This document shows, one piece after another, positions 1 to 64,000 of a stretch of 64,000 nucleotides of DNA. This DNA is from a virus. Made by a program: the position numbers and the translations under genes. The notes beneath the pieces were generated by a model. It searched no databases. It was given only the letters and a program-made list of their open reading frames with translations, and was not told the origin of the DNA. The stretch spans positions 22,349-86,348 of the IMG/VR virus record IMGVR_UViG_3300047554_000447. The stretch is one strand, 5' to 3'. Numbering within the stretch: the stretch's first letter is position 1; each line of letters begins with the position of its first letter.

Positions 1-1
1 A

Positions 2-1189
2 CTAGATCCAATGATCACATTTGGACTCAAACAAATTCCGGAGAAAACAAATGAAGATGGTACTGGGCTACCTTGGGATGGTTTTATTAGTGTTGTTAAG
101 CGTTTGGCTAATCGTGAACTCACCGGTAACGTTGCTCGGAGTGCCGTTGAGGCATTGATGAACACTGCCACTAAGGCAGAGTGGAATGGCTGGTATCGTC
201 GCATCCTTATTAAAGATCTTCGTTGCGGTGTTTCAGAAAAGACCGTTAACAAAGTCGTAGAAAAGAAAAATCCAAATTATGCAGTTCCTGTTTTTAGTTG
301 CCAGCTTGCTCATGATAGTGCTAATCATGAAGGCAAGGTCGGAGGGGAAAAACTTATTGAAGTCAAGCTCGATGGTGTTCGGGTTATTACTATTGTCTAT
401 CCAAATGGGCGTGTTGATCAATTTAGTCGCAATGGTAAAGAGTTGGTAAACTTTGAGACTATCAAAGAACAAATGTCCAAGACCGCAGGCCACTATAATG
501 TACCTATGGTCTTTGATGGCGAAGTAATGTCTAGCAGTTTCCAAGACTTAATGAAGCAGGTGCATCGCAAGAGTGATGTTAAGGCCGATGATGCTATTTT
601 GCATCTTTTTGATATCCTAACACTTGAAGACTTCGAAGCTGGCGTTGCTCATGTTCCCCAACTGTTAAGAAGTGAAACCCTAATCGGTTGGCACAATACC
701 AATAAGGCACTATTGCCTAACGTTGAAGTAGTAGCTCACGAAGTTGTTAATATCAGCGAACCTGAAGGTGCTGAAAGGTTTAAAGCTATCAATCAAATGG
801 CCATCGAAGGTGGCTATGAAGGCATTATGATTAAAGAAATTAATGCTCCGTACGAATGTAAAAGAACTGTTAATTGGCTTAAACTCAAACCGTTTATTGA
901 GGTAAGTCTTAATGTTGTTGCTGTAGAAGAAGGTACAGGCAAGAACGTTGGTCGGTTAGGTGCATTAGTTTGTGAGGGTGAAGATGACGGAAAAAGAATT
1001 CGTGTTAATGTGGGGTCTGGGTTTTCTGATGATTCCCGTAATGATTATTGGATTTCCCGTGATAAAGTGGTTGGGAAGATCGTTGAAGTCCGTGCCGATG
1101 CGATTACGCAAAATCAAGATGGAAGTTACTCTTTACGCTTTCCGCGCTTCTTACATTTTAGAGGGTTTGCCAATGGCGAGAAAATTTGA
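2..1189 (+). CDS. 30: ATP-dependent DNA ligase, T4 gp30-like (5' end outside window)
   Basis: Seals nicks in duplex DNA using ATP, for phage replication, repair and recombination. The adenylation motif with the nucleotide-binding lysine is seen as EVKLDGVR, followed by FDGEVM, EGIMIKE and the distal lysine motif WLKLKP, in the order expected for ATP ligases. Upstream of these, RELTGN and KDLRCGVS match the N-terminal region of T4 ligase. The reading frame is open back to the window edge with no stop before the first ATG at 11, and about 90 residues of the T4 protein are unaccounted for, so the true start is very probably outside the window. The C-terminal OB-type segment ends at 1189 and overlaps the next gene by 17 bases. 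Confidence 0.93.
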   Translation, partial: LDPMITFGLKQIPEKTNEDGTGLPWDGFISVVKRLANRELTGNVARSAVEALMNTATKAEWNGWYRRILIKDLRCGVSEKTVNKVVEKKNPNYAVPVFSCQLAHDSANHEGKVGGEKLIEVKLDGVRVITIVYPNGRVDQFSRNGKELVNFETIKEQMSKTAGHYNVPMVFDGEVMSSSFQDLMKQVHRKSDVKADDAILHLFDILTLEDFEAGVAHVPQLLRSETLIGWHNTNKALLPNVEVVAHEVVNISEPEGAERFKAINQMAIEGGYEGIMIKEINAPYECKRTVNWLKLKPFIEVSLNVVAVEEGTGKNVGRLGALVCEGEDDGKRIRVNVGSGFSDDSRNDYWISRDKVVGKIVEVRADAITQNQDGSYSLRFPRFLHFRGFANGEKI

Positions 1190-1421
1190 TATACGTCGGT
1201 CAATGCACAAAGACATGCTCTATGGTGCTTTGCTAGAGCTGAGTCAAAATGCTAGAGTTTGGCATGAAAGCTCTGTAAGTCCAGAGTACAGTCACTTGAC
1301 AGAGGATGGCAAGTCCGCTATCATACACGTCGTTGAAGAAATGTTTCGTGGATTGCAGACTATCCACAAACAAGAAGTCAAAGAAGAGGCTAAGAACCAA
1401 ATGATGGATGCATTAAAATGA
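1173..1421 (+). CDS. Small conserved-type phage protein, function unknown
   Basis: An 82-residue, mostly helical, charged protein that begins MARKFDIRR. The frame is open further upstream (to 972), but that part lies wholly inside the ligase gene; the ATG at 1173 gives the usual short overlap with the ligase stop and is the better start. No catalytic motif is recognised. Its stop overlaps the next start (ATGA at 1418-1421), so the two are probably translationally coupled. Confidence 0.75.
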   Translation: MARKFDIRRSMHKDMLYGALLELSQNARVWHESSVSPEYSHLTEDGKSAIIHVVEEMFRGLQTIHKQEVKEEAKNQMMDALK

Positions 1422-1606
1422 AAGTTAAAAAAGAAGAACTATGGCAAAGTCCAAATCAGACTGAGTTTTATGTAGACGATGTTAGAGATGTTGACGGCGA
1501 ACGCTGGATCTATTACACTAACACTTTTACAAAACAGACTTATAGCTGTTTGGAATTAGCATTTATTGAAAGATTTCAACCGATTTTAAACAGGAGTTAT
1601 CGATGA
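1418..1606 (+). CDS. Small phage protein, function unknown
   Basis: A 62-residue protein rich in aromatic and acidic residues. Its ATG overlaps the preceding stop, and its stop overlaps the following ATG at 1603. The sequence DVDGERWIYY followed by TFTKQTYSC suggests a compact beta-rich fold, but no family is recognised. Function is open. Confidence 0.7.
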   Translation: MKVKKEELWQSPNQTEFYVDDVRDVDGERWIYYTNTFTKQTYSCLELAFIERFQPILNRSYR

Positions 1607-1749
1607 ACTGTACCGGACAACCGTTGTCAAATACTACTGCTCAATATATTGAGTTTTGGAATCTATACTGTCAATATAACACAGCGTGGATTGAAGTGTA
1701 TTTAAATATGTATAAGTGGTGGATGCCACTAATGAATAAAGGAGAATAA
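1603..1749 (+). CDS. 48-residue aromatic-rich mini-protein
   Basis: A short frame from ATG 1603 to TAA 1747-1749, encoding a 48-residue peptide rich in Trp and Tyr (for example NMYKWWMPLMNKGE at the end). It has an AGGAG ribosome site at 1592-1596, overlaps the previous stop in the ATGA manner, and its last codons contain the AAAGGAG ribosome site of the next gene. This fits a real small gene filling an otherwise unexplained gap of about 145 bases. No family is recognised; an amphipathic membrane-associated peptide is possible. Confidence 0.6.
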   Translation: MNCTGQPLSNTTAQYIEFWNLYCQYNTAWIEVYLNMYKWWMPLMNKGE

Positions 1750-1750
1750 A

Positions 1751-2422
1751 ATGTACGCAGTAACCTATAGGTCAGCTACAGAAATTAATTCAGCTATGGG
1801 CCGAGTCTACGGCCACATGGGTCTAGCTGTTCTAACTAGCATGATTATCAGCTATCTCGTTGGTACTAATGCTTCACTTTTAGAATTTTTCTTTACTGGT
1901 GCTATGAAATGGATTGTAATTTTTGCGCCGTTGATTGCGATTCTAGGTGTTAGTGTTGCTATGGAAAAGATGAGTAAGCCTGCCTTACAAATTTTTTTAC
2001 ACGGGTTTGCCGCGCTGATGGGTTTGAGCTTCGCTACAATCTTTGCTGTTTACAACATGGGTAGTATCGTAAGCGCATTTATGAGTGCCGCAGTATTGTT
2101 TGGTGTCATGAGCTTCTACGGATATTTTACTAAAAAGAATCTAGATAGCATCGGGCAATTCATGTTCATTGGATTGATTGCTATTATCATTGCTAGTATT
2201 ATTAACATCTTTATCGGTAGTACTGTATTCCAAATGGTTATTAGTGCTATTGCTGTTATTGTGTTCCTTGGCTTAACTGCCTATGACACACAAAAAATTC
2301 GAGAAATTGTCAGTTACGACAATGACGGTAAAGCTGAGGTAATGGGTGCGTTAACACTTTATCTCGATTTTATCAACTTGTTCTTAAGTCTATTACAACT
2401 GTTTGGCGGAAAGAAAGACTGA
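1751..2422 (+). CDS. Bax inhibitor-1 (BI-1/YccA) family membrane protein
   Basis: A 223-residue polytopic inner-membrane protein with about seven hydrophobic segments and the family hallmark TAYDTQKIREI near the C-terminus, where the conserved acidic residues of BI-1 proteins lie. Family members include bacterial YccA, which binds the membrane protease FtsH and restrains it, and BsYetJ-type pH-sensitive calcium leak proteins. A strong AAAGGAG lies at 1738-1744. In a phage this could protect host or phage membrane proteins from FtsH, or alter ion flux. Membership of the family is well supported; the role is inference. Confidence 0.88.
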   Translation: MYAVTYRSATEINSAMGRVYGHMGLAVLTSMIISYLVGTNASLLEFFFTGAMKWIVIFAPLIAILGVSVAMEKMSKPALQIFLHGFAALMGLSFATIFAVYNMGSIVSAFMSAAVLFGVMSFYGYFTKKNLDSIGQFMFIGLIAIIIASIINIFIGSTVFQMVISAIAVIVFLGLTAYDTQKIREIVSYDNDGKAEVMGALTLYLDFINLFLSLLQLFGGKKD

Positions 2423-2423
2423 A

Positions 2424-3257
2424 ATGCGTAATCACTATTGGACCTGCTCTAAGTTTGCTGACTGGCTTCGTGGCACCACTAAGGGCGGAGCCAAGACTAG
2501 TGAAGGCTGGGACGAATGGGAAGCTCGTGCCAAGGCCGCATATCCCATTCGTTGGTGGCTAGCCGAAGAAGGCTTAGACTACCTACAGCGAATCGTTTAC
2601 TTTATTCCGGACACATTATACAGTGCAAAATACTATATTAATAACCGCTGGGTTACTCGTACTCATGCTCTTACTGCTCATCCTCGGGATATCAAGCCTG
2701 GTACTTGGTCAGATGTTGGGCACCGTTTTCTCCCATGTCTTTTCAATGAGCTTCAAGATTTTGTAGAAGTTGAACTAGCATGGTGGCACATTGCCTGGGC
2801 AGATCCTGCCGAAAAGGCAAAGTATAACGCACCATTCTGGGCCACTGGTTGGTTCCGTTGGCGTACTTGGCGTTGCCCACAAGCAGGTCTTGATAATCTC
2901 AAGTGGCAAAGCGAGCTTCGTCATACTGTTGACGACGGCTGGGAAGAAGGCGATCCAAATGTTGGCACACCTACTCCGCAGGCCGAAAGAGCCCTAGAAA
3001 TACTAGCACTTTACAAGTGGTGGACTGAAGTTTATCGTAATCGTCCAGATCCTCACGATGCTAGCGGGTGGAGTGAATACTGCGAACGCAAACGCGAGGA
3101 AGGCGGTAGTTTTATCGGAGAAGCCAAAGATCCAGAACTTCGTGCGTTCGGTGAGGCGGCTCTGAAGAAAACGCACGAAATTGAACAAGCATATGAAGCA
3201 GAAGACGAAGCTATGTTAATTCGTCTTATCAAAGTGAGACATGCACTTTGGACATAA
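2424..3257 (+). CDS. Trp-rich conserved-type phage protein, function unknown
   Basis: A 277-residue soluble protein strikingly rich in tryptophan and charged residues (WRWRTWRCP, YKWWTEVYR). The frame is open to a TTG at 2403, but the ATG at 2424 directly follows the BI-1 stop and gives MRNHYWTCSKF, so it is preferred. The upstream purine stretch is a weak ribosome site and translation is probably coupled. No catalytic motif is recognised. It ends just before a late-type promoter at 3253. Confidence 0.8.
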   Translation: MRNHYWTCSKFADWLRGTTKGGAKTSEGWDEWEARAKAAYPIRWWLAEEGLDYLQRIVYFIPDTLYSAKYYINNRWVTRTHALTAHPRDIKPGTWSDVGHRFLPCLFNELQDFVEVELAWWHIAWADPAEKAKYNAPFWATGWFRWRTWRCPQAGLDNLKWQSELRHTVDDGWEEGDPNVGTPTPQAERALEILALYKWWTEVYRNRPDPHDASGWSEYCERKREEGGSFIGEAKDPELRAFGEAALKKTHEIEQAYEAEDEAMLIRLIKVRHALWT

Positions 3258-3260
3258 ATA
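3253..3260 (+). promoter_or_regulatory. Late-type promoter (CATAAATA)
   Basis: CATAAATA matches the T4 late element TATAAATA and the NATAAATA form known from marine T4-like phages. It overlaps the stop of the preceding gene and lies 22 bases before the next ATG, with the strong ribosome site AAAGGAGG at 3268-3275 between them. Confidence 0.6.
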
Positions 3261-3282
3261 TTTTTGAAAGGAGGTTGTTACT

Positions 3283-3528
3283 ATGAAACAACTATTAATC
3301 GCAGTAGGTCTAGCAGTAGCATTTGCAGGTACCGCAGTAGCCAAGGAAGAAACTAAAGATGTTAAAGCCAATGGCAAGACAGTAGAAGTTAGGGTTCCAA
3401 AAAGCTCTAAGATTGATTGCAAAGTCGAGGCTAACAAAGCTAAGACAGAGTGCAAGAAACCTACTAAGGAAATGCCTAAGGTTGAAAAACCAAAAGCTGA
3501 AGCACCAAAAGACGCACCTAAGAAGTAA
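3283..3528 (+). CDS. Small exported Lys/Pro-rich protein
   Basis: An 81-residue protein with a classic signal peptide (MKQLLIAVGL then AVAFAGTAVA, cleavage expected after Ala20). The mature part has two cysteines (DCKVEA, TECKKP) that could form a disulfide, and a Lys/Pro/Glu-rich tail ending KDAPKK. It has the best Shine-Dalgarno in this region and its own late-type promoter and terminator, so it is likely a highly expressed monocistronic gene. A periplasmic role during late infection is plausible; no family is recognised. Confidence 0.75.
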   Translation: MKQLLIAVGLAVAFAGTAVAKEETKDVKANGKTVEVRVPKSSKIDCKVEANKAKTECKKPTKEMPKVEKPKAEAPKDAPKK

Positions 3529-3534
3529 ATAAGG

Positions 3535-3575
3535 CCCGCTCCTCTATGACTTAGTCACACGAGCGGGTTTTCTTT
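3535..3575 (+). terminator. Rho-independent terminator
   Basis: CCCGCTC (3535-3541) pairs with GAGCGGG (3561-3567) and is followed by TTTTCTTTT. The loop holds a second small hairpin, TGAC-TTA-GTCA. It closes the small exported protein gene. Confidence 0.88.
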
Positions 3576-3597
3576 TGGCCACAAGATAATTAACTAT

Positions 3598-4353
3598 ATG
3601 TATTTTGATAACTGTAAGAGGCTTGTTGTATTCGGCGATTCGTTAACCTACGGTCACGGTCTTCCAGATGCCGATAATTTAAAATTTGAAAAGCCAAGCA
3701 GTTTGTCTTGGGCTAACACAGTGGCTATGAATTACGGCCTTGAATTATATAATAAGGCGATACCCGGAAGTGGTAATGATTCAATGTTTCGAGCCTTTAA
3801 CGAATATTTAATTGGTATATTTGCCAACGATCACCATAATGCTACTCGTAGATTTTCAGCAGTCTACAAGCCTGGCGATGCTGTAATCATTGGTTTAAGC
3901 AATCTATGGCGCACTGAAGTTTATGATTTTAGACATCAACGATACGAAAGAATACTAGTCAACAGCGAATATTTTTATGATCCTGATCTAGAAAAATCTG
4001 TTAGGTACATTATGGCCGCTGAAAGCGAGGATAGTCTAATTTCAAAGATGCTACAACAGATACACAATATAGTTTCAATGTGTAGACATTATAATATACC
4101 GGTGTTGTTATTCCATGCTCTGCCACCAATCGATCATAAAACTAACAGCGACATTATCAATCAAACATATATCCCACCATCGTGCCAATCAATGTTAAAA
4201 CGTACAAATTGTCGAGAGTGGCTCACTGAAGTTATGCACAACGAAATATCTTTAAAGTTAGGTAGAGATCATTTTTTACCCTGCGGACACCCTAGTGCAT
4301 CCGGTCAAGACTTCTGGGGTAAAAGATTAATCAATTATATTGAGGATTTATGA
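3598..4353 (+). CDS. SGNH/GDSL-type hydrolase
   Basis: A 251-residue esterase-like protein. The nucleophile block is VVFGDSLTYGHG (Ser15), GSGNDS is a plausible Gly/Asn oxyanion block, and GHPSASGQDFWG near the C-terminus supplies the His. SGNH enzymes add or remove acyl groups on glycans or lipids. It starts a three-gene unit with a glycosyltransferase-like protein (4-base overlap) and a UDP-sugar dehydrogenase, so modification of a surface glycan is likely. No clear Shine-Dalgarno precedes the ATG; GATAAT sits 7 bases upstream, hinting at a short or absent leader. Confidence 0.8.
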   Translation: MYFDNCKRLVVFGDSLTYGHGLPDADNLKFEKPSSLSWANTVAMNYGLELYNKAIPGSGNDSMFRAFNEYLIGIFANDHHNATRRFSAVYKPGDAVIIGLSNLWRTEVYDFRHQRYERILVNSEYFYDPDLEKSVRYIMAAESEDSLISKMLQQIHNIVSMCRHYNIPVLLFHALPPIDHKTNSDIINQTYIPPSCQSMLKRTNCREWLTEVMHNEISLKLGRDHFLPCGHPSASGQDFWGKRLINYIEDL

Positions 4354-5549
4354 AAGTAAAAATATTTGTAGAAGAAGGCGATCGAGTTCCGTATGTGAAC
4401 GGATTTAAAAAAGAAATCGCTGAAAAAATTATCATACCTCAGTATTATCCCGAAGGATTTTTTGGTCTATACGGCCCTCCATTCTTTAGAACATACGAAC
4501 CTGTAAATGCTATTCCCGAAGATAAATTCTATTATCCAATAATTGTTAGTTTATGGTTGATCATTGATAATATTGAGCACCTCGAAATACCAACTGAAAT
4601 TATTTCTTGTATTAAATCTCAACAGGCAAAGATATTATTAGTAAATCCATTTGAGGGTTGGGAGTGGAGTTACTGGGAATCTCTAGTAGAGAAAATCGCA
4701 GATAAATTTAATTTATCATCAGACGATTTTGTCTGCCTAACAGGCAATCACTCTCCTCTAACTAATTTAAAATCTATCGTGTTTAATTTTTGGGAGTTTG
4801 GTTATCAATATAATCTCTTAGAAGAACATAGATTAAAATTTATCGAATCAGTTAAGAATCTAGACGCTAAACCTTATAAGTTTATCTGTCTAAATCGCAG
4901 GCCTCATTTTCACAGACTGGCTCTAGTACAGATGTTGTTTGATATCAAAGATCAAGGAATCCTAACCTGTGCAAAACAAGGAGCAATCGCACCCGAATAT
5001 TTTACTATGCATCTTAATAGATTGCAAAAATACGACGAAGGAATACATGATCGATTCGTTAAAAATATACTTCCAGTATTGCCGTTGACCGTCGACGACG
5101 GCATTGATGTTGAGATAGAAAATCCTGCACTGGATACTAAGTATGATAAATTTTTCGATAGTTATATTCATATAGTAACAGAAACATTTTTTGAACAACT
5201 CAATAATAGAATGTTTTTCAGTGAAAAGGCTTTTAAGCCGATGGCTATGTTACAGCCATTTGTGTTTGTTGGTCAACGTCACTCATTAAAAACTCTCAGA
5301 GACTTAGGATACAAAACATTTCAACCATATATAGATGAAAGCTACGATGAAATCGTCGATGACCACGACCGTATGCAGGCTGTGGTAAAAGAGATAAAAA
5401 GATTAACGGCTCTTGAACATGATCAGCTATGGGTACTAATACAGCGTATTCGCCCTATTATTGAACATAATTTTCTGCACATTTATACTAGAGCTGATAT
5501 TATCAAAGAACAATTAAAATCTGAATTAATTAAAGGATTAGAAAAATGA
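4350..5549 (+). CDS. Glycosyltransferase-like protein (putative)
   Basis: A 399-residue protein without signal peptide. The segments FICLNRRPHFHRL and, later, FFSEKAFKPMAMLQPFVFVG followed by LRDLGYKTF resemble the C-terminal half of GT-B enzymes of the fucosyltransferase type, where a Glu/Lys pair contacts the sugar nucleotide. The N-terminal half is not recognised. It is coupled to the SGNH gene before and the sugar-nucleotide dehydrogenase after it by 4-base overlaps, which supports a glycan role. The exact donor and acceptor are unknown. Confidence 0.6.
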   Translation: MKVKIFVEEGDRVPYVNGFKKEIAEKIIIPQYYPEGFFGLYGPPFFRTYEPVNAIPEDKFYYPIIVSLWLIIDNIEHLEIPTEIISCIKSQQAKILLVNPFEGWEWSYWESLVEKIADKFNLSSDDFVCLTGNHSPLTNLKSIVFNFWEFGYQYNLLEEHRLKFIESVKNLDAKPYKFICLNRRPHFHRLALVQMLFDIKDQGILTCAKQGAIAPEYFTMHLNRLQKYDEGIHDRFVKNILPVLPLTVDDGIDVEIENPALDTKYDKFFDSYIHIVTETFFEQLNNRMFFSEKAFKPMAMLQPFVFVGQRHSLKTLRDLGYKTFQPYIDESYDEIVDDHDRMQAVVKEIKRLTALEHDQLWVLIQRIRPIIEHNFLHIYTRADIIKEQLKSELIKGLEK

Positions 5550-6775
5550 AAATTGCGATGATTGGTTGCGGCAAATTAGGTTTACCCTGCGCCGAAGTGA
5601 TGAGTCAACACTACGACGTAGTTGGCTACGATGTTGTTAAGGACCCGACTGCACAAATACCTTTACTGGATTCCATTAAGGAAGCAGTCACTGGAAAAGA
5701 TTTAATTTTCGTTGCAGTTCCCACGCCTCATGACCCAGAATACGGCGGTAGTAAACCTATCGCTGAAATGCCTTCTAAAGATTTTGACTACACTATAGTT
5801 AAGCAGGTATTATCCGATATCAATCAATATGTAAACAAGAATCAGTTAGTGGTACTAATTTCTACAGTGCTTCCGGGAACAGTAAGAGAACATCTCGCAC
5901 CGAGGATCACTAATGCTAGATTTATCTATAATCCTTATTTGATTGCTATGGGATCGGTTAAATGGGACATGGTCAACCCAGAATGTCTAATCGTTGGTAC
6001 AGAAGACGGCTCACGCACTGGTGACGCAGGACTATTGATTGATTTTTACAAGCCGATCATGGAAAATGATCCTCAGATTAATGTAGGCACATGGGACGAA
6101 GCAGAAGCTATTAAGATCTTTTATAACACATTTATTTCAGCTAAGATTGGTTTGGTTAACATGATCCAAGATGTTGCTGAAAAGAATGGTAACATTAATG
6201 TAGACGTAGTAACTGATGCACTCAAGGCCGCAACACAAAGGATTACCGGGCCTCGTTATCTAACTGCTGGTATGGGAGATGGTGGTGCTTGTCATCCTCG
6301 AGACAACATCGCTTTAAGGTATCTAGCAGAAAGATTAGATCTAGGCTACGACTTATTCCATGCAATTATGCACAGCCGAGACATGCAGGCTAAGAACATG
6401 GCTTTAAAATTAGTCAACTTGGCTAAAGAACATAAGCTACCTGTGGTCATACACGGTCGTGCTTATAAGCCCTATGTTCCATATACCATCGGATCTTACT
6501 CAGAATTAGTTGCTCATTTCGTTATGGATGAGGGTGTAGAACTACAGTATGCAGATCCAGAAACTGGAGACTTTGTCCAGAATGGTTTGGCGGCTGTTAT
6601 TCTTTTAGCCCATAACCCAACCGTAACCTATTTTGGTACTGGTGTTGCTGTAAAACCACATGATTTCTATTTTGAGCCCGGAATTGGTTCTGTATTTTTG
6701 GACCCGTGGCGCATGACGCCGGATATTACTGGAATGACTGTTATCCATTACGGAAATACCCGAGTCCAAAAGTGA
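5546..6775 (+). CDS. UDP-glucose/UDP-ManNAc dehydrogenase family protein
   Basis: Oxidises the C6 hydroxyl of a nucleotide sugar to the uronic acid with two NAD+. An N-terminal Rossmann fold carries GCGKLG (residues 7-12); VAVPTPHDP and STVLPGTV are family blocks. The catalytic cysteine is in GGACHPRDN, corresponding to the usual GGSCFPKD, and the middle helical domain has KIFYNTFISAKIGLVN. At 409 residues it is of normal length. It is the last gene of the glycan unit; a perfect sigma70 promoter starts right after its stop. Confidence 0.85.
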   Translation: MKIAMIGCGKLGLPCAEVMSQHYDVVGYDVVKDPTAQIPLLDSIKEAVTGKDLIFVAVPTPHDPEYGGSKPIAEMPSKDFDYTIVKQVLSDINQYVNKNQLVVLISTVLPGTVREHLAPRITNARFIYNPYLIAMGSVKWDMVNPECLIVGTEDGSRTGDAGLLIDFYKPIMENDPQINVGTWDEAEAIKIFYNTFISAKIGLVNMIQDVAEKNGNINVDVVTDALKAATQRITGPRYLTAGMGDGGACHPRDNIALRYLAERLDLGYDLFHAIMHSRDMQAKNMALKLVNLAKEHKLPVVIHGRAYKPYVPYTIGSYSELVAHFVMDEGVELQYADPETGDFVQNGLAAVILLAHNPTVTYFGTGVAVKPHDFYFEPGIGSVFLDPWRMTPDITGMTVIHYGNTRVQK

Positions 6776-6804
6776 TTGACACAAATATCAAATGGTCGTA
6801 TAAT
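6776..6804 (+). promoter_or_regulatory. Consensus sigma70 promoter
   Basis: TTGACA (6776-6781), a 17-base spacer and TATAAT (6799-6804): a perfect consensus promoter. It begins immediately after the preceding stop and drives the gene at 6839. Such a promoter would be read by unmodified host RNA polymerase early in infection. Confidence 0.9.
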
Positions 6805-6838
6805 ATAGATATTGTTAATAACAACGGAGCAATCAAAA

Positions 6839-8041
6839 ATGGCTAAAGCCGCAACCAAAACTCGTGTTACTAAAAAGCAAGTTCAAGCCCACCGTACTCG
6901 TGCCGTAAAAGACACTAGTCCGAATTGGGAGGGTTGCGAATCATGGGATGGCGATAAGTTTCACAAGTATTTTCGTCATGCTATGGACTACCATCGTCTT
7001 GAGAGCGAAATTAAAACCTACAAACCTATCGTAGTTAAATGGATGGAAAGCCAAGGTTGCGCTAAAGCAGACATCGCCGCTATCAAGAAAGTTAAAGATA
7101 ATCGCATCAGCACTACTATGGGAGCTGTTGCTCACTGTCTTACTCGCGGTATGACCCCTCAACGTGCAGATTTTAATAACGGACGTGATACTGCTGAATG
7201 GTTACGTGCAGAAATTGTCAAGGTTATCGCCGACGGTAAAGACGACATTGACCCGGAAGTTGCGGCCGCTGAAAAAGAAGCGTCAAAGGCCAATGTCTAT
7301 GTTCCAACTATTCAAGAACGTGTTCGCGAAGCCGCTTCACGAATGACTGAGGAGATTGAAGACGCTCTCGAGAGCTTTAACGCAGATGCAGAAAACTTTG
7401 ATCCTAAAGCGTTCAAACTGCTAAACCTTCTCAAAGGTAAAGGTGTAAAGGCCGCACATGCTCGTATTATTAAAGACTTCTACTCTAGAGATTTAGACGA
7501 GCTTCTTGAGTTAGCTAGTGGCAAAGCAGATGAGCAACTTCGTGAAGGTTACAGTCACCGTAGTCGCAAACAGATTAAGAACTTGATAGTGTTCTATCAA
7601 GAAATCCATGCGGCCTGTGACATGCTCATGCAAGAAGCAAAGGTTAACAAAAAGCCGCGAGCTCGCAAGACAGTTCCAGCTGAAAAGATCGTAGGTAAGC
7701 TCAAGTACATGAAAACCAACGAGCCTCTCAAGTTAGTCTCTATCAATCCTACAGATATTTTGGGTGCTAAAGAATTGTGGATTTACAATACTAAGACTCG
7801 TAAACTGGGCAAATATGTAGCTTCAGAATTTAACGATCTTGGCGTTAAAGGTACTTCAATTACCGGGTTTGATGAGAATGCCAGCATACAAAAGACTCTG
7901 CGTAAGCCTGAAGAAAAGCTCAAAGAGTTTAAAGCGGCTGGCAAGGTCGCATTACGCAAGTTCTTAGAGGATATCAACGCTGTTGATACCAAAATGAACG
8001 GCCGCATTAACGAAGAAACTATCCTTTTAAAAGTAGCGTAA
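6839..8041 (+). CDS. Conserved-type phage protein, early expressed, function unknown
   Basis: A 400-residue basic protein. The frame is open to a TTG at 6812, but that lies near the expected transcription start; the ATG at 6839, 10 bases after CGGAG, is the better start. The N-terminus is Lys/Arg-rich (MAKAATKTRVTKKQVQAHR), the middle is helical and acidic, and a C-terminal domain (LVSINPTDILGAKELWIYNTKTRKLGKY) looks beta-rich. The perfect sigma70 promoter predicts strong early expression, and the basic N-terminus suggests nucleic-acid contact. No family function is recognised. Confidence 0.82.
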   Translation: MAKAATKTRVTKKQVQAHRTRAVKDTSPNWEGCESWDGDKFHKYFRHAMDYHRLESEIKTYKPIVVKWMESQGCAKADIAAIKKVKDNRISTTMGAVAHCLTRGMTPQRADFNNGRDTAEWLRAEIVKVIADGKDDIDPEVAAAEKEASKANVYVPTIQERVREAASRMTEEIEDALESFNADAENFDPKAFKLLNLLKGKGVKAAHARIIKDFYSRDLDELLELASGKADEQLREGYSHRSRKQIKNLIVFYQEIHAACDMLMQEAKVNKKPRARKTVPAEKIVGKLKYMKTNEPLKLVSINPTDILGAKELWIYNTKTRKLGKYVASEFNDLGVKGTSITGFDENASIQKTLRKPEEKLKEFKAAGKVALRKFLEDINAVDTKMNGRINEETILLKVA

Positions 8042-8049
8042 GGTTCGGT

Positions 8050-8094
8050 AGGGCCATAAGATAAATACTCGAAAGAGAGTATTCTTATGGCCCT
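8050..8094 (+). promoter_or_regulatory. Late-type promoter inside a start-codon-sequestering hairpin
   Basis: AGGGCCATAAG (8050-8060) plus AATACTC (8064-8070) pair with GAGTATT plus CTTATGGCCCT (8077-8094), an 18-bp stem with a 3-base bulge (ATA) and loop GAAAGA. The ATG at 8087 lies in the right arm. GATAAATA (8060-8067), a late-type promoter, lies in the left arm, so RNA started there lacks most of the left arm and cannot form the stem. Confidence 0.75.
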
Positions 8095-9463
8095 AAACAT
8101 CTATGAACCTATGAAATTTCGTAGTCAAGGTATTGAAGACCTTGCTACGCACGAAACGCTAGTTATCACTAACGGAAAAATCACTGTCGACACAGTCGAG
8201 CCTAAAAAAGCGGTGTCTTTTGCGGGTGCGAATTTTGCTGAAATCGAAGGTAATGGCATCCGCTGGACTGACGGTCGCAAGGCAAAAACACTAGCATTTA
8301 AGGAATCAAAGCTCTGGACAGATTTAACTCTTAATCTAGACGAAGAACAAGAATACCAAATCAATAACACTACAGTTTTGAGCTTCACAGAGCTAGGCTC
8401 AACTGTTACTAAAAGTAACCTAAAACAAGTAGGTGTTCTTAAAAATCTAAGAGTAGCCGGAAATGCGTCCTTTGGAGACTTTGCCTATGCTATGGGCAGT
8501 CTAAATCGCTTTGGTATTAACACAGATGCGCCGGGTGCGGCTCTAGGCATTGTTGAAAATTCTGTAGAGATTTTGCTAGGAAGTTTAAAACAAGACACAG
8601 CGATCTTTGGAACACACAGCAACGATCATTTAGAAATCATCACTGATAATACTACTAGAATAACTGTTACAAATTCTGGTGAAGTTGTTATCGGGTCTGC
8701 TAATCATAAGAACGGAATACTTCGTGTAAATGGTACCCTGTATGCTGATGCGATCGTTACAGAAAGATCTAGTCCATTAGTTTTTAAAGAATCAGACACT
8801 AGCTCAAACTACGGTAAAGGAATTATTTGGGCAGGTAAAACTGGTCCAAACAAACAGCTAGTATATCAGGCTAACCCAGATCGCATTTGGTCAACTGATA
8901 TTATTGACCTAGCACAAGAGAAATACTTTGCTATTGAAAACCAGATGGTCTTAAGCAAGACTAGCCTAGGCACTAGCGTAGTTGAAAGCTCATTAACAAA
9001 ATTAGGTATACTTAAAGATCTACAAGTTGCTGGCGATGCGGCGATCACTAGAAAACTTTCAACTAGCAGAATCGAAATAGGCAAGTTCGCTGTCGATGAA
9101 AACCGTTTAGAGTTTGATAGAAACTTTAGCATCCAGCAAGGTACACTAAGTGAATTTAGAATCGGATCAGATATCACTATCGGTAACAGCGACAACACAA
9201 CTAGAGCCGTATCAGTTTACGGTAGACTCGCAGTCGGAACTGCTAGACCCGGTGATGATGTTTCATTAACTGTGTCAGGACCTGTTAGTTTTGAAAACAA
9301 GAAGTTTAAGGTAGGATCTGGAATCCCAACATTTGGTGATTACAACAAAGGAGATGTTGTTTGGAATGACGATCCAAAGGCCGGCAGTCACATAGGCTGG
9401 GTCTGTATCACTGCTGGTTCTCCAGGATTCTGGTTGCCGTTCGGCTATATCGGCTCACGATGA
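8087..9463 (+). CDS. Fibre-like virion protein with internal duplication
   Basis: A 458-residue beta-rich protein resembling tail-fibre or structural proteins of marine T4-like phages. Two segments, around residues 78-128 and 264-317, repeat the same pattern: IWSTDIIDL in the second matches LWTDLTLNL in the first, and both end in LGILKDLQVAGDA or VGVLKNLRVAGNA. The C-terminus (GDVVWNDDP, then GWVCITAGSPGFWLPFGYIG) is a typical fibre tip cap. It is expressed from the late-type promoter in its own leader hairpin. The exact location in the virion is not known. Confidence 0.75.
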   Translation: MALNIYEPMKFRSQGIEDLATHETLVITNGKITVDTVEPKKAVSFAGANFAEIEGNGIRWTDGRKAKTLAFKESKLWTDLTLNLDEEQEYQINNTTVLSFTELGSTVTKSNLKQVGVLKNLRVAGNASFGDFAYAMGSLNRFGINTDAPGAALGIVENSVEILLGSLKQDTAIFGTHSNDHLEIITDNTTRITVTNSGEVVIGSANHKNGILRVNGTLYADAIVTERSSPLVFKESDTSSNYGKGIIWAGKTGPNKQLVYQANPDRIWSTDIIDLAQEKYFAIENQMVLSKTSLGTSVVESSLTKLGILKDLQVAGDAAITRKLSTSRIEIGKFAVDENRLEFDRNFSIQQGTLSEFRIGSDITIGNSDNTTRAVSVYGRLAVGTARPGDDVSLTVSGPVSFENKKFKVGSGIPTFGDYNKGDVVWNDDPKAGSHIGWVCITAGSPGFWLPFGYIGSR

Positions 9464-9464
9464 T

Positions 9465-10055
9465 GTGAAAAATATATGGGTAGTAGGCAACGGTCAGAGT
9501 AGATCTAGCGTTGCCCTAAATCAATTAAACGGTCTCGTTATTGGTTGTAACGCAATTCATAGAGATCATATCTGTGATGAATATGTTGCTGTAGATCGTA
9601 GAATGGTCGACGAAATACTCAACAACGAATTAAATCACAACATTCCAGTTTACACTAGACCAGACTGGATAAACTATTATCAAGAAACTCCTAGCGTAAA
9701 GGAGTTGCCAAGACTTCCTTTTGATGGAACAAACAAAGCAGATCAAGCATTTCATTGGAACTCGGGACCATACGCTGTATTAGTTGCCGCAAATAAAGCA
9801 CCTGAAAACATTCATCTCGTAGGCTTCGACCTATGGAGTAAGACTAGTTTTGTCAATAACATTTATAAAAACACACAAAACTATGCGGCGCACGATTCGA
9901 GAAAAGTAAGTCCAGATTTTTGGATCTACCAATTAAAAAAATTATTTGAACACTTTGATGAAATAGAATTTATACAACATCAACAAACAGATTGGCAAAT
10001 TCCCAAGCCTTGGATGGCGATCAAGAACTTGACAATTAGATACGATATTGTATAA
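9465..10055 (+). CDS. Putative nucleotide-sugar/glycan-related protein, function uncertain
   Basis: A 196-residue protein using a GTG start one base after the previous stop, without a Shine-Dalgarno and probably coupled. The N-terminus KNIWVVGNGQSR then VIGCNAIHRD and YVAVDRRMV resembles the Rossmann-like start of MptE/DUF115-type proteins and sialyltransferase-like phage proteins, followed by NIHLVGFDLWSK. It is near two other glycan genes. Membership is tentative. The last 27 bases hold a sigma70 promoter for the next gene. Confidence 0.65.
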   Translation: MKNIWVVGNGQSRSSVALNQLNGLVIGCNAIHRDHICDEYVAVDRRMVDEILNNELNHNIPVYTRPDWINYYQETPSVKELPRLPFDGTNKADQAFHWNSGPYAVLVAANKAPENIHLVGFDLWSKTSFVNNIYKNTQNYAAHDSRKVSPDFWIYQLKKLFEHFDEIEFIQHQQTDWQIPKPWMAIKNLTIRYDIV

Positions 10056-10056
10056 T
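10029..10056 (+). promoter_or_regulatory. Near-consensus sigma70 promoter for queD
   Basis: TTGACA (10029-10034), a 16-base spacer and TATAAT (10051-10056). It overlaps the end of the preceding gene. The predicted start near 10063 falls exactly at the foot of a hairpin (AGAGG at 10064, CCTCT at 10084). Confidence 0.85.
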
Positions 10057-10062
10057 TACTAT

Positions 10063-10139
10063 TAGAGGACTTCGACGTTCACCCCTCTTTAAATACTCTG
10101 CATGTCATCAAACTTGCTACTTTTATAAGGAGACTAGAG
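10063..10139 (+). promoter_or_regulatory. Structured queD leader with possible second, late-type promoter
   Basis: About 77 bases between the predicted transcription start and the queD ATG. AGAGG (10064-10068) pairs with CCTCT (10084-10088) around a 15-base loop, followed by the A/T-rich TTTAAATA (10088-10095), which is also a late-promoter-like element. The strong ribosome site AAGGAG lies at 10127-10132. The layout (short 5' stem and A-rich tail before a preQ1-pathway gene) recalls preQ1 class I riboswitches, but the loop-tail pairing of that class is not evident. Confidence 0.45.
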
Positions 10140-10664
10140 ATGGCAAAATATCTTTCTACAAAAACATACGGCAATGACCGAGGTCTTAGTTGTTGCTTTA
10201 GACAATGGCGTTCGACACATAGTCATTGCTCATTACTACATGGATACTCAATCGGTATCAAACTAATTTTTGAATCAGAAACACTAGACGACCGTAACTG
10301 GGTCATGGACTTCGGTGGGCTTAAGGCATTCAAAGAGTGGAGCGAGTATATGTTCGATCATACTCTTGTAATCGCAGAAGACGATCCTCATCGAGCTATG
10401 TTCGAAAAAATGGCTGAACTTGGTCTCCAAGATCAAGGAGGTGTCTGTGATATTCGTATCGTTCCTGCTGTGGGCTGTGAGAAGTTTTCCGAACTTGCTT
10501 ATAAAGAAATGGAAACGATCTTACACATTTTCAAAACCGGCAACGACTATTATTGCCCTAATGGACAAATATTCAAAGCAAGATATCCTGTTGGTCAAGG
10601 TGTTAAACTTCGTTCAGTTGAAGTTTTTGAACACGCAGGTAATTCCGCAGTATACGAGATCTAA
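10140..10664 (+). CDS. queD: 6-carboxytetrahydropterin synthase / PTPS family protein (QueD-like)
   Basis: The family converts 7,8-dihydroneopterin triphosphate to 6-carboxytetrahydropterin, the second step to preQ0/queuosine and 7-deazaguanine. Seen: the catalytic-type Cys30 in HSHCSLLHGYS, VMDFGGLK after it, and the Asp73-His74 pair in MFDHT. The usual zinc motif HGH reads HGY, and the first zinc His is not obvious (FRQWRSTHSH in its place), which I believe is typical of a phage/marine-bacterial clade. It could therefore have altered chemistry. A QueC homologue is encoded at 32316-32906; no QueE or FolE is in the window. Confidence 0.82.
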   Translation: MAKYLSTKTYGNDRGLSCCFRQWRSTHSHCSLLHGYSIGIKLIFESETLDDRNWVMDFGGLKAFKEWSEYMFDHTLVIAEDDPHRAMFEKMAELGLQDQGGVCDIRIVPAVGCEKFSELAYKEMETILHIFKTGNDYYCPNGQIFKARYPVGQGVKLRSVEVFEHAGNSAVYEI

Positions 10665-10665
10665 T

Positions 10666-10803
10666 ATGATATACATATCAATTTTAGTTCTTGTAATATA
10701 TGCTTTAATCTCTATAGACTACACAGCTCTAAAAATATATCTTGAAAAATTTGAAGAGGAATATATTTTAGAAATGCTAGCAGACTACGCAAGGACTAGA
10801 TGA
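10666..10803 (+). CDS. Small single-pass membrane protein
   Basis: A 45-residue protein: one N-terminal hydrophobic segment (MIYISILVLVIYALI) followed by an acidic helix (KIYLEKFEEEYILEM). The frame is open further upstream inside queD, but ATG 10666 lies one base after the queD stop and gives a sensible membrane topology. Its stop overlaps the following ATG (10800). Function unknown. Confidence 0.6.
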   Translation: MIYISILVLVIYALISIDYTALKIYLEKFEEEYILEMLADYARTR

Positions 10804-11495
10804 ATAAGTGGATTGTTTGCCTTAAACATGGGCAGAAATATTCTGTTGATTATGTAAACAGACTCTACAACATGACTAAACGGCATTCCACTGTGCCGTT
10901 TGGTTTTGCTTGTATCACGGAGGATCCAAGCGGAATGGATCCAAACATCGTACATATACCACTACCAAATCATAAGTTATCTGGTTGGTGGTATAAACCC
11001 TGGGTTTTCAGCAAAGAGATTCCTCTGGACGGAACACTATTGTTCATGGATCTAGATTTGGTTATCATTAAGAACATTGACAACCTTTGGTCTTACAGGC
11101 CTGGAAATTTCTGTATCATACGCGACTTTAATCGCAGTAGTATCAAAGATTGGCGTAAATTCAATAGTTCAGTCTTTAGGATAGAAAAAGGACAGCACCC
11201 CCAAGTTTGGGAAAATCTGATCAAAGATCTTGATCAGACAAAACGTATGCATGGAGATCAAGATTGGATTTTCAGTCAACTGAGAAATTCTCATGTGTTT
11301 TGGCCCGAAGAATGGATTCAAAGTTATAAATGGGAAGTCCGAAACAAATCCGACGTAGTCAGAGTTGGTAACAAAAGAATCTTTAAAGATGTAGCCAATC
11401 CACCTATACACGGTGACACCAACATCCTAGTATTCCACGGCGATCCAAAACCCGAAGAAGTCCAAGATCCTGTAGTCGTTCAAAACTGGCGATAA
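10800..11495 (+). CDS. Glycosyltransferase with DxD motif (GT-A, family 8-like)
   Basis: A 231-residue GT-A-type enzyme. The nucleotide-sugar/metal motif is MDLDLVII (Asp84, Asp86), preceded by GWWYKPWVFSKE, a pattern typical of glycogenin-like and LPS glycosyltransferases in phages. A later acidic/aromatic segment (MHGDQDWIF) supports the fold, as does VFHGDPKP near the C-terminus, which may provide the second metal-binding histidine. It may glycosylate phage DNA bases, virion proteins or the host surface; the acceptor is unknown. Confidence 0.78.
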   Translation: MNKWIVCLKHGQKYSVDYVNRLYNMTKRHSTVPFGFACITEDPSGMDPNIVHIPLPNHKLSGWWYKPWVFSKEIPLDGTLLFMDLDLVIIKNIDNLWSYRPGNFCIIRDFNRSSIKDWRKFNSSVFRIEKGQHPQVWENLIKDLDQTKRMHGDQDWIFSQLRNSHVFWPEEWIQSYKWEVRNKSDVVRVGNKRIFKDVANPPIHGDTNILVFHGDPKPEEVQDPVVVQNWR

Positions 11496-11498
11496 CTC

Positions 11499-11527
11499 TT
11501 GACCTGCTGTCTTTGTTATGCTATAAT
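11499..11527 (+). promoter_or_regulatory. Sigma70 promoter directly abutting a start codon
   Basis: TTGACC (11499-11504), a 17-base spacer and TATAAT (11522-11527). The ATG at 11533 begins only 5 bases after the -10 box, so the predicted transcription start is at or within the start codon. Confidence 0.85.
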
Positions 11528-11532
11528 AAGGT

Positions 11533-12150
11533 ATGAACTACGGTCACTATCCAATTTTCCCAACGCTAGTTAGTTGTTTCGATCTCAGCGATCATCCGGC
11601 GTTGCCTAGCGTAGTGGACATTATCGAAAATGGAGATCACAGTCTTCGACCTCACGGATTACTTAATAATGGTCTCAGCAGTATTGGAAATACCGATTTC
11701 CTTGCATCGGCTGAATTAAAGGATATTAAAAGTGCTATTCAAGACGCTGTTAATATCTATACACAAGAAGCTGGTCTAGAATCCTGCACCGTGGCTCACA
11801 GCTGGTTTAATATTTTACATTCAGGGCATGAGGTAAAGCCCCATCGACACGAAGGTAGCGTAGTCAGCGGAGCATTTTATCCTTTTGTAGAAGAAGGTAG
11901 CGTGGGATTAAATTTTGAAAGTCCGTTGAAACCTGTAAAGATGAATGATATCGCAGAAAAGCAAACACAGTATACGTCTTATACTAGTACTATTCAAGTT
12001 AAGTCGGGTCTGTTGATTATTTTTCCTAGCTGGTTAATCCATTATACAGAACAAAATCAAACTTCAAAAAGATTCACCATTAGCTTTAACACTATTAGAA
12101 ATTCACTAAGAGACAATATCATTAAACTTTCTAAGGAAATCGATGACTAA
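11533..12150 (+). CDS. 2OG-Fe(II) oxygenase superfamily protein (putative)
   Basis: A 205-residue protein with the pattern of the small 2-oxoglutarate/Fe(II) oxygenase family common in marine phages: VKPHRHEGSVVSGAFYPF (metal His candidates 104 and 106), GLLIIFPSWLIHYTEQN with the distal His, and SKRFTISFN with the Arg expected to bind 2-oxoglutarate. It would hydroxylate an unknown protein or small molecule. The gene has no useful Shine-Dalgarno and its promoter -10 box is 5 bases from the ATG. It overlaps uvsE by 8 bases. Confidence 0.8.
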   Translation: MNYGHYPIFPTLVSCFDLSDHPALPSVVDIIENGDHSLRPHGLLNNGLSSIGNTDFLASAELKDIKSAIQDAVNIYTQEAGLESCTVAHSWFNILHSGHEVKPHRHEGSVVSGAFYPFVEEGSVGLNFESPLKPVKMNDIAEKQTQYTSYTSTIQVKSGLLIIFPSWLIHYTEQNQTSKRFTISFNTIRNSLRDNIIKLSKEIDD

Positions 12151-13159
12151 AAAAATTGGCTTTGCCTGCAAGTGGATTGACGAACCGAGACAGGTAGACG
12201 GCATTCGGCCCAAGGATCCTGCTAAGGTTTACAATACGGGTGCTACAACTGTGGCTTGGCTTAATCGTCAGACTCAAGATGTAGCAGAAGATAAACTGTG
12301 GAGCCTAATGGAACAAAACATTGAGGCTACTAGAAAATTAGTTGAAAAGGTAGGGGGATTAAATGAACATCTTAGAATGGTACGTATCAGTTCTGATATC
12401 CTACCAGTTTACACTGAGCCTTCTTGGTGTTATTTTTGGCGTAAGCCTGACGTTAGGAATTATCTCGAAAAACACTTTAGTGAGGTTGGCAGGGTGGCTA
12501 GGAGTAGTGATGTCCGTTTATCTTTTCATCCCGGCCAGTTTACAGTTTTGGCAAGTGATAATGCAGACATTGTTACTCGGAGTATCGACGAATTTGAATA
12601 TCACGTAGATATGGCTCGATGGATGGGCTACGGACAGAAGTTTCAAGATATGAAGATTAATGTTCATATTGCCGGTCGACAAGGTCCAGACGGCATCAGA
12701 CGTGCATATCAACGACTAAGTCCAGAAGCACGTAACACACTAACTATCGAAAATGAAGAAATTACACATAATCTTGACACCTGCTTGGAACTTGCTGATC
12801 TCGTTCCGATTGTACTTGACATACACCATCACTGGATTAATTCCGGAGAGTATATTGATCCCGCTGATAGCCGTGTTAAGAAGGTTATTGATTCTTGGCG
12901 TGGTGTTCGTCCTACTTGCCACTTTAGTGTTTCACGGGAAGAATATTTTGATGGCCATTCCGGACACCAGCGCCCCGATCTTCGGACGCTACTAGAATCA
13001 GGACACAAAAAAGCAAAACTCAGAGCACATTCTGATTTCTACTGGAATACAGCAGTTAACGAATGGGCGCTGAGTTTTTGGGATAACTTTGATATCATGT
13101 GCGAAAGCAAGGCTAAGAATCTAGCCAGCTTCACACTCTTCGAACAATCTAAAAAATAA
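12143..13159 (+). CDS. uvsE: UV-damage endonuclease (UvdE/UvsE family)
   Basis: A TIM-barrel, metal-dependent nuclease that nicks 5' of cyclobutane dimers and 6-4 photoproducts. Family features read in order: MTKKIGFACKWID, HLRMVRISSDILP, VRLSFHPGQFTVLAS, KINVHIAGRQG, LTIENEE, VPIVLDIHHHWIN and KLRAHSDFYW; these carry the His/Glu/Asp metal ligands. At 338 residues it is full length. It is co-transcribed with the oxygenase before it. It would allow light-independent repair of phage DNA and fits a sunlit-water phage. Confidence 0.92.
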   Translation: MTKKIGFACKWIDEPRQVDGIRPKDPAKVYNTGATTVAWLNRQTQDVAEDKLWSLMEQNIEATRKLVEKVGGLNEHLRMVRISSDILPVYTEPSWCYFWRKPDVRNYLEKHFSEVGRVARSSDVRLSFHPGQFTVLASDNADIVTRSIDEFEYHVDMARWMGYGQKFQDMKINVHIAGRQGPDGIRRAYQRLSPEARNTLTIENEEITHNLDTCLELADLVPIVLDIHHHWINSGEYIDPADSRVKKVIDSWRGVRPTCHFSVSREEYFDGHSGHQRPDLRTLLESGHKKAKLRAHSDFYWNTAVNEWALSFWDNFDIMCESKAKNLASFTLFEQSKK

Positions 13160-13163
13160 TAAA

Positions 13164-13421
13164 TTATTCAGCTGTTGAAGTTTTAGCTTTAGGTTTACGA
13201 CCGCCCTTTTTTGCTCCGCCAGCCGCTGGCTTTTTACCTTGTGGCTTTTTTGCAGGCTTAGGTTTTGGTTCTTCGATTGGAAGAGCCACTGCCGGTGCAG
13301 TTTCAACAACGGGTGGTTGTTCTACTTTAGCTTCGGGTGTAGTTTCAACCTTATATGGGCATTCCTCTTTAACAGGTTCTGCTGGTTTGCCCACAAAGAA
13401 TTCTTTAATTGCTTTGAACAT
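13164..13421 (-). CDS. Small Lys/Pro/Ala-rich protein
   Basis: An 85-residue protein on the minus strand: MFKAIKEFFVGKPAEP start, then a low-complexity Pro/Glu stretch and a strongly basic tail (KKGGRKPKAKTSTAE). A strong AAGGAGG precedes the ATG, and TATAAATA lies 21 bases upstream of it, so this is a well-expressed late gene. The tail resembles nucleic-acid-neutralising histone-like tails; a DNA-associated or internal head role is possible but unproven. It converges with uvsE. Confidence 0.75.
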   Translation of the reverse strand: MFKAIKEFFVGKPAEPVKEECPYKVETTPEAKVEQPPVVETAPAVALPIEEPKPKPAKKPQGKKPAAGGAKKGGRKPKAKTSTAE

Positions 13422-13441
13422 AATGTTCCTCCTTGTGAAAT

Positions 13442-13457
13442 TATTTATAACTAAATA
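13442..13457. promoter_or_regulatory. Back-to-back divergent late-type promoters
   Basis: On the minus strand, TATAAATA (13449 down to 13442) serves the Lys/Pro-rich gene; directly adjoining it on the plus strand, ACTAAATA (13450-13457) lies 5 bases before the SOD start codon. The two 8-base boxes touch with no gap. The minus box is a perfect T4 late element. Confidence 0.7.
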
Positions 13458-13462
13458 TTACT

Positions 13463-14029
13463 ATGGCTTATAATTTCATCAAAAACGTTATCCTAAACGA
13501 AAATACACCTAGTAAAAAATTAGAATTACTGCCTTTACCTTACAGTAAAGGCGACTTAGAGCCTGCGATTTCTGAAGAAACTATCAATTATCATTATAGC
13601 AAACTAGCCAAAGCATATGTTGATCGTTATAATGATCGAGAAGGCGACCTAGACTTCAATGAAGCGGGTGCGTTTTTACACAATTTGTTGTTCCCTCAAT
13701 ATAAAAAAGCAGAGGGAAAAAACGATCCTGATGGATCTGCCGGGGAATTCATTATCAAGAAATATAAAACTTTTGAAAAATTTAAAGAAGAATTTTCAAA
13801 GGTAGCCATGGGTATACAAGGCAGTGGATGGGTGTACTTGGCTAAGAACGGCGAGATTAAAACCATTAAAAATCACCAGATTAAAAATGATATAATTCTA
13901 CTTATTGATTGGTGGGAACATGCATGGGCCTTAGACTATCAATCAGATAAGAAAAAGTATCTAGAAAATCAGTGGAAGATTATTAACTGGAACGTGATTA
14001 GTTCTAGGGTCGGGCTTACAAGCGACTGA
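13463..14029 (+). CDS. Iron/manganese superoxide dismutase
   Basis: Dismutes superoxide to oxygen and hydrogen peroxide. Domain order is typical of Fe/Mn SOD: LPLPYSKGDLEPAISEET, then the first metal His44 in NYHYSKL, His73 in GAFLHNLLF, GSGWVYLAKNG, and Asp149/His153 in LLIDWWEHAWALDY, with W...NW at the end. All four metal ligands are present with the correct D-x3-H spacing. At 188 residues it is slightly short, with several changed core positions. No Shine-Dalgarno is seen; a late-type box is 5 bases upstream. Cytoplasmic or virion-carried location is unknown. Confidence 0.88.
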   Translation: MAYNFIKNVILNENTPSKKLELLPLPYSKGDLEPAISEETINYHYSKLAKAYVDRYNDREGDLDFNEAGAFLHNLLFPQYKKAEGKNDPDGSAGEFIIKKYKTFEKFKEEFSKVAMGIQGSGWVYLAKNGEIKTIKNHQIKNDIILLIDWWEHAWALDYQSDKKKYLENQWKIINWNVISSRVGLTSD

Positions 14030-14303
14030 TATCCGCAGTACTAGATACTGGCATATCCCAAATAGTGCGCCGCTCGGCGCCTTTTTTTTGAGCAAATCTT
14101 TTCGCATCACAGTTATCGCAACAGTGAAAATAATTATTACTGAGTCGCTTTGGATCCATAGATCCTTTTAACCTTTTAAAAAATTCCCCGCAGTTGTCGC
14201 AACGAAATATCGCATAAGTGCGATATCTAGAATAAGCATGCTCGTGACCTAGCTTACTTGTTCTAGTGTATTTGTGTAGATCTTGCTCTGTTTTGATGAA
14301 CAT
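14016..14303 (-). CDS. Small zinc-ribbon protein
   Basis: A 95-residue minus-strand protein with two cysteine pairs (FRCDNCGEFF and HCCDNCDAK) separated by about 25 residues, typical of a zinc ribbon that could bind nucleic acid or protein. Its C-terminus overlaps the SOD gene tail-to-tail by 14 bases. There is no Shine-Dalgarno; TGTAAATA lies 4 bases upstream of the ATG. Its coding region carries the SOD terminator on the opposite strand. Confidence 0.78.
   Translation of the reverse strand: MFIKTEQDLHKYTRTSKLGHEHAYSRYRTYAIFRCDNCGEFFKRLKGSMDPKRLSNNYFHCCDNCDAKRFAQKKGAERRTIWDMPVSSTADISRL
14067..14089 (+). terminator. Rho-independent terminator for SOD, inside antisense gene
   Basis: GCGCC (14067-14071), loop GCTC, GGCGC (14076-14080), then C and eight T. 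It lies 38 bases after the SOD stop and within the coding sequence of the minus-strand zinc-ribbon gene. Confidence 0.85.
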
Positions 14304-14307
14304 ATTG

Positions 14308-14315
14308 TATTTACA
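14308..14315 (-). promoter_or_regulatory. Late-type promoter for the zinc-ribbon gene
   Basis: TGTAAATA reading on the minus strand, 4 bases before the ATG at 14303. No ribosome site is present, so the transcript would start at or next to the start codon. Confidence 0.5.
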
Positions 14316-14335
14316 TTAAGGTTATAAAATTAAAA

Positions 14336-21753
<7,418 letters not shown>

Positions 21754-21765
21754 TCGGAGCGTGTA

Positions 21766-24498
21766 ATGTCACAACAATTAATTAATATAGGTACAGCAGA
21801 TCAAGGTAACGGCGACCCTATTCGCACAGCATTTAACAAAGTAAATGAAAACTTTACTGAGCTGTTTGAACAAGTGTCGGCTAGCGTAGTAGTAGATACT
21901 ACACCTCCGGCAGCACCTAGTGAAGGAAACCTATGGTGGGATCCCGAAGGCGGTAGACTTTATATTTCATATGATTCTAATTGGATCGATGCTAGTCCAG
22001 TTGATGGTGTTGGCATTAGTTCAACTAATGAATTAGTTAATGGTGCTTACACAGTTAGCCTAGGTAGTAATGGAACTGTAACTTTTCCAGATTTGCTCAC
22101 TATTGCTAACAGCGTTATTGGAAAATCAAGTTCAGTTACAGTTACTGAAGAAACCACAGACGGAACTATTAGTCAGACTACAACTACAGAATCACAGATT
22201 GAAATAGAAGCCGAAAGTATTGTTATTGCAAAAAGAGTTAGGCAGGTCACAGATGACACAGTTGTTGTTACCACTGACGAAGCAGGTTCTTCTGTAACAG
22301 TAAACAACTCGGGCGTCTTTATTAAGAAGTATGCGGAACCTGACGGTCCTAATAATACTTCCTACTTTCAAGTCAGAACAAACAACGGTGCTATATTAGA
22401 AGCCGTTGAAGAAAATGTTGCTGACGAAACCTACGGTAGGGTCATCGCCGCACAGGGCGTAGTTGAAATCGCTACCAGAGCAGATGGCGTTGAAAAGAAT
22501 TGGGGATTTAGCTATGACGGTACTATGGTCGTTCCAACTAACAGTACCGTCCTAGGAACAAATGATCTTACTATTAGAACTGAAAGTGATGGGAATTCGG
22601 GTCTGTTCCTTAACAGTAGTCCGTTAGTTGGCACAGCAGTCCTATATGCTACCAATAATGCTATAATCACTGCTGACTACGATGGCAATCGCAAAGATTG
22701 GAACTTTGACAAGTCGGGAACAATAACAGTTCCATTACTACTGCCAAAGATATTTACAGCAGTACTGGATGAAGAACATATGGTTGTGCCTATTACGCTT
22801 GAGGGAGATCCTTGGCAGTATGGTGTAGAGTTTGCTGTAAACCCAGACGGGTCTGTACAAACACAAATGGATGATCCTAATCCTACTGTAGATCCTGGAT
22901 ATGTACAAGGTTCTGTTTTTAGATTCACTGAAGCGGATCACGGCATTCCCGGTTACACATTTGACATAACACTTAATTTTACTTTTGACGAAGAAGCTGA
23001 AGTATTTGTTACTAATCCATCAGTTACTGCACCTCCGGAGTATCCCGCAACTGTAGAATCACCGGGTGCTATTAAACTTAGTGCAACTGGGTCAACTGTT
23101 GTTCCTGGACAGCAAATTATAGCTAGTGACGCACAAGGTGGTATTACCAATGATTATATAACTGTGTGGGTAGAAGGCGGTGGCACAAACTATCCCGAGA
23201 TAGTTGCAGTACAGCCTGGCTGGACTGTAGTAGGCGAAGGACTTAACTATGTAAGCGTCACCAATGCAGAACTGATTACTCAATTTCCAGGTTCTGTTAT
23301 ATATAGAATAACCACTGCCATTTCTAGTGCAAAAATGGGATATGAATATACCTTTATTGAGCCCGACAGTTCAGAACCAGATCTACAAAATTGGGTATTT
23401 GGCACAGATGGTCAACTAACCGTTCCTGGTGCAATCTTTAGAGATGGCGGATTGTATATGAACAGTAGCGGGTCTACAACTGCCGCATCTGTTTTTGTAA
23501 GCGGTAATTCTGGTGGTGTAATTCTAAGAACAGCAGATAACGCCCAACAAGTCAGTTACGACTTAACATTAGATGTCAACGGCGAAACATCATTTCCAGG
23601 TAGATTGAATTTTTCAGATGGGTCTACACTTGGTGACAACATACTAACAGGTGCTGTTGACAGTGATCTAGGACTAGAAATCAAGCGTATGGTTACAGTT
23701 TCTGGTGCACATATGGGACCAAATAGTCCAGACGTATTACTAGTGGATATAACAGAAGATGATGACATCACGATAGTACAGGCGGGTTGGGAATTAAATA
23801 CTGGTTCAGAAATTGCACCAATTTGGTTACCTGTAGAAACTGTTAGCCGTAATGAAAACATTTACTATTTGATAGCAGTCTCTGGTGTTACGTTTGAAAC
23901 TGGTGTTACCTATACCTTTAGAAATCCTGTACCAGAGTCACAAACATGGTTCATCAGAAATCAAACTGGTGGACTAGTGGCGCCAGGCGGTGCTATCATT
24001 ACTAACGAAACAGCACCATTAGGCGGTGGTGGTACTTACAGAGAGTTAGCTATTGAACTGCCTACACCAGACGAATTAAATGAACACCGCTGGGTGTTTG
24101 ACAATGACGGTGACTTTACTACTCCAGGTAACATTACAGTAACAGGAGGACTATTCACAACCTACGGTGTTGTAGTTGATGTTGCTGTTAATGCTGACAA
24201 CTATCTTGGCCTACACGCTAATCCTAATGCCGGAGTACTGGTAAGATCGTCTGATACAGAGTTAAACTACTCAGATTGGAAATTTGAGGTAGGCGGCAGT
24301 GTAACATTCCCAGACACAAGTGTACAAACAACAGCATATCCTGGCACACTGGCCGCGGCAAGACTTCCGTATTATGATAATACCGAGGCAAGAGATACAG
24401 CGATCACTAGTCCAGAGAACGGCATGATAGTCATAGTCGGTGGTGATGTGTATTTCTACGGTGCGGCACAGTGGCGTCAACTCACAGTAGCGGCTTAA
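21766..24498 (+). CDS. Tail-fibre-like virion protein (910 aa)
   Basis: Starts with the same attachment module as its neighbour (INIGTADQGNGDPIRTAF, NENFTELF), then a GNLWWDPEGGRLYISYDSNW module. Beyond that are repeated beta-strands of the type W-x-F-x-x-x-G-x-V/L-x-P, which recur at intervals. Near the C-terminus FPDTSVQTTAY is followed by a cap (MIVIVGGDVYFYGAAQWRQL). It is probably a fibre with several blades. RBS CGGAGCG precedes the ATG. It belongs to the operon from 14395. Confidence 0.82.
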   Translation: MSQQLINIGTADQGNGDPIRTAFNKVNENFTELFEQVSASVVVDTTPPAAPSEGNLWWDPEGGRLYISYDSNWIDASPVDGVGISSTNELVNGAYTVSLGSNGTVTFPDLLTIANSVIGKSSSVTVTEETTDGTISQTTTTESQIEIEAESIVIAKRVRQVTDDTVVVTTDEAGSSVTVNNSGVFIKKYAEPDGPNNTSYFQVRTNNGAILEAVEENVADETYGRVIAAQGVVEIATRADGVEKNWGFSYDGTMVVPTNSTVLGTNDLTIRTESDGNSGLFLNSSPLVGTAVLYATNNAIITADYDGNRKDWNFDKSGTITVPLLLPKIFTAVLDEEHMVVPITLEGDPWQYGVEFAVNPDGSVQTQMDDPNPTVDPGYVQGSVFRFTEADHGIPGYTFDITLNFTFDEEAEVFVTNPSVTAPPEYPATVESPGAIKLSATGSTVVPGQQIIASDAQGGITNDYITVWVEGGGTNYPEIVAVQPGWTVVGEGLNYVSVTNAELITQFPGSVIYRITTAISSAKMGYEYTFIEPDSSEPDLQNWVFGTDGQLTVPGAIFRDGGLYMNSSGSTTAASVFVSGNSGGVILRTADNAQQVSYDLTLDVNGETSFPGRLNFSDGSTLGDNILTGAVDSDLGLEIKRMVTVSGAHMGPNSPDVLLVDITEDDDITIVQAGWELNTGSEIAPIWLPVETVSRNENIYYLIAVSGVTFETGVTYTFRNPVPESQTWFIRNQTGGLVAPGGAIITNETAPLGGGGTYRELAIELPTPDELNEHRWVFDNDGDFTTPGNITVTGGLFTTYGVVVDVAVNADNYLGLHANPNAGVLVRSSDTELNYSDWKFEVGGSVTFPDTSVQTTAYPGTLAAARLPYYDNTEARDTAITSPENGMIVIVGGDVYFYGAAQWRQLTVAA

Positions 24499-24500
24499 CC

Positions 24501-24508
24501 AATAAATA
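24501..24508 (+). promoter_or_regulatory. Late-type promoter (AATAAATA)
   Basis: AATAAATA, 3 bases after the preceding stop and 20 bases before the ATG at 24529, with CGGAG as ribosome site between them. A clean late promoter layout. Confidence 0.65.
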
Positions 24509-24528
24509 TAAGATACGGAGCAAATTAA

Positions 24529-26130
24529 ATGACAGTACTAACATTTCCAAGTAATCCAACAGAGGGTCAGATATATGATGCTCCAAATGGAATACAATAC
24601 GTCTACGATGGCGTTAAGTGGGCAGGAGAAACCACAACTTCTTCGTCTGTAGCAGTTACAGGTGCCACGCAAGATCGCGTTGCTCCTATGTTTGTTAACG
24701 GTAACAACAATGGAATTACTTTTACATACGATGACGTTACAAACACAATGACTGCAACTGTTACTTCAACAGTTGGAGATACATTATCAAATAACAGTCA
24801 CGAGTTTACTTTAGAAAGTGACGGTACTCTAACATTAGACGGCGAACCGTTTGCTATTCCGGACGTTAGTAACTTTATCACAAGTTCGGCATTAACTGGC
24901 TATGCAACAGAAAATTATGTAACTACTAGAGGATACATTACTAGCAACGGATTGCCAAGTCAAACAAATAATAGTGGAAAATATCTAACCACCGACGGAA
25001 CGACTTTAAGTTGGGGTACTGTTGCTAGTGGAACTACTGATAGTTTAACTAACGGTTCTAATCAAGTTGTACTTGAAGCAGACGGTAGTATCACATTCCC
25101 AACACTGACAACTACTAACTGGAACGACAACGAAAACGATGTAAGTGGCCCTACACTAAAATTAGGTAACGATCCTACAAGTCAAGTTGTTATTACAGGA
25201 CCTACACCTAACAGCGATAATGCTAGTGCCCAACGATTAGTCATACAAGGCCAACAGGGCTATGGCGGTGAAAACAATACCAAAGGCGAAGGTGGCGACG
25301 TTTATATCTGGGCAGGGTCAGGCGGCGATGGCGGAGCTATTGATCCGCGAGGCAATGGCGGTGACGTTAAACTTCGTGGCGGACTAGGTGGTAACGAGGG
25401 TGGATACATTCGCATAGAATCAGGTGATGCTCAAGCAGACAGTGGCTACGGTGGATTCCTAGATCTCAACGCAGGCAATGCTGGTGCTACAGGCGGCACT
25501 GGTGGCAATGTTAATATTAATGCTGGCGGCGGCAACGCACTCGGCGGTAATGTTAATATTAATGCCGGTCAAGGAGATACTAACACTGGCGGTACCATCA
25601 ACATCAGTGGTGGCTACGGTAGTGTTACTGGTGGCAATGTTGAAATCGTTGCAGGCGGTGGCACAACTTCAGGTAATGTTTCTGTATCCACAGGTAACGG
25701 TGGCTGGGTATTTAAGCAGGATGGCTCATTTAGCCTTAACTACGATGAAGTACACATTGCCACTAACAACTGGGGCATAGGAGTAGGCGGCGGAACTGGA
25801 GCAACTGGCGTAGTTTATACGGCTAAGAATTCAGATCTTTCCAGCATTAGAGTTCATGCTACTATTGAAGGTGATGAAGACGGTGATGCTACTGGATTTC
25901 ACATACAGGCCTGTGACATGATGATTGTTAGAAGAATATCAAATACTAATGTTAATACTGTTGACTCTGTGGTATACGGTGTTATCTACACTGGCGCAGG
26001 TCCGTTGGCCTCATTAGACGCACAATGGAACAGTGTATCAAATAAGATTGAAATTACAGCAACCCCAACTAGCACAACCAACAATGTGTATGTAAAAATA
26101 TATGCTACAGAAGTAGCCCGTGGCGATTAA
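24529..26130 (+). CDS. Glycine-rich fibre/adhesin-like virion protein
   Basis: A 533-residue protein beginning TFPSNPTEGQIYDAPNGIQY, a recurring fibre module. Residues about 240-400 are a glycine-rich array (GGDVYIWAGSGGDGGAID, GGNVNINAGGGNALGG, GGTINISGG, GGNVEIVAGGG) with a repeated GG-N/D-V-x-I pattern. Such arrays form stacked beta or polyglycine helices, as in the receptor-binding adhesins (gp38) of T-even-like phages. The C-terminal domain is beta-rich. It may be the tip adhesin, or a triple-helix stalk; which one cannot be told here. Confidence 0.8.
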   Translation: MTVLTFPSNPTEGQIYDAPNGIQYVYDGVKWAGETTTSSSVAVTGATQDRVAPMFVNGNNNGITFTYDDVTNTMTATVTSTVGDTLSNNSHEFTLESDGTLTLDGEPFAIPDVSNFITSSALTGYATENYVTTRGYITSNGLPSQTNNSGKYLTTDGTTLSWGTVASGTTDSLTNGSNQVVLEADGSITFPTLTTTNWNDNENDVSGPTLKLGNDPTSQVVITGPTPNSDNASAQRLVIQGQQGYGGENNTKGEGGDVYIWAGSGGDGGAIDPRGNGGDVKLRGGLGGNEGGYIRIESGDAQADSGYGGFLDLNAGNAGATGGTGGNVNINAGGGNALGGNVNINAGQGDTNTGGTINISGGYGSVTGGNVEIVAGGGTTSGNVSVSTGNGGWVFKQDGSFSLNYDEVHIATNNWGIGVGGGTGATGVVYTAKNSDLSSIRVHATIEGDEDGDATGFHIQACDMMIVRRISNTNVNTVDSVVYGVIYTGAGPLASLDAQWNSVSNKIEITATPTSTTNNVYVKIYATEVARGD

Positions 26131-26145
26131 AAGGAATAATATAAC

Positions 26146-29100
26146 ATGGCAAAGAAAGCATTTGAAATTCAAAGTAGCGACCTAAAGTTAGGTGGTGTTA
26201 ATCTACAAGCAGGTACAACTGGTGTTGTTATTCCTGGAGTTACACAAGCAACAAACTATCGTGTAGAAGAAGTTAATGACAACGGTGACCAAACTACAAC
26301 ATTTACTAGTGCTCCTATTGTTATTGACTATGTAACATACTTAGATTATGATAACAACGGAACATCAACAGGTAGAGCAGAATATATTGTAGAAGAACTA
26401 GATGACGATGGGTATATTGACGAAATTGAGGTAACTGATCAAGGATCATATACAAGCCAAGAACTCTACAATGAAGGTAATGATTTATATGCCTACACTG
26501 GTTTAGAAAGTAATCCGTTTACATCATTTGTTGGTTCAGATTGGACACAGATTCCTTTCCGTCCTAAGATGCGAGCCGGTGAAGTTGAAAACATTGGCGG
26601 AGGAGGCATTGGTGACCTAAGTATTGGTGACAACGATGAATCTATTCTGTCAGACAATGGCGATACCTTTGTTAACTTTAACGGCTTTGATGGCAAACTT
26701 GTTATTGGAACGAACGCAGATAAAAACCTGATAGTTAGTTTGAATGAAAACAATACATCCAAAGAATGGGAATTTGGCACAGACGGTAGTCTAACATTCC
26801 CAGATGGAACGGTTCAAACAACCGCCTACACTGGACAAACTAGTAGTACAGGTCTGCAATATCGTGGATTCTACGCTAGCCTAAACCAAGTATCTGAACA
26901 GGACGAAGATCCATCTATCAATCAGATTGTGTTAAGTCGCAGTAGCAGTATGGTAGGTAGCAACACCGATACAGATACCGGCAACGAAGGGTTTACTGTT
27001 TCAGGGTTGAGCGGTAGCAACATAGTAGCAACTATTAATCTCTACGGTGCTGACCCAGACAACTATATAGACAGCAGTGACATTGTATCTTTTATCACAG
27101 AATATGTTGACAGAGTTCTGTACAATGGTAATACCGTTCGCACATCAGTGTCCAGCATACAATCAGCGTTTAACAGCAATCAAACAGCACTGATTAACAG
27201 CTTGCCCGACAACACTCTAAAAGAGGAAGTAAACTTTCGCGGTATACAAAGCGTATTTGACACTACCGAATTTACCAACACTGGTTCTGGTACTGGGGCT
27301 GTGTTTTTCTTTGCTGGTGATCCCGAGTATGGTAACACCTTAACTTATGATAATCAACTCCAGAGTAAAATAGTTGTTATTCCAGGATCAGGTTATCAAG
27401 TAAATGATGTAATCACTGTACCGGGCACAACCTTGGGAGGTGCTACACCAAGCGATGATATGAGCATCACGGTATCGGTCATTAACGGATCGGGAGGTAT
27501 TGTAGAATTTACAATATCAGGGCAGATGACTGCTGAAAACTATTCCAACTGCTATGTCAAGCACTATATCGAAGCTGGTGCCGATGACGCCTATGACCAG
27601 GGTAACTTTATTGGCACCAACCTCAATCGTTGTGTGTTTACAGCTAGTTCTACTAATCAAAATGAGCTAGTGGTCAGTAGTGTGGATTCAGGTAGTTTAG
27701 CACCATTCATGGTAATCAACCAGTCCGATGCCCCCGGTGACTGGCCTATGATTCTATGGCAAAAGAGCGGTACCCCTGGCGGAGTGGGAACTTATATCAC
27801 AGGTGGATATGATAGTTTAGAAGCCGGTCAATCATCAAAGACCTATACAGCCTATGGTCTATACTACGGTATCAACGAAGTAGTTTCCGGATCAGACACT
27901 GATTGGGGCACAGATAGTAGCTATGGCAGTATGGTCAACAACTCAGTGGGCATATTCTCTACCGTGGCTGTAAACTGCAATATATCCAGCTTTGTGTATC
28001 GTGGTGAATTTGGTGCGGATGATGATGGTGTTAAAACACTAACATCTCAGCTGGCCCTAGGTGGCGTATCAGATATTGGAGATGGTAGTGTATATCAAGT
28101 AGCTAATGGTAATCTAATAGCCGCCTATAATAATACCCTAACTGACGGTAGACCAACTTGGTTGTCTATCACTCCAAGAAGCCCAGATCGTGAAACACTG
28201 GACACACACTATGGCTTTGACAGTAACGGTATGTGGTTTACAGGTGACAATGAAGATACAGCAGAACAACAGCCAGCATATCCAATACACACCACTGCCA
28301 GTTTCCCAGCAGATGCCAAGACAGTGGTAGAATTTGATATCAGTTTAGTCAGTGGCAACGAAGACTGGGGCGTTTGCGTTTACCCAGCAGATGGCATTCC
28401 AGTTTGGTCTTGGCAACCGCATCCATCAAGAATTGCCGCTACGGTTGACACTGACACTGAGGATGATATTGTAGCACAAGCAGAATTAAACGGCTTAAGT
28501 GATAATGCTTCAGGTGCTTTTGTACTACCTGCGGCGATTGACCGAGCAAGATTTACCTACGATCCTTTAGCAGAATTAACTACATTTGAATTGTTAAACG
28601 CAGATGGGTTGACAACATCTAGATGTCAAGTACCAGGACGCCTTGCTCCAGGTAAGGAATATAAGATCGGTTTTGACGCAGACTGGGACAACGCAGGTGT
28701 TGGAGAGAAGAGTTACTTTACTAACTTGAACATTACTGTAGGTGACACTAGTGTTACTAAGACCACAGAGTTTACTATCTCTGGTGAAGTTAAGTTACCT
28801 AACACCATCAAAGGCTTTGTCAACATGCAGGGTCCTTGGAGTAACAGTGAAAACGACACTGAGTTTCAATGTGTAACCACACACGATGGCTTTGCCTATA
28901 TGGGCGGTGAAACAGATTGGATCGATAATAACAACGGAAGAATAGACAAGTACTCATTGACCACAGGTGAACTAGTATGGTCAAAAATAATAGGTGCTGG
29001 TCGCAATGCTCAATTCAACATCAGTTGGACAGGTGGTGCTTATACTTTAGACAGCGTTTCGTTCAGCGGCGAAGGATATCGTACAGGCGAACTACTATAC

Positions 29101-31638
29101 ATAGCCGGCGACAATTTTACCGGTGGTGACGCTGTAGTAAACCGTGCCACAATCACAGTAACAGAAGCAACAACTGACTCTGGCAACATTGTTTCAGCCA
29201 CTATCGCAGGTACAGCACCTAGTGGTACTGGTACTGTTACAAATATTGGTGAAAATTTTCCAGACGCAATGGGGTTTCCTATTTCGCTAGAGTATGACGC
29301 AGTCAACGACAATCTTGTAGTGTTAAGTTATCAAACAAGTTTGTCAGGTGATGCTACTGATATGTACTTAGATCAAGCCACAGTACTTAGACTAGACCCA
29401 GCAAGTGGAGATGTTGTTGACAATGTAACGCTAACTGACCAGGGAGATATGTACCCTTATGATGTGGCTACACACCCAACAACAGGTGCTGCCGCAGTAG
29501 TTGGAGAAAAATTTAACGAGTACATTCAGTTTGGCACACTAACTATGTTGGCCACAGGCAACGGTTACTTTGACATATTGAAATCTAATCTAGACGAAGA
29601 ACACTGGCCAGGTAATCTAATACCAAGTGAACCTGTGGGCAATTTCTTGATTACTGGAACAGGTATTACTGGAACAGCAAGCATTAGTACAGTTAACTAC
29701 TATCCAGGTATAGCCTGTACACCACGACAAGGATCAGGTGCTGTATTTGATGTCATAGCTAATGATGGTGATCCTGGCATTTATTCTGTTACTGTAACTA
29801 ATGGCGGTTCTAACTATCTTGTTGGACATAAGATTAAGATTTTAGGAAGTCAACTAGGCGGCACAGATGTTACTAACGATTTAATTCTTACAGTGACTGC
29901 GATTAATCCAGCAGTTACAGTAAGTGTAAGTGGAACCGCAGATGGCGGAGCACAAACAACCTATACTGGAGTTAGTGGATCTAACTACCAGGTAGGCAGC
30001 GGATTGGTTTTAGATATTAATGTTGACACAATATCTGGCTCAATAACAACTAATATCATGACTGCGGGTTCCAACTATGTAAGCGGCGATGTGGCTATCA
30101 TTGATGGTGCAACCTATGCCAACGGTGTTACAACAACAGACGATACTGAAGTAACAGTTGTTGGCGTAGGCGGTAGCGGTGATGTAACCAGTGTTGCTAC
30201 AAGTAACACTCCTCCAACTGATGCTGTTAGAATCCGTGTTGACGGCATTGACTTTACCACAGTTGGCGGTTCTTGGTCAATGAAACTGAACCTACAAGGT
30301 GAAGCCTTTGTATGGACCCCAGACTGGAACAAAGCCATTGGCGGCGGCGTCAACGATCTATTCCAAGCAGTTGTTTACAGCAAGAACGGTGATAGTATAT
30401 ACGCTGTAGGTAATGGATATTATGAAGTTGGTTATAGTCAAAGTCTAGTGGTCAAGTTTGCCACTAGCGATGGTACTATTGACTTTAGCAAGTATCTTAA
30501 CAGTGATGAAGTAGATGCCTATGCTACTGGTGTAGCCACAATAGGCACTAGCGACATTGTAGTTTCTGGTTATGAATATGTTGTTAGTCTTTCTAGACCT
30601 CAACAATTTGTTGCTAGAATGACTTCAAGCGGCACAGTTGTTTGGAAGAAATTCTACGGTGACGGTAACTGGGGAAATTGGCTGGACGACAACTGTGATG
30701 TACAAGTAGACAGTGACGACAATATCTATGTCACACTTGATTTAGGCGATGACAATCCTAATTGGTCTAATACTGGATTTACTGTGACTAAACTAGATTC
30801 AAATGGTAATCTAATATGGAGTAGATGTCTAAGCGGTAACGACAGTTCCTACCTAGGCAACACCAACGGCAATCGCTGGAGCAGTATCCACGGTGATCAG
30901 TTAATAGTAGCGGGTTACACCAATGAAACAGACGATAACTACCACAACGGCTTATGGGCCAGTTTCCCCACAGACGGATTTGCCTACTTAGGTGGAGAAG
31001 GTGAGTTTGTTCAAATGGGAGCATTCCGTTTCAGCCAGGGTAGAATAAAAGACGGAGAATTAACTACATTCACAGGCGGCAGTTTTACCGCGTCGGAACA
31101 GCCGCAAAACATCACAGCCGTTGCTGACCTTAGAGGATATGCTACTAGAGATCCTCAGGATTCGTTACCACAACATCTACACAAGATGGTAGATCTTAAC
31201 CACGGTGGACTAGTGTTTGGTGATGGTACTAAACAGATCACTGCCGCAGATCAAGTTCCGCAGATTAGAGCAGACAATGACTATTATATTACTGTCAACG
31301 ACAGTGGCAAGCACATCTACTTTAGAAACAACGGCGGCACTGTTTATATCCCAGGATGGTGGTCTAAGAGTTTACCTGTAGGATTTACATTTACTATTGT
31401 TAACCGTGCAGGCGAGGATTGTTATGTAAGTTTAGAAGATGGCGGACCTATTACAACAGGTACAATCCTTGGTGCTGGTAGAAATCTAGAATATCCATCG
31501 TGGGGTATTCCAGACAGCGGTACGGGCAGTATGGTAACACTGATCAAAATAGAAGATGGACACAACTATGATAATGGTAGCCAAGACGGACAAGTTTGGA
31601 TGATCAGTGGTCCTAGCGACACTTACATCAACGACTAA
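26146..31638 (+). CDS. Very large virion protein with beta-propeller-like repeats (1830 aa)
   Basis: An 1830-residue protein. Early on it has the module WEFGTDGSLTFPDGTVQTTAY shared with other fibres here. Residues about 900-1640 hold repeats of the type G-x-x-Y-V/A-x-G ... x-K-x-D/T-x-x-G-x-x-x-W-x-K/R (for example TTGELVWSKII, SSGTVVWKKFYG, SNGNLIWSRCLSG), typical of PQQ/SBBP-like beta-propellers. Two Gly-rich linkers of the type GSNYLVGHKI occur between them. The C-terminus has a cap (FTIVNRAGEDCYVSLEDGG). It probably binds a host surface sugar or protein. Confidence 0.82.
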   Translation: MAKKAFEIQSSDLKLGGVNLQAGTTGVVIPGVTQATNYRVEEVNDNGDQTTTFTSAPIVIDYVTYLDYDNNGTSTGRAEYIVEELDDDGYIDEIEVTDQGSYTSQELYNEGNDLYAYTGLESNPFTSFVGSDWTQIPFRPKMRAGEVENIGGGGIGDLSIGDNDESILSDNGDTFVNFNGFDGKLVIGTNADKNLIVSLNENNTSKEWEFGTDGSLTFPDGTVQTTAYTGQTSSTGLQYRGFYASLNQVSEQDEDPSINQIVLSRSSSMVGSNTDTDTGNEGFTVSGLSGSNIVATINLYGADPDNYIDSSDIVSFITEYVDRVLYNGNTVRTSVSSIQSAFNSNQTALINSLPDNTLKEEVNFRGIQSVFDTTEFTNTGSGTGAVFFFAGDPEYGNTLTYDNQLQSKIVVIPGSGYQVNDVITVPGTTLGGATPSDDMSITVSVINGSGGIVEFTISGQMTAENYSNCYVKHYIEAGADDAYDQGNFIGTNLNRCVFTASSTNQNELVVSSVDSGSLAPFMVINQSDAPGDWPMILWQKSGTPGGVGTYITGGYDSLEAGQSSKTYTAYGLYYGINEVVSGSDTDWGTDSSYGSMVNNSVGIFSTVAVNCNISSFVYRGEFGADDDGVKTLTSQLALGGVSDIGDGSVYQVANGNLIAAYNNTLTDGRPTWLSITPRSPDRETLDTHYGFDSNGMWFTGDNEDTAEQQPAYPIHTTASFPADAKTVVEFDISLVSGNEDWGVCVYPADGIPVWSWQPHPSRIAATVDTDTEDDIVAQAELNGLSDNASGAFVLPAAIDRARFTYDPLAELTTFELLNADGLTTSRCQVPGRLAPGKEYKIGFDADWDNAGVGEKSYFTNLNITVGDTSVTKTTEFTISGEVKLPNTIKGFVNMQGPWSNSENDTEFQCVTTHDGFAYMGGETDWIDNNNGRIDKYSLTTGELVWSKIIGAGRNAQFNISWTGGAYTLDSVSFSGEGYRTGELLYIAGDNFTGGDAVVNRATITVTEATTDSGNIVSATIAGTAPSGTGTVTNIGENFPDAMGFPISLEYDAVNDNLVVLSYQTSLSGDATDMYLDQATVLRLDPASGDVVDNVTLTDQGDMYPYDVATHPTTGAAAVVGEKFNEYIQFGTLTMLATGNGYFDILKSNLDEEHWPGNLIPSEPVGNFLITGTGITGTASISTVNYYPGIACTPRQGSGAVFDVIANDGDPGIYSVTVTNGGSNYLVGHKIKILGSQLGGTDVTNDLILTVTAINPAVTVSVSGTADGGAQTTYTGVSGSNYQVGSGLVLDINVDTISGSITTNIMTAGSNYVSGDVAIIDGATYANGVTTTDDTEVTVVGVGGSGDVTSVATSNTPPTDAVRIRVDGIDFTTVGGSWSMKLNLQGEAFVWTPDWNKAIGGGVNDLFQAVVYSKNGDSIYAVGNGYYEVGYSQSLVVKFATSDGTIDFSKYLNSDEVDAYATGVATIGTSDIVVSGYEYVVSLSRPQQFVARMTSSGTVVWKKFYGDGNWGNWLDDNCDVQVDSDDNIYVTLDLGDDNPNWSNTGFTVTKLDSNGNLIWSRCLSGNDSSYLGNTNGNRWSSIHGDQLIVAGYTNETDDNYHNGLWASFPTDGFAYLGGEGEFVQMGAFRFSQGRIKDGELTTFTGGSFTASEQPQNITAVADLRGYATRDPQDSLPQHLHKMVDLNHGGLVFGDGTKQITAADQVPQIRADNDYYITVNDSGKHIYFRNNGGTVYIPGWWSKSLPVGFTFTIVNRAGEDCYVSLEDGGPITTGTILGAGRNLEYPSWGIPDSGTGSMVTLIKIEDGHNYDNGSQDGQVWMISGPSDTYIND

Positions 31639-31647
31639 GGAACTAGG

Positions 31648-32319
31648 ATGAGTATTATACAAACATTGATGACGTCTACATTGGGAGGGCCTGTAGCAGA
31701 CGGAGCAGTTGGAGATTACGTCTGGGACATTACAAACGAATCTTATACCAGACCAAGCGGTGGTACTGATCCAGTATTGACATCACTGCTGATGCCAAAT
31801 AATTCAACTAAAAATGTACACGTCTTTAGTGGAACTAACTATATTTCAACACAAGGGCACGGTATTGCTTCGTTTTATTTTAACATATGGTTTTATCCTA
31901 CCGGCAACCATGTGGGACTAATGACTGAACAAGGCGGTCCTGTTGAAAATACTGTTTACTTTTACAATGCTCTTGAAATAGGTCTATCAGGAAATATCAA
32001 CGCAGGAGTATGGAATGGAGGAAATATCACCTACGTTACTACTACAGAGTCTGTTACACTAAACGCATGGAATCATTTGTATTTTTATTACAACAACGGT
32101 GCTACTGAGATAGGTGTTGCATTAAATGGTAATCCCCCTCACTTAACCAATGTAACTCGACAAGCCCCGACTACTTCCTACTTCTTATTTGGTGCTCAAT
32201 GCTCAACCTATATGACAAGTAATGTTAGGTTTGCTGGAAAACTAGGAGATGTTACGGGCAGTTCCTATATTCCAGGATCTACTTACAACGACACTAAGAC
32301 TGTTTACGGACTAACTTAA
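31648..32319 (+). CDS. LamG/concanavalin-like virion protein
   Basis: A 223-residue beta-sandwich-type protein. The segment HGIASFYFNIWFYPTG and then TLNAWNHLYFYYNNGATEIGV with LNG matches the core strands of LamG/ConA-like domains, which bind glycans. It is the last gene of the fibre operon and its stop shares the tetranucleotide TTAA with the stop of queC on the other strand. A Rho-independent terminator follows inside queC. Confidence 0.7.
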   Translation: MSIIQTLMTSTLGGPVADGAVGDYVWDITNESYTRPSGGTDPVLTSLLMPNNSTKNVHVFSGTNYISTQGHGIASFYFNIWFYPTGNHVGLMTEQGGPVENTVYFYNALEIGLSGNINAGVWNGGNITYVTTTESVTLNAWNHLYFYYNNGATEIGVALNGNPPHLTNVTRQAPTTSYFLFGAQCSTYMTSNVRFAGKLGDVTGSSYIPGSTYNDTKTVYGLT

Positions 32320-32906
32320 CGAATACCCTGTTCTTTGAGTTTACGACAAGTATCGCATCTTCCGCAAGGTGCGATATTTTTTTCTGTGTAGATTGGACGA
32401 CGGCAGGACCAAAACATATTCTTCAATGTGTCTGGTAGGCTGTCATAAATCTCACGCTTGGTCATATCCAGTACAGGATAGATTTTACTTACAGGTGTGA
32501 ACGCGGCCAGTATTTTGTCAGCACGTTTACGGCGTTCTTCAAGTGCGTGATTACCATCGTTGGCCTGCATACCCATGGCAACTTTTACTATGTTAGGATT
32601 TGCTGAACAGATGTAACCAGCAAAGAAGTTCATAGTATCACTGTCGTATAAAAAGTTAAGTCCATAAGGTTGTGTACCTATTTCGCTTTCACTGTAGTCA
32701 AACTTAAACCCTAGGCGTTTAAGTTCTTTTAGAACCATAGGAACTACAATGCCTTCAGCACGATCTCTAAGTTCTATATTCTTGTTATGTACGTGATGTA
32801 TATGGACAGCATAGTCTTTATATTCATCTTCGGTGAGTAACTTGTATATCATACCCAGGCTGTCTAAGCCGCCTGAGTACATGGCTAGGATTGTAGGTTG
32901 TTCCAT
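32316..32906 (-). CDS. queC: 7-cyano-7-deazaguanine synthase-like protein (QueC family)
   Basis: An ATP-pyrophosphatase of the PP-loop class, which converts 7-carboxy-7-deazaguanine to preQ0. The P-loop MYSGGLDSLG (SGGLDS at 11-16) is at the N-terminus, and the C-terminal zinc cysteines are WSCRRP and CGRCDTCRK. At 196 residues it is slightly short. Together with the QueD homologue (10140) it suggests that the phage makes or uses a 7-deazaguanine base in DNA or tRNA; other pathway genes are not in the window. Its start overlaps the preceding gene by 22 bases. Confidence 0.85.
   Translation of the reverse strand: MEQPTILAMYSGGLDSLGMIYKLLTEDEYKDYAVHIHHVHNKNIELRDRAEGIVVPMVLKELKRLGFKFDYSESEIGTQPYGLNFLYDSDTMNFFAGYICSANPNIVKVAMGMQANDGNHALEERRKRADKILAAFTPVSKIYPVLDMTKREIYDSLPDTLKNMFWSCRRPIYTEKNIAPCGRCDTCRKLKEQGIR
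32351..32383 (+). terminator. Terminator of the fibre operon, inside antisense queC
   Basis: TATCGCATC (32351-32359) pairs with GGTGCGATA (32368-32376) with one G-U wobble, loop TTCCGCAA, then seven T. It lies 31 bases after the plus-strand stop and within the zinc-cysteine region of queC. Confidence 0.85.
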
Positions 32907-33340
32907 ATGTAAAATGTGTAAACTTCGTTAATAGGGTGTTCTTTTGGCTCGGGTGTTAGATCATTAGCACGGGGGAAGTAACAGGCATACTTTGTGGGCC
33001 AGTTAGGATTTAAGAACGCACGGGCTACAAACCTATCACAGTTAGGTAGCACAACTTCTAGCAATCTTTTACAGTAATCTTCACCAAATGCTAGAGCACC
33101 ATCTACTATAATTGTGTCCCAGTGTTCATCTAATGTAAACCAATCACGGTTCTTAATTTTGGGATTATTGTACTTGGGTTCTAAATCCCAAGCTTCATCT
33201 GCTAATGGCAGAAGTAACTGTGTGCTACCTAATAGTAGAACACTTCCAGTACAGTAGTGTTCAAATACTGAATAATCGTTGTTATTAGGGGCCGCAGGCC
33301 ACTTTAGTGTGGTCCAATAAGGATCTGTATGCACATTCAT
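32885..33340 (-). CDS. Putative methyltransferase-like Rossmann protein
   Basis: A 151-residue minus-strand protein. GSVLLLGSTQLLLPL followed by an acidic turn (WDLEP) and DTIIVDGALAF resembles motifs I, II and IV of class I SAM-dependent methyltransferases, but the protein is short and lacks a clear substrate domain. The match is weak and other Rossmann folds are possible. It is transcribed from a perfect TATAAATA located 5 bases before its ATG, without a Shine-Dalgarno, and runs directly into queC. Confidence 0.55.
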   Translation of the reverse strand: MNVHTDPYWTTLKWPAAPNNNDYSVFEHYCTGSVLLLGSTQLLLPLADEAWDLEPKYNNPKIKNRDWFTLDEHWDTIIVDGALAFGEDYCKRLLEVVLPNCDRFVARAFLNPNWPTKYACYFPRANDLTPEPKEHPINEVYTFYIWNNLQS

Positions 33341-33345
33341 ACGGA

Positions 33346-33363
33346 TATTTATAGGGTTAAATA
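33346..33363. promoter_or_regulatory. Divergent late-type promoter pair
   Basis: Minus strand: TATAAATA (33353 down to 33346), 5 bases from the ATG at 33340. Plus strand: GTTAAATA (33356-33363), 4 bases from the ATG at 33368. The two boxes are separated by only two bases, and neither gene has a clear ribosome site. Confidence 0.68.
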
Positions 33364-33367
33364 CTAG

Positions 33368-34075
33368 ATGATAATATTTTTAATGACACTAGTGCTCACG
33401 CACATTACCATTGCCTGTGTTACACTTTATCTGCATCGCAGTCAAGCACACAGAGCAGTAGAATTTAATCCAGTAGTTGCACACTTTATGCGTTTTTGGC
33501 TGTGGCTAACTACAGGAATGGTTACAAAACAATGGGTTGCCATACACCGCAAACACCATAGATTTACAGATCAAGAGGGAGATCCGCACAGTCCCTTAGT
33601 CTATGGCATCAAGCGTGTGTTCTTCAAAGGTGCCGGACTTTATCATTCCGCTAGTAAAGATCGCGAAATGGTGGAACAGTACGGTATAGGCACACCTAGT
33701 GACTGGATTGAACGGAATTTGTACAGCTCACATAGCCGCCTCGGTATTCTTCTAATGCTGATCATAGATCTACTGTTCTTTGGACCGTGGGGCTTAATAG
33801 TGTGGGCTGTACAAATGCTATGGATTCCGTTTTGGGCGGCTGGAGTAGTAAACGGTATCGGACATTGGTGGGGATATCGCAACGGTGAAACTAAAGATGC
33901 TAGCCGTAACATCAGTCCTTGGGGCATTATTATTGGTGGTGAAGAATTGCACAACAATCATCATCTTGCACCAGCTAGTGCTAAACTAAGTGCAAAACCC
34001 TGGGAATTTGATCTAGGATGGTTTTATATACGCACTTTAAGCCTGCTAGGTTTAGCAAAAGTGCGAACCAGCTAA
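33368..34075 (+). CDS. Fatty-acid (acyl) desaturase
   Basis: A 235-residue membrane di-iron desaturase. Three histidine boxes are visible: HRSQAH (23-28), HRKHH (60-64) and HNNHH (near 200), in the arrangement of delta-9 acyl-CoA/acyl-lipid desaturases. Hydrophobic segments flank the boxes. It would introduce a double bond into host membrane acyl chains, raising fluidity. There is no Shine-Dalgarno and a late-type box 4 bases upstream suggests leaderless late expression. It is shorter than many bacterial homologues (about 300 residues), but the core is complete. Confidence 0.9.
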   Translation: MIIFLMTLVLTHITIACVTLYLHRSQAHRAVEFNPVVAHFMRFWLWLTTGMVTKQWVAIHRKHHRFTDQEGDPHSPLVYGIKRVFFKGAGLYHSASKDREMVEQYGIGTPSDWIERNLYSSHSRLGILLMLIIDLLFFGPWGLIVWAVQMLWIPFWAAGVVNGIGHWWGYRNGETKDASRNISPWGIIIGGEELHNNHHLAPASAKLSAKPWEFDLGWFYIRTLSLLGLAKVRTS

Positions 34076-34078
34076 ATA
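34071..34078 (+). promoter_or_regulatory. Late-type promoter (GCTAAATA)
   Basis: GCTAAATA overlaps the desaturase stop and is 20 bases before the ATG at 34099, with GAGAGCGAGA as possible ribosome site. A TATAAT at 34082-34087 is also present but has no good -35 box. Confidence 0.45.
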
Positions 34079-34098
34079 TACTATAATGAGAGCGAGAT

Positions 34099-34677
34099 AT
34101 GGCATTACAGACTGTTAATCTAGGAACATACGCTAACGACGGCACAGGTGACGATCTTCGCACGGCGTTTGAGAAAGTTAATTCTAATTTATCTGAACTT
34201 TTTGGTTCTTTGTATGGAGCTAACGTTGGTTCTACTCCACCAACTTCGGGCGTAGAAGAAGGCGAACTATGGTGGAACACAGTCGACGGGCGATTATACA
34301 TACGTTACGGATCTGTATGGGTTGAAGCAAGCCCACGAGAAATACCCCCAGCATCTATTAACAATCTAGTCGAGGATACTAGTCCTGAACTAGGAGGAAA
34401 TTTAAACCTTAACGGGTTTAATATACAAGGAACTGGTTCTATCATTGGCGAGTTAACAGGTAATGCATCTACTGCATCTGCATGGGTAACTCCAAGAACA
34501 TTAACTCTAGCTGGGGACGTCACTGGTTCAGCTACAGTCGACGGAAGTCAAAATATCACATTAAATGCTACTGTAGTAGGTGGCACGGGCGGCGGAACTA
34601 TTGAACTAGGTGGAGACCTAGACTTTGGTACATTTACCGAGCCTTTAGAATTTGCGCTAGATGCAGGAACATTTTAA
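34099..34677 (+). CDS. Short fibre-like virion protein
   Basis: A 192-residue protein built from the shared attachment module (VNLGTYANDGTGDDLRTAF, NSNLSELFG) and the display module EGELWWNTVDGRLYIRYGSVW, then a short beta-region that stops after EFALDAGTF. It looks like the front part of a longer fibre and may be the proximal half of a two-gene fibre completed by the gene at 34695. Confidence 0.78.
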   Translation: MALQTVNLGTYANDGTGDDLRTAFEKVNSNLSELFGSLYGANVGSTPPTSGVEEGELWWNTVDGRLYIRYGSVWVEASPREIPPASINNLVEDTSPELGGNLNLNGFNIQGTGSIIGELTGNASTASAWVTPRTLTLAGDVTGSATVDGSQNITLNATVVGGTGGGTIELGGDLDFGTFTEPLEFALDAGTF

Positions 34678-34694
34678 GGATTTAGGAGAACACA

Positions 34695-36734
34695 ATGGCT
34701 TTAAAAATTAGAAGAGGCCTTGAATCAGACAGATTAGGTTTTACACCTGCAGAAGGTGAGCTTCTCTATACTACTGATCAGAAAAGACTGTACGTCGGCG
34801 ACGGTACCACTGCTGGCGGAACACTAGTCACAGGTAGTGGCGGAAGTGGTTACATCAACACCGGAACTGCGGAACAATTAGCATTTTATCCTGTCAACGG
34901 TGCAGAAATTGATAGCGTAAGTGCAGTGACCTGGGATGGTGACGTACTTGATGTCGATTCTCCGTTAACTGTTTCAGCTCTTGGTGCTGAAAAGTTAAGA
35001 ATGTATGCTTATACCACAGATGCATTCATCGAAACTGCTACAGATATTGATTTAAGAATTAAATCAAGAGTCATCGATTTCGGTGACGAATCAGATAATA
35101 CCAGTAACAGGATCAGAATCCTAAACGGTGCCTCCGGCGTTAGTCTAGCTTTTTTAAAGTCATCAGTTACTAGTGCAGAAACTCCAAGTTTACTCACTCT
35201 TAATAGATCAAGAGGAACGCTGAGCGCACCACTAACTGTTGCCAACGGCGACAAACTATTTGATCTAAGATACACAGCTTTTGACGGTACAGATGATGTA
35301 GCTGTTAGTGCTGTACGAACTGAAGTGTCCGGAACAGTATCAACTGGTAAAGTACCAGGCAGATTGAGATTCTTAACTGCTAATGCAACCACTGGTGCGT
35401 TAACTACAGCATTTGTTGTTGAATCAGATCAGACTGTTAAGTTTACGCAGGGTGTTATATTCGACGCCGCACCTTCTGGTCTAGTGTTTACCAACACTGA
35501 CGAGACACATAATCATTATTCTAGTAACTCATCTAGCCGCAACTTTACCTTTGCTAAACACAGAGGAAGTTCTAGCGCACCAACTACTGTTCAAAATAAC
35601 GATACACTCTATACTGTTAGATTCCAGGGCTATGACGGAACAGCCTTGCAGACTGCCGCGTTTATTAGAGGCGAAGTCAACGGTGCGCCAGGTACTGGTC
35701 GAGTCCCGGGAAGAATAAGATTCTCTACTACAGACATAAACGGTGTTACTGCGACTGCTATGGTTATTAATAATCAGCAGGATGTTTACATTACAAATAA
35801 TGCTGTAGTTGGTGGTAACATTGATAACGGTCAAATTAGACTTAGCGGTAATTACATATCAACTTATGTGTCAAATGCTAACTTAGAATTAAGAGCTAAC
35901 GGTTCTGGAAAGGTTATCATTGAAGGACTACAATATCCAAACACAGACGGAACCAATGGTCAAGTTCTTACCACTAACGGTGCTGGACTTTTATCGTGGA
36001 CTAGTGTAAGTGGATCTGGAACTGGGTCGGTTACATTTACCGGATCAAATATTGATACTACAGATTCTTCAGGTATTAGCTTTACACCGGCAGTAGTTTT
36101 TAATTCCGATGTTCTAGTCGATAATGATCTTAGAGTTTCTAATACAGTATATGCAGAAGAATTCGTTAGCACATCTGTTGGTACTCCAGAAATTACATCA
36201 GCTACTACTATCGATCTAAATGCAGGTGTTGCTGTAAGAATTACTGGTGGAACCTTAAGACTTAAGAGCTACAGTAGCACAGAAAGAAATGCGCTGGTTG
36301 CCGCAAACGGTGATGCAATCTATAACAGCACAACAAATGCAGTTGAATTTTATCAAAACGGTGTATGGGGCGGACCGACTGCTTCATTAAGTGGAACCAT
36401 TGTTATCACCGACGGTGGTGGTATTACTCTTGACGGTACTGGACCACATTTAATCGGTGCTCTAGATGATTTAGAAATTTCATCAGGAACAAGTATTAGT
36501 TTAGTTTCTCTAGGTGTTATGAGTTTATCATCAGTCGGACCAATCGATATTGATTCCGGCACTGGCAGCAATCCTATCACTATTAAGAGTGGACCACTAA
36601 TTTTAGAAACATCTCTTCCTCCTGCAACAGCAAGTTCAACCGGAGTTCGAGGAACTATTGCATGGGATGCGGACTATGTCTATGTCTGTACTGCAACCAA
36701 TACATGGAAACGTTCAGCACTAACAACTTGGTAA
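34695..36734 (+). CDS. Fibre protein with Mtd-like N-terminal domain
   Basis: A 679-residue beta-rich fibre protein. The N-terminus KIRRGLESDRLGFTPAEGEL then LLYTTDQKRLYVGDG matches the Mtd/fibre N-terminal domain (RRG...DR...GE..YTTD.K..Y.GDG) used to attach receptor-binding proteins. Two segments repeat around residues 170-215 and 275-330 (NGDKLFDLRYTAFDGTDDVA, NNDTLYTVRFQGYDGTAL). No reverse transcriptase or template repeat is present nearby, so there is no sign of a diversity-generating retroelement. Confidence 0.82.
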   Translation: MALKIRRGLESDRLGFTPAEGELLYTTDQKRLYVGDGTTAGGTLVTGSGGSGYINTGTAEQLAFYPVNGAEIDSVSAVTWDGDVLDVDSPLTVSALGAEKLRMYAYTTDAFIETATDIDLRIKSRVIDFGDESDNTSNRIRILNGASGVSLAFLKSSVTSAETPSLLTLNRSRGTLSAPLTVANGDKLFDLRYTAFDGTDDVAVSAVRTEVSGTVSTGKVPGRLRFLTANATTGALTTAFVVESDQTVKFTQGVIFDAAPSGLVFTNTDETHNHYSSNSSSRNFTFAKHRGSSSAPTTVQNNDTLYTVRFQGYDGTALQTAAFIRGEVNGAPGTGRVPGRIRFSTTDINGVTATAMVINNQQDVYITNNAVVGGNIDNGQIRLSGNYISTYVSNANLELRANGSGKVIIEGLQYPNTDGTNGQVLTTNGAGLLSWTSVSGSGTGSVTFTGSNIDTTDSSGISFTPAVVFNSDVLVDNDLRVSNTVYAEEFVSTSVGTPEITSATTIDLNAGVAVRITGGTLRLKSYSSTERNALVAANGDAIYNSTTNAVEFYQNGVWGGPTASLSGTIVITDGGGITLDGTGPHLIGALDDLEISSGTSISLVSLGVMSLSSVGPIDIDSGTGSNPITIKSGPLILETSLPPATASSTGVRGTIAWDADYVYVCTATNTWKRSALTTW

Positions 36735-36738
36735 TATT

Positions 36739-38298
36739 ATGGAAAAAGAATACATTGTCAGTCTTAAAAAAGGTGTTGACTATGATGCATTTTGGAACGA
36801 GATTGAAAATGCATCAGACGAGGACGGGTTTGTTCCTAGTCGCAGAGTCGATATTGTAAACAATAGAGATGCTAGTCTGCGTAGTTGTCACTACGCTCTA
36901 ACTGACAGTGAAGCAGAATTACTACGACAAGATCCAAGAGTATTTGGTGTTGAGATTCCGCCACAACAGCGTGACGATCTAGTTATTGGACACAATGCTA
37001 GACAGTCTTCAAATTTTACTAAAACAACCAGTGACAGTGGAAACTATGTCAATTGGGGGTTAAGACGTTGTATTTCGCAGAGTAATCCCTACGGAACTTC
37101 TACAACAGTTTCCGGTGACTACACTTACACTCTCGACGGTACAGGCGTTGATGTTGTCATCCACGATTCTGGACTGCAAGTCGATCATCCAGAATTCACA
37201 GATGCCAATGGTACAAGCAGAGTGCAATTAATAGATTGGTATTCTGCTAGCGGTGTATCTGGAACACAATCAGTTAATCACTATAGAGACTACGACGGAC
37301 ACGGAACACACGTTGGCGGAATCGTAGCTGGAAAAACCTACGGATGGGCCAAGAACGCTAGGATATATTCTTTAAAGGTCAATGGTTTAGAAGGCTCCGG
37401 TGATACAGGTACTGGTATTAGCATCACCGACTGTTTTGATGTTGTCAAATTATGGCACAGAAATAAACCTGTCGATCCAGTCACTGGTTACAAAAGACCT
37501 ACTATAGTAAACATGAGCTGGGGATATGGCTCGTATTTTTCTAACATCACGGGTGGTTCTTATAGAGGAGTCACATGGACTGGAACATCTAGAGACACTA
37601 GCAAAGGTATGATCGGTTCTTCCTCGTTATTTGGATACAGACACTCTGTAAGAGTTTCATCAGTTGATTCCGATCTACAGGAATTAATCGACGAAGGAGT
37701 CCATGTTTGTATTGCGGCAGGTAACAGTTATCAAAAGATAGATGTATCCGGAGGTCTTGACTACGACAACTATTATACTAGCTCTTTGTATGGCAATGTT
37801 TATTACCATAGAGGATCTAGTCCTTACAGTACAGAAGCATTTATGGTAGGCAGCATTGACTCTACTTCTTATTCCTCAGCATTAGATCAAAAGAGTGTGT
37901 TTAGCGAATCGGGTCCGGGCGTTGACATCTATGCGCCAGGTTCAGACATCATGAGTTCTTGTAGCACCACTAATGCGTTTGGTGCATTATCGTATTACCT
38001 AAACAGTAGTTACAAACAAACAAACATCAGCGGAACTAGCATGGCTAGTCCTCAGGTCTGTGGTGTTGGCGCATTATACCTACAATTATATCCTCAGGCC
38101 AGCAATGAACAATTAAAGACACTAGTACACAATAGTACTGTTACTAGTACCATGTATGATACTGGCCTAGACAATGATTATACTAATCAAAGATCTATAC
38201 GAGGCGGTCCAACAAGATATCTTTACATGCCTTACAACAGCGAAGTCGGCGTAAGGACCTCTGGAAGTGTTTCCTTATTGAATATAAATTTTAGGTAA
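36739..38298 (+). CDS. Subtilisin-like serine protease (S8), probably virion-associated
   Basis: A 519-residue subtilase with the complete triad: Asp143 in DVVIHDSGLQVDHPEF, His188 in YDGHGTHVGG and Ser434 in ISGTSMASPQVCG. The first 90 residues (EYIVSLKKG, later DSEAELLRQDPRVFGVE) resemble an I9-type propeptide inhibitor. No signal peptide is visible, and it lies amid virion genes with spacers of 4 bases each side, so it may process or trigger a virion protein or digest a host surface protein. Processing at the propeptide boundary is likely but not shown. Confidence 0.9.
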   Translation: MEKEYIVSLKKGVDYDAFWNEIENASDEDGFVPSRRVDIVNNRDASLRSCHYALTDSEAELLRQDPRVFGVEIPPQQRDDLVIGHNARQSSNFTKTTSDSGNYVNWGLRRCISQSNPYGTSTTVSGDYTYTLDGTGVDVVIHDSGLQVDHPEFTDANGTSRVQLIDWYSASGVSGTQSVNHYRDYDGHGTHVGGIVAGKTYGWAKNARIYSLKVNGLEGSGDTGTGISITDCFDVVKLWHRNKPVDPVTGYKRPTIVNMSWGYGSYFSNITGGSYRGVTWTGTSRDTSKGMIGSSSLFGYRHSVRVSSVDSDLQELIDEGVHVCIAAGNSYQKIDVSGGLDYDNYYTSSLYGNVYYHRGSSPYSTEAFMVGSIDSTSYSSALDQKSVFSESGPGVDIYAPGSDIMSSCSTTNAFGALSYYLNSSYKQTNISGTSMASPQVCGVGALYLQLYPQASNEQLKTLVHNSTVTSTMYDTGLDNDYTNQRSIRGGPTRYLYMPYNSEVGVRTSGSVSLLNINFR

Positions 38299-38302
38299 AA
38301 CA

Positions 38303-40657
38303 ATGGCACTGGCAATATGGACAGAAAAATCAGGATACAGCCTTGGAACTATCAACGAACGAAGTGTTGTGGATCTAGCTTTACCGATAACCTATGAAAA
38401 TACGTTTGACGACAGTAGCCTAGTTACCTTCCAAGTTATCACTGGATCTTTGCCGCCAGGACTTCGAATAGACGAAGATAGGATCGTTGGAACACCGTTT
38501 GAAGTTGCAAGGACAACTGATTTCAAATTTGTTATACGTGCTTCTTACAATGGTCAAATTTCAGACAGAACATTTATAATAACCATTGAAGGTCCAGACG
38601 AACCAGCATGGTTAACCGCTGACGGGTCGTTGCCCATTGGTCCAAATGATGCTTATTATATTTTAGATAGTTCATACATAGATTTCCAATTGTCAGTGAT
38701 CGATCGAGACACTGCGGCCGGGCAAGAATTAAAATTTTTCATAGCCAGTGATGACGGAGAATTACCTCCGGGTCTGGTATTAACAGATTCAGGAAGAATA
38801 GTTGGGTGGGTGCAGCCAGCACTAGCTATCGGCCTAAATGACGGTAACGGATTCTTTGACACAGGTCTCTACGATACAGTTGCCTACGATTTCGGTTATA
38901 GATCATCAAACGGTTATGACAGTTATGTATATGATTTAAGCATCTATGATTTTAGCGCACCTAGTCAGAGTCCAAAAAAATTAAACAGAAACTACGAATT
39001 TATCGTCACAGTAACAGACGGTGATTCTGTAACAAAAAGAAAATTTAGAATATATGTCGTCGGTGATGATTTCTTTAGAGCTGACAACGTTATCACTACT
39101 TCGGGAACAGGAGTATTTACTGCTGACATAACTTATGTACGTGCTCCTATATGGGTGACTCCGGCGGATCTAGGAATTAGACGAGCTAACAATTACCAAA
39201 CATTTAAATTAGAAACCTACGAAGACTTAGATCTAGGACCAGTTGTCTACTCTTTAGATACTACAAATCCAGATCTGACTGCTAGTCGATTGCCACCGGG
39301 TATGCAATTTGATCCTGGCTCAGCAGAAGTGTTCGGGGTGATTCCTTATCAACCAGCGATCACTAAAACTTATAGATTTACCGTGACTGCAACACGCCTT
39401 AGCGAAACCGAAGAAGTTGCTATTAGTAAAAGAACGTTCACTGTTCAAGTCATCGGTGAAGTCGATAGTGTGATGTCTTGGACTACTAGTGAAGATCTCG
39501 GATCCATTGGGGCTAACTACATCAGCAACTTATCTGTAACAGCTACCAGCACTCTTGTAGATTCTGTGATTATCTATACTATACAAAGTGGATCTCTACC
39601 TCCAGGATTAACACTAAATCTCGACGGCGAAATCGTAGGTAAAGTGAATCAGTTTGGTTCTGTTGAAGATCCTGGAATAATTACTTTCGATGGCGGAGAT
39701 CTAACCTTTGATGTAAACGAAACTACCTTTGACAAAGTTTATGTGTTTACGATTTTAGCTAGAGACATCGCAGGCTATAGTGCTATATCACAGACATTTA
39801 CTCTAACTATAGAAACACCCAACGATAGACTTTACAGCAATATCTTTACGAGACCTTTCTTAAAACAAGATCAGAGAACCTTGTTTAAGTCGTTCATCAC
39901 TGATGCTGATGTGTTTGACATCACCGCAATTTATAGACCAAGTGATCCGAACTTTGGTGTGCAACCAGATTTAAAAATGTTAGTATATGGCGGTATCGAA
40001 ACTAAAACTGCCGCACAGTATGTTTCAGTAATTGGCCAAAATCACAAGAAAAAACGATTTATATTCGGTGATATTAAAAAAGCCAAGGCTAATCTTCCAG
40101 GTACAACAGATACAGTCTACGAAGTGGTCTACATTGAAATGATCGACCCGCTAGAAAAAGACGGAGTATATCTAGATCCAGCGACTGCTACCGAATTTAG
40201 TCCTTTTGCTATCACTGTTGATCAGACTAATATATTCTACGGCGGCCCCTATGATTATTCAATTAGGAACTGGGGCGAGCCAAAACCGTTTTCTGTAAGT
40301 GCAGATAGAAGCGACATGTTTGCAGGTGACCCAAAAACTATATTAAAACAGCCATCGAGTATTTCGTTATGGAGATATAGGATCGAGCAGTTAGGGCTAA
40401 CTGAACGTAATTATCTACCTCTTTGGATGAGAACCATACAAGACGGTTCGGTCCAAGAACTTGGCTACACCCCAGCTATACCCCTATGCTACTGCAAACC
40501 AGGAAGAGCTGACGATATTATATTAAATATCAAGAATAAGGCTTTTGATTTTAGCCAAATTGACTACACCATTGACAGATACATAATAGATTCTGTCACC
40601 GGTGATAACACAGATAAATATCTCGTGTTTAGAAACGACAGGACAACAATATCATGA
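38303..40657 (+). CDS. Virion protein with cadherin/Ig-like (He_PIG) repeats
   Basis: A 784-residue protein. Several domains contain the He_PIG signature: TGSLPPGLRIDEDRIVG, DGELPPGLVLTDSGRIVG, SRLPPGMQFDPGSAEVFG, SGSLPPGLTLNLDGEIVG, each about 100-180 residues apart and followed by a strand ending in FT-x-x. The last 250 residues are a different domain (FGDIKKAKANLPGTTDTV). Homologous layouts occur in structural proteins of marine T4-like phages. It overlaps the next gene by 4 bases. Probably a baseplate- or fibre-linked structural protein. Confidence 0.82.
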   Translation: MALAIWTEKSGYSLGTINERSVVDLALPITYENTFDDSSLVTFQVITGSLPPGLRIDEDRIVGTPFEVARTTDFKFVIRASYNGQISDRTFIITIEGPDEPAWLTADGSLPIGPNDAYYILDSSYIDFQLSVIDRDTAAGQELKFFIASDDGELPPGLVLTDSGRIVGWVQPALAIGLNDGNGFFDTGLYDTVAYDFGYRSSNGYDSYVYDLSIYDFSAPSQSPKKLNRNYEFIVTVTDGDSVTKRKFRIYVVGDDFFRADNVITTSGTGVFTADITYVRAPIWVTPADLGIRRANNYQTFKLETYEDLDLGPVVYSLDTTNPDLTASRLPPGMQFDPGSAEVFGVIPYQPAITKTYRFTVTATRLSETEEVAISKRTFTVQVIGEVDSVMSWTTSEDLGSIGANYISNLSVTATSTLVDSVIIYTIQSGSLPPGLTLNLDGEIVGKVNQFGSVEDPGIITFDGGDLTFDVNETTFDKVYVFTILARDIAGYSAISQTFTLTIETPNDRLYSNIFTRPFLKQDQRTLFKSFITDADVFDITAIYRPSDPNFGVQPDLKMLVYGGIETKTAAQYVSVIGQNHKKKRFIFGDIKKAKANLPGTTDTVYEVVYIEMIDPLEKDGVYLDPATATEFSPFAITVDQTNIFYGGPYDYSIRNWGEPKPFSVSADRSDMFAGDPKTILKQPSSISLWRYRIEQLGLTERNYLPLWMRTIQDGSVQELGYTPAIPLCYCKPGRADDIILNIKNKAFDFSQIDYTIDRYIIDSVTGDNTDKYLVFRNDRTTIS

Positions 40658-41229
40658 CAAGTGCTATTTCATACGAATCTATAGATGAAAATTACCCGGT
40701 AGCGGGACAAGACAATAACAGCCAAGGATTTAGGGATAATTTCTCTTATATCAAAGATGGCCTAGCTACTGCGGCTAGTGAGTTAACTGATCTTCAAACT
40801 AAATCGGTGCTGACAGCTGAATTAGGTGTCGACGGAGGCCCTGCTGCCAACGACCTAAACGGGAGTATCATTTTTAATGTAGAAACTCGACAAGTGTACG
40901 GAACAGTAAGATCAGCCACTGATGACAATACTATTTCTCTAGCCGATGCAGAATATCATCTATTGAGTTTTAATTCGTCGACAACGATAACACTTAGCGG
41001 TTGGCCAGTTGACGGATCTTTATGGACTAAGATTCGTTTAGAACTTAAAAACATTTCCTCGTCACCTGTAACCATTGACTTTACTGCTCCCGGCGGTGCG
41101 GCTATAAAAACCAATGCGGAATCTCTACCAATTGAACTAGCAGTGGGCGACAGCTCGTACTTTGTTGAAGCATGGTCTGCTGATAACGGTTCAACTGTGT
41201 TTATTAACTATATCGGCGAGTTTGTATAA
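40654..41229 (+). CDS. Virion-associated protein with fibre-type N-terminus
   Basis: A 191-residue protein starting SAISYESIDENYPVAGQDNN and QGFRDNFSYIKDGLATA, a module common in T4-like marine phage structural proteins and distantly like the attachment module of the fibres here. The C-terminus is a small beta-sandwich (SSPVTIDFTAPGG). It overlaps the genes on both sides by 1-4 bases. The exact role is unknown. Confidence 0.75.
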   Translation: MTSAISYESIDENYPVAGQDNNSQGFRDNFSYIKDGLATAASELTDLQTKSVLTAELGVDGGPAANDLNGSIIFNVETRQVYGTVRSATDDNTISLADAEYHLLSFNSSTTITLSGWPVDGSLWTKIRLELKNISSSPVTIDFTAPGGAAIKTNAESLPIELAVGDSSYFVEAWSADNGSTVFINYIGEFV

Positions 41230-41459
41230 TGCATCCATTAGCTGAAGATTTTTCCAAATTAAAAGATGCTGAGATCGAATCAAGAATTCAAGATCTCAGC
41301 AAAAAATATTGGCAATCACACAATCCAGCTATTCAACAGCAGATCACTCTTTTCTTAGACATATACCAAGAAGAGTTACGATCTCGTAGAGCTAAACTTT
41401 GGCAACAAGAATTCCAAAAACGCGACAAAGGACTTGACGAACTGATCAAAGTCAACTAA
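41229..41459 (+). CDS. Small helical phage protein, function unknown
   Basis: A 76-residue, highly charged helical protein (HPLAEDFSKLKDAEIESRIQ, DIYQEELRSRRAKLWQQ) with heptad-like spacing, probably a coiled coil. It starts at the stop of the preceding virion gene, so it may be a chaperone or structural partner of it. No family function is recognised. Confidence 0.72.
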   Translation: MHPLAEDFSKLKDAEIESRIQDLSKKYWQSHNPAIQQQITLFLDIYQEELRSRRAKLWQQEFQKRDKGLDELIKVN

Positions 41460-41468
41460 AATAGTTAG

Positions 41469-41978
41469 ATGAAATCTGACTATTACAGTAATCCAATATT
41501 TCAAGACGCTGACATCTTTGAGTTATTATACAAGGGTGATCTCAATTCTCTTGGCAATATTATTGCAGATGCTAGTACCGATGTTGAGAAACTCAAAGAA
41601 TTATCAGATATTAAACTAATACTGTCTACTCAAATACCCGACTCTGTTGATATTAAAGAATTTGATACAGCATGTCAGGCTAATTGGTTTATTCCCGAAT
41701 CTTACAAAAATTTCAACATTGTTGATTATGTAAAAAGCCTTTGTTCAAATCCTAACGAAATCGCCAGAGTTGACGAAGAATTAAAAGAATTTGAAGCACG
41801 AAATATGATTGGATTATTACGTGTTTTAAAGTACGTTGTTGACACCCTTAGAGAAAATAACACTATATGGGGTGTAGGTAGAGGATCTAGTGTAGCCAGT
41901 TATGTGCTTTTTTTGCTAGGAGTACATAAAATTGACAGTATGAAATATAATTTAGACTGGCGTGAATTCCTGAGATAA
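41469..41978 (+). CDS. DnaE (DNA polymerase III alpha)-derived fragment protein
   Basis: A 169-residue protein whose C-terminal half matches the region of bacterial DNA polymerase III alpha that enters the palm: a helix (GLLRVLKYVVDTLRENN) then WGVGRGSSVASYVLFLLGV and DSMKYNLDWREFL, corresponding to the G-x-GRGS-x-x-S block of DnaE. It ends exactly where DnaE continues into the catalytic Asp motif, so it cannot polymerise DNA. No frame continues the homology downstream. It may be a dominant-negative or clamp-interacting relic. The N-terminal 80 residues are phage-specific or diverged. Confidence 0.72.
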   Translation: MKSDYYSNPIFQDADIFELLYKGDLNSLGNIIADASTDVEKLKELSDIKLILSTQIPDSVDIKEFDTACQANWFIPESYKNFNIVDYVKSLCSNPNEIARVDEELKEFEARNMIGLLRVLKYVVDTLRENNTIWGVGRGSSVASYVLFLLGVHKIDSMKYNLDWREFLR

Positions 41979-42006
41979 GTACATATATAACCATAAGGAG
42001 ATTATT

Positions 42007-42303
42007 ATGGCAATGAAACCAGCCGCTCGCAAAGTTTATAAATCAATGCAGGGCAAAGAAATTGACTTAGATAAACTAAGAGCTAAAAACGAACTAACTC
42101 TAGCTGTAGGAAATGCAAGAGTTAATGCCCGAGGGGACGAATTAGGACCTGGTGGTAAAATCATCAAAAAGCGTGAAGACGTAATGTCAGAATATTACAG
42201 TAAACATCCAGATGCTGTTCCTGCAAAACAAAAGACTGCGGTTTCAAAAACTAAGACAGTTGAAGATCAGGATCCATTTGGTGAGGAAGATTTGGAGGCT
42301 TAA
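42007..42303 (+). CDS. Small conserved-type phage protein, function unknown
   Basis: A 98-residue basic then acidic protein: MAMKPAARKVYKSMQGKEID at the start, LGPGGKIIKKREDVMSEYYS in the middle, and an acidic tail (DPFGEEDLEA). It has a good AAGGAG ribosome site. No catalytic motif is seen. It overlaps the GroES-like gene by one base, and the small size and charge suggest an accessory or structural adaptor role. Confidence 0.72.
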   Translation: MAMKPAARKVYKSMQGKEIDLDKLRAKNELTLAVGNARVNARGDELGPGGKIIKKREDVMSEYYSKHPDAVPAKQKTAVSKTKTVEDQDPFGEEDLEA

Positions 42304-42650
42304 TGAGCTATACCCCCGTTGAAGGAAAAATTAGAGCTATTCGTGATCATGTGTTAATCACAGACATGGAGTTTGATGAAGTTAAAACAGAATCAGGTAT
42401 TGTATTACCTAGCCAGGACGGTAAAGATACTGGTATCAGACCACGATGGGGCAAGGTCTATGCCATTGGTCCAGAACAAAAAGATGTACAAGTGGGAGAA
42501 TGGATCTACGTAGAACACGGACGCTGGACTCGTGGGATCAAAGTTAAAGATGAATCAGGCGAAGAATTAGTAATACGACGAGTAGACACTGATAACATTT
42601 TATTACAATCAGACGAAAAACCTTCAGACATTTATATGGCAAAACTATGA
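42303..42650 (+). CDS. GroES-like co-chaperonin (gp31-type analogue)
   Basis: Caps the host GroEL chamber for folding of phage proteins such as the major capsid protein, as T4 gp31 does. IRAIRDHVLITDMEFDEVK followed by ESGIVLPSQDGKD and RWGKVYAIGPEQ matches the GroES pattern, including the mobile-loop-like hydrophobic IVL tripeptide. Strands VQVGEWIYVEHG and VIRRVDTDNILLQ complete the beta-barrel. At 115 residues it is slightly longer than GroES. It is coupled by overlap to both neighbours. Confidence 0.87.
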   Translation: MSYTPVEGKIRAIRDHVLITDMEFDEVKTESGIVLPSQDGKDTGIRPRWGKVYAIGPEQKDVQVGEWIYVEHGRWTRGIKVKDESGEELVIRRVDTDNILLQSDEKPSDIYMAKL

Positions 42651-43048
42651 CAAATCCGTTTAGAGATCAAGAAAAATTCATGAAGGCCTGCGATCAAACA
42701 GTGGGCGAACACAACGAATCACAGTACAAACTCTACCTCGACCTTATGGAAGAGGAATGGAAAGAACTAAAGCTAGCATTAGACAATGGAGATCGTGTAG
42801 AACAATTAGATGCACTGCTCGATTTTATTGTTGTCACAACTGGCGCTATCCATAGCGCCGGGTTCGATGGCGAAGGCGGATGGAAAGAAGTTATGCGTAC
42901 CAACTTTGCTAAGATTGATAAAGAAACTGGCAAGGTTCGCAAGCGTGAGGATGGCAAGGTCTTGAAGCCACTAGGTTGGGAACCACCTAATCTTAAAAAC
43001 TTTACTAGCAAAGAAGAATCGTTACTAAAACAGGGCTTTGAAGGATAA
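42647..43048 (+). CDS. MazG/PRA-PH-like nucleotide pyrophosphohydrolase
   Basis: A 133-residue all-alpha NTP-pyrophosphatase. The metal motif is LMEEEWKELKLAL (E-x-x-E type) with the distal acidic pair in QLDALLDFIVVTTG, the pattern of MazG and phosphoribosyl-ATP pyrophosphohydrolase-like phage proteins. It probably hydrolyses non-canonical or regulatory nucleotides (for example (p)ppGpp or dUTP-like) during infection. A hairpin terminator follows 16 bases after its stop. Confidence 0.83.
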   Translation: MTNPFRDQEKFMKACDQTVGEHNESQYKLYLDLMEEEWKELKLALDNGDRVEQLDALLDFIVVTTGAIHSAGFDGEGGWKEVMRTNFAKIDKETGKVRKREDGKVLKPLGWEPPNLKNFTSKEESLLKQGFEG

Positions 43049-43064
43049 AAAATCTATTCTGGCT

Positions 43065-43091
43065 AAAAAGGGTCTTGACGGACCCTTTTTT
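43065..43091 (+). terminator. Rho-independent terminator whose loop is a -35 box
   Basis: AAAAAGGGTC (43065-43074) and GACCCTTTTT (43081-43090) form a perfect 10-bp stem. The six-base loop is TTGACG, the -35 hexamer of the promoter at 43075-43103. Confidence 0.85.
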
Positions 43092-43103
43092 AACCTCTAT
43101 AAT
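43075..43103 (+). promoter_or_regulatory. Near-consensus sigma70 promoter
   Basis: TTGACG (43075-43080), a 17-base spacer and TATAAT (43098-43103). The gene at 43120 follows with AAAGGA as ribosome site. The -35 box is the loop of the upstream gene's terminator. Confidence 0.85.
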
Positions 43104-43119
43104 AAGTTAAAGGATTATT

Positions 43120-43560
43120 ATGAAAATAGGATTTACTTGTTCAACTTTTGACTTGTTCCACGCAGGTCATATCATAATGCTTAAAGAAGCAAAATCACAG
43201 TGCGACTATTTGATCTGTGGATTACAGACTGATCCAACTATCGATCGTCCTGATACAAAAAATAAACCAGTTCAAAGTATGTTTGAACGGTTTGTACAAT
43301 TAGAGGCCTGTAAGTATGTGGACGAAATTATTCCGTATTCCACAGAAAAAGAACTAATAGATATTCTGCTGTCATATCCTATCAACCTTCGTATTTTAGG
43401 AGAAGAATACGAACATAAGGGGTTCACTGGTAGACAAGAATGTATTGATCGAAACATAAAATTTTATTTTAACAAACGTCAGCACACTTTTTCCACTACT
43501 GAATTAAGACAGCGTGTAGTGGACGTAGAATCAGAGAAATTTCTCAAAAGGATAGTATAA
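43120..43560 (+). CDS. Cytidylyltransferase-like nucleotidyltransferase
   Basis: A 146-residue enzyme of the HIGH-motif superfamily. FDLFHAGHIIML contains the HxGH motif (His14, His17), and STTELRQRV near the end is the equivalent of the second nucleotide-binding ISTT motif. Length and pattern match glycerol-3-phosphate cytidylyltransferase (TagD)-like proteins, which make CDP-activated alcohols or sugars. It may feed the glycan genes of the phage. It starts a sigma70-driven operon with gp44. Confidence 0.83.
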   Translation: MKIGFTCSTFDLFHAGHIIMLKEAKSQCDYLICGLQTDPTIDRPDTKNKPVQSMFERFVQLEACKYVDEIIPYSTEKELIDILLSYPINLRILGEEYEHKGFTGRQECIDRNIKFYFNKRQHTFSTTELRQRVVDVESEKFLKRIV

Positions 43561-44276
43561 TGTTGTTTTGGAAAAAATCACCTAAACTAAAAGTAAGGTG
43601 TTATAACGCTAGTAAAAATCTCATGGATTTGTTTCCAGTTGAGGAAGCTAGAAAATTTTACCCGGAATGGTGGAACAATCTTCCTACATTTGTAGATGTT
43701 GGAATGGGAAGAAAGATTCCCACTTCTAAAGTCTGCCCTGGTATTAACGATTTGTTCAAACGAGGATTCGTTGTTCCCATGTGGCGAGAGCATGTCATAA
43801 CATGGTCAGATCAAAATCTAATCAGTATTGATGCACCTGGCGCACAAATGGACGAGCTAAATCGTTCTCATCCTCCCGAACAGGTAGGAGAAGGATTTAA
43901 GGGTTGGACACATGCTAAACTTATCAATCCGTGGTTCTTTGAAACAGATCGTCCGGTACCTTTCTTAATGATGGATTGTGCATGGAATAGATCTACGCAT
44001 CAAGACTATGTTATACCTCCAGGTGTTTTAGAGTTTAAGTATCAAGGTGCGGCACATATTAATATGTTCCTAAGTCCAGTTGCAGGAGGACACAAAGAAC
44101 TGTTTATTTCAGCTGGACAACCAATGGCTCAATTTATTCCCCTAGAGGCTGTACAATTAGAGTTAGAACTTATAGAAATGGATCAAAAGAAATTTAATAG
44201 TTTCTTTCACTATCCTTGGACATTTCATAATGTATATCTCAAGACTAAAAAAATATTAGAAGGAAAAGGCAAATGA
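43560..44276 (+). CDS. Conserved-type phage protein, paralogue of the gene at 46195
   Basis: A 238-residue protein beginning MLFWKKSPKLKVRCYN. It shares with the gene at 46195 the blocks CPGI-x-D, GFV-P-x-W, H-P-x-x-Q, NPW and, late, I-x-x-GxP-x-x-Q-x-IP. The pattern of Trp, Pro and His suggests a beta-rich cupin- or oxygenase-like fold, but no function is recognised. It is overlapped by gp44 and lies in the replication operon. Confidence 0.75.
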   Translation: MLFWKKSPKLKVRCYNASKNLMDLFPVEEARKFYPEWWNNLPTFVDVGMGRKIPTSKVCPGINDLFKRGFVVPMWREHVITWSDQNLISIDAPGAQMDELNRSHPPEQVGEGFKGWTHAKLINPWFFETDRPVPFLMMDCAWNRSTHQDYVIPPGVLEFKYQGAAHINMFLSPVAGGHKELFISAGQPMAQFIPLEAVQLELELIEMDQKKFNSFFHYPWTFHNVYLKTKKILEGKGK

Positions 44277-45193
44277 AAGAATTATGGACAGAAAAGTACA
44301 GACCAAAAACAGTTGACGGTTATGTATTCAGAGACGAACATCAACGAGAACAAGTACAGCGTTGGATCAAAGAAGGAAGCATCCCTCACTTGCTGTTAAG
44401 TGGCAATGCAGGTATTGGCAAGACTACACTTGCTAAAATCTTGTTTAACGAGTTAGAGATCAATGATCTAGACATCATGGAGATCAACGCTAGTCGTGAA
44501 AACAACGCAGAAACTATTCGCGATAAGATCACTAACTTTGTGCGTATGATTCCGTTCGGTGATTTTAAGATTGTGTTGCTCGACGAAGCTGATTATTTGA
44601 CTCCAAACGCACAGGCTATCTTGCGTGGAGTTATGGAAGAGTATCACACTACTGCTCGATTTATTTTAACCTGTAACTACCCTAATCGTATCATTCCGGC
44701 GATCCATAGTCGTTGTCAAGGATTTCATGTCGAGCGAGTTGATCTCAACGAGTTTACTGCTCGAGTGGCTACTATTTTAGTAGAAGAAAGTGTTGAATTT
44801 GATCTTGACACATTAGATACATTCGTTAAAGCCACATATCCAGACCTTCGCAAATGTATTAATCTAGTGCAGATGAATAGTTTAGATGGCAAGTTGCACA
44901 TGCCAGAAAAAGGAGATACCAGTGAAGCAGATTACAAGCTCGAAATGGTCGAGCTGTTCAAGAAGGGCAAGATTAGCGAGGCCCGTAAACTCGTCTGCGG
45001 TCAGGCTCGCCCAGAGGAGATGGAAGAAATTTATAGATGGCTCTACGATAACATTGCCATTTTTGGAGACACAGAGAAACAAGACAAAGCTATTCTTATT
45101 ATCAAGCAAGGTCTTGTTGATCACACATTGGTCATTGATCCGGAAATTAACCTCGCGGCAACGCTAATTCGTCTTTCTCACCTAAATGGATAA
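44273..45193 (+). CDS. 44: Clamp-loader ATPase subunit (T4 gp44-like, RFC/AAA+)
   Basis: Loads the sliding clamp on primed DNA. TEKYRPKTVDGYVF is the conserved RFC N-terminal box. Walker A is GNAGIGKT (44-51), Walker B is KIVLLDEADYL, sensor 1 is RFILTCNYP, and the arginine finger is in HSRCQGFHVE (SRC motif). At 306 residues it is of T4 gp44 size. The small subunit gp62 is not recognised nearby; the following gene is DUF2452 instead. Confidence 0.93.
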   Translation: MKELWTEKYRPKTVDGYVFRDEHQREQVQRWIKEGSIPHLLLSGNAGIGKTTLAKILFNELEINDLDIMEINASRENNAETIRDKITNFVRMIPFGDFKIVLLDEADYLTPNAQAILRGVMEEYHTTARFILTCNYPNRIIPAIHSRCQGFHVERVDLNEFTARVATILVEESVEFDLDTLDTFVKATYPDLRKCINLVQMNSLDGKLHMPEKGDTSEADYKLEMVELFKKGKISEARKLVCGQARPEEMEEIYRWLYDNIAIFGDTEKQDKAILIIKQGLVDHTLVIDPEINLAATLIRLSHLNG

Positions 45194-45680
45194 AAAAGAA
45201 ACTCCAAATTCTGCTAAAGGTCAAAACAGTTTCGATGCAGAAATTGGTACTAGTCTTGTTGCATTTTTTAATAAAAATGTTACTCCCTATCCTACAGACA
45301 TAGGAGCACCTGCCTTTGATCTTATACCCGTTGAGAGACAAAAGGATATAATGATTAATGTTGCTCGCATGCACGGGCAACAAGAATATAACCGTATTAT
45401 GGAATTAGTTGCGGTTCTACAAAAACAAGCCGCCAGTATTAAACGAAGACTAGAAGTTACAGATTGGGTACATGCCGCAAAATATCAATTTCAGATCGCC
45501 CACGGTCAATGCTACTGGTTAGCATTTGATACATGGAAGGGCGGTACTATATTGACCATGCACGGACCTCATGACTGGTCTTCTAGTGCGCCGGATTGGT
45601 ATAATTATATCTGTAGGGTAAAATGGTTAGGCGATTATACTTGGATAGAAGTAGACGACGAAGGCAATCCAATAGAATGA
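45186..45680 (+). CDS. DUF2452-family protein
   Basis: A 164-residue protein. TPYPTDIGAPAFDLIPV, then a long helix (AVLQKQAASIKRRLEVTDW) and the beta-rich HAAKYQFQIAHGQCYWLAF with HDWSSSAPDWYNY, match the pattern of DUF2452 proteins. It overlaps the gp44 end by 8 bases and the dCMP deaminase start by 4 bases, in the position where T4 has gp62, though no similarity to gp62 is seen. Function unknown. Confidence 0.72.
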   Translation: MDKKETPNSAKGQNSFDAEIGTSLVAFFNKNVTPYPTDIGAPAFDLIPVERQKDIMINVARMHGQQEYNRIMELVAVLQKQAASIKRRLEVTDWVHAAKYQFQIAHGQCYWLAFDTWKGGTILTMHGPHDWSSSAPDWYNYICRVKWLGDYTWIEVDDEGNPIE

Positions 45681-46195
45681 AAACAAAACTTAAACGTGCA
45701 TACATGAAAACTGCGAAAACATTCGCAGAACTTTCACATGCCCGTAGGCTACATGTAGGTGCTATCGTTGTCAAAGACGATCGTATTATTAGTATTGGTT
45801 ACAATGGAATGCCCGCAGGTTGGGATAACAACTGCGAGGATAAAGAATGGATGGATCGCGATGCTGGAGGTTGGTTAAGTCCCGAAGAAATTTATGAACG
45901 TTGGCCTCATGTTGAATACAACGAAGACGCTGAAGAAGAATACAGATATCGATTAAAAACCAAACCAGAGGTATTACATGCGGAAAGCAACGCGATTTCA
46001 AAACTTGCACGTAGCTCGGAGTCTGGGCTTGGTGCTGATATATTCATTACTCATAGCCCTTGTCTGGATTGTGCCAAGCTCATTTATCAAAGCGGCATTA
46101 AGCGTGTTTATTTTGGTATGGCTTATCGAAGCACTGAAGGTATTGAATTCCTTAGGCAATCGGGAATAGAAGTAGAAAAATTAGAGGACGAATAA
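45677..46195 (+). CDS. cd: dCMP deaminase
   Basis: Zinc-dependent deamination of dCMP to dUMP, feeding dTMP synthesis. Zinc motifs: HAESNAISKLA (His and catalytic Glu) and HSPCLDCAKL (PCxxC). The extra insert between the N-terminal strand and the HAE motif is a feature of the T4 Cd-type enzymes. The frame is open to 45623 but the ATG at 45677, overlapping the previous stop (ATGA), is the correct start. 172 residues. It is in the gp44 operon. Confidence 0.92.
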   Translation: MKTKLKRAYMKTAKTFAELSHARRLHVGAIVVKDDRIISIGYNGMPAGWDNNCEDKEWMDRDAGGWLSPEEIYERWPHVEYNEDAEEEYRYRLKTKPEVLHAESNAISKLARSSESGLGADIFITHSPCLDCAKLIYQSGIKRVYFGMAYRSTEGIEFLRQSGIEVEKLEDE

Positions 46196-46959
46196 TGTGG
46201 CCGTTTAAGAAAAAACAAGAACATCAAATATTTTTTACCTGCGAAGACTGGGCTATTAGAAAATATGCACCCATACAGCCCGCAAAAAATTTCTTACCAA
46301 AGAAATTTAAAGATATGCAGACCTATGTCAAGCAGGAAAAATATCCAATTGACAGTATTAAAACTGTAAAGTCATGCCCAGGTATTATTGATTACTGTTC
46401 TGCAGGATTTGTTATTCCAGCTTGGTGCGATATTGAACTAACACCCTCCCCCGATGGCATGGTTGTCGAACAACGATATAGCAGTAAAAAGTTTCGTGCA
46501 GGGCATCATCCAATTGATCAACTACAAGATTTTTTAATTAAAAAATTTACAGTAAGGATGGTAGCAAAATTAGATAATCCATGGAAGATGTGGGCGGCTC
46601 CGGGATATAGCCTACTGTATCAACCTATGTATTTCTACGACGAAGATCGCAACTGGGAAGCTGTTCCTGGATGGGTAGACCACGATGTTGGTGCTGTGGG
46701 AAACCCTATCAATGTTATGCTGAAGGAAAACAAACCAGTATTGATTAAGATGGGTGAACCTTTAGTACAGGTTATCCCTATCAAACGAGAACCAATTGTA
46801 GCCTATACCGGAGAATCCGGACCAACTACATGGAAGAGATACAACGGACTTTCATATATGTATGATATGACTTTTAATACTTGGGTCAAATATATGAAAG
46901 ATAAAAAGTCCTACACCGTGGATGAACACGATGTAGAACTTCCATATAAGGTAGATTAA
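46195..46959 (+). CDS. Conserved-type phage protein, paralogue of the gene at 43560
   Basis: A 254-residue protein starting MWPFKKKQEHQIFFTCEDW. Blocks shared with the gene at 43560: KSCPGIIDYCSAGFVIPAWC, HHPIDQ, LDNPWKMW, INVMLKENKPVLIKMG and PLVQVIPI. The two genes bracket gp44, DUF2452 and dCMP deaminase. It is probably an old gene duplication. Its stop shares TTAA with the stop of phoH. No function is known. Confidence 0.75.
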   Translation: MWPFKKKQEHQIFFTCEDWAIRKYAPIQPAKNFLPKKFKDMQTYVKQEKYPIDSIKTVKSCPGIIDYCSAGFVIPAWCDIELTPSPDGMVVEQRYSSKKFRAGHHPIDQLQDFLIKKFTVRMVAKLDNPWKMWAAPGYSLLYQPMYFYDEDRNWEAVPGWVDHDVGAVGNPINVMLKENKPVLIKMGEPLVQVIPIKREPIVAYTGESGPTTWKRYNGLSYMYDMTFNTWVKYMKDKKSYTVDEHDVELPYKVD

Positions 46960-47669
46960 TCTCCGTAGATTTCTAATACCTCTCTAACAGCATCGTGACG
47001 CTCGATGTCATGGCTATCGAAATGTACAACATCTATATGTTGATATCTGTGACCTTTGATTTTGTCAATAAAGTCTATCAAGCCGTTGTCTTTTAATCTG
47101 TCGGCTTGTGCCAAGTCACCTGTTACTACCATTTTAGAATTTTCTCCTAATCTAGTTAGTAACATTTTCATTTGGTTTTGTGTAGCATTTTGCATTTCGT
47201 CCGCTATAACGTAAGCATTCTTAAACGTGCGGCCGCGCATATACGCAAGTGGGCTTATCTCTATGACTCCTTCATAGAGCATGTTTTCTATGTCTTTTTG
47301 CTGATAATACTCTCCTAGTACGTCAAAGATTGGTCTAGTCCAGGGTGCCATCTTTTCATTTAGCGTACCTGGTAAAAATCCTAGATCTTCATCAACTGAA
47401 ACGGCGGGTCTCGTGACTATGATCTTATCCACTTTACCTTCTTGAAACAACTTGATACCCATCTGTACAGCTAGCAGAGTCTTGCCCGTGCCGGCAGGAC
47501 CAATAGCAAATAGAATATTTTTGCTATCGTCGTTTAGCTTGAATAGATAAGTTTCTTGGTGTTTGTTGCGAGGTAACAGATTTACCCTCTGCTTCTTCGC
47601 AGGAAGATATGTATGAAAATCAATCACGTTCACGTCTGAAGTAAAACGTTTCTTCACTCTTTTACTCAT
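46956..47669 (-). CDS. phoH: PhoH-like ATPase
   Basis: A 237-residue P-loop ATPase of the PhoH family, common in marine phages. Walker A GPAGTGKT (57-64), KIIVTRPAVSVDEDLGFLP (family block), GRTFKNAYVIADEMQNA (Walker B) and KMVVTGDLAQADRLKDNG are present. In bacteria it is phosphate-starvation inducible and linked to RNA/ribosome quality control; in phages its role is uncertain. It lies alone on the minus strand, convergent with the nucleotide operon and divergent from the gene at 47827; a large hairpin lies in its leader. Confidence 0.93.
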   Translation of the reverse strand: MSKRVKKRFTSDVNVIDFHTYLPAKKQRVNLLPRNKHQETYLFKLNDDSKNILFAIGPAGTGKTLLAVQMGIKLFQEGKVDKIIVTRPAVSVDEDLGFLPGTLNEKMAPWTRPIFDVLGEYYQQKDIENMLYEGVIEISPLAYMRGRTFKNAYVIADEMQNATQNQMKMLLTRLGENSKMVVTGDLAQADRLKDNGLIDFIDKIKGHRYQHIDVVHFDSHDIERHDAVREVLEIYGD

Positions 47670-47692
47670 TAAGGTTGTCTCCCACTATAAAA

Positions 47693-47736
47693 GTAGGACC
47701 CTTGTAGCGACCGCCCAGTTACTACAGTGGTCCTAC
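47693..47736 (-). promoter_or_regulatory. Long hairpin in the phoH leader
   Basis: GTAGGACC (47693-47700) and GGTCCTAC (47729-47736) pair perfectly; inside, TTGTAG (47702-47707) pairs with CTACAG (47722-47727) with one wobble, around a 14-base loop. On the phoH strand the stem is followed by TTTTAT, 24 bases before the phoH ATG, as in an attenuator or terminator. It could also be a stable 5' end or protein site. Confidence 0.55.
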
Positions 47737-47792
47737 ACAATTACTTATATCTTTTGGACTAAAGTAAACCGATAACATATGATTTACGACTA

Positions 47793-47800
47793 GCTAAATA
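47793..47800 (+). promoter_or_regulatory. Late-type promoter (GCTAAATA)
   Basis: GCTAAATA, 26 bases upstream of the ATG at 47827, in the divergent region between phoH and the next operon. The ribosome site is only GGAA. Confidence 0.45.
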
Positions 47801-47826
47801 AGTATAGAAATTTCTTGGAACTAACA

Positions 47827-48387
47827 ATGCGCGATATTTTAGACGTCATTAAAAACGTAGAATCAATCTACAGCACAAATTCTAGCTTATCTGTACTCAA
47901 AGACTTTGAAAGAGTACTAGATGAGATGGATATGTACGTATATAAAAACTGGCAGGACGGTGAACTAGCGGAAGGACCTAAGGTTGATCGCTACTGGATT
48001 ACTGCTAGTTTTATGTGGCCACGTGAAAAAATGCCTGATCCTATGGCTGCTAAAAGGCTGTTAGATTACGGTTGTAAAGTTAGGTACGAAAAAACACACT
48101 TGCTCGAACCTAGAAAAATTAAAAGCCCGGATGATCTAAGACCCGGAACTAAGAAAGGTAAGTTAGATCGCACACCAGTGTGGTTAGTAGAAATCACGAT
48201 GCCTAAGAAATTAGTTGGAGATATTTTCAACGGTTACATGGGTAAGATGAAAGAAGATATGGGCATTGGAAGAAATGAAAGAGTAGATGCGGCGCCTGCA
48301 CAACCTGCAGACCAAGCGGCAGCTCAACCGCCTGCGGCAGCTCCTGCGGCAGCACCAACAGAAGGAGCACCAAGTGCAACAGCTTAA
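47827..48387 (+). CDS. Conserved-type T4-like phage protein, function unknown
   Basis: A 186-residue protein. The TTG at 47815 extends the frame, but the ATG at 47827 gives MRDILDVIKNVESIYS, which fits. LKDFERVLDEMDMYVYKNW and WPREKMPDPMAAKRLLDYG then KVRYEKTHLLEPRKIK are recognisable as a family common in cyanophages. The C-terminal 35 residues are a flexible Ala/Pro/Gln-rich tail (AQPADQAAAQ). It partly overlaps the next gene (14 bases). No function is assigned. Confidence 0.8.
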   Translation: MRDILDVIKNVESIYSTNSSLSVLKDFERVLDEMDMYVYKNWQDGELAEGPKVDRYWITASFMWPREKMPDPMAAKRLLDYGCKVRYEKTHLLEPRKIKSPDDLRPGTKKGKLDRTPVWLVEITMPKKLVGDIFNGYMGKMKEDMGIGRNERVDAAPAQPADQAAAQPPAAAPAAAPTEGAPSATA

Positions 48388-49108
48388 TGAAAGTCTATTG
48401 GCTGGAGACCTTCGAGATCTTGTCAGCAACATATTTGAAGTTGACAACTATCAATCAAAGATGGGGTCTGATAAAGATATCGTAGTCTTATCTTTCACAG
48501 TCGAGCAACAAGATCCGGCTAAAGACCTTGTAAATTTTATTGAGAGAGGCTATGACTTTGTGTTAGATGCAGATGCCACTCCTGGAGAACTTAGTGACGG
48601 TCGTTATAAAGTTTTTGTAGAAATCGAAAGAAATAGAAGAATAGCAGATCAAATCATCGAAGTATTGAACGGTGTAAAACAACTTACAAACATTGAAGGG
48701 TTTAGATTTAGATATCACAAAGACTTTCACAGTCAAGAAGCTACTGCTGATGCTCTTAGAGAAACTGTTCCGTCTGACAAAGGTACCTATGAATCAAAGA
48801 TGACTCAAGAATCTTTAAACAACTTCGGAAACTTCTTTGGTCGTAGTTATCTTGAAAGTATCTCAGTAGACAATGAGGATCTTATATTTCAAAAGAAATA
48901 TGCAGAGCCTTTAAGGATGCGAATTAAAGATTTTGGTCCTACTAATGAAGTGTATCAAAGAACACAAGGACCGATAATGTTAGAAAGTAATTCTATTGCT
49001 GAAGTAATGTTCCTCACAAAATACATTGGCAATTTTAATATTACTAAAGTAGGTTCTAATTTTATTTTTGAAAATAAAAACTTTGCAGTTGTATTGGAGA
49101 AAATCTGA
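48374..49108 (+). CDS. Conserved-type T4-like phage protein, function unknown
   Basis: A 244-residue protein started by GTG at 48374, chosen because AAGGAG lies at 48362-48367, 6 bases upstream, and the product begins MQQLNESLLAGDLRDL; the frame is open further up but within the preceding gene. A central block SKMGSDKDIVVLSF with DPAKDLVNFIERGYDFVLDAD resembles a conserved cyanophage family always next to its neighbour. The last third is beta-rich. Function unknown. Confidence 0.78.
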   Translation: MQQLNESLLAGDLRDLVSNIFEVDNYQSKMGSDKDIVVLSFTVEQQDPAKDLVNFIERGYDFVLDADATPGELSDGRYKVFVEIERNRRIADQIIEVLNGVKQLTNIEGFRFRYHKDFHSQEATADALRETVPSDKGTYESKMTQESLNNFGNFFGRSYLESISVDNEDLIFQKKYAEPLRMRIKDFGPTNEVYQRTQGPIMLESNSIAEVMFLTKYIGNFNITKVGSNFIFENKNFAVVLEKI

Positions 49109-49584
49109 TGTGGCAATTAATGTGGATTTTTGGATTAATTCCTGACTGGATTTGGTTAGCCTTGTTGGGCATTGGTGTTGTTGGCATCTTTGCTGGCACA
49201 ATTTTAAAATTTATTCCTTTCGTTAGTCAATATAGATACCCAATAAAGGTTGTAGGATTTGTATTAACTATTGTTAGTATTTGGTTCTTAGGTGGAGCAG
49301 CCAATGAAGCTAAATGGCAGGCAAAATCGAGAGAACTAGAAGAAAAAGTTAAGATTGCCGAACAGCAGGCCACAGAAGCTAACAATAAAGTTGAAATTAA
49401 AGTTGTTGAAAAAACTAAAGTAGTCAAAGAGAAAGGCAAGGATGTTATCAAGTATATTGATCGAGAAGTAGTTAAGAAAGAAGAAATAGTCAAGTACATT
49501 GAAAACTGCCCTGTTCCTAAAGAAATCATTGATATTCATAATCAAGCAACCGAACTAAACAAGGCTGCGGAGGGTAAAAAATGA
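49108..49584 (+). CDS. Membrane protein with periplasmic coiled coil (i-spanin candidate)
   Basis: A 158-residue protein with two N-terminal hydrophobic segments (WLALLGIGVVGIFAG, VVGFVLTIVSIWFLGG) followed by a long Lys/Glu coiled coil (KVKIAEQQATEANNKVEIKV) and a short conserved tail (NCPVPKEIIDIHNQATELN). The position directly before a small lipoprotein gene, with a 4-base overlap, matches an Rz-like/Rz1-like spanin pair that disrupts the outer membrane at lysis. Two TM segments are unusual for an i-spanin, so another envelope role is possible. Confidence 0.68.
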   Translation: MWQLMWIFGLIPDWIWLALLGIGVVGIFAGTILKFIPFVSQYRYPIKVVGFVLTIVSIWFLGGAANEAKWQAKSRELEEKVKIAEQQATEANNKVEIKVVEKTKVVKEKGKDVIKYIDREVVKKEEIVKYIENCPVPKEIIDIHNQATELNKAAEGKK

Positions 49585-49847
49585 AACCCGTTGCACTACT
49601 AATTCCGTTGTTATTAACTGGTTGCTTTGCTACAGTCCCAGTAAAACAAAAATTCCCAGAGGCTCCCAAGACACTAACTGAAAAGTGTGAAAACCTTAAA
49701 AAGGTAGAGGGAGATCGTGTAGCAATAACTGAGATGTTAAAAGTTGTTGTTGAAAACTATTCATTATACTACGAATGTTCTGCTAAAGTAGAAGGTTGGA
49801 ACGAATGGTATAACGAACAGAAAAGAATCTACGAAAGTGTAAAATGA
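49581..49847 (+). CDS. Small lipoprotein (o-spanin candidate)
   Basis: An 88-residue lipoprotein: signal MKPVALLIPLLLTGCFA with lipobox LLTGC (Cys15), then a mature helical, charged part (EKCENLKKVEGDR, KVEGWNEWYNEQKR). It is the partner of the membrane coiled-coil protein before it, with overlapping genes, as in spanin pairs. Location: inner leaflet of the outer membrane, as no Asp is at +2 (Phe-Ala follow the Cys). Confidence 0.72.
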   Translation: MKPVALLIPLLLTGCFATVPVKQKFPEAPKTLTEKCENLKKVEGDRVAITEMLKVVVENYSLYYECSAKVEGWNEWYNEQKRIYESVK

Positions 49848-50068
49848 AAGTAGGAATACTTCTAGCATTAGTCATATTATCAGGCTGTGCATCTATCAGC
49901 CCCGATGTACAAAAATCTGTATCAAGAGATCAAACAATGGAAAAAATGGCTAAGAGTGCTTTAATAGCAGAAATGCTACAAAGTCCCGATCCTGTTGTTA
50001 GATCTAAAGGTGCAGAGATAGCTAAAGAATTTATTAAACAAGAAAAAAAGAGTTTTTTTAATTTTTGA
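49844..50068 (+). CDS. Second small lipoprotein
   Basis: A 74-residue lipoprotein with signal MKVGILLALVILSGCAS (lipobox ILSGC, Cys15), then a helical mature part (SRDQTMEKMAKSALIAEM) ending KKSFFNF. It overlaps the preceding gene by 4 bases. It may be a third component of the envelope-disruption module or a superinfection-related lipoprotein; no family is recognised. Confidence 0.72.
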   Translation: MKVGILLALVILSGCASISPDVQKSVSRDQTMEKMAKSALIAEMLQSPDPVVRSKGAEIAKEFIKQEKKSFFNF

Positions 50069-50092
50069 CATTTAATTAATAAGGAGCAATAA

Positions 50093-50656
50093 ATGGCATT
50101 ACACGAATCAATCCTAAAATTGATCAACAAAGACCCTAAAGAATCAGATACACCAAAACCAGCACCGGGTTCCAGAAGTGAGCGAGAAGCAAAGATCAAA
50201 GATAAAGCAGGTATGGTAATTTCTGTATTTGCATTGTTCTTAGCAGTGAACTCGTGGTACGGTGGCAAGTTGTCTAGCACAGTATTAAACAATACACTAG
50301 GTGCTAATAATGCTTGGGCACAATATCAAGCAAAGAACAATCGTTTAGTCAGTTATGAGATTGCCAGCAAGACCGCTAGTGATCCTGCTCTGAAGAAAGA
50401 ATTTAAAGCAGAAGCCGAGCGTATGGAGGCAGACAAGAAAGAGATTGCTGTCAATGCTCGCAAGATGGAGGCAGATCGTGAACTAGCAAAGAAGTCTAGT
50501 CCCTGGATTGGCTATGCATCAACAGCATATCAACTTGCTATCGTTGTATTATCAGCAAGTATCCTTGCAGTTAGCATGCCAATGTTCTGGGCAAGTTTTG
50601 CCGTAGCAGGTGTAGGGCTGGTATTATCAGCTAATGGTTTATTTTTATTCTTCTAA
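50093..50656 (+). CDS. DUF4337-family membrane protein
   Basis: A 187-residue membrane protein: one N-terminal TM (GMVISVFALFLAVNSW), a long charged helix with the DUF4337-type WAQYQAKNNRLVSY, and two C-terminal TM segments (YQLAIVVLSASILAVS, FWASFAVAGVGLVLSA). Function of the family is unknown. It stands within the envelope block between the lipoproteins and the holin-like gene, with AAGGAGC as a good ribosome site. Confidence 0.78.
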   Translation: MALHESILKLINKDPKESDTPKPAPGSRSEREAKIKDKAGMVISVFALFLAVNSWYGGKLSSTVLNNTLGANNAWAQYQAKNNRLVSYEIASKTASDPALKKEFKAEAERMEADKKEIAVNARKMEADRELAKKSSPWIGYASTAYQLAIVVLSASILAVSMPMFWASFAVAGVGLVLSANGLFLFF

Positions 50657-50665
50657 GGAAATATT

Positions 50666-51436
50666 ATGGGATTTAATCCGTTTAAAAAATCAAGTTGGGA
50701 CAAAGCTGTAAAAGACACTAAAAAAGCTGTTGTCGATCCAGTAGTTAAAGAAACTACTAAGGCAGTTGATACTGTTGCCAACGAAACTACCAAGGCTTAT
50801 AATGCTACTAAAGACTTTGCAGAAAGTCTAGCTAAAGATACTACCAAAGCCGTTGCTCATACAACCGCAGTCTGTGAAAAGAATGCCAACGAATATGCCA
50901 AGCAAGGATTTGATGTCACTTCGGATGCTTGGAAACAAGGCACTGGCGAAGTTATCAAGTATACTAAAGAGGGTGTTGAATATGTAGAATTTGCGGCCAC
51001 AGAAGCTTACAAATGGGCCGATGCTAATGCCTGTTATATCGGATTAAACTTAGCACTGACTACAGGATGCGTTCTATACTTTACGCCTAAGCCAGATCCA
51101 GCAGAACCTGGTACTGTTACATCAACTGCTATCAGTTCAACATACTTAGGATATATTGCTGTACAAGGATCGAATACAGCGATGGCCATGGCTGTTGGCG
51201 AAATCATTACCAAGTCGTTCTTGCTAATTCCAGGCGTTAAAGGCAACGTCGACGAAAAGATGCTAAACAGAGTAATTGTTAATGCTATTGCAACCTGCAA
51301 TCCTGCTATGTTAACTGTGAGTCTTGCCACTCCAGCTGGTGTAGGAATATTTGTTGGTTCGGTACTTTCCCCGATCGTAGCACAATTAGTCTGTGAAAAG
51401 ACAGCACCAAAGGGCTTAACAAAAGCTATATCATAA
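50666..51436 (+). CDS. Membrane protein with TTKA repeats, function unknown
   Basis: A 256-residue protein. Residues 20-75 have repeats of the type E/D-TTKA-V/Y (KETTKAVD, NETTKAYN, KDTTKAVAH), forming an amphipathic helix with a small/polar face. The C-terminal half has a hydrophobic segment near residue 125 (YIGLNLALTTGCVLYF) and hydrophobic helices towards the end (GVGIFVGSVLSPIVAQL). The overall plan recalls pore-forming or tape-like membrane inserters, but there is no clear homology. Confidence 0.62.
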   Translation: MGFNPFKKSSWDKAVKDTKKAVVDPVVKETTKAVDTVANETTKAYNATKDFAESLAKDTTKAVAHTTAVCEKNANEYAKQGFDVTSDAWKQGTGEVIKYTKEGVEYVEFAATEAYKWADANACYIGLNLALTTGCVLYFTPKPDPAEPGTVTSTAISSTYLGYIAVQGSNTAMAMAVGEIITKSFLLIPGVKGNVDEKMLNRVIVNAIATCNPAMLTVSLATPAGVGIFVGSVLSPIVAQLVCEKTAPKGLTKAIS

Positions 51437-51458
51437 TCAATATAATAGGAGCGAACAA

Positions 51459-52037
51459 ATGGCAACAGCAGAAGATTATGCAAAAATGAGTGATTCAGAA
51501 AAGAAAAAAGAAGATTGGATGAACAGTAAATGGCGTCCAATGATGGGCTGGTTATACATGGGTACCTGTTTCTTTGACTTTGTATTATTCCCAGTACTAT
51601 GGAGTTTACTACAATCTGTTAAAGGAATCCCAGTAACACAATGGCAACCGTTAACATTACAAGGTGCAGGATTGTACCACATCGCAATGGGTGCTGTACT
51701 TGGACTAGCCGCATGGGGACGTACACAAGAAAAACTAAACGGAGCAAACAATGGCGGTATACAATCAATGGGATCTAGTAGCCCAACAGCATTTGGCTCT
51801 TCGACAACAGGTGGCTTCGGTTCCGGTGGCTTCGGTGCAACACCAACGCCAGCAACAAGTAATTTTGGCGGAAGCGGAATTGGAGGCACACCTCGCCAAA
51901 GTCCAAGCTTCGGAGCGCCAGCAGTAGCTGGAACAGCAATGGTAGGTGGAGCAGTAGCCGCTACTGCTATGCCCGCTGTGAGCAGGCCAATGCCTAGTAG
52001 GCCGCCAATTGACGAAGATATGCCTGAATTAGAATGA
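51459..52037 (+). CDS. Holin-like membrane protein with Gly/Ser-rich tail
   Basis: A 192-residue protein. DWMNSKWRPMMGWLYMG then WSLLQSV and GLYHIAMGAVLGLAAWG with RTQEKL match the pattern of 3TM holins of the GTA type (R-P-x-x-G-W ... LG-x-x-x-R-x-x-EK). The C-terminal 90 residues are a Gly/Ser/Pro-rich, disordered tail ending in DEDMPELE. It is a candidate holin for the GH19 endolysin at 59069. The long tail is unusual. Confidence 0.68.
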   Translation: MATAEDYAKMSDSEKKKEDWMNSKWRPMMGWLYMGTCFFDFVLFPVLWSLLQSVKGIPVTQWQPLTLQGAGLYHIAMGAVLGLAAWGRTQEKLNGANNGGIQSMGSSSPTAFGSSTTGGFGSGGFGATPTPATSNFGGSGIGGTPRQSPSFGAPAVAGTAMVGGAVAATAMPAVSRPMPSRPPIDEDMPELE

Positions 52038-52062
52038 CAATATGTCCATAGTGCTATATAAT
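52034..52062 (+). promoter_or_regulatory. Sigma70-like promoter of dnaJ
   Basis: ATGACA (52034-52039), a 17-base spacer and TATAAT (52057-52062). The dnaJ ATG is at 52070, 7 bases after the -10 box, so the mRNA should start at or next to the ATG. The -10 box is inside the loop of the hairpin at 52044-52075. Confidence 0.68.
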
Positions 52063-52075
52063 AGTTACTATGGAC
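52044..52075 (+). promoter_or_regulatory. Hairpin closing the dnaJ start codon
   Basis: GTCCATAGT (52044-52052) pairs perfectly with ACTATGGAC (52067-52075), which contains the dnaJ ATG (52070-52072). The 14-base loop carries the -10 box TATAAT. RNA begun upstream would hide the start codon; RNA begun at the internal promoter would not. Confidence 0.62.
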
Positions 52076-52918
52076 TATTATCAAATTTTAGGTGTTCCGC
52101 GGACTGCAAGTCAGGATGAAATTAAAAAGGCTTATCGCAAACTTGCGATGAAGCATCATCCTGACAAAGGCGGAAACGAAGAAAAGTTCAAAGAAATCTC
52201 AACTGCTTACGACATTCTAAGCAATCCAGAAAAAAGATCCGAATACGATAATCCTCAACAAGGGTTTAATCCATTTTCTCAAAACATGGGTCCGGGGTGG
52301 CACGATGTTAGCGAAATGTTTGGATTTAGTTTTGGACCTGGGTTTGAAGGGTTCACTGGCCGACCACATGCTCGAAGTCGAAGAAACCGTGACGTAACTA
52401 TCAACATCACAATAAATTTAAAACAAAGCTATCTAGGAACACAACTAGAAGCAAGATATAAAACTCCATCCGGAAAAAACAATACGGTTATAATAGATGT
52501 ACCTGCCGGAGTGACCGCAGGACAAACTATTCGATACGGTGGACTGGGAGATGACACGATACCCGATGCCCCTAGAGGAAACCTAAATGTTAATGTTATG
52601 GTTTCAGATGATGAAAATTTTAGACGTCAAGGAAACGATCTCTGTACTAGATTAGATCTAACATTAATTGAAGCAATGACCGGTTGCACAAAAACTGTTA
52701 AATCGTTAGATGGTAATTCATATCCAGTAAAAATTAGACCAGGTATACAAGCTGGCACAGAGTTTGCCAGCGAAGGTCGAGGATTTAGAGATTTAAATAA
52801 TGGACGGACTGGTAGACTTGTTATAACTATTGATGTTAATATACCAGCAGTAACTGATCCTGATATGATTAAGAAAATGGAAGATATCTATGCTGAAATT
52901 AGTAAAACATCCAAATAA
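52070..52918 (+). CDS. dnaJ: DnaJ/CbpA-type J-domain co-chaperone
   Basis: Stimulates the ATPase of host DnaK. N-terminal J domain: [22 protein letters not shown] at 30-32, [14 protein letters not shown]. Then a Gly/Phe-rich linker ([25 protein letters not shown]) and two C-terminal beta-domains ([34 protein letters not shown]). It lacks the Cys-rich zinc domain, so it is a class II (CbpA-like) protein. 282 residues. It leads the dnaJ-def-clpA module and overlaps def by 29 bases. Confidence 0.92.
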
Positions 52919-53423
52919 TATATTAAAAGAAACCTTGCCTGACTTTGATTTTTCAAATCCCGTGATGGACCCTAGAGATTTGGAAGAACAAATGGTACAG
53001 TTAATGATGCTAGAAAATGGACGAGGCTTGGCTGCTAACCAAGTAGACGTTAGAGCTAGAGTATTTGTTATCAAAACAGAAAAGCTAAACGGAGTAACTA
53101 CACCATTTGCGGTTTTTAATCCAAAAATTCTAGCCGAAGACGAAGAACAAGTTTTAGACTACGAAGGATGTCTAAGTTTCCCCAATCTATTCTTACAGGT
53201 AAAACGTCCAAAACATATTGTAGTCGAATTCCTTGACAGAGACGGAAATCAGTGTATAATAAGATTAGACGACATCGATGCCAGGTGCTTCTTACATGAG
53301 TTAGATCATTTGAACGGTGTGTGTTTTACAGATGGTATTAGTAAATTAAAATTAGACCTAGCACTAAAAAGACAAAGGAAATTAAATGGTAGAACCAAGC
53401 AACGAACTTCAGTTGGTATTTGA
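52890..53423 (+). CDS. def: Peptide deformylase
   Basis: Removes the formyl group from nascent proteins. All three motifs are present: GRGLAANQ (44-51), EGCLS (92-96) and HELDH (136-140), giving the Cys and two His metal ligands and the catalytic Glu. 177 residues, with a normal C-terminal helix. Marine phages carry such genes to process phage or host proteins rapidly; leaderless mRNAs especially may depend on formyl-methionine initiation, though this link is only inference. It overlaps clpA by 38 bases. Confidence 0.93.
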
Positions 53424-55653
53424 AAAAGCAATCGACGTAGCTAAAAAATTACGTCACGAATACCTAACATTAGAGCACCTGCTGTTCGCGATGCTCTGCG
53501 AAGAATCATTTCACAAATGTGTAACTGGGTATGGTGCTGATGCAGACTTTGTTAAGAAAAGTCTTGAACATTATCTTAAAACTAAATTACAGGATATTAC
53601 CCTAGAAGTTGAAGGAGCGAAACCTAAAAAAACCCAAGCCGTTGAAAGAGTACTGAACAGAGCGTTTACACAAGTGCTTTTTAATGGTCGTCAAAAGATT
53701 GAACCAACAGATGTATTCTTAGCAATGATGAGCGAAAAACGTTCATATGCTAACTACTACATTCAACAAGCAGAAATCGACAAAGAAAAATTTGCAGACT
53801 ATCTCAATTCAGAAATGGAAGAAGTTACTGAAGAAGAGCAACAACCGAGAGATAGCCAAGCTGAGAGAGCCCTGAGGTCCTTTAGCACTAACCTTAATGA
53901 ATCAGTTAAGAAGAACAAAGTTGATCCGGTCATTGGCCGCGTTGACGAGCTTGAAAATATTGCTCTAGCATTAGGTCGCAGAAGCAAGTCGAACGTTATC
54001 CTTGTGGGGGATCCAGGCGTAGGCAAGACTGCTATCGCGGAAGGACTTGCTTACAATATCGTTAAAGGTGCTGTTCCAGACTTCCTTAAAGACTATACTG
54101 TCTATAATCTAGATGTAAGTGCTATGTTGGCAGGTAGTAAATACCGCGGAGACTTTGAAGAAAGATTTAAACTGGTTCTCAAAGCCTTAGATAAAAAAGG
54201 TAAAACTGTCTTGTTCATTGACGAAGCACATATGATCAGCGGTGCTGGCGCGGCAGGCGGAAATAGTGCTAACGATCTAAGCAATATGATGAAGCCTGCT
54301 CTTAGCAAGGGTAATATCAAGGTCATTGCTTCAACTACCTGGGAAGAGTATCGCAAGTACTTCGAAAAGGATCGTGCTCTAATGCGCCGCTTCCAGCGCA
54401 TCACGGTTGATGAGCCTAGTAAAGAAATGGCTACGCAGATCCTCAAAGGAATTCGAAAGTACTATGAGCAACATCATAATGTAAAAATTAAAGATGATGC
54501 GATTAATGCGGCTATCAAACTCAGTGTCAAATATCAAACAGATAAGAAATTGCCAGATAAGGCCATTGACTTAATTGACTGCGCATGTTCTAGATTTAAT
54601 TTAAAATCATCTGAAGATCGTGTTGTCGACGAAGCATCAATTCAGTTTGAGTTAAGCAAGATGGTGAACATTCCAGCTGAAACCATTGCCGAACAAGAAT
54701 CGAGCAATCTTGCTAATTTAGAATCTCATCTACAAGAAGAAATCTACGGGCAGGACTCTGCTATCACTGAAATCGTAGATAAAATTCTTGTTAGCCGTGC
54801 AGGACTTAAACCTGAGAATCGACCAGTGGGGGCATTTGTGTTTATGGGCCCAACTGGTACAGGTAAGACTGAAACTGCAAAGTCTCTGGCTAAGAATTTA
54901 GGCGTCAAACTTGTGCGATTTGATATGAGTGAATATCAGGAAAAACACTCAGTATCTAAGCTAATTGGTTCGCCTCCAGGTTATGTTGGCTTTGAAGAAA
55001 ATGCTGGTTTGTTGATCACTAAGATCCAAGAGAATCCTAACTGTGTTCTATTGCTAGACGAAATCGAAAAGTCACATCCTGATGTTTCAACTATCCTATT
55101 ACAGATGATGGATAACGGATTCATTACAGGATCAAATGGAAAACAAGCCGATTGCCGTAATTTAATTCTTATTATCACAACTAATGCTGGCGCACAAGAT
55201 GCTGAAAAACTTAAGATTGGTTTTGGTGAGCAAGAGAAGCAATACAGCGATGATGCTTTGAAGAAATTCTTTGCTCCAGAATTCCGCAATCGTTTAGATG
55301 CAGTTGTAACCTTTGGTAAGCTCACTAAGGAAACAATGATTAAAATCGTTGGCAAGTTTATGCTTGAAGTCCGTGAGCAGGTTAAAGAAAAAGGAATTAA
55401 AGTTAAAATCTCCGATGAAGCAATTGACTGGCTGATTGAAAAGGGCTTTGATTCTAAGATGGGTGCAAGACCGTTACAACGAGTTATTGATAAAGAAATC
55501 AAGCGTCCTCTAGCAAGAATGATGCTGTTTGGAGATCTCAAGAACGGTGGTAATTTAAATATTACTGCCAACGAAACTGGTTTGGCCCTGGCTGTTAAAG
55601 TAAAGACACCTAAGGTTGTAGAAAATGAAGATACCAAAGTCAGTCAAGACTAA
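53386..55653 (+). CDS. clpA: ClpA-type AAA+ unfoldase with ClpP-docking motif
   Basis: Hexameric two-ring unfoldase. An N-domain (LRHEYLTLEHLLFAMLCEES) is followed by D1 (Walker A GDPGVGKT near 208, Walker B VLFIDEAH, arginine RRFQRI) and D2 (Walker A GPTGTGKT near 488, VLLLDEIEK). In D2 the tripeptide IGF (611-613) lies just before FFAPEFRNRLD, where ClpA/ClpX carry the ClpP-docking IGL/IGF loop, so it should feed host ClpP. 755 residues, full length, without the middle domain of ClpB. No phage ClpP is in the window. Confidence 0.93.
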   Translation: MVEPSNELQLVFEKAIDVAKKLRHEYLTLEHLLFAMLCEESFHKCVTGYGADADFVKKSLEHYLKTKLQDITLEVEGAKPKKTQAVERVLNRAFTQVLFNGRQKIEPTDVFLAMMSEKRSYANYYIQQAEIDKEKFADYLNSEMEEVTEEEQQPRDSQAERALRSFSTNLNESVKKNKVDPVIGRVDELENIALALGRRSKSNVILVGDPGVGKTAIAEGLAYNIVKGAVPDFLKDYTVYNLDVSAMLAGSKYRGDFEERFKLVLKALDKKGKTVLFIDEAHMISGAGAAGGNSANDLSNMMKPALSKGNIKVIASTTWEEYRKYFEKDRALMRRFQRITVDEPSKEMATQILKGIRKYYEQHHNVKIKDDAINAAIKLSVKYQTDKKLPDKAIDLIDCACSRFNLKSSEDRVVDEASIQFELSKMVNIPAETIAEQESSNLANLESHLQEEIYGQDSAITEIVDKILVSRAGLKPENRPVGAFVFMGPTGTGKTETAKSLAKNLGVKLVRFDMSEYQEKHSVSKLIGSPPGYVGFEENAGLLITKIQENPNCVLLLDEIEKSHPDVSTILLQMMDNGFITGSNGKQADCRNLILIITTNAGAQDAEKLKIGFGEQEKQYSDDALKKFFAPEFRNRLDAVVTFGKLTKETMIKIVGKFMLEVREQVKEKGIKVKISDEAIDWLIEKGFDSKMGARPLQRVIDKEIKRPLARMMLFGDLKNGGNLNITANETGLALAVKVKTPKVVENEDTKVSQD

Positions 55654-56278
55654 GAATACAACTAGATTATTTTTCAACCAATACAAGTATAAAATTGTAT
55701 TGGTTTGTGCGGCGGCGCATTTCTTTAGAGGAAATAATCTAGAGTATGCTAAAGAACGAGTTGACTTTCTTAAAGCAACTAATACTGTGCCTTCTGGGTG
55801 GAACAAAAAGGTTCTTAATAAAGAAGAAATTGACTTTGCAGAATCTCTGATTAAAAACTTTTCTAACATGTCTGATTATTCTGTAAGGGTAGAATCTCCA
55901 TTGTTGAGTTTTTATACTAACTCTGATAAGGATGCTGAACTAGTTTTAAAATTAGATACTAGTAAAGTCAAATATTTTAGCTATCCAGAATCCGTTGAAA
56001 CAGAGACTAATCTAGGAACTAACAAAGTTCTAACTAAAAAGATAGATTTTGATTACAAAATTACTATGGGCAGGACTCGTGATAGTTTTATAAGTTTCCT
56101 AGACTGGTGTGAAAATAATCCTAAGATACGCATGCCTAAACGTGCGAAACGAGATTTAGAAAGAAGTCACAGCTGGGGTGGTTCTTATTTCTACGTAAAA
56201 GACGCTAAAACGCTAACTTTAGTAAAGTTATTCGTAGGTAGTTACATAAACAAAGTAGAAAACGTAGTAAAAATCTAA
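55625..56278 (+). CDS. Conserved-type phage protein, function unknown
   Basis: A 217-residue protein beginning inside the end of clpA (29-base overlap, ATG at 55625). KYKIVLVCAAAHFFRGN, then WGGSYFYVKDAKTLTLVKLF near the C-terminus are the strongest segments. It is fairly basic with alternating beta-strands; no motif is recognised. It closes the chaperone module. Confidence 0.72.
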   Translation: MKIPKSVKTKNTTRLFFNQYKYKIVLVCAAAHFFRGNNLEYAKERVDFLKATNTVPSGWNKKVLNKEEIDFAESLIKNFSNMSDYSVRVESPLLSFYTNSDKDAELVLKLDTSKVKYFSYPESVETETNLGTNKVLTKKIDFDYKITMGRTRDSFISFLDWCENNPKIRMPKRAKRDLERSHSWGGSYFYVKDAKTLTLVKLFVGSYINKVENVVKI

Positions 56279-56300
56279 AAATACAAAGACTCTTAGCTGA

Positions 56301-56330
56301 TCCCTCTTACGATAAATATTGTAAGAGGGA
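56301..56330 (+). promoter_or_regulatory. Hairpin with a late promoter as loop, over the ribosome site
   Basis: TCCCTCTTAC (56301-56310) and GTAAGAGGGA (56321-56330) form a perfect 10-bp stem. The 10-base loop (56311-56320) begins with GATAAATA, a late-type promoter. The right arm holds the GAGGG ribosome site of the ATG at 56337. RNA started at the loop has only the right arm, so the site is free. Confidence 0.78.
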
Positions 56331-56336
56331 TTTCTT

Positions 56337-56786
56337 ATGACTAAGACACTTTTAGAGTACATTGAAGAAGTTGAACTAGCTGGAGACGAAAGCGATATTT
56401 CAGCAGGTGACGGCTTTGACATTGAAATCAGCGAAGATGCTGTTATTGAAACTACTGTTATCGACTCATGGGATGACAGCATTCTTATCAGTCTAGATTC
56501 TACAGCGATCGCTATGCTGTCAGAAGCTAACATCGAACTTATCACCGAAGCAGAATATCAGGGCAGAAAAGTACCGTTAGGTAAGCCTATGAAGGGTGAT
56601 GTTAAAAAATCTAAGGTTTATGTAAAAGGCCCTAAAGGTAATGTAGTCAAAGTTAACTTTGGCGACAAAAAGTTGAGCATTAAAAAGCATATTCCAGGAA
56701 GACGTAAAAATTTCCGGGCTCGTCATAATTGCGATAATCCAGGTCCACGCTGGAAAGCAAGATACTGGTCTTGTAGGGCATGGTGA
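56337..56786 (+). CDS. Putative head-associated protein with compact basic C-terminal domain
   Basis: A 149-residue protein. The N-terminus TKTLLEYIEEVELAGDE is an acidic amphipathic helix like T4 capsid-targeting peptides. The middle is acidic, while the last 85 residues are basic: GRKVPLGKPMKGDVKKSK, then KKHIPGRRKNFRARHNCDNP and WKARYWSCRAW, a compact Cys/Trp domain widespread in T4-like marine phages. Its leader is a switchable hairpin. A role inside the capsid or in DNA packing is inferred. Confidence 0.72.
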   Translation: MTKTLLEYIEEVELAGDESDISAGDGFDIEISEDAVIETTVIDSWDDSILISLDSTAIAMLSEANIELITEAEYQGRKVPLGKPMKGDVKKSKVYVKGPKGNVVKVNFGDKKLSIKKHIPGRRKNFRARHNCDNPGPRWKARYWSCRAW

Positions 56787-56787
56787 T

Positions 56788-57123
56788 ATGAAAGTATTTG
56801 AAATCTTTAGTCAAAATATAGAAGATAAAAAGATCGACTTTGATCTTGCGGATGACGTTATCTATTTCATGAACAACGATCCGGAATTCTATAGAAAAGA
56901 ATATTTTCCATTTCTAACTAAATTCCAGCATCATTGCGATGCTGGCCGCCAGGTAACTCCAAAAGCATTTTTCCCAGTAGTTAAACGAGCAGTCGAAAAT
57001 TACAAATTAAAGTTTCCAATGAATGAACTTGAAGAAGCATTAAACGATGGACAAATTACAGAAATCTGTGAAAAACTACAAACACAAGAGCTAGCTAATT
57101 ACCACAATCAAAAAGAGAAATGA
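56788..57123 (+). CDS. Small phage protein with targeting-type N-terminus
   Basis: A 111-residue helical protein starting MKVFEIFSQNIEDKKIDFD. FPFLTKFQHHCDAGRQVTPK and VVKRAVENYKLKF are the core. It lies one base after the preceding stop. The N-terminal pattern (M-x-x-x-E-I-F-x-x-x-I-E-D) is like those of the neighbouring genes; the body resembles a conserved helical domain of cyanophage proteins. Function unknown. Confidence 0.7.
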   Translation: MKVFEIFSQNIEDKKIDFDLADDVIYFMNNDPEFYRKEYFPFLTKFQHHCDAGRQVTPKAFFPVVKRAVENYKLKFPMNELEEALNDGQITEICEKLQTQELANYHNQKEK

Positions 57124-57124
57124 T

Positions 57125-58423
57125 ATGTTATTAAGAGAAATGTTTGAAGATAAAGGCCAAAGTGTTGGTTTAATATTTGGTCGTTTTAATCCTCCGCATC
57201 GTGGACACAGAGCCGCTTGGGAATTAGCTAGCGAAAATGAGCATTGGTTTGTTGGCACTAACGAAAGCACACAAGGTCCTAAAGACCCACTACCATTTAA
57301 AATAAAAGTAGAAGCTATGAAAACAATCTGGCCTGATGTAGACGGTCATATCGTAGCTGATACTAGTTGGTTAACTCTTGCCAGTAAGATTTACAAAAAG
57401 TTTGGCGATGTGACTCTAAATGTCTATACTGACGAAGATTGGGTTACAAAAACTATTCAACAGTATAACGGCAAAGAAGGTCCACACGGAGTTTATAAAT
57501 TTTCAAAAATTAATCAAGTTCCTACTCCTAGACTAAGTTCTGCTACTGCTCTAAGAGCGGCTGTACAGTCTGGAGATAGAGAAGCATTTTCAAGAGCCGC
57601 AGGCGTTCCTGCAGATACAGAAGTTGCTGGACAACCATTCTTTGATCTGGTTGCAGAATATCTGTTACCTTATGCCGAAAAAGAAAAAGCCAAAGCTGAA
57701 AAGAAAAAGAAAAAAGAACCGGTAGCAACAGAAGGCGTTATCAATATGATGGAGTTAGCTAAGAAAGCTAAATCTATGCTAAACAATGGTATGTCTGAAC
57801 AGCAAGTTCAATCGGAACTTGTTAAAAGTGGCGTTCCTTCTAGACTTGCCGCACAAGCTGTTCAAATGGCACAGATGCAAGAGACTGTAGCTTTAGAAGC
57901 ACCTATCGAAATGGATCCAGCTGATCCAATGGATCCAATGATCTACGGACACGAAAAAGCTAATCCAGGAAAACTAAAATATCGAATGATGCGAGCCGAA
58001 CGTCAATTGTCTGATCTTGCTGATCGCGCTAAGAATGCCAGTCCAGCAGAATGGCAACTTATCAGCAGACAGTTCAGCGAACTAGCGATGAACATTAATC
58101 AAATTAAACACGGCCTAGAAGAGTTAGCTAAAGTAAGACGCAAAGGCGGAGTTCGTAGTCGAGGTATAGATACAATGATTGATAGCGTAAGCGAACGAGT
58201 AAGAGATCCGGAAGATTGGGATGAAGGCAATACTGAGCCTCCCAATAATTTTGCTGTTTATATCAATGGTAAGAAGTGGAAAGTATTTCCAGGCAGAGGC
58301 CGTTATGCCGATGACGAAAGAGAAAGAAAACAGTATTATGATCTTAGAGCATGGGCTCAACGTAAATCCGAAGCCACTGGTAAAAAGTGGACTGTTTCTA
58401 TTACCGGTGAATCACCAACTTAA
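57125..58423 (+). CDS. NMN adenylyltransferase-like nucleotidyltransferase with C-terminal extension
   Basis: N-terminal 180 residues: SVGLIFGRFNPPHRGHRAAW gives the HxGH motif (His25, His28), and RLSSATALRAAV is the second nucleotide-binding motif (S-x-T-x-x-R type). This resembles NMN adenylyltransferases of the NadM/NadR kind used for NAD salvage in some T4-like phages. A Lys/Glu linker leads to about 230 further residues, ending in a small beta-domain (NFAVYINGKKWKVFPGRG) and WAQRKSEATGKKWTVS. The N-terminus MLLREMFEDKG is of the capsid-targeting type. Substrate not provable by eye. Confidence 0.78.
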   Translation: MLLREMFEDKGQSVGLIFGRFNPPHRGHRAAWELASENEHWFVGTNESTQGPKDPLPFKIKVEAMKTIWPDVDGHIVADTSWLTLASKIYKKFGDVTLNVYTDEDWVTKTIQQYNGKEGPHGVYKFSKINQVPTPRLSSATALRAAVQSGDREAFSRAAGVPADTEVAGQPFFDLVAEYLLPYAEKEKAKAEKKKKKEPVATEGVINMMELAKKAKSMLNNGMSEQQVQSELVKSGVPSRLAAQAVQMAQMQETVALEAPIEMDPADPMDPMIYGHEKANPGKLKYRMMRAERQLSDLADRAKNASPAEWQLISRQFSELAMNINQIKHGLEELAKVRRKGGVRSRGIDTMIDSVSERVRDPEDWDEGNTEPPNNFAVYINGKKWKVFPGRGRYADDERERKQYYDLRAWAQRKSEATGKKWTVSITGESPT

Positions 58424-58425
58424 TT

Positions 58426-58641
58426 ATGGAACTGAACGAATTAAAACGCCTAGCTGGCATAAACGAATTCAAAGGGTACATAAAGTACGACCCTGTTGAT
58501 CCTATGGGCGGTAGTAATGTTAGTCTTACCGGCAACGAGAAAGGCGAACTAATGAAAAAACATAATATTAAACCAGGTACCCCCGATTGGTTTAAGTTAT
58601 GGTTTAGCTTGCCTTTTATGACAGGGGAAAAACCTGTATGA
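58426..58641 (+). CDS. Small phage protein, function unknown
   Basis: A 71-residue protein: an N-terminal helix MELNELKRLAGINEFKG, then a Gly/Pro-rich middle (DPVDPMGGSNVS) and a hydrophobic end (WFKLWFSLPFM). Overlaps the next gene by 4 bases. The N-terminus follows the local pattern of short acidic/hydrophobic leaders. No function is recognised. Confidence 0.65.
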   Translation: MELNELKRLAGINEFKGYIKYDPVDPMGGSNVSLTGNEKGELMKKHNIKPGTPDWFKLWFSLPFMTGEKPV

Positions 58642-59072
58642 AAATTATAGAAATAATTTCAGAGAGCGTTGAACTCGATGAAAGAAAAAAGAAAAAACGT
58701 AAAAAAGTAAAGTCTGCGGCCTATGGTCCAGGACCTTACGGTATGTACGGAACTGCTGTAGGTTACAGCGGAGAAGGTGGTGATGGTGGCGGAGTTGGCG
58801 AGGGATTAGAAGAACATAAGAAAGGTGTTCGTGCAAGAATCTATAATAAAAAACCAAAGGCATATATCGAACCACCGAAAACTCCAAAAGTTGAAGAAAA
58901 CTTTGCGGATGGAAAAAATCCGCAGGATAAAGGTGACAGTAAGCGTCACGGAATACCAAAGGGTGCTAGTATATCACAGCTTAAAAAGATAAGAAGCAGT
59001 GACTCTGCCAGTCCACGCAAGAAACAGCTTGCACACTGGCAAATTAACATGAGACAAGGAAAACAAAAATGA
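58638..59072 (+). CDS. Small basic phage protein with KRHGIPKG domain
   Basis: A 144-residue basic protein. The N-terminus MKIIEIISESVELDE is targeting-like and is followed by a poly-Lys patch (KKKKRKKVKS) and a Gly/Tyr stretch. The C-terminal 55 residues (GDSKRHGIPKGASISQLKK then RKKQLAHWQINMRQGK) are a small basic domain found in many phage and giant-virus proteins, which may bind nucleic acid. Directly coupled to the endolysin (4-base overlap). Confidence 0.72.
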   Translation: MKIIEIISESVELDERKKKKRKKVKSAAYGPGPYGMYGTAVGYSGEGGDGGGVGEGLEEHKKGVRARIYNKKPKAYIEPPKTPKVEENFADGKNPQDKGDSKRHGIPKGASISQLKKIRSSDSASPRKKQLAHWQINMRQGKQK

Positions 59073-59701
59073 GCTTTGAATTTGATTTCACTTTAGACAA
59101 ATTAACAGAATGTGTTCATAAGAACAAAGAACCAGAACTATGGTACAACGCTCTTTGTGAGTATCTACCACAGTTTCAAATTACGACTCCTGCTAGAGTA
59201 GCAGGATTTATCGCACAATGCCAACACGAAAGTTTAGATTTTACATTCCTACAAGAAAATTTAAATTATAGTGCCAAAGGCTTAATGGGAATTTTTAAAA
59301 AGTATTTCCCTACAGAGGATATAGCTAATGCTTATGCTCGTAAACCTCAAATGATTGCTAATCGTGTTTATTCGAGTCGTATGGGCAACGGAGACGAAGC
59401 CAGCGGCGACGGTTGGAGATTTAGAGGCAGAGGCATTCTTCAAATCACAGGAAGATCAAATTATACACAGTGTTCGAGAGATCTATTTCAAGATGATACA
59501 CTTGTAAACGATCCTGATCTGCTAAGAACACCAGAATACGCTGTATTAACAGCCTGTTGGTTCTGGCACAAGAACGGATTAAATCAGATCTGTGACAAGG
59601 GCGATATTGTATTATTAAGTAAACGCATCAACGGCGGTACTATCGGTTTAGAAGATCGTATTGCACATTGGAACATTGCCCTGGACTTATTTGAGGCTTA
59701 A
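59069..59701 (+). CDS. Glycoside hydrolase 19-type endolysin
   Basis: Cleaves the beta-1,4 glycan of peptidoglycan at lysis. AGFIAQCQHESLDFTFLQEN with NYSAKGLM contains the first catalytic Glu region of GH19 enzymes, and RFRGRGILQITGRSNY is the family substrate-cleft block; the C-terminus has CWFWHKNGLNQICDKGD and KRINGG. 210 residues, a single catalytic domain with no signal peptide, so export needs a holin; the candidate is at 51459. Confidence 0.9.
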   Translation: MSFEFDFTLDKLTECVHKNKEPELWYNALCEYLPQFQITTPARVAGFIAQCQHESLDFTFLQENLNYSAKGLMGIFKKYFPTEDIANAYARKPQMIANRVYSSRMGNGDEASGDGWRFRGRGILQITGRSNYTQCSRDLFQDDTLVNDPDLLRTPEYAVLTACWFWHKNGLNQICDKGDIVLLSKRINGGTIGLEDRIAHWNIALDLFEA

Positions 59702-59702
59702 G

Positions 59703-59960
59703 ATGCTGATAAAAGAAATCGTTACAGAAACTGCAACTCCTGGATCTACAAGTGCAGGTAATATTGCGACTGTAGTCAGTCCTCATATTGCTATAGGTAA
59801 GGATAGAGGTAATAAAAGCTACACAGGCAGTCCAGGAAAATCAGGTACTAAAGCACCTCGAGTTCCCAAGGTTAAACAGGCTAAAAACGCAGACGGAACT
59901 GCTAAGAACGCACTAGATATGGATAAAAACATTTTCGGTGAAGGCGCTTTAAAACGATAA
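59703..59960 (+). CDS. Small Gly/Lys-rich phage protein
   Basis: An 85-residue protein from ATG 59703, one base after the endolysin stop; the frame is open upstream only inside that gene. It starts MLIKEIVTETATPGSTS (targeting-type) and continues with a low-complexity Gly/Ser/Lys/Pro stretch (GNKSYTGSPGKSGTKAPR). The end overlaps a late-type promoter. Probably a disordered internal virion protein; function unknown. Confidence 0.65.
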   Translation: MLIKEIVTETATPGSTSAGNIATVVSPHIAIGKDRGNKSYTGSPGKSGTKAPRVPKVKQAKNADGTAKNALDMDKNIFGEGALKR

Positions 59961-59963
59961 ATA
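59956..59963 (+). promoter_or_regulatory. Late-type promoter (GATAAATA)
   Basis: GATAAATA overlaps the preceding stop. The next ATG is at 59987 with TTGGAG as ribosome site, giving a leader of about 20 bases. Confidence 0.65.
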
Positions 59964-59986
59964 CAACGATATTGGAGAATTCCCAA

Positions 59987-61132
59987 ATGCACGACGACTT
60001 AATGAACAGACCAGAAAATCACGAAGCCGCAATGGCCCGTGCCGACCTTTACAAACTAGCAAACTACAGCATGAAGCTGTTTAAAATGATCCACGAAGGA
60101 CAAGAGCTAGAAGGTTGGGTACAAGCTAAAATTACTAAATCAGCAGATTACATCGCATCTGTTTATCATTTCATGGAATATGAAATGAAAGTTTCAGAGT
60201 ACGGTGAAAAATTAGAAAATGCAGATGTTTACTCAGAGTCTGTTCGTAGGGCGTTTGCACAAAAATTAACCGAAGCCAAACAAAAAATGGCTAAGATGAA
60301 AAAGAAGAACGAAAAAGATGTCACTGAAGAACTTAAAAATGTTGGAGATACTGCTAAGACACACAAAGGCGGTACTGTAACTAAGACATCAACTGGTGTC
60401 AAGCACGAAAGAGATCCTGACAGTTACGACGACGGTGGTGATGATAGCGATGAAAAATCAGGCAAAGGCAAGAAGAGCCATGCTAAATCTCAGTCAGCCG
60501 CTGAAAAGAAAGCCAAGGCTCCTGCACAGAAAAAATCTAAGTCAGGTACTTGGGGTATGGAAGGTGGCGAAAAGTTTGACAACAGAAAAGTAAAAGAAGC
60601 TACAATGGTTCCATCTCCGGCAGATGGCGCAACTGCTCCTCCACCAAAAGGCAAGGATGGCAAATATCCATTCGTAGTTTCTGGACCGCACAAAGGCAAG
60701 CGTTGGAGTCCACAAACTCCAGGCCCAACAAACCCTGCATTTAAAGAATCTAGTCATCAAGAAAAGACTACAATGAAGCACGTTAAGAATCCTACAGCAG
60801 GTGAAAAGAAAGCCGCTAAGGATATCAAGCCAGGTATTGCAGGTTATAAAGATCGTGTCGACATGTTAAAGAGTGCTGAAAAAGACGGTCGTTTAAAAGA
60901 AGGTTCTAAACCAGACTTCTTAGACATGGACAAAGACGGCAACAAGAAAGAGCCAATGAAGAAAGCTCTTAAAGATAAAAAAGTTAAAGAATCATCTAAG
61001 CTAGATGTAGATAAAAACGATCCCAACTTAGATGTAAAGAAGACAGGTTCAGATACTCAAGTAACTTCTAAAACAGGTAGAGTTAGAACTTCAGTAGAAA
61101 AAGATAAAATGAGCGTAACTTCTGCGAAATAA
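59987..61132 (+). CDS. Lys-rich virion/scaffold-like protein
   Basis: A 381-residue protein. The TTG at 59972 extends the frame, but it overlaps the ribosome site; ATG 59987 gives MHDDLMNRPENHEAAMARAD. Residues 1-100 are a helical domain (LYKLANYSMKLFKMIHEGQE, ADYIASVYHFMEYEMK) found in T4-like marine phages, followed by a long Lys/Glu/Asp/Ser-rich low-complexity region and a KGKRWSPQTPGPTNPAF segment. The last part is Asp/Lys-rich (KSDFLDMDKDG-like repeats). Such composition suits a scaffold or internal head protein. Confidence 0.72.
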   Translation: MHDDLMNRPENHEAAMARADLYKLANYSMKLFKMIHEGQELEGWVQAKITKSADYIASVYHFMEYEMKVSEYGEKLENADVYSESVRRAFAQKLTEAKQKMAKMKKKNEKDVTEELKNVGDTAKTHKGGTVTKTSTGVKHERDPDSYDDGGDDSDEKSGKGKKSHAKSQSAAEKKAKAPAQKKSKSGTWGMEGGEKFDNRKVKEATMVPSPADGATAPPPKGKDGKYPFVVSGPHKGKRWSPQTPGPTNPAFKESSHQEKTTMKHVKNPTAGEKKAAKDIKPGIAGYKDRVDMLKSAEKDGRLKEGSKPDFLDMDKDGNKKEPMKKALKDKKVKESSKLDVDKNDPNLDVKKTGSDTQVTSKTGRVRTSVEKDKMSVTSAK

Positions 61133-61134
61133 TT

Positions 61135-61938
61135 ATGGACATGAAAAAAATTCTACAGGCTTTTGATGGTGCGTCTTCATCTAAGACGCCCGAAGGCTCT
61201 AATGACATGAAAAAATTCATGCAGATTGTAGAGGGCACGGGCCCTCTTAATCGTTTAACTGCCGCAGAATCAATGGCTGTACAACATTTTCAGCAAGAAA
61301 AAACAATTACACCTCCTGTATTGAATGTTGCTAAAGATGCTAAACCCAGCATGGTTGGCAAATATTTCAAAGCTATTGAACAAGAACTAGCAGAAGCTGA
61401 GCAACGATTTAATGATCAAAAATCCGTTCGTGCTAAAAAATTAGCAGAACGTGTTATTGAACGTGTAGTACCCGGACAAGAAACACCTCCAGGTATTAAT
61501 AGATTAACCGGTAAACCAATTGAGCCACAAGCACCAGCACAACCAGCACCTGCACCTGCTGCCGGTCCTAGAGGTAGCAATTTAAAATATAGTGTGCTTA
61601 AACAATTACAAGCTGGAACTTACAAAGGATTCGCTCCTAGATTAAGTCCAGAGGAATTAGATGCGGCTATCCAATGGAAAGAAGCCAACGGAGAAACTAA
61701 CGAAAGTATTAACGAAGCTGATGCTATTGATACAGTAAAGTTAGATGTTCCTTTATTATTAAGAGTAATGGAATATGCTAAAGAAGATGCTCAGGACGAT
61801 ATGGCTCTCCATGATGTTGCACAAAAATTAATTGAATTGAGTAAAGAGAACGATGTATTAACTATGGATCACTATGATGCTATAGTCGGCGATCAAGAAT
61901 TATTACCAGCACCAGATGCTGACAAGGACACACCTTAG
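61135..61938 (+). CDS. Internal-head-like protein with helical C-terminal domain
   Basis: A 267-residue protein: N-terminus MDMKKILQAFDGASSS repeated as NDMKKFMQIVEGTG (residues 23-36), then a coiled-coil region (EQELAEAEQRFNDQKSVRA), an Ala/Pro-rich linker and a C-terminal helical domain (DVPLLLRVMEYAKEDAQDD then HDVAQKLIELSKEN) that I recognise as common in cyanophage proteins. Two targeting-type segments in tandem are notable. Function unknown; virion location inferred. Confidence 0.7.
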   Translation: MDMKKILQAFDGASSSKTPEGSNDMKKFMQIVEGTGPLNRLTAAESMAVQHFQQEKTITPPVLNVAKDAKPSMVGKYFKAIEQELAEAEQRFNDQKSVRAKKLAERVIERVVPGQETPPGINRLTGKPIEPQAPAQPAPAPAAGPRGSNLKYSVLKQLQAGTYKGFAPRLSPEELDAAIQWKEANGETNESINEADAIDTVKLDVPLLLRVMEYAKEDAQDDMALHDVAQKLIELSKENDVLTMDHYDAIVGDQELLPAPDADKDTP

Positions 61939-62042
61939 GACCGGTATTAAGTTACCGAAAGTGTGCGCCGGCTGCTGGCGCGAAGAAAACGATTCGCTAC
62001 CGTAGACTTCGAAAGTGAGCACGAATTTCGGGGAAGAAAAAC
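61939..62042 (+). other. Structured intergenic segment of 104 bases
   Basis: One of the few non-coding gaps in this gene run. It contains hairpins CGGTA/TACCG (61942-61946 with 61953-61957) and GCGCC/GGCGC (61965-61969 with 61977-61981), and two near-identical 11-mers, CGAAAGTGTGC (61956) and CGAAAGTGAGC (62010). GGGGAAG precedes the next ATG. No tRNA cloverleaf, ribozyme core or promoter is recognised. Confidence 0.5.
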
Positions 62043-62942
62043 ATGGACTTAAAATCATTAATGCAAAAGTTAGAAACACTAGATAAAAAACAAGTTCTAA
62101 CTGAATCAGTACAAGAGCAAACTGAGATGATCAACGAAACTGTTTCAACAGAAACAAAAAAAGTTACCTCAGTTGAAGAAACATTTAGTAGTGCTATTGC
62201 ACAGGCTTTATTAAAAGAATTTGGTTACAGTAACGACGAAGTTACAGAAGCAGATGATTTTAAGTTTAGTCCAGAACAAGAAAAATGGTTAGGTGGTGCT
62301 AATCGCCAAGACCCTTACATTATTGCAAGAATGCCCGGTCCTAAGCCTCCATTAACATATTTTAAAGATCCCGAAGATCAAGCTATTGCCAAACAAATGA
62401 ATATTGGCCAAGGTAACATGAACGCTATCAAAGGCGCTCTAGGAATGCAAAAAGGTGATGATCAAGTATATTCTGATCCAACTACTGCTAAACCAGCTAG
62501 CGGTCAAGCCGCACAGCCAGCTACCCCACAAGCAACTGATCAACGTGTAAATCCAGATAGTCAGCAAGGTCAAATGTTAGCAAAGCAGACTATGGGCATG
62601 GATGAGCCACAATCGGGTGTAGCAGGTGTCCAAGGTGGTAGCGAACAAGATCGTCAACTTGCCGCACAGACAGCAGGTATGGATGCTCCAGAAAAAGGAC
62701 AAGCCGCACAGCCAGCAACACCAGCAGATCAAGGAACTATTGATCCAGCTAAGGTAGCAAGATTTAAAGCATTACTAGCTAAAGCTAGCGGAGGACAGGC
62801 CGCACAACCGGCAGCTGGTGGTAAAGGTGTTACACCCCCTACTAAACCGGCAGCTCCTGGAATGGGAGGCGGTACAGGCATAACTCCTAATGCAAACACT
62901 ACAGTTACTGGTGCTCCAATAAATCCGCAAGCTAGAAAATAA
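62043..62942 (+). CDS. Ala/Gln/Pro-repeat protein, probably virion-internal
   Basis: A 299-residue protein: N-terminus MDLKSLMQKLETLDKKQVLT followed by acidic helices (EQTEMINETVSTETKK), a segment with SPEQEKWLGGANRQDPY and MPGPKPPLTYF, and then a low-complexity C-terminal half with three copies of GQAAQPA among Gly/Pro/Ala linkers. The same heptad recurs in the next gene. It is likely a flexible virion component; no enzyme motif. Confidence 0.68.
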   Translation: MDLKSLMQKLETLDKKQVLTESVQEQTEMINETVSTETKKVTSVEETFSSAIAQALLKEFGYSNDEVTEADDFKFSPEQEKWLGGANRQDPYIIARMPGPKPPLTYFKDPEDQAIAKQMNIGQGNMNAIKGALGMQKGDDQVYSDPTTAKPASGQAAQPATPQATDQRVNPDSQQGQMLAKQTMGMDEPQSGVAGVQGGSEQDRQLAAQTAGMDAPEKGQAAQPATPADQGTIDPAKVARFKALLAKASGGQAAQPAAGGKGVTPPTKPAAPGMGGGTGITPNANTTVTGAPINPQARK

Positions 62943-62951
62943 GGAAAAATC

Positions 62952-63938
62952 ATGAAAGATATTATTTTAGAATCATTAAACAAAATTCGAGAAATTGAAT
63001 CTCGTCAGATTATTTCCGAAGCACTAACCCCCGAAGAACAAAAAGAATTAGATGCTCTAGCAAAAGAACTAGAACCACACATGGGTCGTTCTCCTGAAGT
63101 TGATGCGCTATTGTTACAACATCAAAAAGTAGCCAGTGGCGGCCAGGCTGCACAACCAGCTAAAGCAGGAACTCCTGCAATGGATCCCGAAAAGCTAAAA
63201 GCATATCAAACAAAATTAGGTGTCACAGCCGATGGTAAAATGGGTCCTGAAACTAAGGCCGCTATTCAAAAGTTCCAAAAAGACAACGGACTAGCAGTCG
63301 ACGGAATCATCGGACCACAAACTAGCGCGGCTTTAGATAAGCAACCGGCAGCTGGTCAAGCCGCACAGCCAGCCGCTGGTGCAAAAGGTCCAGATGCAAT
63401 TCCAGCAACTGCTGACAAGAAAAAGCCTTATTGGGTAGGCGGTACACGTTACGAGTGGAAAACAACAGGCGGGGGTCGTGGACAACCTGCTACTGGTAGC
63501 TGGCAAGTTACTGCAACGCCAGATGATAAGCTTCAGTGGAACGCTACTAGGGCGAGATCGTCTAGTGGATTTACAGGAGCAGATGACGAGTTTCAAGGTA
63601 CTCAAACAGCAAAAGCACCTGCCGCTCAACCAGCAGGTCAAACCGCTCAACCAGCAGGTCAAGCCGCACAACCAGCTCAGAGCGCACCAGCAGGAACTAA
63701 GACAACTTCCAGCACTCAAGTATCTGGTACATTGAAAATGGGTAAACCGGAAGGGCCAATCCAGTATAACGGAAAAACTGTAAATCCTGGAGATCCAGAT
63801 TATGCGGCCGCAAGTCAAGCATTAATTCAATCTCAACAGAAAGCACAGCAGTCTAGGAGCGATTGGAAATCTAAATCTACTGCATCAACGGCGCCAGTAC
63901 AACAAGGCGCTACAAACGCAGATAGAAGAGATATGTAA
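62952..63938 (+). CDS. Peptidoglycan-binding-domain protein with AQPA repeats
   Basis: A 328-residue protein: N-terminus MKDIILESLNKIREIESRQI, then QIISEALTPEEQ. Residues about 83-125 are a PG_binding_1 domain (YQTKLGVTADGKMGPETKAA, KFQKDNGLAVDGIIGPQT). Flanking regions contain several GQAAQPA or AGQTAQPA repeats, and a KKKPYWVGGTRYEWK beta-segment lies between. It would bind peptidoglycan, either in lysis or at DNA entry. A capsid-targeting-like N-terminus suggests it may be packaged in the virion. Confidence 0.75.
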   Translation: MKDIILESLNKIREIESRQIISEALTPEEQKELDALAKELEPHMGRSPEVDALLLQHQKVASGGQAAQPAKAGTPAMDPEKLKAYQTKLGVTADGKMGPETKAAIQKFQKDNGLAVDGIIGPQTSAALDKQPAAGQAAQPAAGAKGPDAIPATADKKKPYWVGGTRYEWKTTGGGRGQPATGSWQVTATPDDKLQWNATRARSSSGFTGADDEFQGTQTAKAPAAQPAGQTAQPAGQAAQPAQSAPAGTKTTSSTQVSGTLKMGKPEGPIQYNGKTVNPGDPDYAAASQALIQSQQKAQQSRSDWKSKSTASTAPVQQGATNADRRDM

Positions 63939-63941
63939 AGA

Positions 63942-63967
63942 AAAACCACCCTAGGGTGGTTTTTTTA
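63942..63967. terminator. Bidirectional terminator
   Basis: AACCACC-CTAG-GGTGGTT is a perfect palindrome flanked by an A-rich run on the left and seven T on the right, so it can stop RNA polymerase from both strands. It closes the plus-strand operon and would also serve a minus-strand gene ending at 63965. Confidence 0.85.
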
Positions 63968-64000
63968 ATGCCAGTTACCTTGGAAACAATGTCTAACTTC
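63965..64000 (-). CDS. Possible 3' end of a minus-strand gene (cut by window)
   Basis: On the minus strand the frame is open from the window edge, ending EVRHCFQGNWH and a TAA at 63967-63965. The bidirectional terminator just beyond it supports a convergent gene here. Only 11 codons are visible; product unknown. The plus-strand ATG at 63968 lacks a ribosome site and is less likely. Confidence 0.35.
   Translation of the reverse strand, partial: EVRHCFQGNWH

Follow-up and report, generated by a model that had tools for sequence, protein, structure and literature searches.

A predicted T4-style hairpin lock on a fibre-like gene of an uncultured phage and its relation to terminators at the same junction in relatives

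Sequestering hairpins of T4 and the hairpin at the fibre-gene start

The T4 late genes e, soc, 49, and I-TevI are described in a review as being blocked on early RNA by a hairpin (PMC3014915), and the same mechanism is described for homing endonucleases, late genes that are carried on early or middle polycistronic RNAs (PMC2988022). In e, 49, and soc, the ribosome-binding site and/or the AUG is reported to pair with upstream sequence that is missing from the late RNA, the early RNA reads through into the gene, and the late box resides in the 5′ strand of the hairpin (PMC3014915). Phage Aeh1 mobE likewise combines a late promoter with a hairpin sequestering the ribosome-binding site in an early operon (PMC2988022), a system that is likened to the present one by its description only. 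The mechanism is already known from T4 (e, 49, I-TevI, and segB) and is hence not new. The start of a fibre-like gene in a 64-kb window, the whole stretch of DNA analyzed here and a portion of the 86,348-base record of an uncultured virus, has an arrangement similar to that of e, 49, and soc. The genes themselves differ from those of T4: here, the predicted lock is placed on a fibre-like gene that follows one gene driven by a sigma-70 promoter. The hairpins nearest in shape are those of T4 segB and I-TevI, where it is the late box that forms pairs with the spacer and the AUG; segB and I-TevI are homing endonucleases, whereas here the gene is a virion gene and the arm is extended into codons 2 and 3.

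The hairpin of the window (8049–8095; all features are on the plus strand) has a stem that folds into 19 bp. The outer 13 nt of the left arm (8049–8061) pair with 8083–8095, a segment composed of the spacer, the AUG, and codons 2 and 3, and the inner 6 nt (8065–8070) pair with 8077–8082. A 3-nt bulge (8062–8064) interrupts the left side, and a 6-nt loop (8071–8076) closes the stem. The 19-nt right arm (8077–8095), assigned from the fold and from covariation, contains the ATG at 8087–8089, which as AUG is paired throughout, and the Shine-Dalgarno-like sequence AGAGAG (8074–8079) is divided equally between the loop and the stem. The late-type promoter box GATAAATA (8060–8067) is positioned on the left side of the stem, with some of it within the bulge. 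The first-pass annotation had proposed an 18-bp stem at 8050–8094 with the start codon in its right arm and a late-type box in its left arm; the computed fold agrees with this description, 18 of the 19 bp lying within those bounds. T4 late transcription starts six nucleotides beyond the end of the box. When this spacing is applied to the end of GATAAATA, the predicted start falls at ~8073, inside the loop, and the position of the box would thus yield a late RNA that lacks the left arm and has an open start codon.

Folding by thermodynamic calculation, which the first-pass annotation had put forward as a check, gives a strong stem: the minimum free energy of a 71-nt piece is −33.7 kcal/mol compared to −12.5 kcal/mol for shuffles (z = −7.6), and none of 200 shuffles is as low. 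Perfect 13-nt arms spaced by 40 nt or less are found nowhere else in the window, and 30 shuffles of the window contain one such site in total. The hairpin has no T tract. A scan of the window against Rfam returned no match at the gathering score, and two sub-threshold microRNA matches of the hairpin were set aside as chance. Opening the region from −15 to +6 of the gene at 8087 costs 25.9 kcal/mol in the long RNA versus 3.4 kcal/mol in the predicted late RNA. When the sequence upstream of the box is shuffled, none of 100 versions reaches the former value, and the folding of the predicted late RNA is indistinguishable from that of shuffles (z = 0.23).

The same measure was calibrated on a T4 set that excludes I-TevIII, 39, and mobE. 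Among the T4 genes reported to be sequestered, e (15.8), 49 (17.7), segB (17.3), I-TevII (13.2), I-TevI (14.0), and 26 (14.6) score high, and soc (7.9) and 25 (7.8) score low. Nine boxed, ordinary T4 late genes (9, 15, 18, 19, 20, 22, 24, 51, and inh) range from 1.1 to 11.3, denV scores 12.5, and gene 55, which has no adjacent box, gives a false signal of 17.8. The opening cost is a useful but not perfect measure. By this measure, the lock of the window belongs to the same energy class as those of T4 e and 49 and computes stronger than either.

Genes, promoters, and late boxes around the junction

The gene upstream of the hairpin (6839–8041) encodes a 400-residue protein that was assigned to PHROG 11903 by a profile match and is present in relatives. 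It is preceded by the promoter TTGACA-17-TATAAT at 6776–6804, which matches the sigma-70 consensus at 12 of 12 positions, as the first-pass annotation had stated, and is conserved in relatives. A scan of 3000–10500 located plus-strand terminator-like sites at 5080, 5089, 5240, 5617, and 6674 and none between 6776 and 8087, in keeping with the earlier claim that an early promoter and a late gene are joined without a terminator. The gene downstream of the hairpin (8087–9463) has relatives and encodes a 458-residue protein that matches a virion structural protein family (PHROG 6002, 8.7e-23) and, at its C terminus, a short tail fibre family (PHROG 2617, 2.3e-6); “fibre-like” is a fair designation for it on these matches. 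The model of this protein has a pLDDT of 35.7. Neighboring genes encode a UDP-glucose dehydrogenase, a QueD-like protein, a DNA ligase, and endolysins. A further 12-of-12 sigma-70 promoter, with a 16-nt spacer, is found at 10029–10056, upstream of the QueD-like gene at 10140.

No DNA similarity of the window to cultured phages was detected, and a search with the fibre protein returned no relatives; these were found with the upstream protein instead. The upstream protein is highly conserved, with a mean column identity of 81% over 35 sequences. Its model is mostly helical (pLDDT 73, pTM 0.35), and a search of PDB structures with this model gave no match at E 0.001. The consensus promoter of the PHROG 11903 gene is strikingly conserved. 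In 80 distinct regions upstream of homologues of this gene, the best sigma-70 match is 12 of 12 in 62, 11 of 12 in 13, 10 of 12 in four, and 9 of 12 in one; 62 of 1600 random 180-nt control pieces of the same loci, which may contain the promoter itself, reach 11 or 12. On the strength of this conserved consensus promoter, we infer that the gene at 6839–8041 is early.

The assignment of the late-type box draws on its sequence, on the positioning of ATAAATA, and on a gp55-like sigma factor in large relatives. ATAAATA is found 14–31 nt upstream of an ORF start in six of its eight occurrences in the window and in 13 of 26 in a 167-kb relative, compared to at most 40% and at most 15%, respectively, for the 20 remaining permutations of its five A and two T. 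A gp55-type late sigma factor (PHROG 12791, E 4e-72 or better) is present in all five relatives of 161 kb or more and absent in all eight records of 80–120 kb, including the 86-kb fragment to which the window belongs. The definition of the box was widened by the spelling GCTAAATA after locus L145 had been inspected, which adds the rows L145 and L176 to the comparison of relatives.

The junction in relatives

Searches with the upstream protein supplied 80 of 346 and 80 of 319 matching loci, which together with the window make 149 sequences. These contain 145 stop codons, and 85 of the junctions downstream are distinct. At 67 of the 85, the homologue of the upstream gene is followed by a late box and an ORF start; 17 without a box and one with a box but no ORF start were left out. 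Each junction was scored by the computed cost of opening −15 to +6, separately in the long and the late RNA. The 48 junctions without a terminator have opening costs of 13.0–25.9 kcal/mol (median 18.6), compared to 3.5–17.0 kcal/mol (median 10.0) for the 19 with a terminator (Mann-Whitney p = 2e-9). At a cut of 13 kcal/mol, which was read from the data themselves, all 48 terminator-less junctions lie at or above the cut versus three of the 19 with a terminator (Fisher 9e-13, uncorrected for relatedness). The opening cost in late RNA is at most 4.7 across the 67 junctions. When only the sequence upstream of the box is shuffled, five or fewer of 100 shuffles score as high in 42 of the 48 terminator-less and 10 of the 19 terminator junctions. 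In the remaining six terminator-less junctions, pairing between the box and the start region lets more than five of 100 shuffles, all of which retain the box, reach the observed cost.

The architecture of this junction varies: among the 67, it is of type A in 37, type B in 11, and type T in 19, with at least 18 changes on the upstream-protein tree. The expectation that a junction has either a hairpin or a terminator, never both, was not borne out: opening costs of at least 10 kcal/mol are also computed for 10 of the 19 junctions with a terminator, and the two elements are thus not mutually exclusive. A binary independent-pairs test on starred branches gave, for six pairs, none changing in the same direction, typically four in opposite directions, and two without a difference, a result short of significance (p = 0.125). 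Energies were compared with our own script in ten pairs whose paths on the best tree, with its weak branches retained, do not overlap. In 263 of 300 random draws, the hairpin was weaker in the terminator member of all ten pairs, and in the other 37 this held for nine pairs; the sign test for ten of ten is 0.002. The arrangement is family-wide, with a terminator instead or in addition at 19 of the 67 junctions. Two side observations concern individual loci. In L006, L155, L159, L033, L146, and others, a stretch TTTTGGCT after the terminator stem is complementary to AGCCAA at the late-gene start, so that read-through RNA would still pair back onto the first codons. In L043–L045, L047, L079, L172, and L175, the upstream gene is followed by a different conserved junction without ATAAATA, which reads TGAGATAAGTA or TGAGCTAAGTA... 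and then GGAGACTAGAGATGGCAAA.

Intrinsic terminators between early and late genes presumably serve the same purpose as the hairpin, and it is at the homologous junction that they are found in these 19 cases; terminators halt transcription, whereas the hairpin would allow passage and block translation. The new part of this comparison is that hairpin and terminator look like alternative insulators that have been swapped repeatedly at one junction. The literature covered, consisting of titles and the openings of abstracts with subscription papers mostly outside it, gave no report of such hairpins in uncultured phages or of an exchange with terminators.

An exact pattern of the core hairpin and the ATG has 27 matches in IMG/VR, all 27 behind a homologue of the upstream gene, and several of these carry near relatives of the fibre gene of the window. 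Homologues of downstream proteins were located away from the upstream gene in six distinct places, two of them without a box. In each of the four boxed cases, the cost is lower than that of the homologue at the focal junction (6.3 versus 16.0, 9.2 versus 21.2, 8.0 versus 16.6, and 14.7 versus 19.0), and the two proteins of the 6.3/16.0 pair are 97% identical. The highest opening cost among 16 late-box genes scored in a 167-kb relative is that of the focal gene (20.8), followed by one at 13.8 and 14 at 9.0 or less, and the focal gene is the only one of the 16 with a 12-of-12 sigma-70 site within 2.5 kb. Six of 34 further late-box genes, from the loci and the window, reach 13.

A second case in the window is the gene of PHROG 7595 with its ATG at 56337 (plus strand), where an 11-bp hairpin within 56300–56339 has arms at 56300–56310 and 56321–56331 and GATAAATA (56311–56318) in its loop. 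Its opening costs are 23.2 in the long RNA and 4.1 in the late RNA. With 80 loci fetched for this gene, it was rejected as a conserved lock: 57 of 81 records, the window included, have no box before the start, and three of 23 distinct boxed starts, again with the window included, are at 13 kcal/mol or more. A third late-box gene with a computed lock (G000:C1:21418, L199), ~930 bases before the start of the window, scores 18.6 in early and 7.1 in late RNA. Its 242-residue product contains a HEVIH motif, which we take to be of the kind seen in zinc metalloproteases. In the distant jumbo phage PA5oct (L283, 4050–4115), a late-type box stands before a neck-protein gene, and the structure there is weak (7.3).

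Covariation was assessed in an alignment of 49 distinct sequences with the box in the arm, comprising 36 of the 37 type-A junctions (without L116) and 13 of the pattern hits. Cells are paired in 78.8% of cases versus 29.7–42.9% when one side is slid, and changes on both sides affect 52 cells, where shuffles predict 28.3 (reached in 0 of 500). Two of five measures do not rise above the shuffles, namely pairs with changes on both sides (6 versus 6.0) and further pair types (22 versus 20.2). Fewer than half of the sequences are paired at the outermost columns, and the inner helix is nearly invariant, so that the support comes mainly from the column pair 23–55, which holds GC in 35 sequences, AU in 11, GU in two, and another combination in one, and from the column pair 18–59. 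The left arm covaries with the codons of the downstream gene, as visualized in the combinations ATGGCC/GGCCAT and ATGGCA/TGCCAT.

Alternative explanations and the proposed mechanism

The hairpin is located directly after the stop codon of the early gene, where other relatives have a terminator, and strong stems are known to protect the 3′ ends of RNA. Both points would suit a 3′-end or processing element of the early mRNA, be it a stabilizer, an RNase target, or a weak terminator, whose overlap with the start codon is incidental. We consider such an element very unlikely, since the distance from stop codon to box varies from 6 to 40 nt at terminator-less junctions whereas the end of the box stays 18–23 nt before the ATG, and since the T tract is missing, the left arm follows the codons of the downstream gene, and the late-gene homologues that lie apart from the early gene have weaker structures. 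That the inverted repeat works as DNA and controls the late promoter in the form of an operator or a cruciform is extremely improbable: the arms are entirely outside the box in several relatives (L049, L057, L066, and L081), the outer-arm sequence varies with pairing preserved, and G-U pairs occur frequently (14 of 49 at columns 20–57), which fits RNA better than a DNA site. Such a role would account for a promoter box inside a near-palindrome, and a review reports that I-TevI binds at its own late promoter and thereby represses it (PMC2988022).

The timing itself depends on the upstream gene being early. If this gene were late or constitutive, the hairpin would tune the level of the fibre protein rather than its timing, and the homologue in PA5oct does directly precede the neck-protein gene. 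Even this homologue, however, has TTGACA-18-TACAAT by sequence, and a consensus sigma-70 promoter with 11 or 12 of 12 matches is found in 75 of 80 relatives. A NATAAATA box is present in none of 80 in the 60 nt before the start used, a count that is weak where this start is an internal ATG (nearly half). A role in level rather than timing is therefore very unlikely. The literature listing covered did not assign the PA5oct homologue to a time class.

The hairpin very probably functions as a temporal lock of the T4 type on translation of the fibre gene, with early read-through, late start, repression, and release all deduced from sequence. Early, RNA polymerase with the host sigma factor would start at 6776 and transcribe the gene at 6839–8041, and in the absence of a terminator the RNA would continue into the fibre gene at 8087. 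In this long RNA, the hairpin would take up the AUG together with some of the ribosome-binding site in its stem, with little or no fibre protein being made early. Late, a gp55-type sigma factor would recognize GATAAATA at 8060, transcription would begin at ~8073 inside the loop, and the resulting RNA, without the left arm, would present an open start codon from which the fibre protein could be made. The hairpin, the promoter sequences, their conservation, the covariation, and the trade-off with terminators are computed or observed here, and the last three lend comparative support, step by step, to the earlier proposal that the early RNA would be silenced and the late RNA free. The silencing arrangement is also the same one that reviews describe as experimentally established for T4 e and I-TevI (PMC3014915, PMC2988022).

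For the one conserved early-to-late junction considered here, which is common to a sizable group of uncultured T4-like phages, we lean slightly toward the view that hairpin and terminator are interchangeable insulators, gained and lost repeatedly as one fibre gene replaces another downstream of an unchanged early gene, with the left arm re-evolving to match the first codons of each new gene. The T4 hairpins are known from few genes in few phages, whereas dozens of natural versions are observed at this junction: box in the arm, box in the loop, terminator with a weak hairpin, and terminator alone. The junction may therefore allow one to ask how phages silence late genes on early RNA and how the exchange of fibre genes affects this, and it would provide a sequence signature for the boundaries between early and late genes in uncultivated phages.

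Follow-up and report, generated by a model that had tools for sequence, protein, structure and literature searches.

We analysed a 64,000-nucleotide stretch of DNA (the window) from an IMG/VR virus record of 86,348 bases (G000). The window carries a shortened gene for an Fe/Mn superoxide dismutase (SOD), and we surveyed its neighbourhood in relatives by inspecting 6 kb on either side of 91 distinct SODs. The features of the locus are as follows:

10140–10664, plus strand: QueD-like 6-pyruvoyl-tetrahydropterin synthase; the family lies near the SOD in 52 of 91 relatives
12143–13159, plus strand: UvdE, UV-damage endonuclease; a neighbour of the SOD in 71 of 91 relatives
13164–13421, minus strand: 85-aa Lys/Pro/Ala-rich protein, divergent neighbour, no Pfam match; near the SOD in 57 of 91 relatives
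13442–13449, minus strand: TATAAATA, canonical late promoter pointing away from the SOD, toward the divergent 85-aa gene
13452–13457, plus strand: TAAATA, late-type promoter element five bases ahead of the SOD ATG; the transcript would be nearly or wholly leaderless
13463–13501, plus strand: MAYNFIKNVILNE, N-terminal leader, with a predicted prohead-protease cut after Glu13 (L11-N12-E13 / N14)
13463–14029, plus strand: Fe/Mn SOD gene, shortened form, 188 aa (Pfam, phmmer, invariant ligands, structure model)
14016–14303, minus strand: conserved 95-aa protein carrying CxxC pairs, convergent with the SOD gene, preceded by TAAATA; in 80 of 91 relatives
14067–14088, plus strand: terminator-like hairpin (GCGCC/GGCGC stem at 14067–14080) and T8, prediction only
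14395–21753, plus strand: tail-fibre-like protein, 2452 aa; lies downstream of the SOD, and is near it in 80 of 91 relatives

The initial annotation had proposed an Fe/Mn SOD in a phage, and our analysis agrees. The open reading frame passed the cut-off for both Pfam domains (Sod_Fe_C, E=1.4e-23; Sod_Fe_N, 6.4e-11) and matched 158 solved SOD sequences in phmmer, while a PHROGs search returned no SOD family for it. The metal ligands His44, His73, Asp149, and His153 lie exactly where they had been placed and are invariant across 35 viral homologues. An AlphaFold2 model, built from an alignment of viral homologues alone, reached a pLDDT of 88 and a pTM of 0.84. Compared with solved Fe- and Mn-SODs, which Foldseek also matched, the model gave Z ∼24 and an rmsd of 1.7 over 169 residues. 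The solved SODs align to residues 18/19–188; residues 1–17 fall outside the SOD fold, have a pLDDT <50, and are predicted to be disordered.

Because the ligands are in place, the enzyme had been called probably active, with loss of second-sphere residues named as one observation that would speak against it. The ligands stand but the inference was overstated, since two such residues are lost clade-wide while others are kept. Tyr34 (Y52 in the window SOD), W123, W151, and E152 are invariant in the phage clade. In contrast, the gateway His30 is Leu in 23/23 clade members that have the position, versus His in 27/27 cellular SODs, and its interface partner Tyr174 (human Tyr166) is replaced by A, V, I, S, Q, or M in 24/24 members, versus Tyr in 27/27 cellular SODs. 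In addition, the alpha-hairpin is short by ∼20 residues, ∼10 more are missing before the third strand, and XD-2, the metal-preference position of the SodFM family (PMC10172142), is Leu/Ile. An invariant His138 lies near the usual water-binding Gln/His position, where the loop is shortened and the alignment ambiguous by one column; this residue is a possible substitute for the C-terminal Gln/His. In human MnSOD, His30 and Tyr166 act cooperatively, and k1 is 1.5 nM−1 s−1 for the wild type, ∼0.005 for H30V, 0.21 for H30N, 0.2 for Y166F (PMC9208312, Table 1), and 0.1 for the H30N/Y166F double mutant (PMC9208312). Given the loss of both His30 and Tyr174, full dismutase activity cannot be assumed. 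Among close relatives dN/dS is 0.03–0.06 (pairs with measurable dS), and the protein is therefore under strong purifying selection. We consider the phage SOD likely to be catalytically active, probably at a reduced rate. The clade is a test of how far a SOD can drift, having lost His30 and Tyr174 together under strong selection for all of its ligands.

Phage SODs had been described as rare, a claim that did not hold: we counted at least 593 IMG/VR stretches that code for relatives (a few ∼90% identical among the matches listed), and a 2019 paper had already placed SODs among the ROS-defence genes of freshwater phages (Kavagutti et al. 2019, PMC6802176). The BFVD library holds two SODs from uncultured Caudovirales phages, the nearer 52% identical. 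Among named phages, the short form occurs in the Pseudomonas jumbo phages PA5oct, MIJ3, Paride, and their kin (41% identity) and in the Vibrio jumbo phage 2.275.O (39%). IMG/VR searches returned a single relative of the MIJ3 SOD (L180) and none of the Vibrio 2.275.O SOD.

We then placed the SOD in a tree of 51 rows: 24 short phage SODs and 27 cellular-type SODs from bacteria and archaea, the latter a small sample for judging membership of the SodFM subfamilies 1–5. All 24 short phage SODs fell on one side of a 100/100 branch, apart from the 27 cellular sequences. The suggested ancient acquisition is supported to the extent that the lineage is old and phage-specific. The MIJ3 and Vibrio 2.275.O SODs sit on very long branches, so their placement inside the clade is tentative. 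A search of 84,980 cellular genomes found close matches on two MAG contigs only: one (L088) with several phage-like genes, the other (L087) with the SOD and a phage-like Fe-S carrier joined to chromosomal-looking genes. The papers on MIJ3, Paride, and Callisto and a jumbo-phage review leave the SOD unmentioned, and the literature searched held no study of the short clade. The window SOD is a real, common, phage-specific SOD variant. Separately, the SODs of four GenBank phage records (OR846937, OR850012, OR844989, and MW462191) lie far from the short clade, that of MW462191 grouping with a Sinorhizobium SOD; host contamination and independent captures are both possible origins for them.

The leaderless late-type promoter of the initial annotation recurs across the family. 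TAAATA stands 4–7 nt ahead of the ATG in 62/68 distinct SOD upstream regions, where 7% would be expected; Shine-Dalgarno-like sites are confined to 3/68. In the whole window the pattern shows no excess (6 matches versus 5.6 expected), with 4/6 located exactly at ORF starts. These motifs are best explained by a late, leaderless transcript. The gene had also been given its own terminator; a terminator-like hairpin and T8 are present, yet folded with its flanks the hairpin is no more stable than shuffled sequences (z −0.32) and it sits within the antisense 95-aa ORF, so the terminator is a prediction only. The divergent 85-aa protein, which has a canonical late promoter to itself, is conserved and basic, with a tail resembling that of histone H1; it is possibly a DNA-binding protein. 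The layout of the SOD locus recurs at a fatty-acid desaturase gene (PF00487, window 33368–34075), where TAAATA immediately precedes the ATG and a gene with a late promoter runs divergently at 32885–33340.

What precedes the SOD fold is conserved as a motif. Main-group SODs carry a stretch of ∼12–21 residues ahead of the fold (a 13-residue leader in the window SOD), and this leader contains [LI]xE in 87/88 distinct homologues. The residue that follows (P1') is G in 60, S in 14, N in 7, E in 3, A in 2, and M in 1 of the 87 distinct leaders; G, S, N, or A thus comes directly after the motif in 83 of 88 homologues. The MIJ3 leader, MNDSIKKYISIAE/A (IAE/A; the slash marks the cut), and the L180 leader, MTDIRQTLDLLE/A (LLE/A), keep the motif in a different surrounding sequence. 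The T4 proteins compared have the same type of ending (ipII and ipIII, MKTYQEFIAE/A; gp24, MAKINELLRE/S). T4 capsid-targeting propeptides are 10–20 residues long and are cut by gp21, and T4 Alt is cut at ITE-6 and LTE-619 (PMC5694885). A DNA pattern scan for the leader on other proteins returned SODs as 76/76 distinct carriers, two of them cut short; therefore, no movement of the leader between cargos was seen. The SOD orthologue of Vibrio phage 2.275.O (L082) is without a leader; it has a C-terminal extension with LDE/S, and T4 Alt is likewise cut near its C-terminus. Eight distinct SODs (L052, L065, L202, L229, L257, and L282 among the carriers) have a C-terminal SGNH/GDSL-hydrolase-like domain, joined by linkers such as VISES and LVSEG that resemble prohead-protease sites.

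We wondered whether phages of this family have the matching head machinery. Neither Pfam Gp23 nor Peptidase_S77 had a match in the window record or in 11 other phage records, all of them fragments. A 356-kb relative (G013) encodes a SOD with the leader, an S77 protease of the gp21 type (E 6.5e-27), and a gp23-type capsid protein (E 3.5e-82). Its head module is colinear with that of PA5oct (portal 48%, protease 54%, scaffold 38%, and capsid 68% identity). Roughly aligned with T4 gp23, the capsid proteins have their presumed cut sites at KYLLE/SPSAG in G013 and RFLVE/NASAG in PA5oct; the PA5oct LVE/N site thus covers Asn at P1', as in the window leader (LNE/N). Relative to the rest of the proteins, [LI]xE[AGS] was enriched at residues 7–18 by 3.5-fold in a second relative, G001 (P=5e-6), and by 3.3-fold in G013 (P=8e-7); the 86-kb window record showed no enrichment (3 matches, P=0.33). 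The [LI]xE motif is short and some of its carriers look non-structural. A search for PA5oct head proteins in G001 found none. As for PA5oct itself, the T4-type protease is gp331; gp212 (NC_071039 180349–181020), annotated as a head maturation protease, looks like ClpP and has homologues at G000:C1:20766–21386 (64%) and in G001 and G013. A ClpA-like gene lies at window 53386–55653.

PA5oct has reportedly been subjected to structural proteomics analysis (PMC6950013), and its RefSeq record annotates the SOD orthologue, the "hypothetical protein" gp223, with "ESI-MS/MS". The same annotation stands on RNR, thymidylate synthase, DNA ligase, and FtsH, and the set may include co-purifying proteins. 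N-terminal leader motifs were not significantly enriched among the flagged PA5oct proteins (6/85 versus 6/145, P=0.25). Given the flagged metabolic enzymes and the lack of enrichment, the gp223 annotation is supportive but not decisive.

Taken together, these results suggest that the window encodes a phage-specific short SOD, expressed late from a leaderless transcript, whose leader would be a T4-type capsid-targeting propeptide that directs the enzyme into the head. Virion carriage, one of two options left open by the initial annotation, gains support from the leader motif, the head genes of the relative, and the PA5oct ESI-MS/MS annotation. Several independent lines point to it, none of them direct proof, and we give packaging a probability of about 50%, favouring it over a late cytosolic SOD. 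The pathway would run as follows. The SOD of these giant T4-related myoviruses would be transcribed late, and residues 1–13 would take the protein into the prohead core, where a gp21-type (S77) prohead protease would cut the leader after Glu13. The mature core, from about residue 14, would stay in the head and could accompany the DNA into the next host. Once inside, it would remove superoxide around the start of infection, when phage DNA and Fe-S enzymes would be exposed, although probably at a lower rate than cellular SODs do. For the phage SOD we infer targeting, cleavage, packaging, catalysis, and benefit; what we observed is the homology, the ligands, the clade, the conserved leader motif, the promoter motif, and, in a relative, the protease and a capsid protein with a matching motif. 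More tentatively, giant phages may load their heads with an antioxidant enzyme through a T4-type targeting propeptide, so that the enzyme reaches the next cell already cut and ready, alongside the genome. If so, the phage head would hold a ready-made redox enzyme able to act before any phage gene expression. Members of the family occur widely in freshwater. The cultured ones, PA5oct, MIJ3, and Paride, which grow on Pseudomonas aeruginosa laboratory strains, make the packaging idea testable.

The gene neighbourhood can also be read as pointing to a SOD that is made late, stays unpackaged in the cytosol of the infected cell, and there protects Fe-S enzymes and DNA together with UvdE, a neighbouring A-type Fe-S carrier and, in certain phages, also IscU or SUF, the leader having another role. 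A Pfam-confirmed carrier (PF01521) lies beside the SOD in 80/91 relatives and is found in 11/12 phage records searched, UvdE is a neighbour in 71/91, IscU (Pfam) lies near the SOD at four loci, and on the L088 contig, from a Methylophilaceae MAG, the SOD is directly followed by sufB, sufC, sufS, and sufE (L088:4001–8351). The late promoter fits this account too, and a role in ROS defence has been proposed for freshwater phages (PMC6802176). However, a cytosolic role leaves the conservation of [LI]xE in a disordered N-terminal tail unexplained. The exception among the 12 records is moreover the window phage itself: the carrier is missing at window 14303–14395 and from the whole 86-kb record, so this partner is not essential. 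We hold the cytosolic account to be a credible second choice with the odds against it. The Fe-S neighbours do link the SOD to Fe-S protection, which is compatible with packaging. The L088 contig also has phage-like QueD, ClpS, and exonuclease genes, and its SUF assembly cluster is possibly phage-borne. Upstream of the window, the record encodes TctA of a tripartite tricarboxylate transporter (G000:C1:5143–7997, L085; PF01970, 1e-93), flanked by tctC- and tctB-like genes without a Pfam match.

Alternatively, the protein might have kept the SOD fold and its metal with little or no dismutase activity, serving instead as an internal structural protein, a metal store, or a catalyst of other redox chemistry. 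The clade-wide replacement of His30 by Leu and of Tyr174 by small or apolar residues speaks for this account, human MnSOD tolerates an aliphatic residue at position 30 very poorly (H30V, PMC9208312), and the hairpin is shortened; yet the ligands, Tyr34, Trp123, Trp151, and Glu152 are all invariant, a new invariant His138 has appeared, and purifying selection is strong. We consider the loss of activity improbable. An origin by recent capture from a host, or from host DNA misjoined to a phage contig, has precedents among phage records such as MW462191, but we rejected it for the window SOD on tree and synteny: the clade is phage-only at 100/100, the same gene order recurs in ∼80 relatives, and of the two MAG contigs with close cellular-genome matches one is rich in phage-like genes. 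Such an origin is very improbable.

We finally compared the packaged SOD proposed here with known systems. It shares with the Fe/Mn SOD family (SodFM1–5, Sendra et al. 2023, PMC10172142) the fold, both Pfam domains, the four ligands, Tyr34, and the second-sphere Trp and Glu, and differs in its phage-only clade, the absence of His30 and Tyr174, the short hairpin, Leu/Ile at XD-2, and the N-terminal leader. Compared with the C-terminal water-coordinating His of SodFM3/4, the invariant phage H138 is one alignment column off, in a shortened loop. The words "virus" and "phage" are absent from the main text of Sendra et al. PA5oct gp223 and MIJ3 SodB (Arenbergviridae), for which the literature searched gives no role, share the clade, the short form, and a leader ending in IAE/A, but are only 41% identical over 82% of the query. 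SOD genes in freshwater phages are likewise the subject of Kavagutti et al. 2019 (PMC6802176), who propose expression in the host; the passages concerned do not include this clade, leader, or neighbourhood. T4 IPII, IPIII, and Alt resemble the window SOD in being late genes and in having a short N-terminal stretch that ends with [LI]xE, and T4-like gp21/gp23-type head genes are present in relatives of the window SOD; the cargo here, in contrast, is a SOD, and its cleavage and packaging are predicted only.

Follow-up and report, generated by a model that had tools for sequence, protein, structure and literature searches.

Several late genes of phage T4, namely e, soc, 49 and I-TevI, share a design in which read-through RNA buries the Shine-Dalgarno sequence or AUG (PMC3014915). 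The DNA that encodes the hairpin's 5' strand contains the late promoter, as has been shown for e and I-TevI, and late RNA escapes (PMC3014915). PMC2988022 also covers hairpin-regulated late genes of T4, and it describes T4-type intrinsic terminators as having a GC-rich stem base, a 4-nt loop and a U-tract. The original prediction for the locus studied here appealed to the T4 design at e, soc and I-TevI, a precedent that is in print (PMC3014915; PMC2988022). When part of T4 was scanned for this layout, it was found at e and I-TevII. The soc gene gave no signal in the same scan (-4.6, 43/60 shuffles as good), so the pairing measure used here misses known cases.

The DNA analysed, referred to as the window, is a 64,000-nt stretch of an uncultured T4-like phage, and the element of interest lies at 56301-56336 on its plus strand. 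Like T4 e, soc, 49 and I-TevI, this element is predicted to bury a Shine-Dalgarno sequence and AUG in read-through RNA and to let late RNA escape, but it differs from them in its terminator-like U-tract, in its conservation beyond the gene it covers, and in its polycistronic operon with an endolysin gene. T4 I-TevII is similar in that its box, TATAAATA, overlaps the loop and inner stem and its right arm holds GAGG, but its leader serves a single intron ORF and has a stem without a U-tract in the stretch inspected. With T4-type terminators, the 56301 element shares the GC-rich stem base, 4-nt loop and U-tract; unlike them, it carries a promoter in its loop and inner stem and a 3' arm that doubles as a ribosome site. 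The T4 trick is known, and its fusion with a terminator looks new: a weak search, covering titles and abstract beginnings of open-licence PMC articles, found no description of a late promoter within a terminator loop.

Hairpin, promoter box and ribosome site

The element consists of TCCCTCTTAC (56301-56310), GATAAATATT (56311-56320), GTAAGAGGGA (56321-56330) and the U-rich tract TTTCTT (56331-56336), followed by an ATG at 56337. Direct reading of the sequence bears out the prediction of a perfect 10-bp stem between the left arm (56301-56310), which would be present solely in read-through RNA, and the right arm (56321-56330), and A56300-U56331 adds one further pair. The hairpin at 56301-56330 is confirmed as real: its fold energy is -26.7 kcal/mol against -15.2 ± 2.9 for shuffles (z -4.0), with none of 200 shuffles matching its stability, and its pairing across the predicted RNA start is -21.2 kcal/mol, a value reached in none of 1000 trials in which the upstream 45 nt were shuffled. 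The promoter box GATAAATA (56311-56318) had been thought to coincide exactly with the loop, but in the minimum-free-energy fold the pairs G56311-U56320, A56312-U56319 and U56313-A56318 enclose an AAAU tetraloop, so the box is partly stem and spans both the loop and the inner stem.

The window contains eight copies of ATAAATA, mostly immediately 5' of gene starts, as expected for a T4-type late promoter, while shuffles give 21. Both this avoidance and the placement before gene starts make GATAAATA credible as a late promoter box. The depletion extends across the whole window, which suggests that there may be selection against stray late promoters. T4 late promoter spacing, which we take to be six bases past the box end, puts the predicted start (+1) at 56324, inside the right arm, so late RNA would lack the left arm and keep only the right, as originally proposed. 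Under T4 numbering, the first base of the box is -13 (PMC2988020). For cyanophage S-PM2, the motif in print is NATAAATA (PMC2984593). Matches to the late sigma family phrog_234 were found in 4/9 records, the four longest, including that of L106, which belongs to group A (defined below); the window's own record, which is partial (86 kb), had no match to a gp55-type late sigma.

The right arm was also predicted to be the ribosome site, and it does contain the Shine-Dalgarno sequence GAGGG (56325-56329), so that a stable hairpin carries this sequence in its 3' arm, as in the T4 e/I-TevI type. By computation, the region from +1 to the AUG would take 17-20 kcal/mol to open in read-through RNA vs 3-5 kcal/mol in RNA beginning at 56324.

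Genes around the hairpin

The operon upstream includes a ClpA-like AAA+ ATPase gene (53386-55653; phrog_4871 'ATP-dependent protease', E 4e-254), the product of which is 72-85% identical in group-A relatives. The last gene 5' of the hairpin is ORF217 (55625-56278), which has 54 homologous loci and no match in PHROG or Pfam profile searches. Downstream, the putative late operon starts with ORF149 (56337-56786; phrog_7595, E 3.5e-8, function unknown) and ORF111 (56788-57123), the conserved next gene in relatives, and continues to a cytidyltransferase-like gene (57125-58423; phrog_3041, E 4e-15) and an endolysin gene (59069-59701; phrog_181, E 1e-76), all of these genes being on the plus strand. 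No other ATAAATA box lies between the one at 56311 and the endolysin gene.

Two further observations concern the window's proteins. The C-terminal 80 residues of ORF149 (56541-56786; phrog_7595) are found again in at least 600 stretches, many of them in phage proteins that differ in all other respects, and resemble a shared tag or domain. Elsewhere, at 33368-34075, the window encodes a fatty acid desaturase domain (PF00487, E 2.5e-16).

Conservation in related phages

Orthologs of ORF149 were tried first (80 of at least 600 stretches), but few of their upstream regions were related, the common domain being part of different proteins. We therefore used the syntenic upstream gene, ORF217. Of its 54 homologous loci in viral contigs, 42 have a box right behind ORF217 and the other 12 have none. 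The 42 boxed loci yielded 33 distinct regions, to which the window was added, and the 16 rows with a long stem around the box (window included) form group A. An endolysin gene lies downstream in 10/15 group-A relative loci, a count that an endolysin farther on would escape because several loci end <4 kb past the box.

Among isolated phages, tblastn against 50,697 records found no ORF217 homologs, and there were no near DNA matches to the window. The isolated relatives phiN3, DLP6, BUCT-ZZ01 and PA5oct had no clear embedded hairpin in any 25-kb stretch, three of the four stretches having few or no boxes. A search of viral contigs for the exact inner palindrome was set aside, as it gave three contigs with one identical, unrelated sequence.

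For covariation, 15 of the 16 group-A rows were anchored at the stem base, giving 11 distinct arm pairs. In these, 119/121 stem cells are paired, vs a mean of 97.3 when arms are swapped between phages, and none of 10000 swap trials reached 119; 24 cells are double changes. A check on eight rows gave 97.3% pairing in the rows' own register vs 48-62% when slid. The energy of own vs swapped arms is -20.4 vs -14.3 kcal/mol in group A, while the own-arm advantage is slight in group B and nil in the seven rows of group C (own -7.7, cross -8.1). Uncompensated stem changes in homologous phages would have spoken against the original prediction, and it passed this check: changes in the stem are compensated.

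The dyad centre at 56301-56330 coincides with the promoter, as it would if the palindrome were a repressor operator in DNA that overlaps the late promoter and has no RNA role; in T4, autorepression by I-TevI at its late promoter is in print (PMC2988022). However, 13 of the 119 paired cells (hand count) are G-U, a pair that is compatible with a stem in RNA but not with a palindrome in DNA and so points to RNA. The arm sequences also vary while pairing persists, and an operator leaves the U-tract unexplained, so we consider this reading very improbable.

A more serious alternative is a ribosome-site lock and nothing else, of the T4 gene e or I-TevII type, with the U-tract a mere spacer before the ATG. 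It has a T4 precedent in print (PMC3014915; PMC2988022), a matching layout at I-TevII and e in our scan, and a second locus of the same genome with a predicted lock but no U-tract (see below). Against it, ORF149 is absent from 14/15 group-A relative rows, with only L118 and the window keeping it. Eight of the 16 rows (L098, L100, L101, L102, L111, L113, L126 and L144) have no ATG at the ORF149 start site, yet in the seven of these that belong to the covariation set all 77 stem cells pair. A tract with at least 5 T in 7 is also rare at ordinary gene starts that have a Shine-Dalgarno sequence (18/605). Because stem and U-tract are kept without ORF149 or its ATG, hiding one ribosome site cannot be the sole selected function, and a lock alone is unlikely. 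The original reading of a T4-type lock is thus partly supported: the box, the arms, the T4 precedents and the covariation speak for it, but it was too narrow, as it cannot be the whole function where ORF149 is mostly absent.

Past the hairpin in L096, L097, L099, L103, L105 and L108, the ORF149 start often survives as a mini-ORF. Where ORF149 is gone, these mini-ORFs have 2 to 9 codons and end near the ORF111 start (read by eye), possibly serving translational coupling.

Terminator features

An intrinsic terminator would account for what ribosome-site hiding leaves over. The 56301 hairpin has a GC-rich stem base with a U-tract immediately after it, although the tract is interrupted (TTTCTT). 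On a terminator score for which positive means above 0, it reaches 11.9, the 5th highest value among the window's 41 terminator-like sites. Scores are positive in 10/16 group-A rows (the other six ranging from -2.5 to -17.5), in 0/18 other rows at the ORF217 locus and in 0/42 rows at the second locus, and no terminator-like hairpin was found in the 18 rows of groups B and C. Other relatives thus lack the gate at this locus or have it in another form. A U-rich tract follows every group-A stem; 15/16 rows have 5 or more T in 7, and L105 has 4. Judging from these features, the hairpin would probably also stop transcription in RNA made too early.

Could it then be a terminator only, closing the ClpA operon, with the promoter in the loop by chance and ribosome-site hiding incidental? 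Its rank in the window and the conservation of the stem in rows without a start codon fit this view. However, in both the window and L118 a full gene has its ribosome site in the right arm, and the window's opening cost differs by about 14 kcal/mol, which would take effect with or without selection for it. In addition, two other late promoters of the record have predicted locks without a terminator-like tail. We therefore regard a terminator alone as distinctly unlikely, even more so than a lock alone.

Proposed mechanism

The reading we favour, and think somewhat more probable than its rivals together, is that one element combines a terminator, a ribosome-site lock and a late promoter, which would silence late and lysis genes in read-through RNA. 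On this reading, the gate at 56301-56336 would silence the late operon, from ORF149 to the endolysin gene, in any read-through from the ClpA/ORF217 operon. The arms would pair in read-through RNA, and the hairpin and U-tract would act as an intrinsic terminator; RNA that passed it would have its Shine-Dalgarno sequence buried in the stem, blocking translation. A late sigma factor acting at GATAAATA would start RNA within the right arm, at about 56324, with the Shine-Dalgarno sequence at its extreme 5' end. Such RNA would lack the left arm and so be neither terminated nor locked.

Other promoters embedded in hairpins

A second promoter-embedded hairpin lies at 8049-8095 on the plus strand, with its box at 8060-8067; the gene at 8087 has its ATG within the right arm. 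Its cross-start pairing is -24.3 kcal/mol (0/1000 shuffles), opening costs 22 kcal/mol in read-through RNA vs 3 in late RNA, and this predicted lock has no U-tract. The gene upstream, at 6812-8041, had been a candidate major capsid protein, an assignment we dropped, as its homologs in isolates bear the label hypothetical protein.

Among the best 80 of 364 relatives of that gene, 61 loci had a box and reduced to 41 distinct regions, whereas 17 had none and two could not be judged. With the window this gave 42 rows. All 23 rows without an upstream terminator pair across the start at -14.4 kcal/mol or lower, whereas the 19 with an intrinsic terminator upstream have a median of -10.0, and 18 of the 19 pair more weakly. 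Terminator and strong embedded hairpin are therefore nearly mutually exclusive at this locus (p 1e-7). The upstream gene's best tree implies 10 state changes, at least four of them on starred branches, but the true number may be smaller, since the intergenic cassette may travel with the downstream gene. When independent pairs are compared, the hairpin tracks the terminator in about 3.9/4 and the opposite never occurs, too few cases for significance. Downstream of the 6812-8041 homolog in L218, there is a strong hairpin with CTAAATA in its loop instead of ATAAATA; this is perhaps a variant late box, which our scan counted as box-less.

The same record holds another embedded late promoter outside the window and upstream of it, in L240 (13/1000 shuffles). 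There, a ClpP-like gene (L240:848-1468, recognised by sequence) is followed by a late box at 1500 inside a predicted lock; the window's ClpA-like gene likewise precedes an embedded late box, one gene later. Neither the 8060 nor the L240 lock has a terminator-like tail. The record's other boxes with a nearby start codon showed no cross-start pairing beyond shuffles, with one weak exception at 13449 on the minus strand (31/1000 shuffles).

We also surveyed 179 de-duplicated box-to-start sites from all loci, calling pairing unusual if it beat at least 59/60 upstream shuffles. This was the case for 32/179 boxed starts vs 11/300 box-less control starts (Fisher p 2.7e-7). With the two studied loci set aside, it held for 11/132 sites, a modest enrichment. 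On a distant contig, at L148:3369, CATAAATA is enclosed by a long perfect stem ahead of an ATG, with cross-start pairing of -17.6 kcal/mol (0/60 shuffles).

Implications for late gene control

A broader claim is about as likely as not: that an element of about 40 bp is put to triple use, initiation at its own promoter dismantling both blocks, and that this lineage swaps terminators and embedded locks as equivalent barriers to untimely expression of late and lysis genes. These results suggest that the T4 lysozyme-type gate is more than a T4 curiosity, and that uncultured T4-like phages use it repeatedly, with covarying stems, at several of their late operons. Loci that carry a terminator or a lock, and rarely both, constitute a natural experiment, through which the purpose of these hairpins, blocking premature late expression, becomes directly testable.

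Follow-up and report, generated by a model that had tools for sequence, protein, structure and literature searches.

T4-like N-terminal leaders on the unrelated proteins of one gene block suggest internal head proteins in a large phage lineage

Background

Why should consecutive genes with unrelated products begin with the same kind of short N-terminal segment? The question is raised by a gene block at the far end of an 86,348-base virus record, for which the original prediction was that the segments are T4-type targeting tags. In T4 the internal proteins (IPs) carry propeptides of 10-19 residues, in which residues 4 and 7 matter most for targeting and residues 8 and 10 for processing, and gp23 loses 65 residues (PMC9026906). 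One member of the block resembles nicotinamide mononucleotide adenylyltransferases (NMNAT), and publications already record NMNAT-like virion proteins for the cyanophages S-SM1 (PMC3037559), S-CREM2 (PMC10665884), S-SCSM1 (PMC9602691) and S-SZBM1 (PMC9146016).

We propose that the products of this block are proteins housed within the head of a large T4-type phage. Most bear a leader of 8-25 residues (methionine, a hydrophobic residue, two further residues, two hydrophobic residues, then glutamate), which would act like a T4 capsid-targeting sequence (CTS) by binding the prohead core during assembly; an S77 (gp21-type) prohead protease would cut after the glutamate, and the mature protein would share the head with the DNA until its ejection at infection. 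The bodies that bear the tag are unrelated to one another and include an NMNAT-fold nucleotidylyltransferase, a peptidoglycan-binding protein and small basic proteins. For the block as a whole we put the probability of capsid-targeted, protease-processed internal head proteins, as judged from sequence, at roughly three in four; it is higher for the NMNAT-like protein and the product of gene 59703, and lower for those of 56788 and 61135 (genes are named by their start).

Results and discussion

The gene block and its leaders

The window, the whole stretch of DNA analysed here, is the last 64 kb of the record (G000:C1:22349-86348); a comparison of the whole window with 50,697 phage records gave no near-nucleotide match to known phages. 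In the record's first ~22 kb, translations read as metabolic, methyltransferase and sulfotransferase-like genes, and no capsid or protease gene was recognised in its first ~24 kb; protease and capsid genes are absent from the 86-kb sequence, which is a fragment and not a whole genome. The block (56337-63938) holds 11 genes, all on the + strand, as consecutive open reading frames (Table 1). All eight N-termini quoted in the original prediction are present in place on the + strand, and the observation that leaders are shared across the block is confirmed; the remaining three of the 11 genes are 58426, 59069 and 59972. The LLEYIEE gene starts with MTKTLLEYIEEVEL at 56337, and the ATG of the MLIKEIVTETA gene at 59703 lies within a longer open reading frame opening at 59661, homologues favouring 59703.

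Table 1. Genes of the block, with positions in the window, products, N-termini and leader scores
Position	Strand	Product	N-terminus	Leader score
56337-56786	+	149 aa	leader MTKTLLEYIEE (56337-56369)	4.6
56788-57123	+	111 aa, unknown function	weak leader MKVFEIFSQNIED	1.7 (below the control 95th percentile, 3.4)
57125-58423	+	432 aa, NMNAT-fold nucleotidylyltransferase; motifs GRFNPPHRGH (57179-57208) and SSATALR (57536-57556)	leader MLLREMFE (57125-57148)	
58426-58641	+	71 aa, MELNELKRLAGINEFKG	without CTS-like leader	only 2.8
58638-59072	+	144 aa, Lys-rich	leader MKIIEIISE (58638-58664)	5.5
59069-59701	+	GH19 endolysin (phrog_181, E=1.2e-76; Pfam Glyco_hydro_19)	leaderless	-0.7
59703-59960	+	85 aa; copy of capsid cleavage junction and N-arm, ETATPGSTSAGNIAT (59727-59771)	leader MLIKEIVTE (59703-59729)	4.7
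59972-61132	+	386 aa	leaderless; start TTG 59972 or ATG 59987	
61135-61938	+	267 aa	variant leader MDMKKILQAFDG, then second helix DMKKFMQIVE (61135-61233)	4.9
62043-62942	+	299 aa, Gln/Ala/Pro-rich	leader MDLKSLMQKLETLDKKQVLTE (62043-62105) with V-L-T-E/S site	9.8
62952-63938	+	328 aa, PG_binding_1 domain (63192-63335)	leader ending IISE/A (62952-63020)	

Family scans named only the bodies of 56337, 57125, 59069 and 62952. The 56337 protein has a C-terminal module of phrog_7595 (unknown function) that is common to pelagi- and roseophages, and the peptidoglycan-binding domain of 62952 (PF01471) is found at E=1e-13 and 51.6 bits against a curated cut-off of 23. The short 58426 protein (MELNELKRLAGI) contains an RLAG motif like the C-terminus of the relatives' scaffold-like protein, and the GH19 endolysin serves as an internal negative control. 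The description of bodies in the block as basic comes from reading the translations. We also considered the block as a lysis gene set (GH19, peptidoglycan-binding protein) and rejected this, as only the GH19 gene fits and it lacks a leader.

Leaders of the same form recur in homologues. Those of 56337 begin MNKSILEYIEEAE, MNIRELLNAL and MRDLLSKLDAIVSE, and those of 56788 begin MKIFELYNPN, MRIKELLESR and MRLFELFGPE; homologues of 58638 have related bodies with differing leaders of one kind, those of 61135 keep both the leader and the second helix, and those of 62952 end their leaders in VLSE/A, TISE/A, SIKE/A or VLNE/A. The MDMKKIL and MDLKSLM leaders have no glutamate directly behind the helix.

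A scan with the NMNAT-like protein yielded 80 loci, and in relatives the block is flanked by a ClpA-like gene on one side and the gene for a gp43-type DNA polymerase on the other. An S77 prohead protease is encoded in 4 of 16 related records, those of 111-280 kb, where its gene adjoins those for a scaffold-like protein and an acidic core-like protein; in the two longest the next gene encodes the major capsid protein, which in one (G001) matches Gp23. Because the S77 protease and Gp23 occur in related records of 111-280 kb, we consider the lineage to be T4-type and large. Unrelated bodies that carry the tag in relatives include a DUF6267 protein and a HAD-like phosphatase.

An NMNAT-fold enzyme with a separately conserved leader

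Gene 57125 encodes an NMNAT-fold nucleotidylyltransferase in which the (H/T)xGH and SSxxxR motifs are present, both conserved in the family. It belongs to phrog_3041 and matches Pfam CTP_transf_like (PF01467) just above the cut-off, while NCBIfam equivalog models score far under theirs. Since a sequence search of the PDB with the N-domain gave no match, we used a predicted model (pLDDT 91), which matches NMNAT, NadD and PPAT structures alike, the best fold match being the bifunctional NMNAT NadM (2qjo, TM 0.57). In the family leader, MxLRxLFE, 18 sequences agree without exception at residues 1, 3, 7 and 8, and residues 9-13 are variable and gapped; the model of 57125 shows a disordered leader and a fold that begins at residue 13. 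Taken together, this indicates that the leader is conserved as a separate unit.

Such a leader could serve a different end. The likeliest of the alternatives, though in itself unlikely, is that the leaders bind the assembly core and that the proteins serve as parts of the scaffold or core and are then degraded or expelled, with little or nothing delivered, as is the case for gp22, gp67 and gp68 of T4. The relatives' scaffold-like protein starts MLDIVKQLFENN, near the NMNAT leader MRLRQLFENT (a suggestive likeness, with E only 0.01-0.06), and T4 gp22 scores on our leader profile too; against this, the active-site motifs of the enzyme are conserved and tagged homologues have been detected in mature virions.

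A copy of the capsid cleavage junction, and transfer of the profile to T4

In 55 distinct N-termini of the relatives' capsid protein the sequence is TRKYLSE/SATAGATSAGNVATLNRV or a close variant of it, and E41 of this protein aligns with E65 of T4 gp23 in FLTE/A. In 59703 the leader is followed by a copy of this cleavage junction and N-arm, the protein reading MLIKEIVTE/TATPGSTSAGNIATVV, and its homologues read MKIRDILE/SATAGATSS and MKISELLE/TATAGATSAGNIAT; at three loci (L005, L012 and L039) a longer open reading frame encloses the segment, with the E/[ST] junction kept. When 59703 was compared with the called proteins of the two long records, capsid proteins were the only non-orthologous matches below E=0.1 (E=7e-5, and 6e-7 for a relative's protein), aligned at the junction. 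On the simplest reading of these sequences, the 59703 product would be cut at a capsid-type site and would then bear the capsid's mature arm, perhaps for docking in the shell. Candidate S77 junction peptides are KEIVTETATPGSTSAGN and KYLSESATAGATSAGN.

A profile trained on this lineage only, without T4, was used to rank 81 of about 280 T4 genes, among which gp22 ranked 5, IPIII 6, IPII 7, Alt 11, IPI 16 and gp24 22. Short-propeptide substrates were separated from 75 other T4 genes with an AUC of 0.90 (p=6e-4), several genes that are not known substrates ranking as high as the substrates. One profile recognises the leaders both of this lineage and of T4. The likeness to T4 IPI-III/Alt and gp21 lies in a short h..hh.E leader on unrelated bodies and in the S77 protease and Gp23 of the lineage. 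The form found here, mostly M[KR]hx[ED]hh(x)E, is nearer to T4 gp24 (MAKINELLRES, the closest T4 leader by eye) than to MKTYQEFIAEA; and, as known from sequence, the present system differs from T4 in forming one conserved gene block with other cargo and a copy of the capsid N-arm on one protein. SPN3US and phiKZ also have many inner head (ejection) proteins, several of which in SPN3US lose propeptides after glutamate to the prohead protease, but those propeptides are mostly much longer (several exceed 100 residues) than the 8-25 residues here.

These results bear on a second alternative, less likely again, in which the leaders form amphipathic helices with another role, such as attachment to the membrane or tail or coiled-coil pairing, and undergo no protease processing. 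A generic amphipathic helix would indeed show the h..hh pattern, and an adjacent glutamate is missing from some leaders, such as that of 61135; the invariance of E8 in the NMNAT leader, the capsid junction copied in 59703 and the transfer of the profile to T4 protease substrates all speak against it.

Homologues in cyanophage virions

The cyanophage NMNAT-like proteins (cytidylyltransferase, T4-GC190) detected in published virion proteomes share the NMNAT fold with 57125 and have ~30% identity to it over the N-domain, whereas the C-terminal part of the window protein differs. We read three of the sequences for a leader: those of S-CREM2 (MKNFSSFLTEADE), S-SZBM1 (MRFRQFIIEAVAA) and S-SCSM1 (MKSFLQFLKEAAE) begin MKNFSSFLTEA, MKSFLQFLKEA or MRFRQFIIEA, all CTS-like, a leader that the virion papers do not describe. 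Also tagged in S-CREM2 are a SAM hydrolase (MKDFDSFLEEFD), an APH-like kinase (VKRFDAFLTEEE) and hypothetical proteins (MKDLHSFLTEQ, MQTFSMFFSED). In S-SCSM1 a gene block between gp41 and gp61 is mostly marked as virion protein, and related blocks in Melnitz, C48C1 and HTVC008M include MKKFSEIIEARGDTAVFTFGRFNPP, MLSFKQFVSEV, MKTLKELLRKKVGRKQPVVFAFGRLNPP and others. The NMNAT homologues of 121Q and Muenster are leaderless, starting at the first strand, and those of S-PM2 and Syn1 have no clear leader at the annotated start.

Of the 28 detected non-structural proteins of S-CREM2, 5 carry the tag, as do 2 of the 165 that went undetected (p=8e-4). Because the motif was set after the N-termini had been seen and looser motifs were weak, we regard this result as strong, though not blind. 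On S-CREM2, an 11-sequence PSSM of the T4 core and loose regular expressions gave weak or non-significant results (p 0.02-0.44).

Less probable still is a third alternative, that these are ordinary auxiliary or lysis genes acting in the cell and that the virion homologues are carry-over contaminants. The authors of the S-CREM2 (PMC10665884) and S-SCSM1 (PMC9602691) studies themselves raise such carry-over, and a GH19 endolysin lies within the block; yet in S-CREM2 detection goes with the tag, since 5 of its 7 tagged non-structural proteins were detected and 23 of the 186 that lack it, and an N-terminal tag is not something that abundance alone predicts.

Leaders compared with chance

Bodies were clustered into families after their first residues had been removed, and the N-termini of other families in the same genomes served as controls. 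The leader pattern is common to unrelated families (MKLRQLFE, MRLRELFTE, MKIRDILE, MRAKEFIVE, MRIKELLE and MRIIDIITE). Within the window, the leader profile separated the 11 block genes from the other 47 + strand genes with an AUC of 0.83 (p=4e-4), or 0.77 (p=0.0027) when trained without any family that holds a window gene. Leave-one-family-out testing in the relatives gave an AUC of 0.72 (p=6e-5) for families with at least two members against 478 control families, and 0.63 (p=6e-4) over all families; 30 random pseudo-clusters had a mean AUC of 0.53 and a maximum of 0.65.

L/I-x-E sites had been described as frequent. In the first 30 residues L/I-x-E[A/S] sites show a modest enrichment, occurring in 0.17-0.20 of families against 0.05-0.07 of controls (p~0.013); in 59703 the capsid junction is copied, and E8 is invariant in the NMNAT family. 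Strict regular expressions in the two long records found only ~2x the expected genome-wide matches (p 0.015-0.03), as chance resemblance of N-termini would allow, but that explanation is highly improbable given controls drawn from the same genomes and given that composition accounts for neither the column-wise conservation nor the transfer to T4 nor the junction mimicry.

Conclusions

The reading of the segments as T4-type targeting tags cut by a prohead protease is favoured by the transfer of the profile, the homologues found by mass spectrometry of virions, the junction mimic and the S77 protease and Gp23 of the lineage; it fits less well at 56788, with its weak leader, and at two variant leaders. 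That the products of the window itself are packed into the head, cut and ejected is inferred, most of all for the wall-binding protein, and so is any function after entry. Because unrelated proteins carry a T4-type head-loading tag, the phage probably injects a kit of proteins alongside its DNA. For the broader proposal, that this widespread lineage of large T4-type phages and marine T4-like phages share an interchangeable tag and protease site as a general loading device, with diverse enzymes and wall-binding proteins as cargo injected before gene expression and one small protein copying the capsid junction and N-arm, we hold the odds to be even.

The block had also been expected to form a large and undescribed set of effectors. 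The published NMNAT-like cyanophage virion proteins stand against that part; the literature searched (non-subscription papers) yielded no account of the tag in these lineages, of its spread over the block or of the capsid-junction mimic, and on this ground the tag and the mimic appear new.

A packed NMNAT-fold enzyme could supply NAD ahead of gene expression or offset NAD-depleting defences, and restoration of NAD by a phage enzyme, Namat, is known (PMC12774641). Cyanophage virions hold NMNAT-like proteins and kinases whose status as cargo or contamination their authors were unable to settle; a T4-type tag on those virion proteins, and over a whole block in a second lineage, supplies a possible mechanism and turns the question into one that can be tested. 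If the mechanism is true, candidate injected proteins of uncultured phages could be listed from sequence.

Leaders and related motifs in other proteins

Beyond the block of 11 genes, strong leaders resembling the T4 capsid-targeting sequence (MRINEILTES, MRIENLLENN, MRAKEFITER and MLLRELLERV) occur in two related virus records, G008 and G001, and their sequences mark these genes as candidates for additional internal proteins. Among cyanophages with published virion mass spectrometry, S-CREM2 may also pack a nuclease in its head, since the Cas9-like gp12 is detected in its virions and carries a similar segment, LRFASFMAEAAV, slightly downstream of the annotated start. In S-SCSM1 gp93 such a motif, KKRTFKEFLEYIE, lies at the C-terminus, the protein's end.

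The scaffold-like protein of relatives, G001 among them, ends in IRKLAGLKV or IRRLAGLKV, to which the N-terminus of window gene 58426-58641, MELNELKRLAGI, bears a close likeness, as does the C-terminus ELQRIKxLSGL of one family in the block; judged from sequence, the shared pattern may be another core-binding motif. Window gene 59703 has homologues embedded in longer ORFs at three loci of relatives (L005, L012 and L039), where the junction E/[ST]ATAG.TSA is retained, as if the protein were excised from a larger one.

Features outside the block
Feature	Coordinates
S-CREM2 gp12, Cas9-like	L087:7704-10313
S-SCSM1 gp93, small virion protein	L136:31627-31836
Strong-leader genes	G008:C1:189187-191695; G001:C1:262210-263253
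Scaffold-like gene, G001	L107:11632-12720
Two neighbouring transporter-like genes, left part of window's record	L002:5143-7644

Transporter-like genes

The transporter-like pair, its translations read by eye only, resembles the periplasmic binding protein and the large membrane subunit of a tripartite tricarboxylate transporter, an unusual cargo for a phage.
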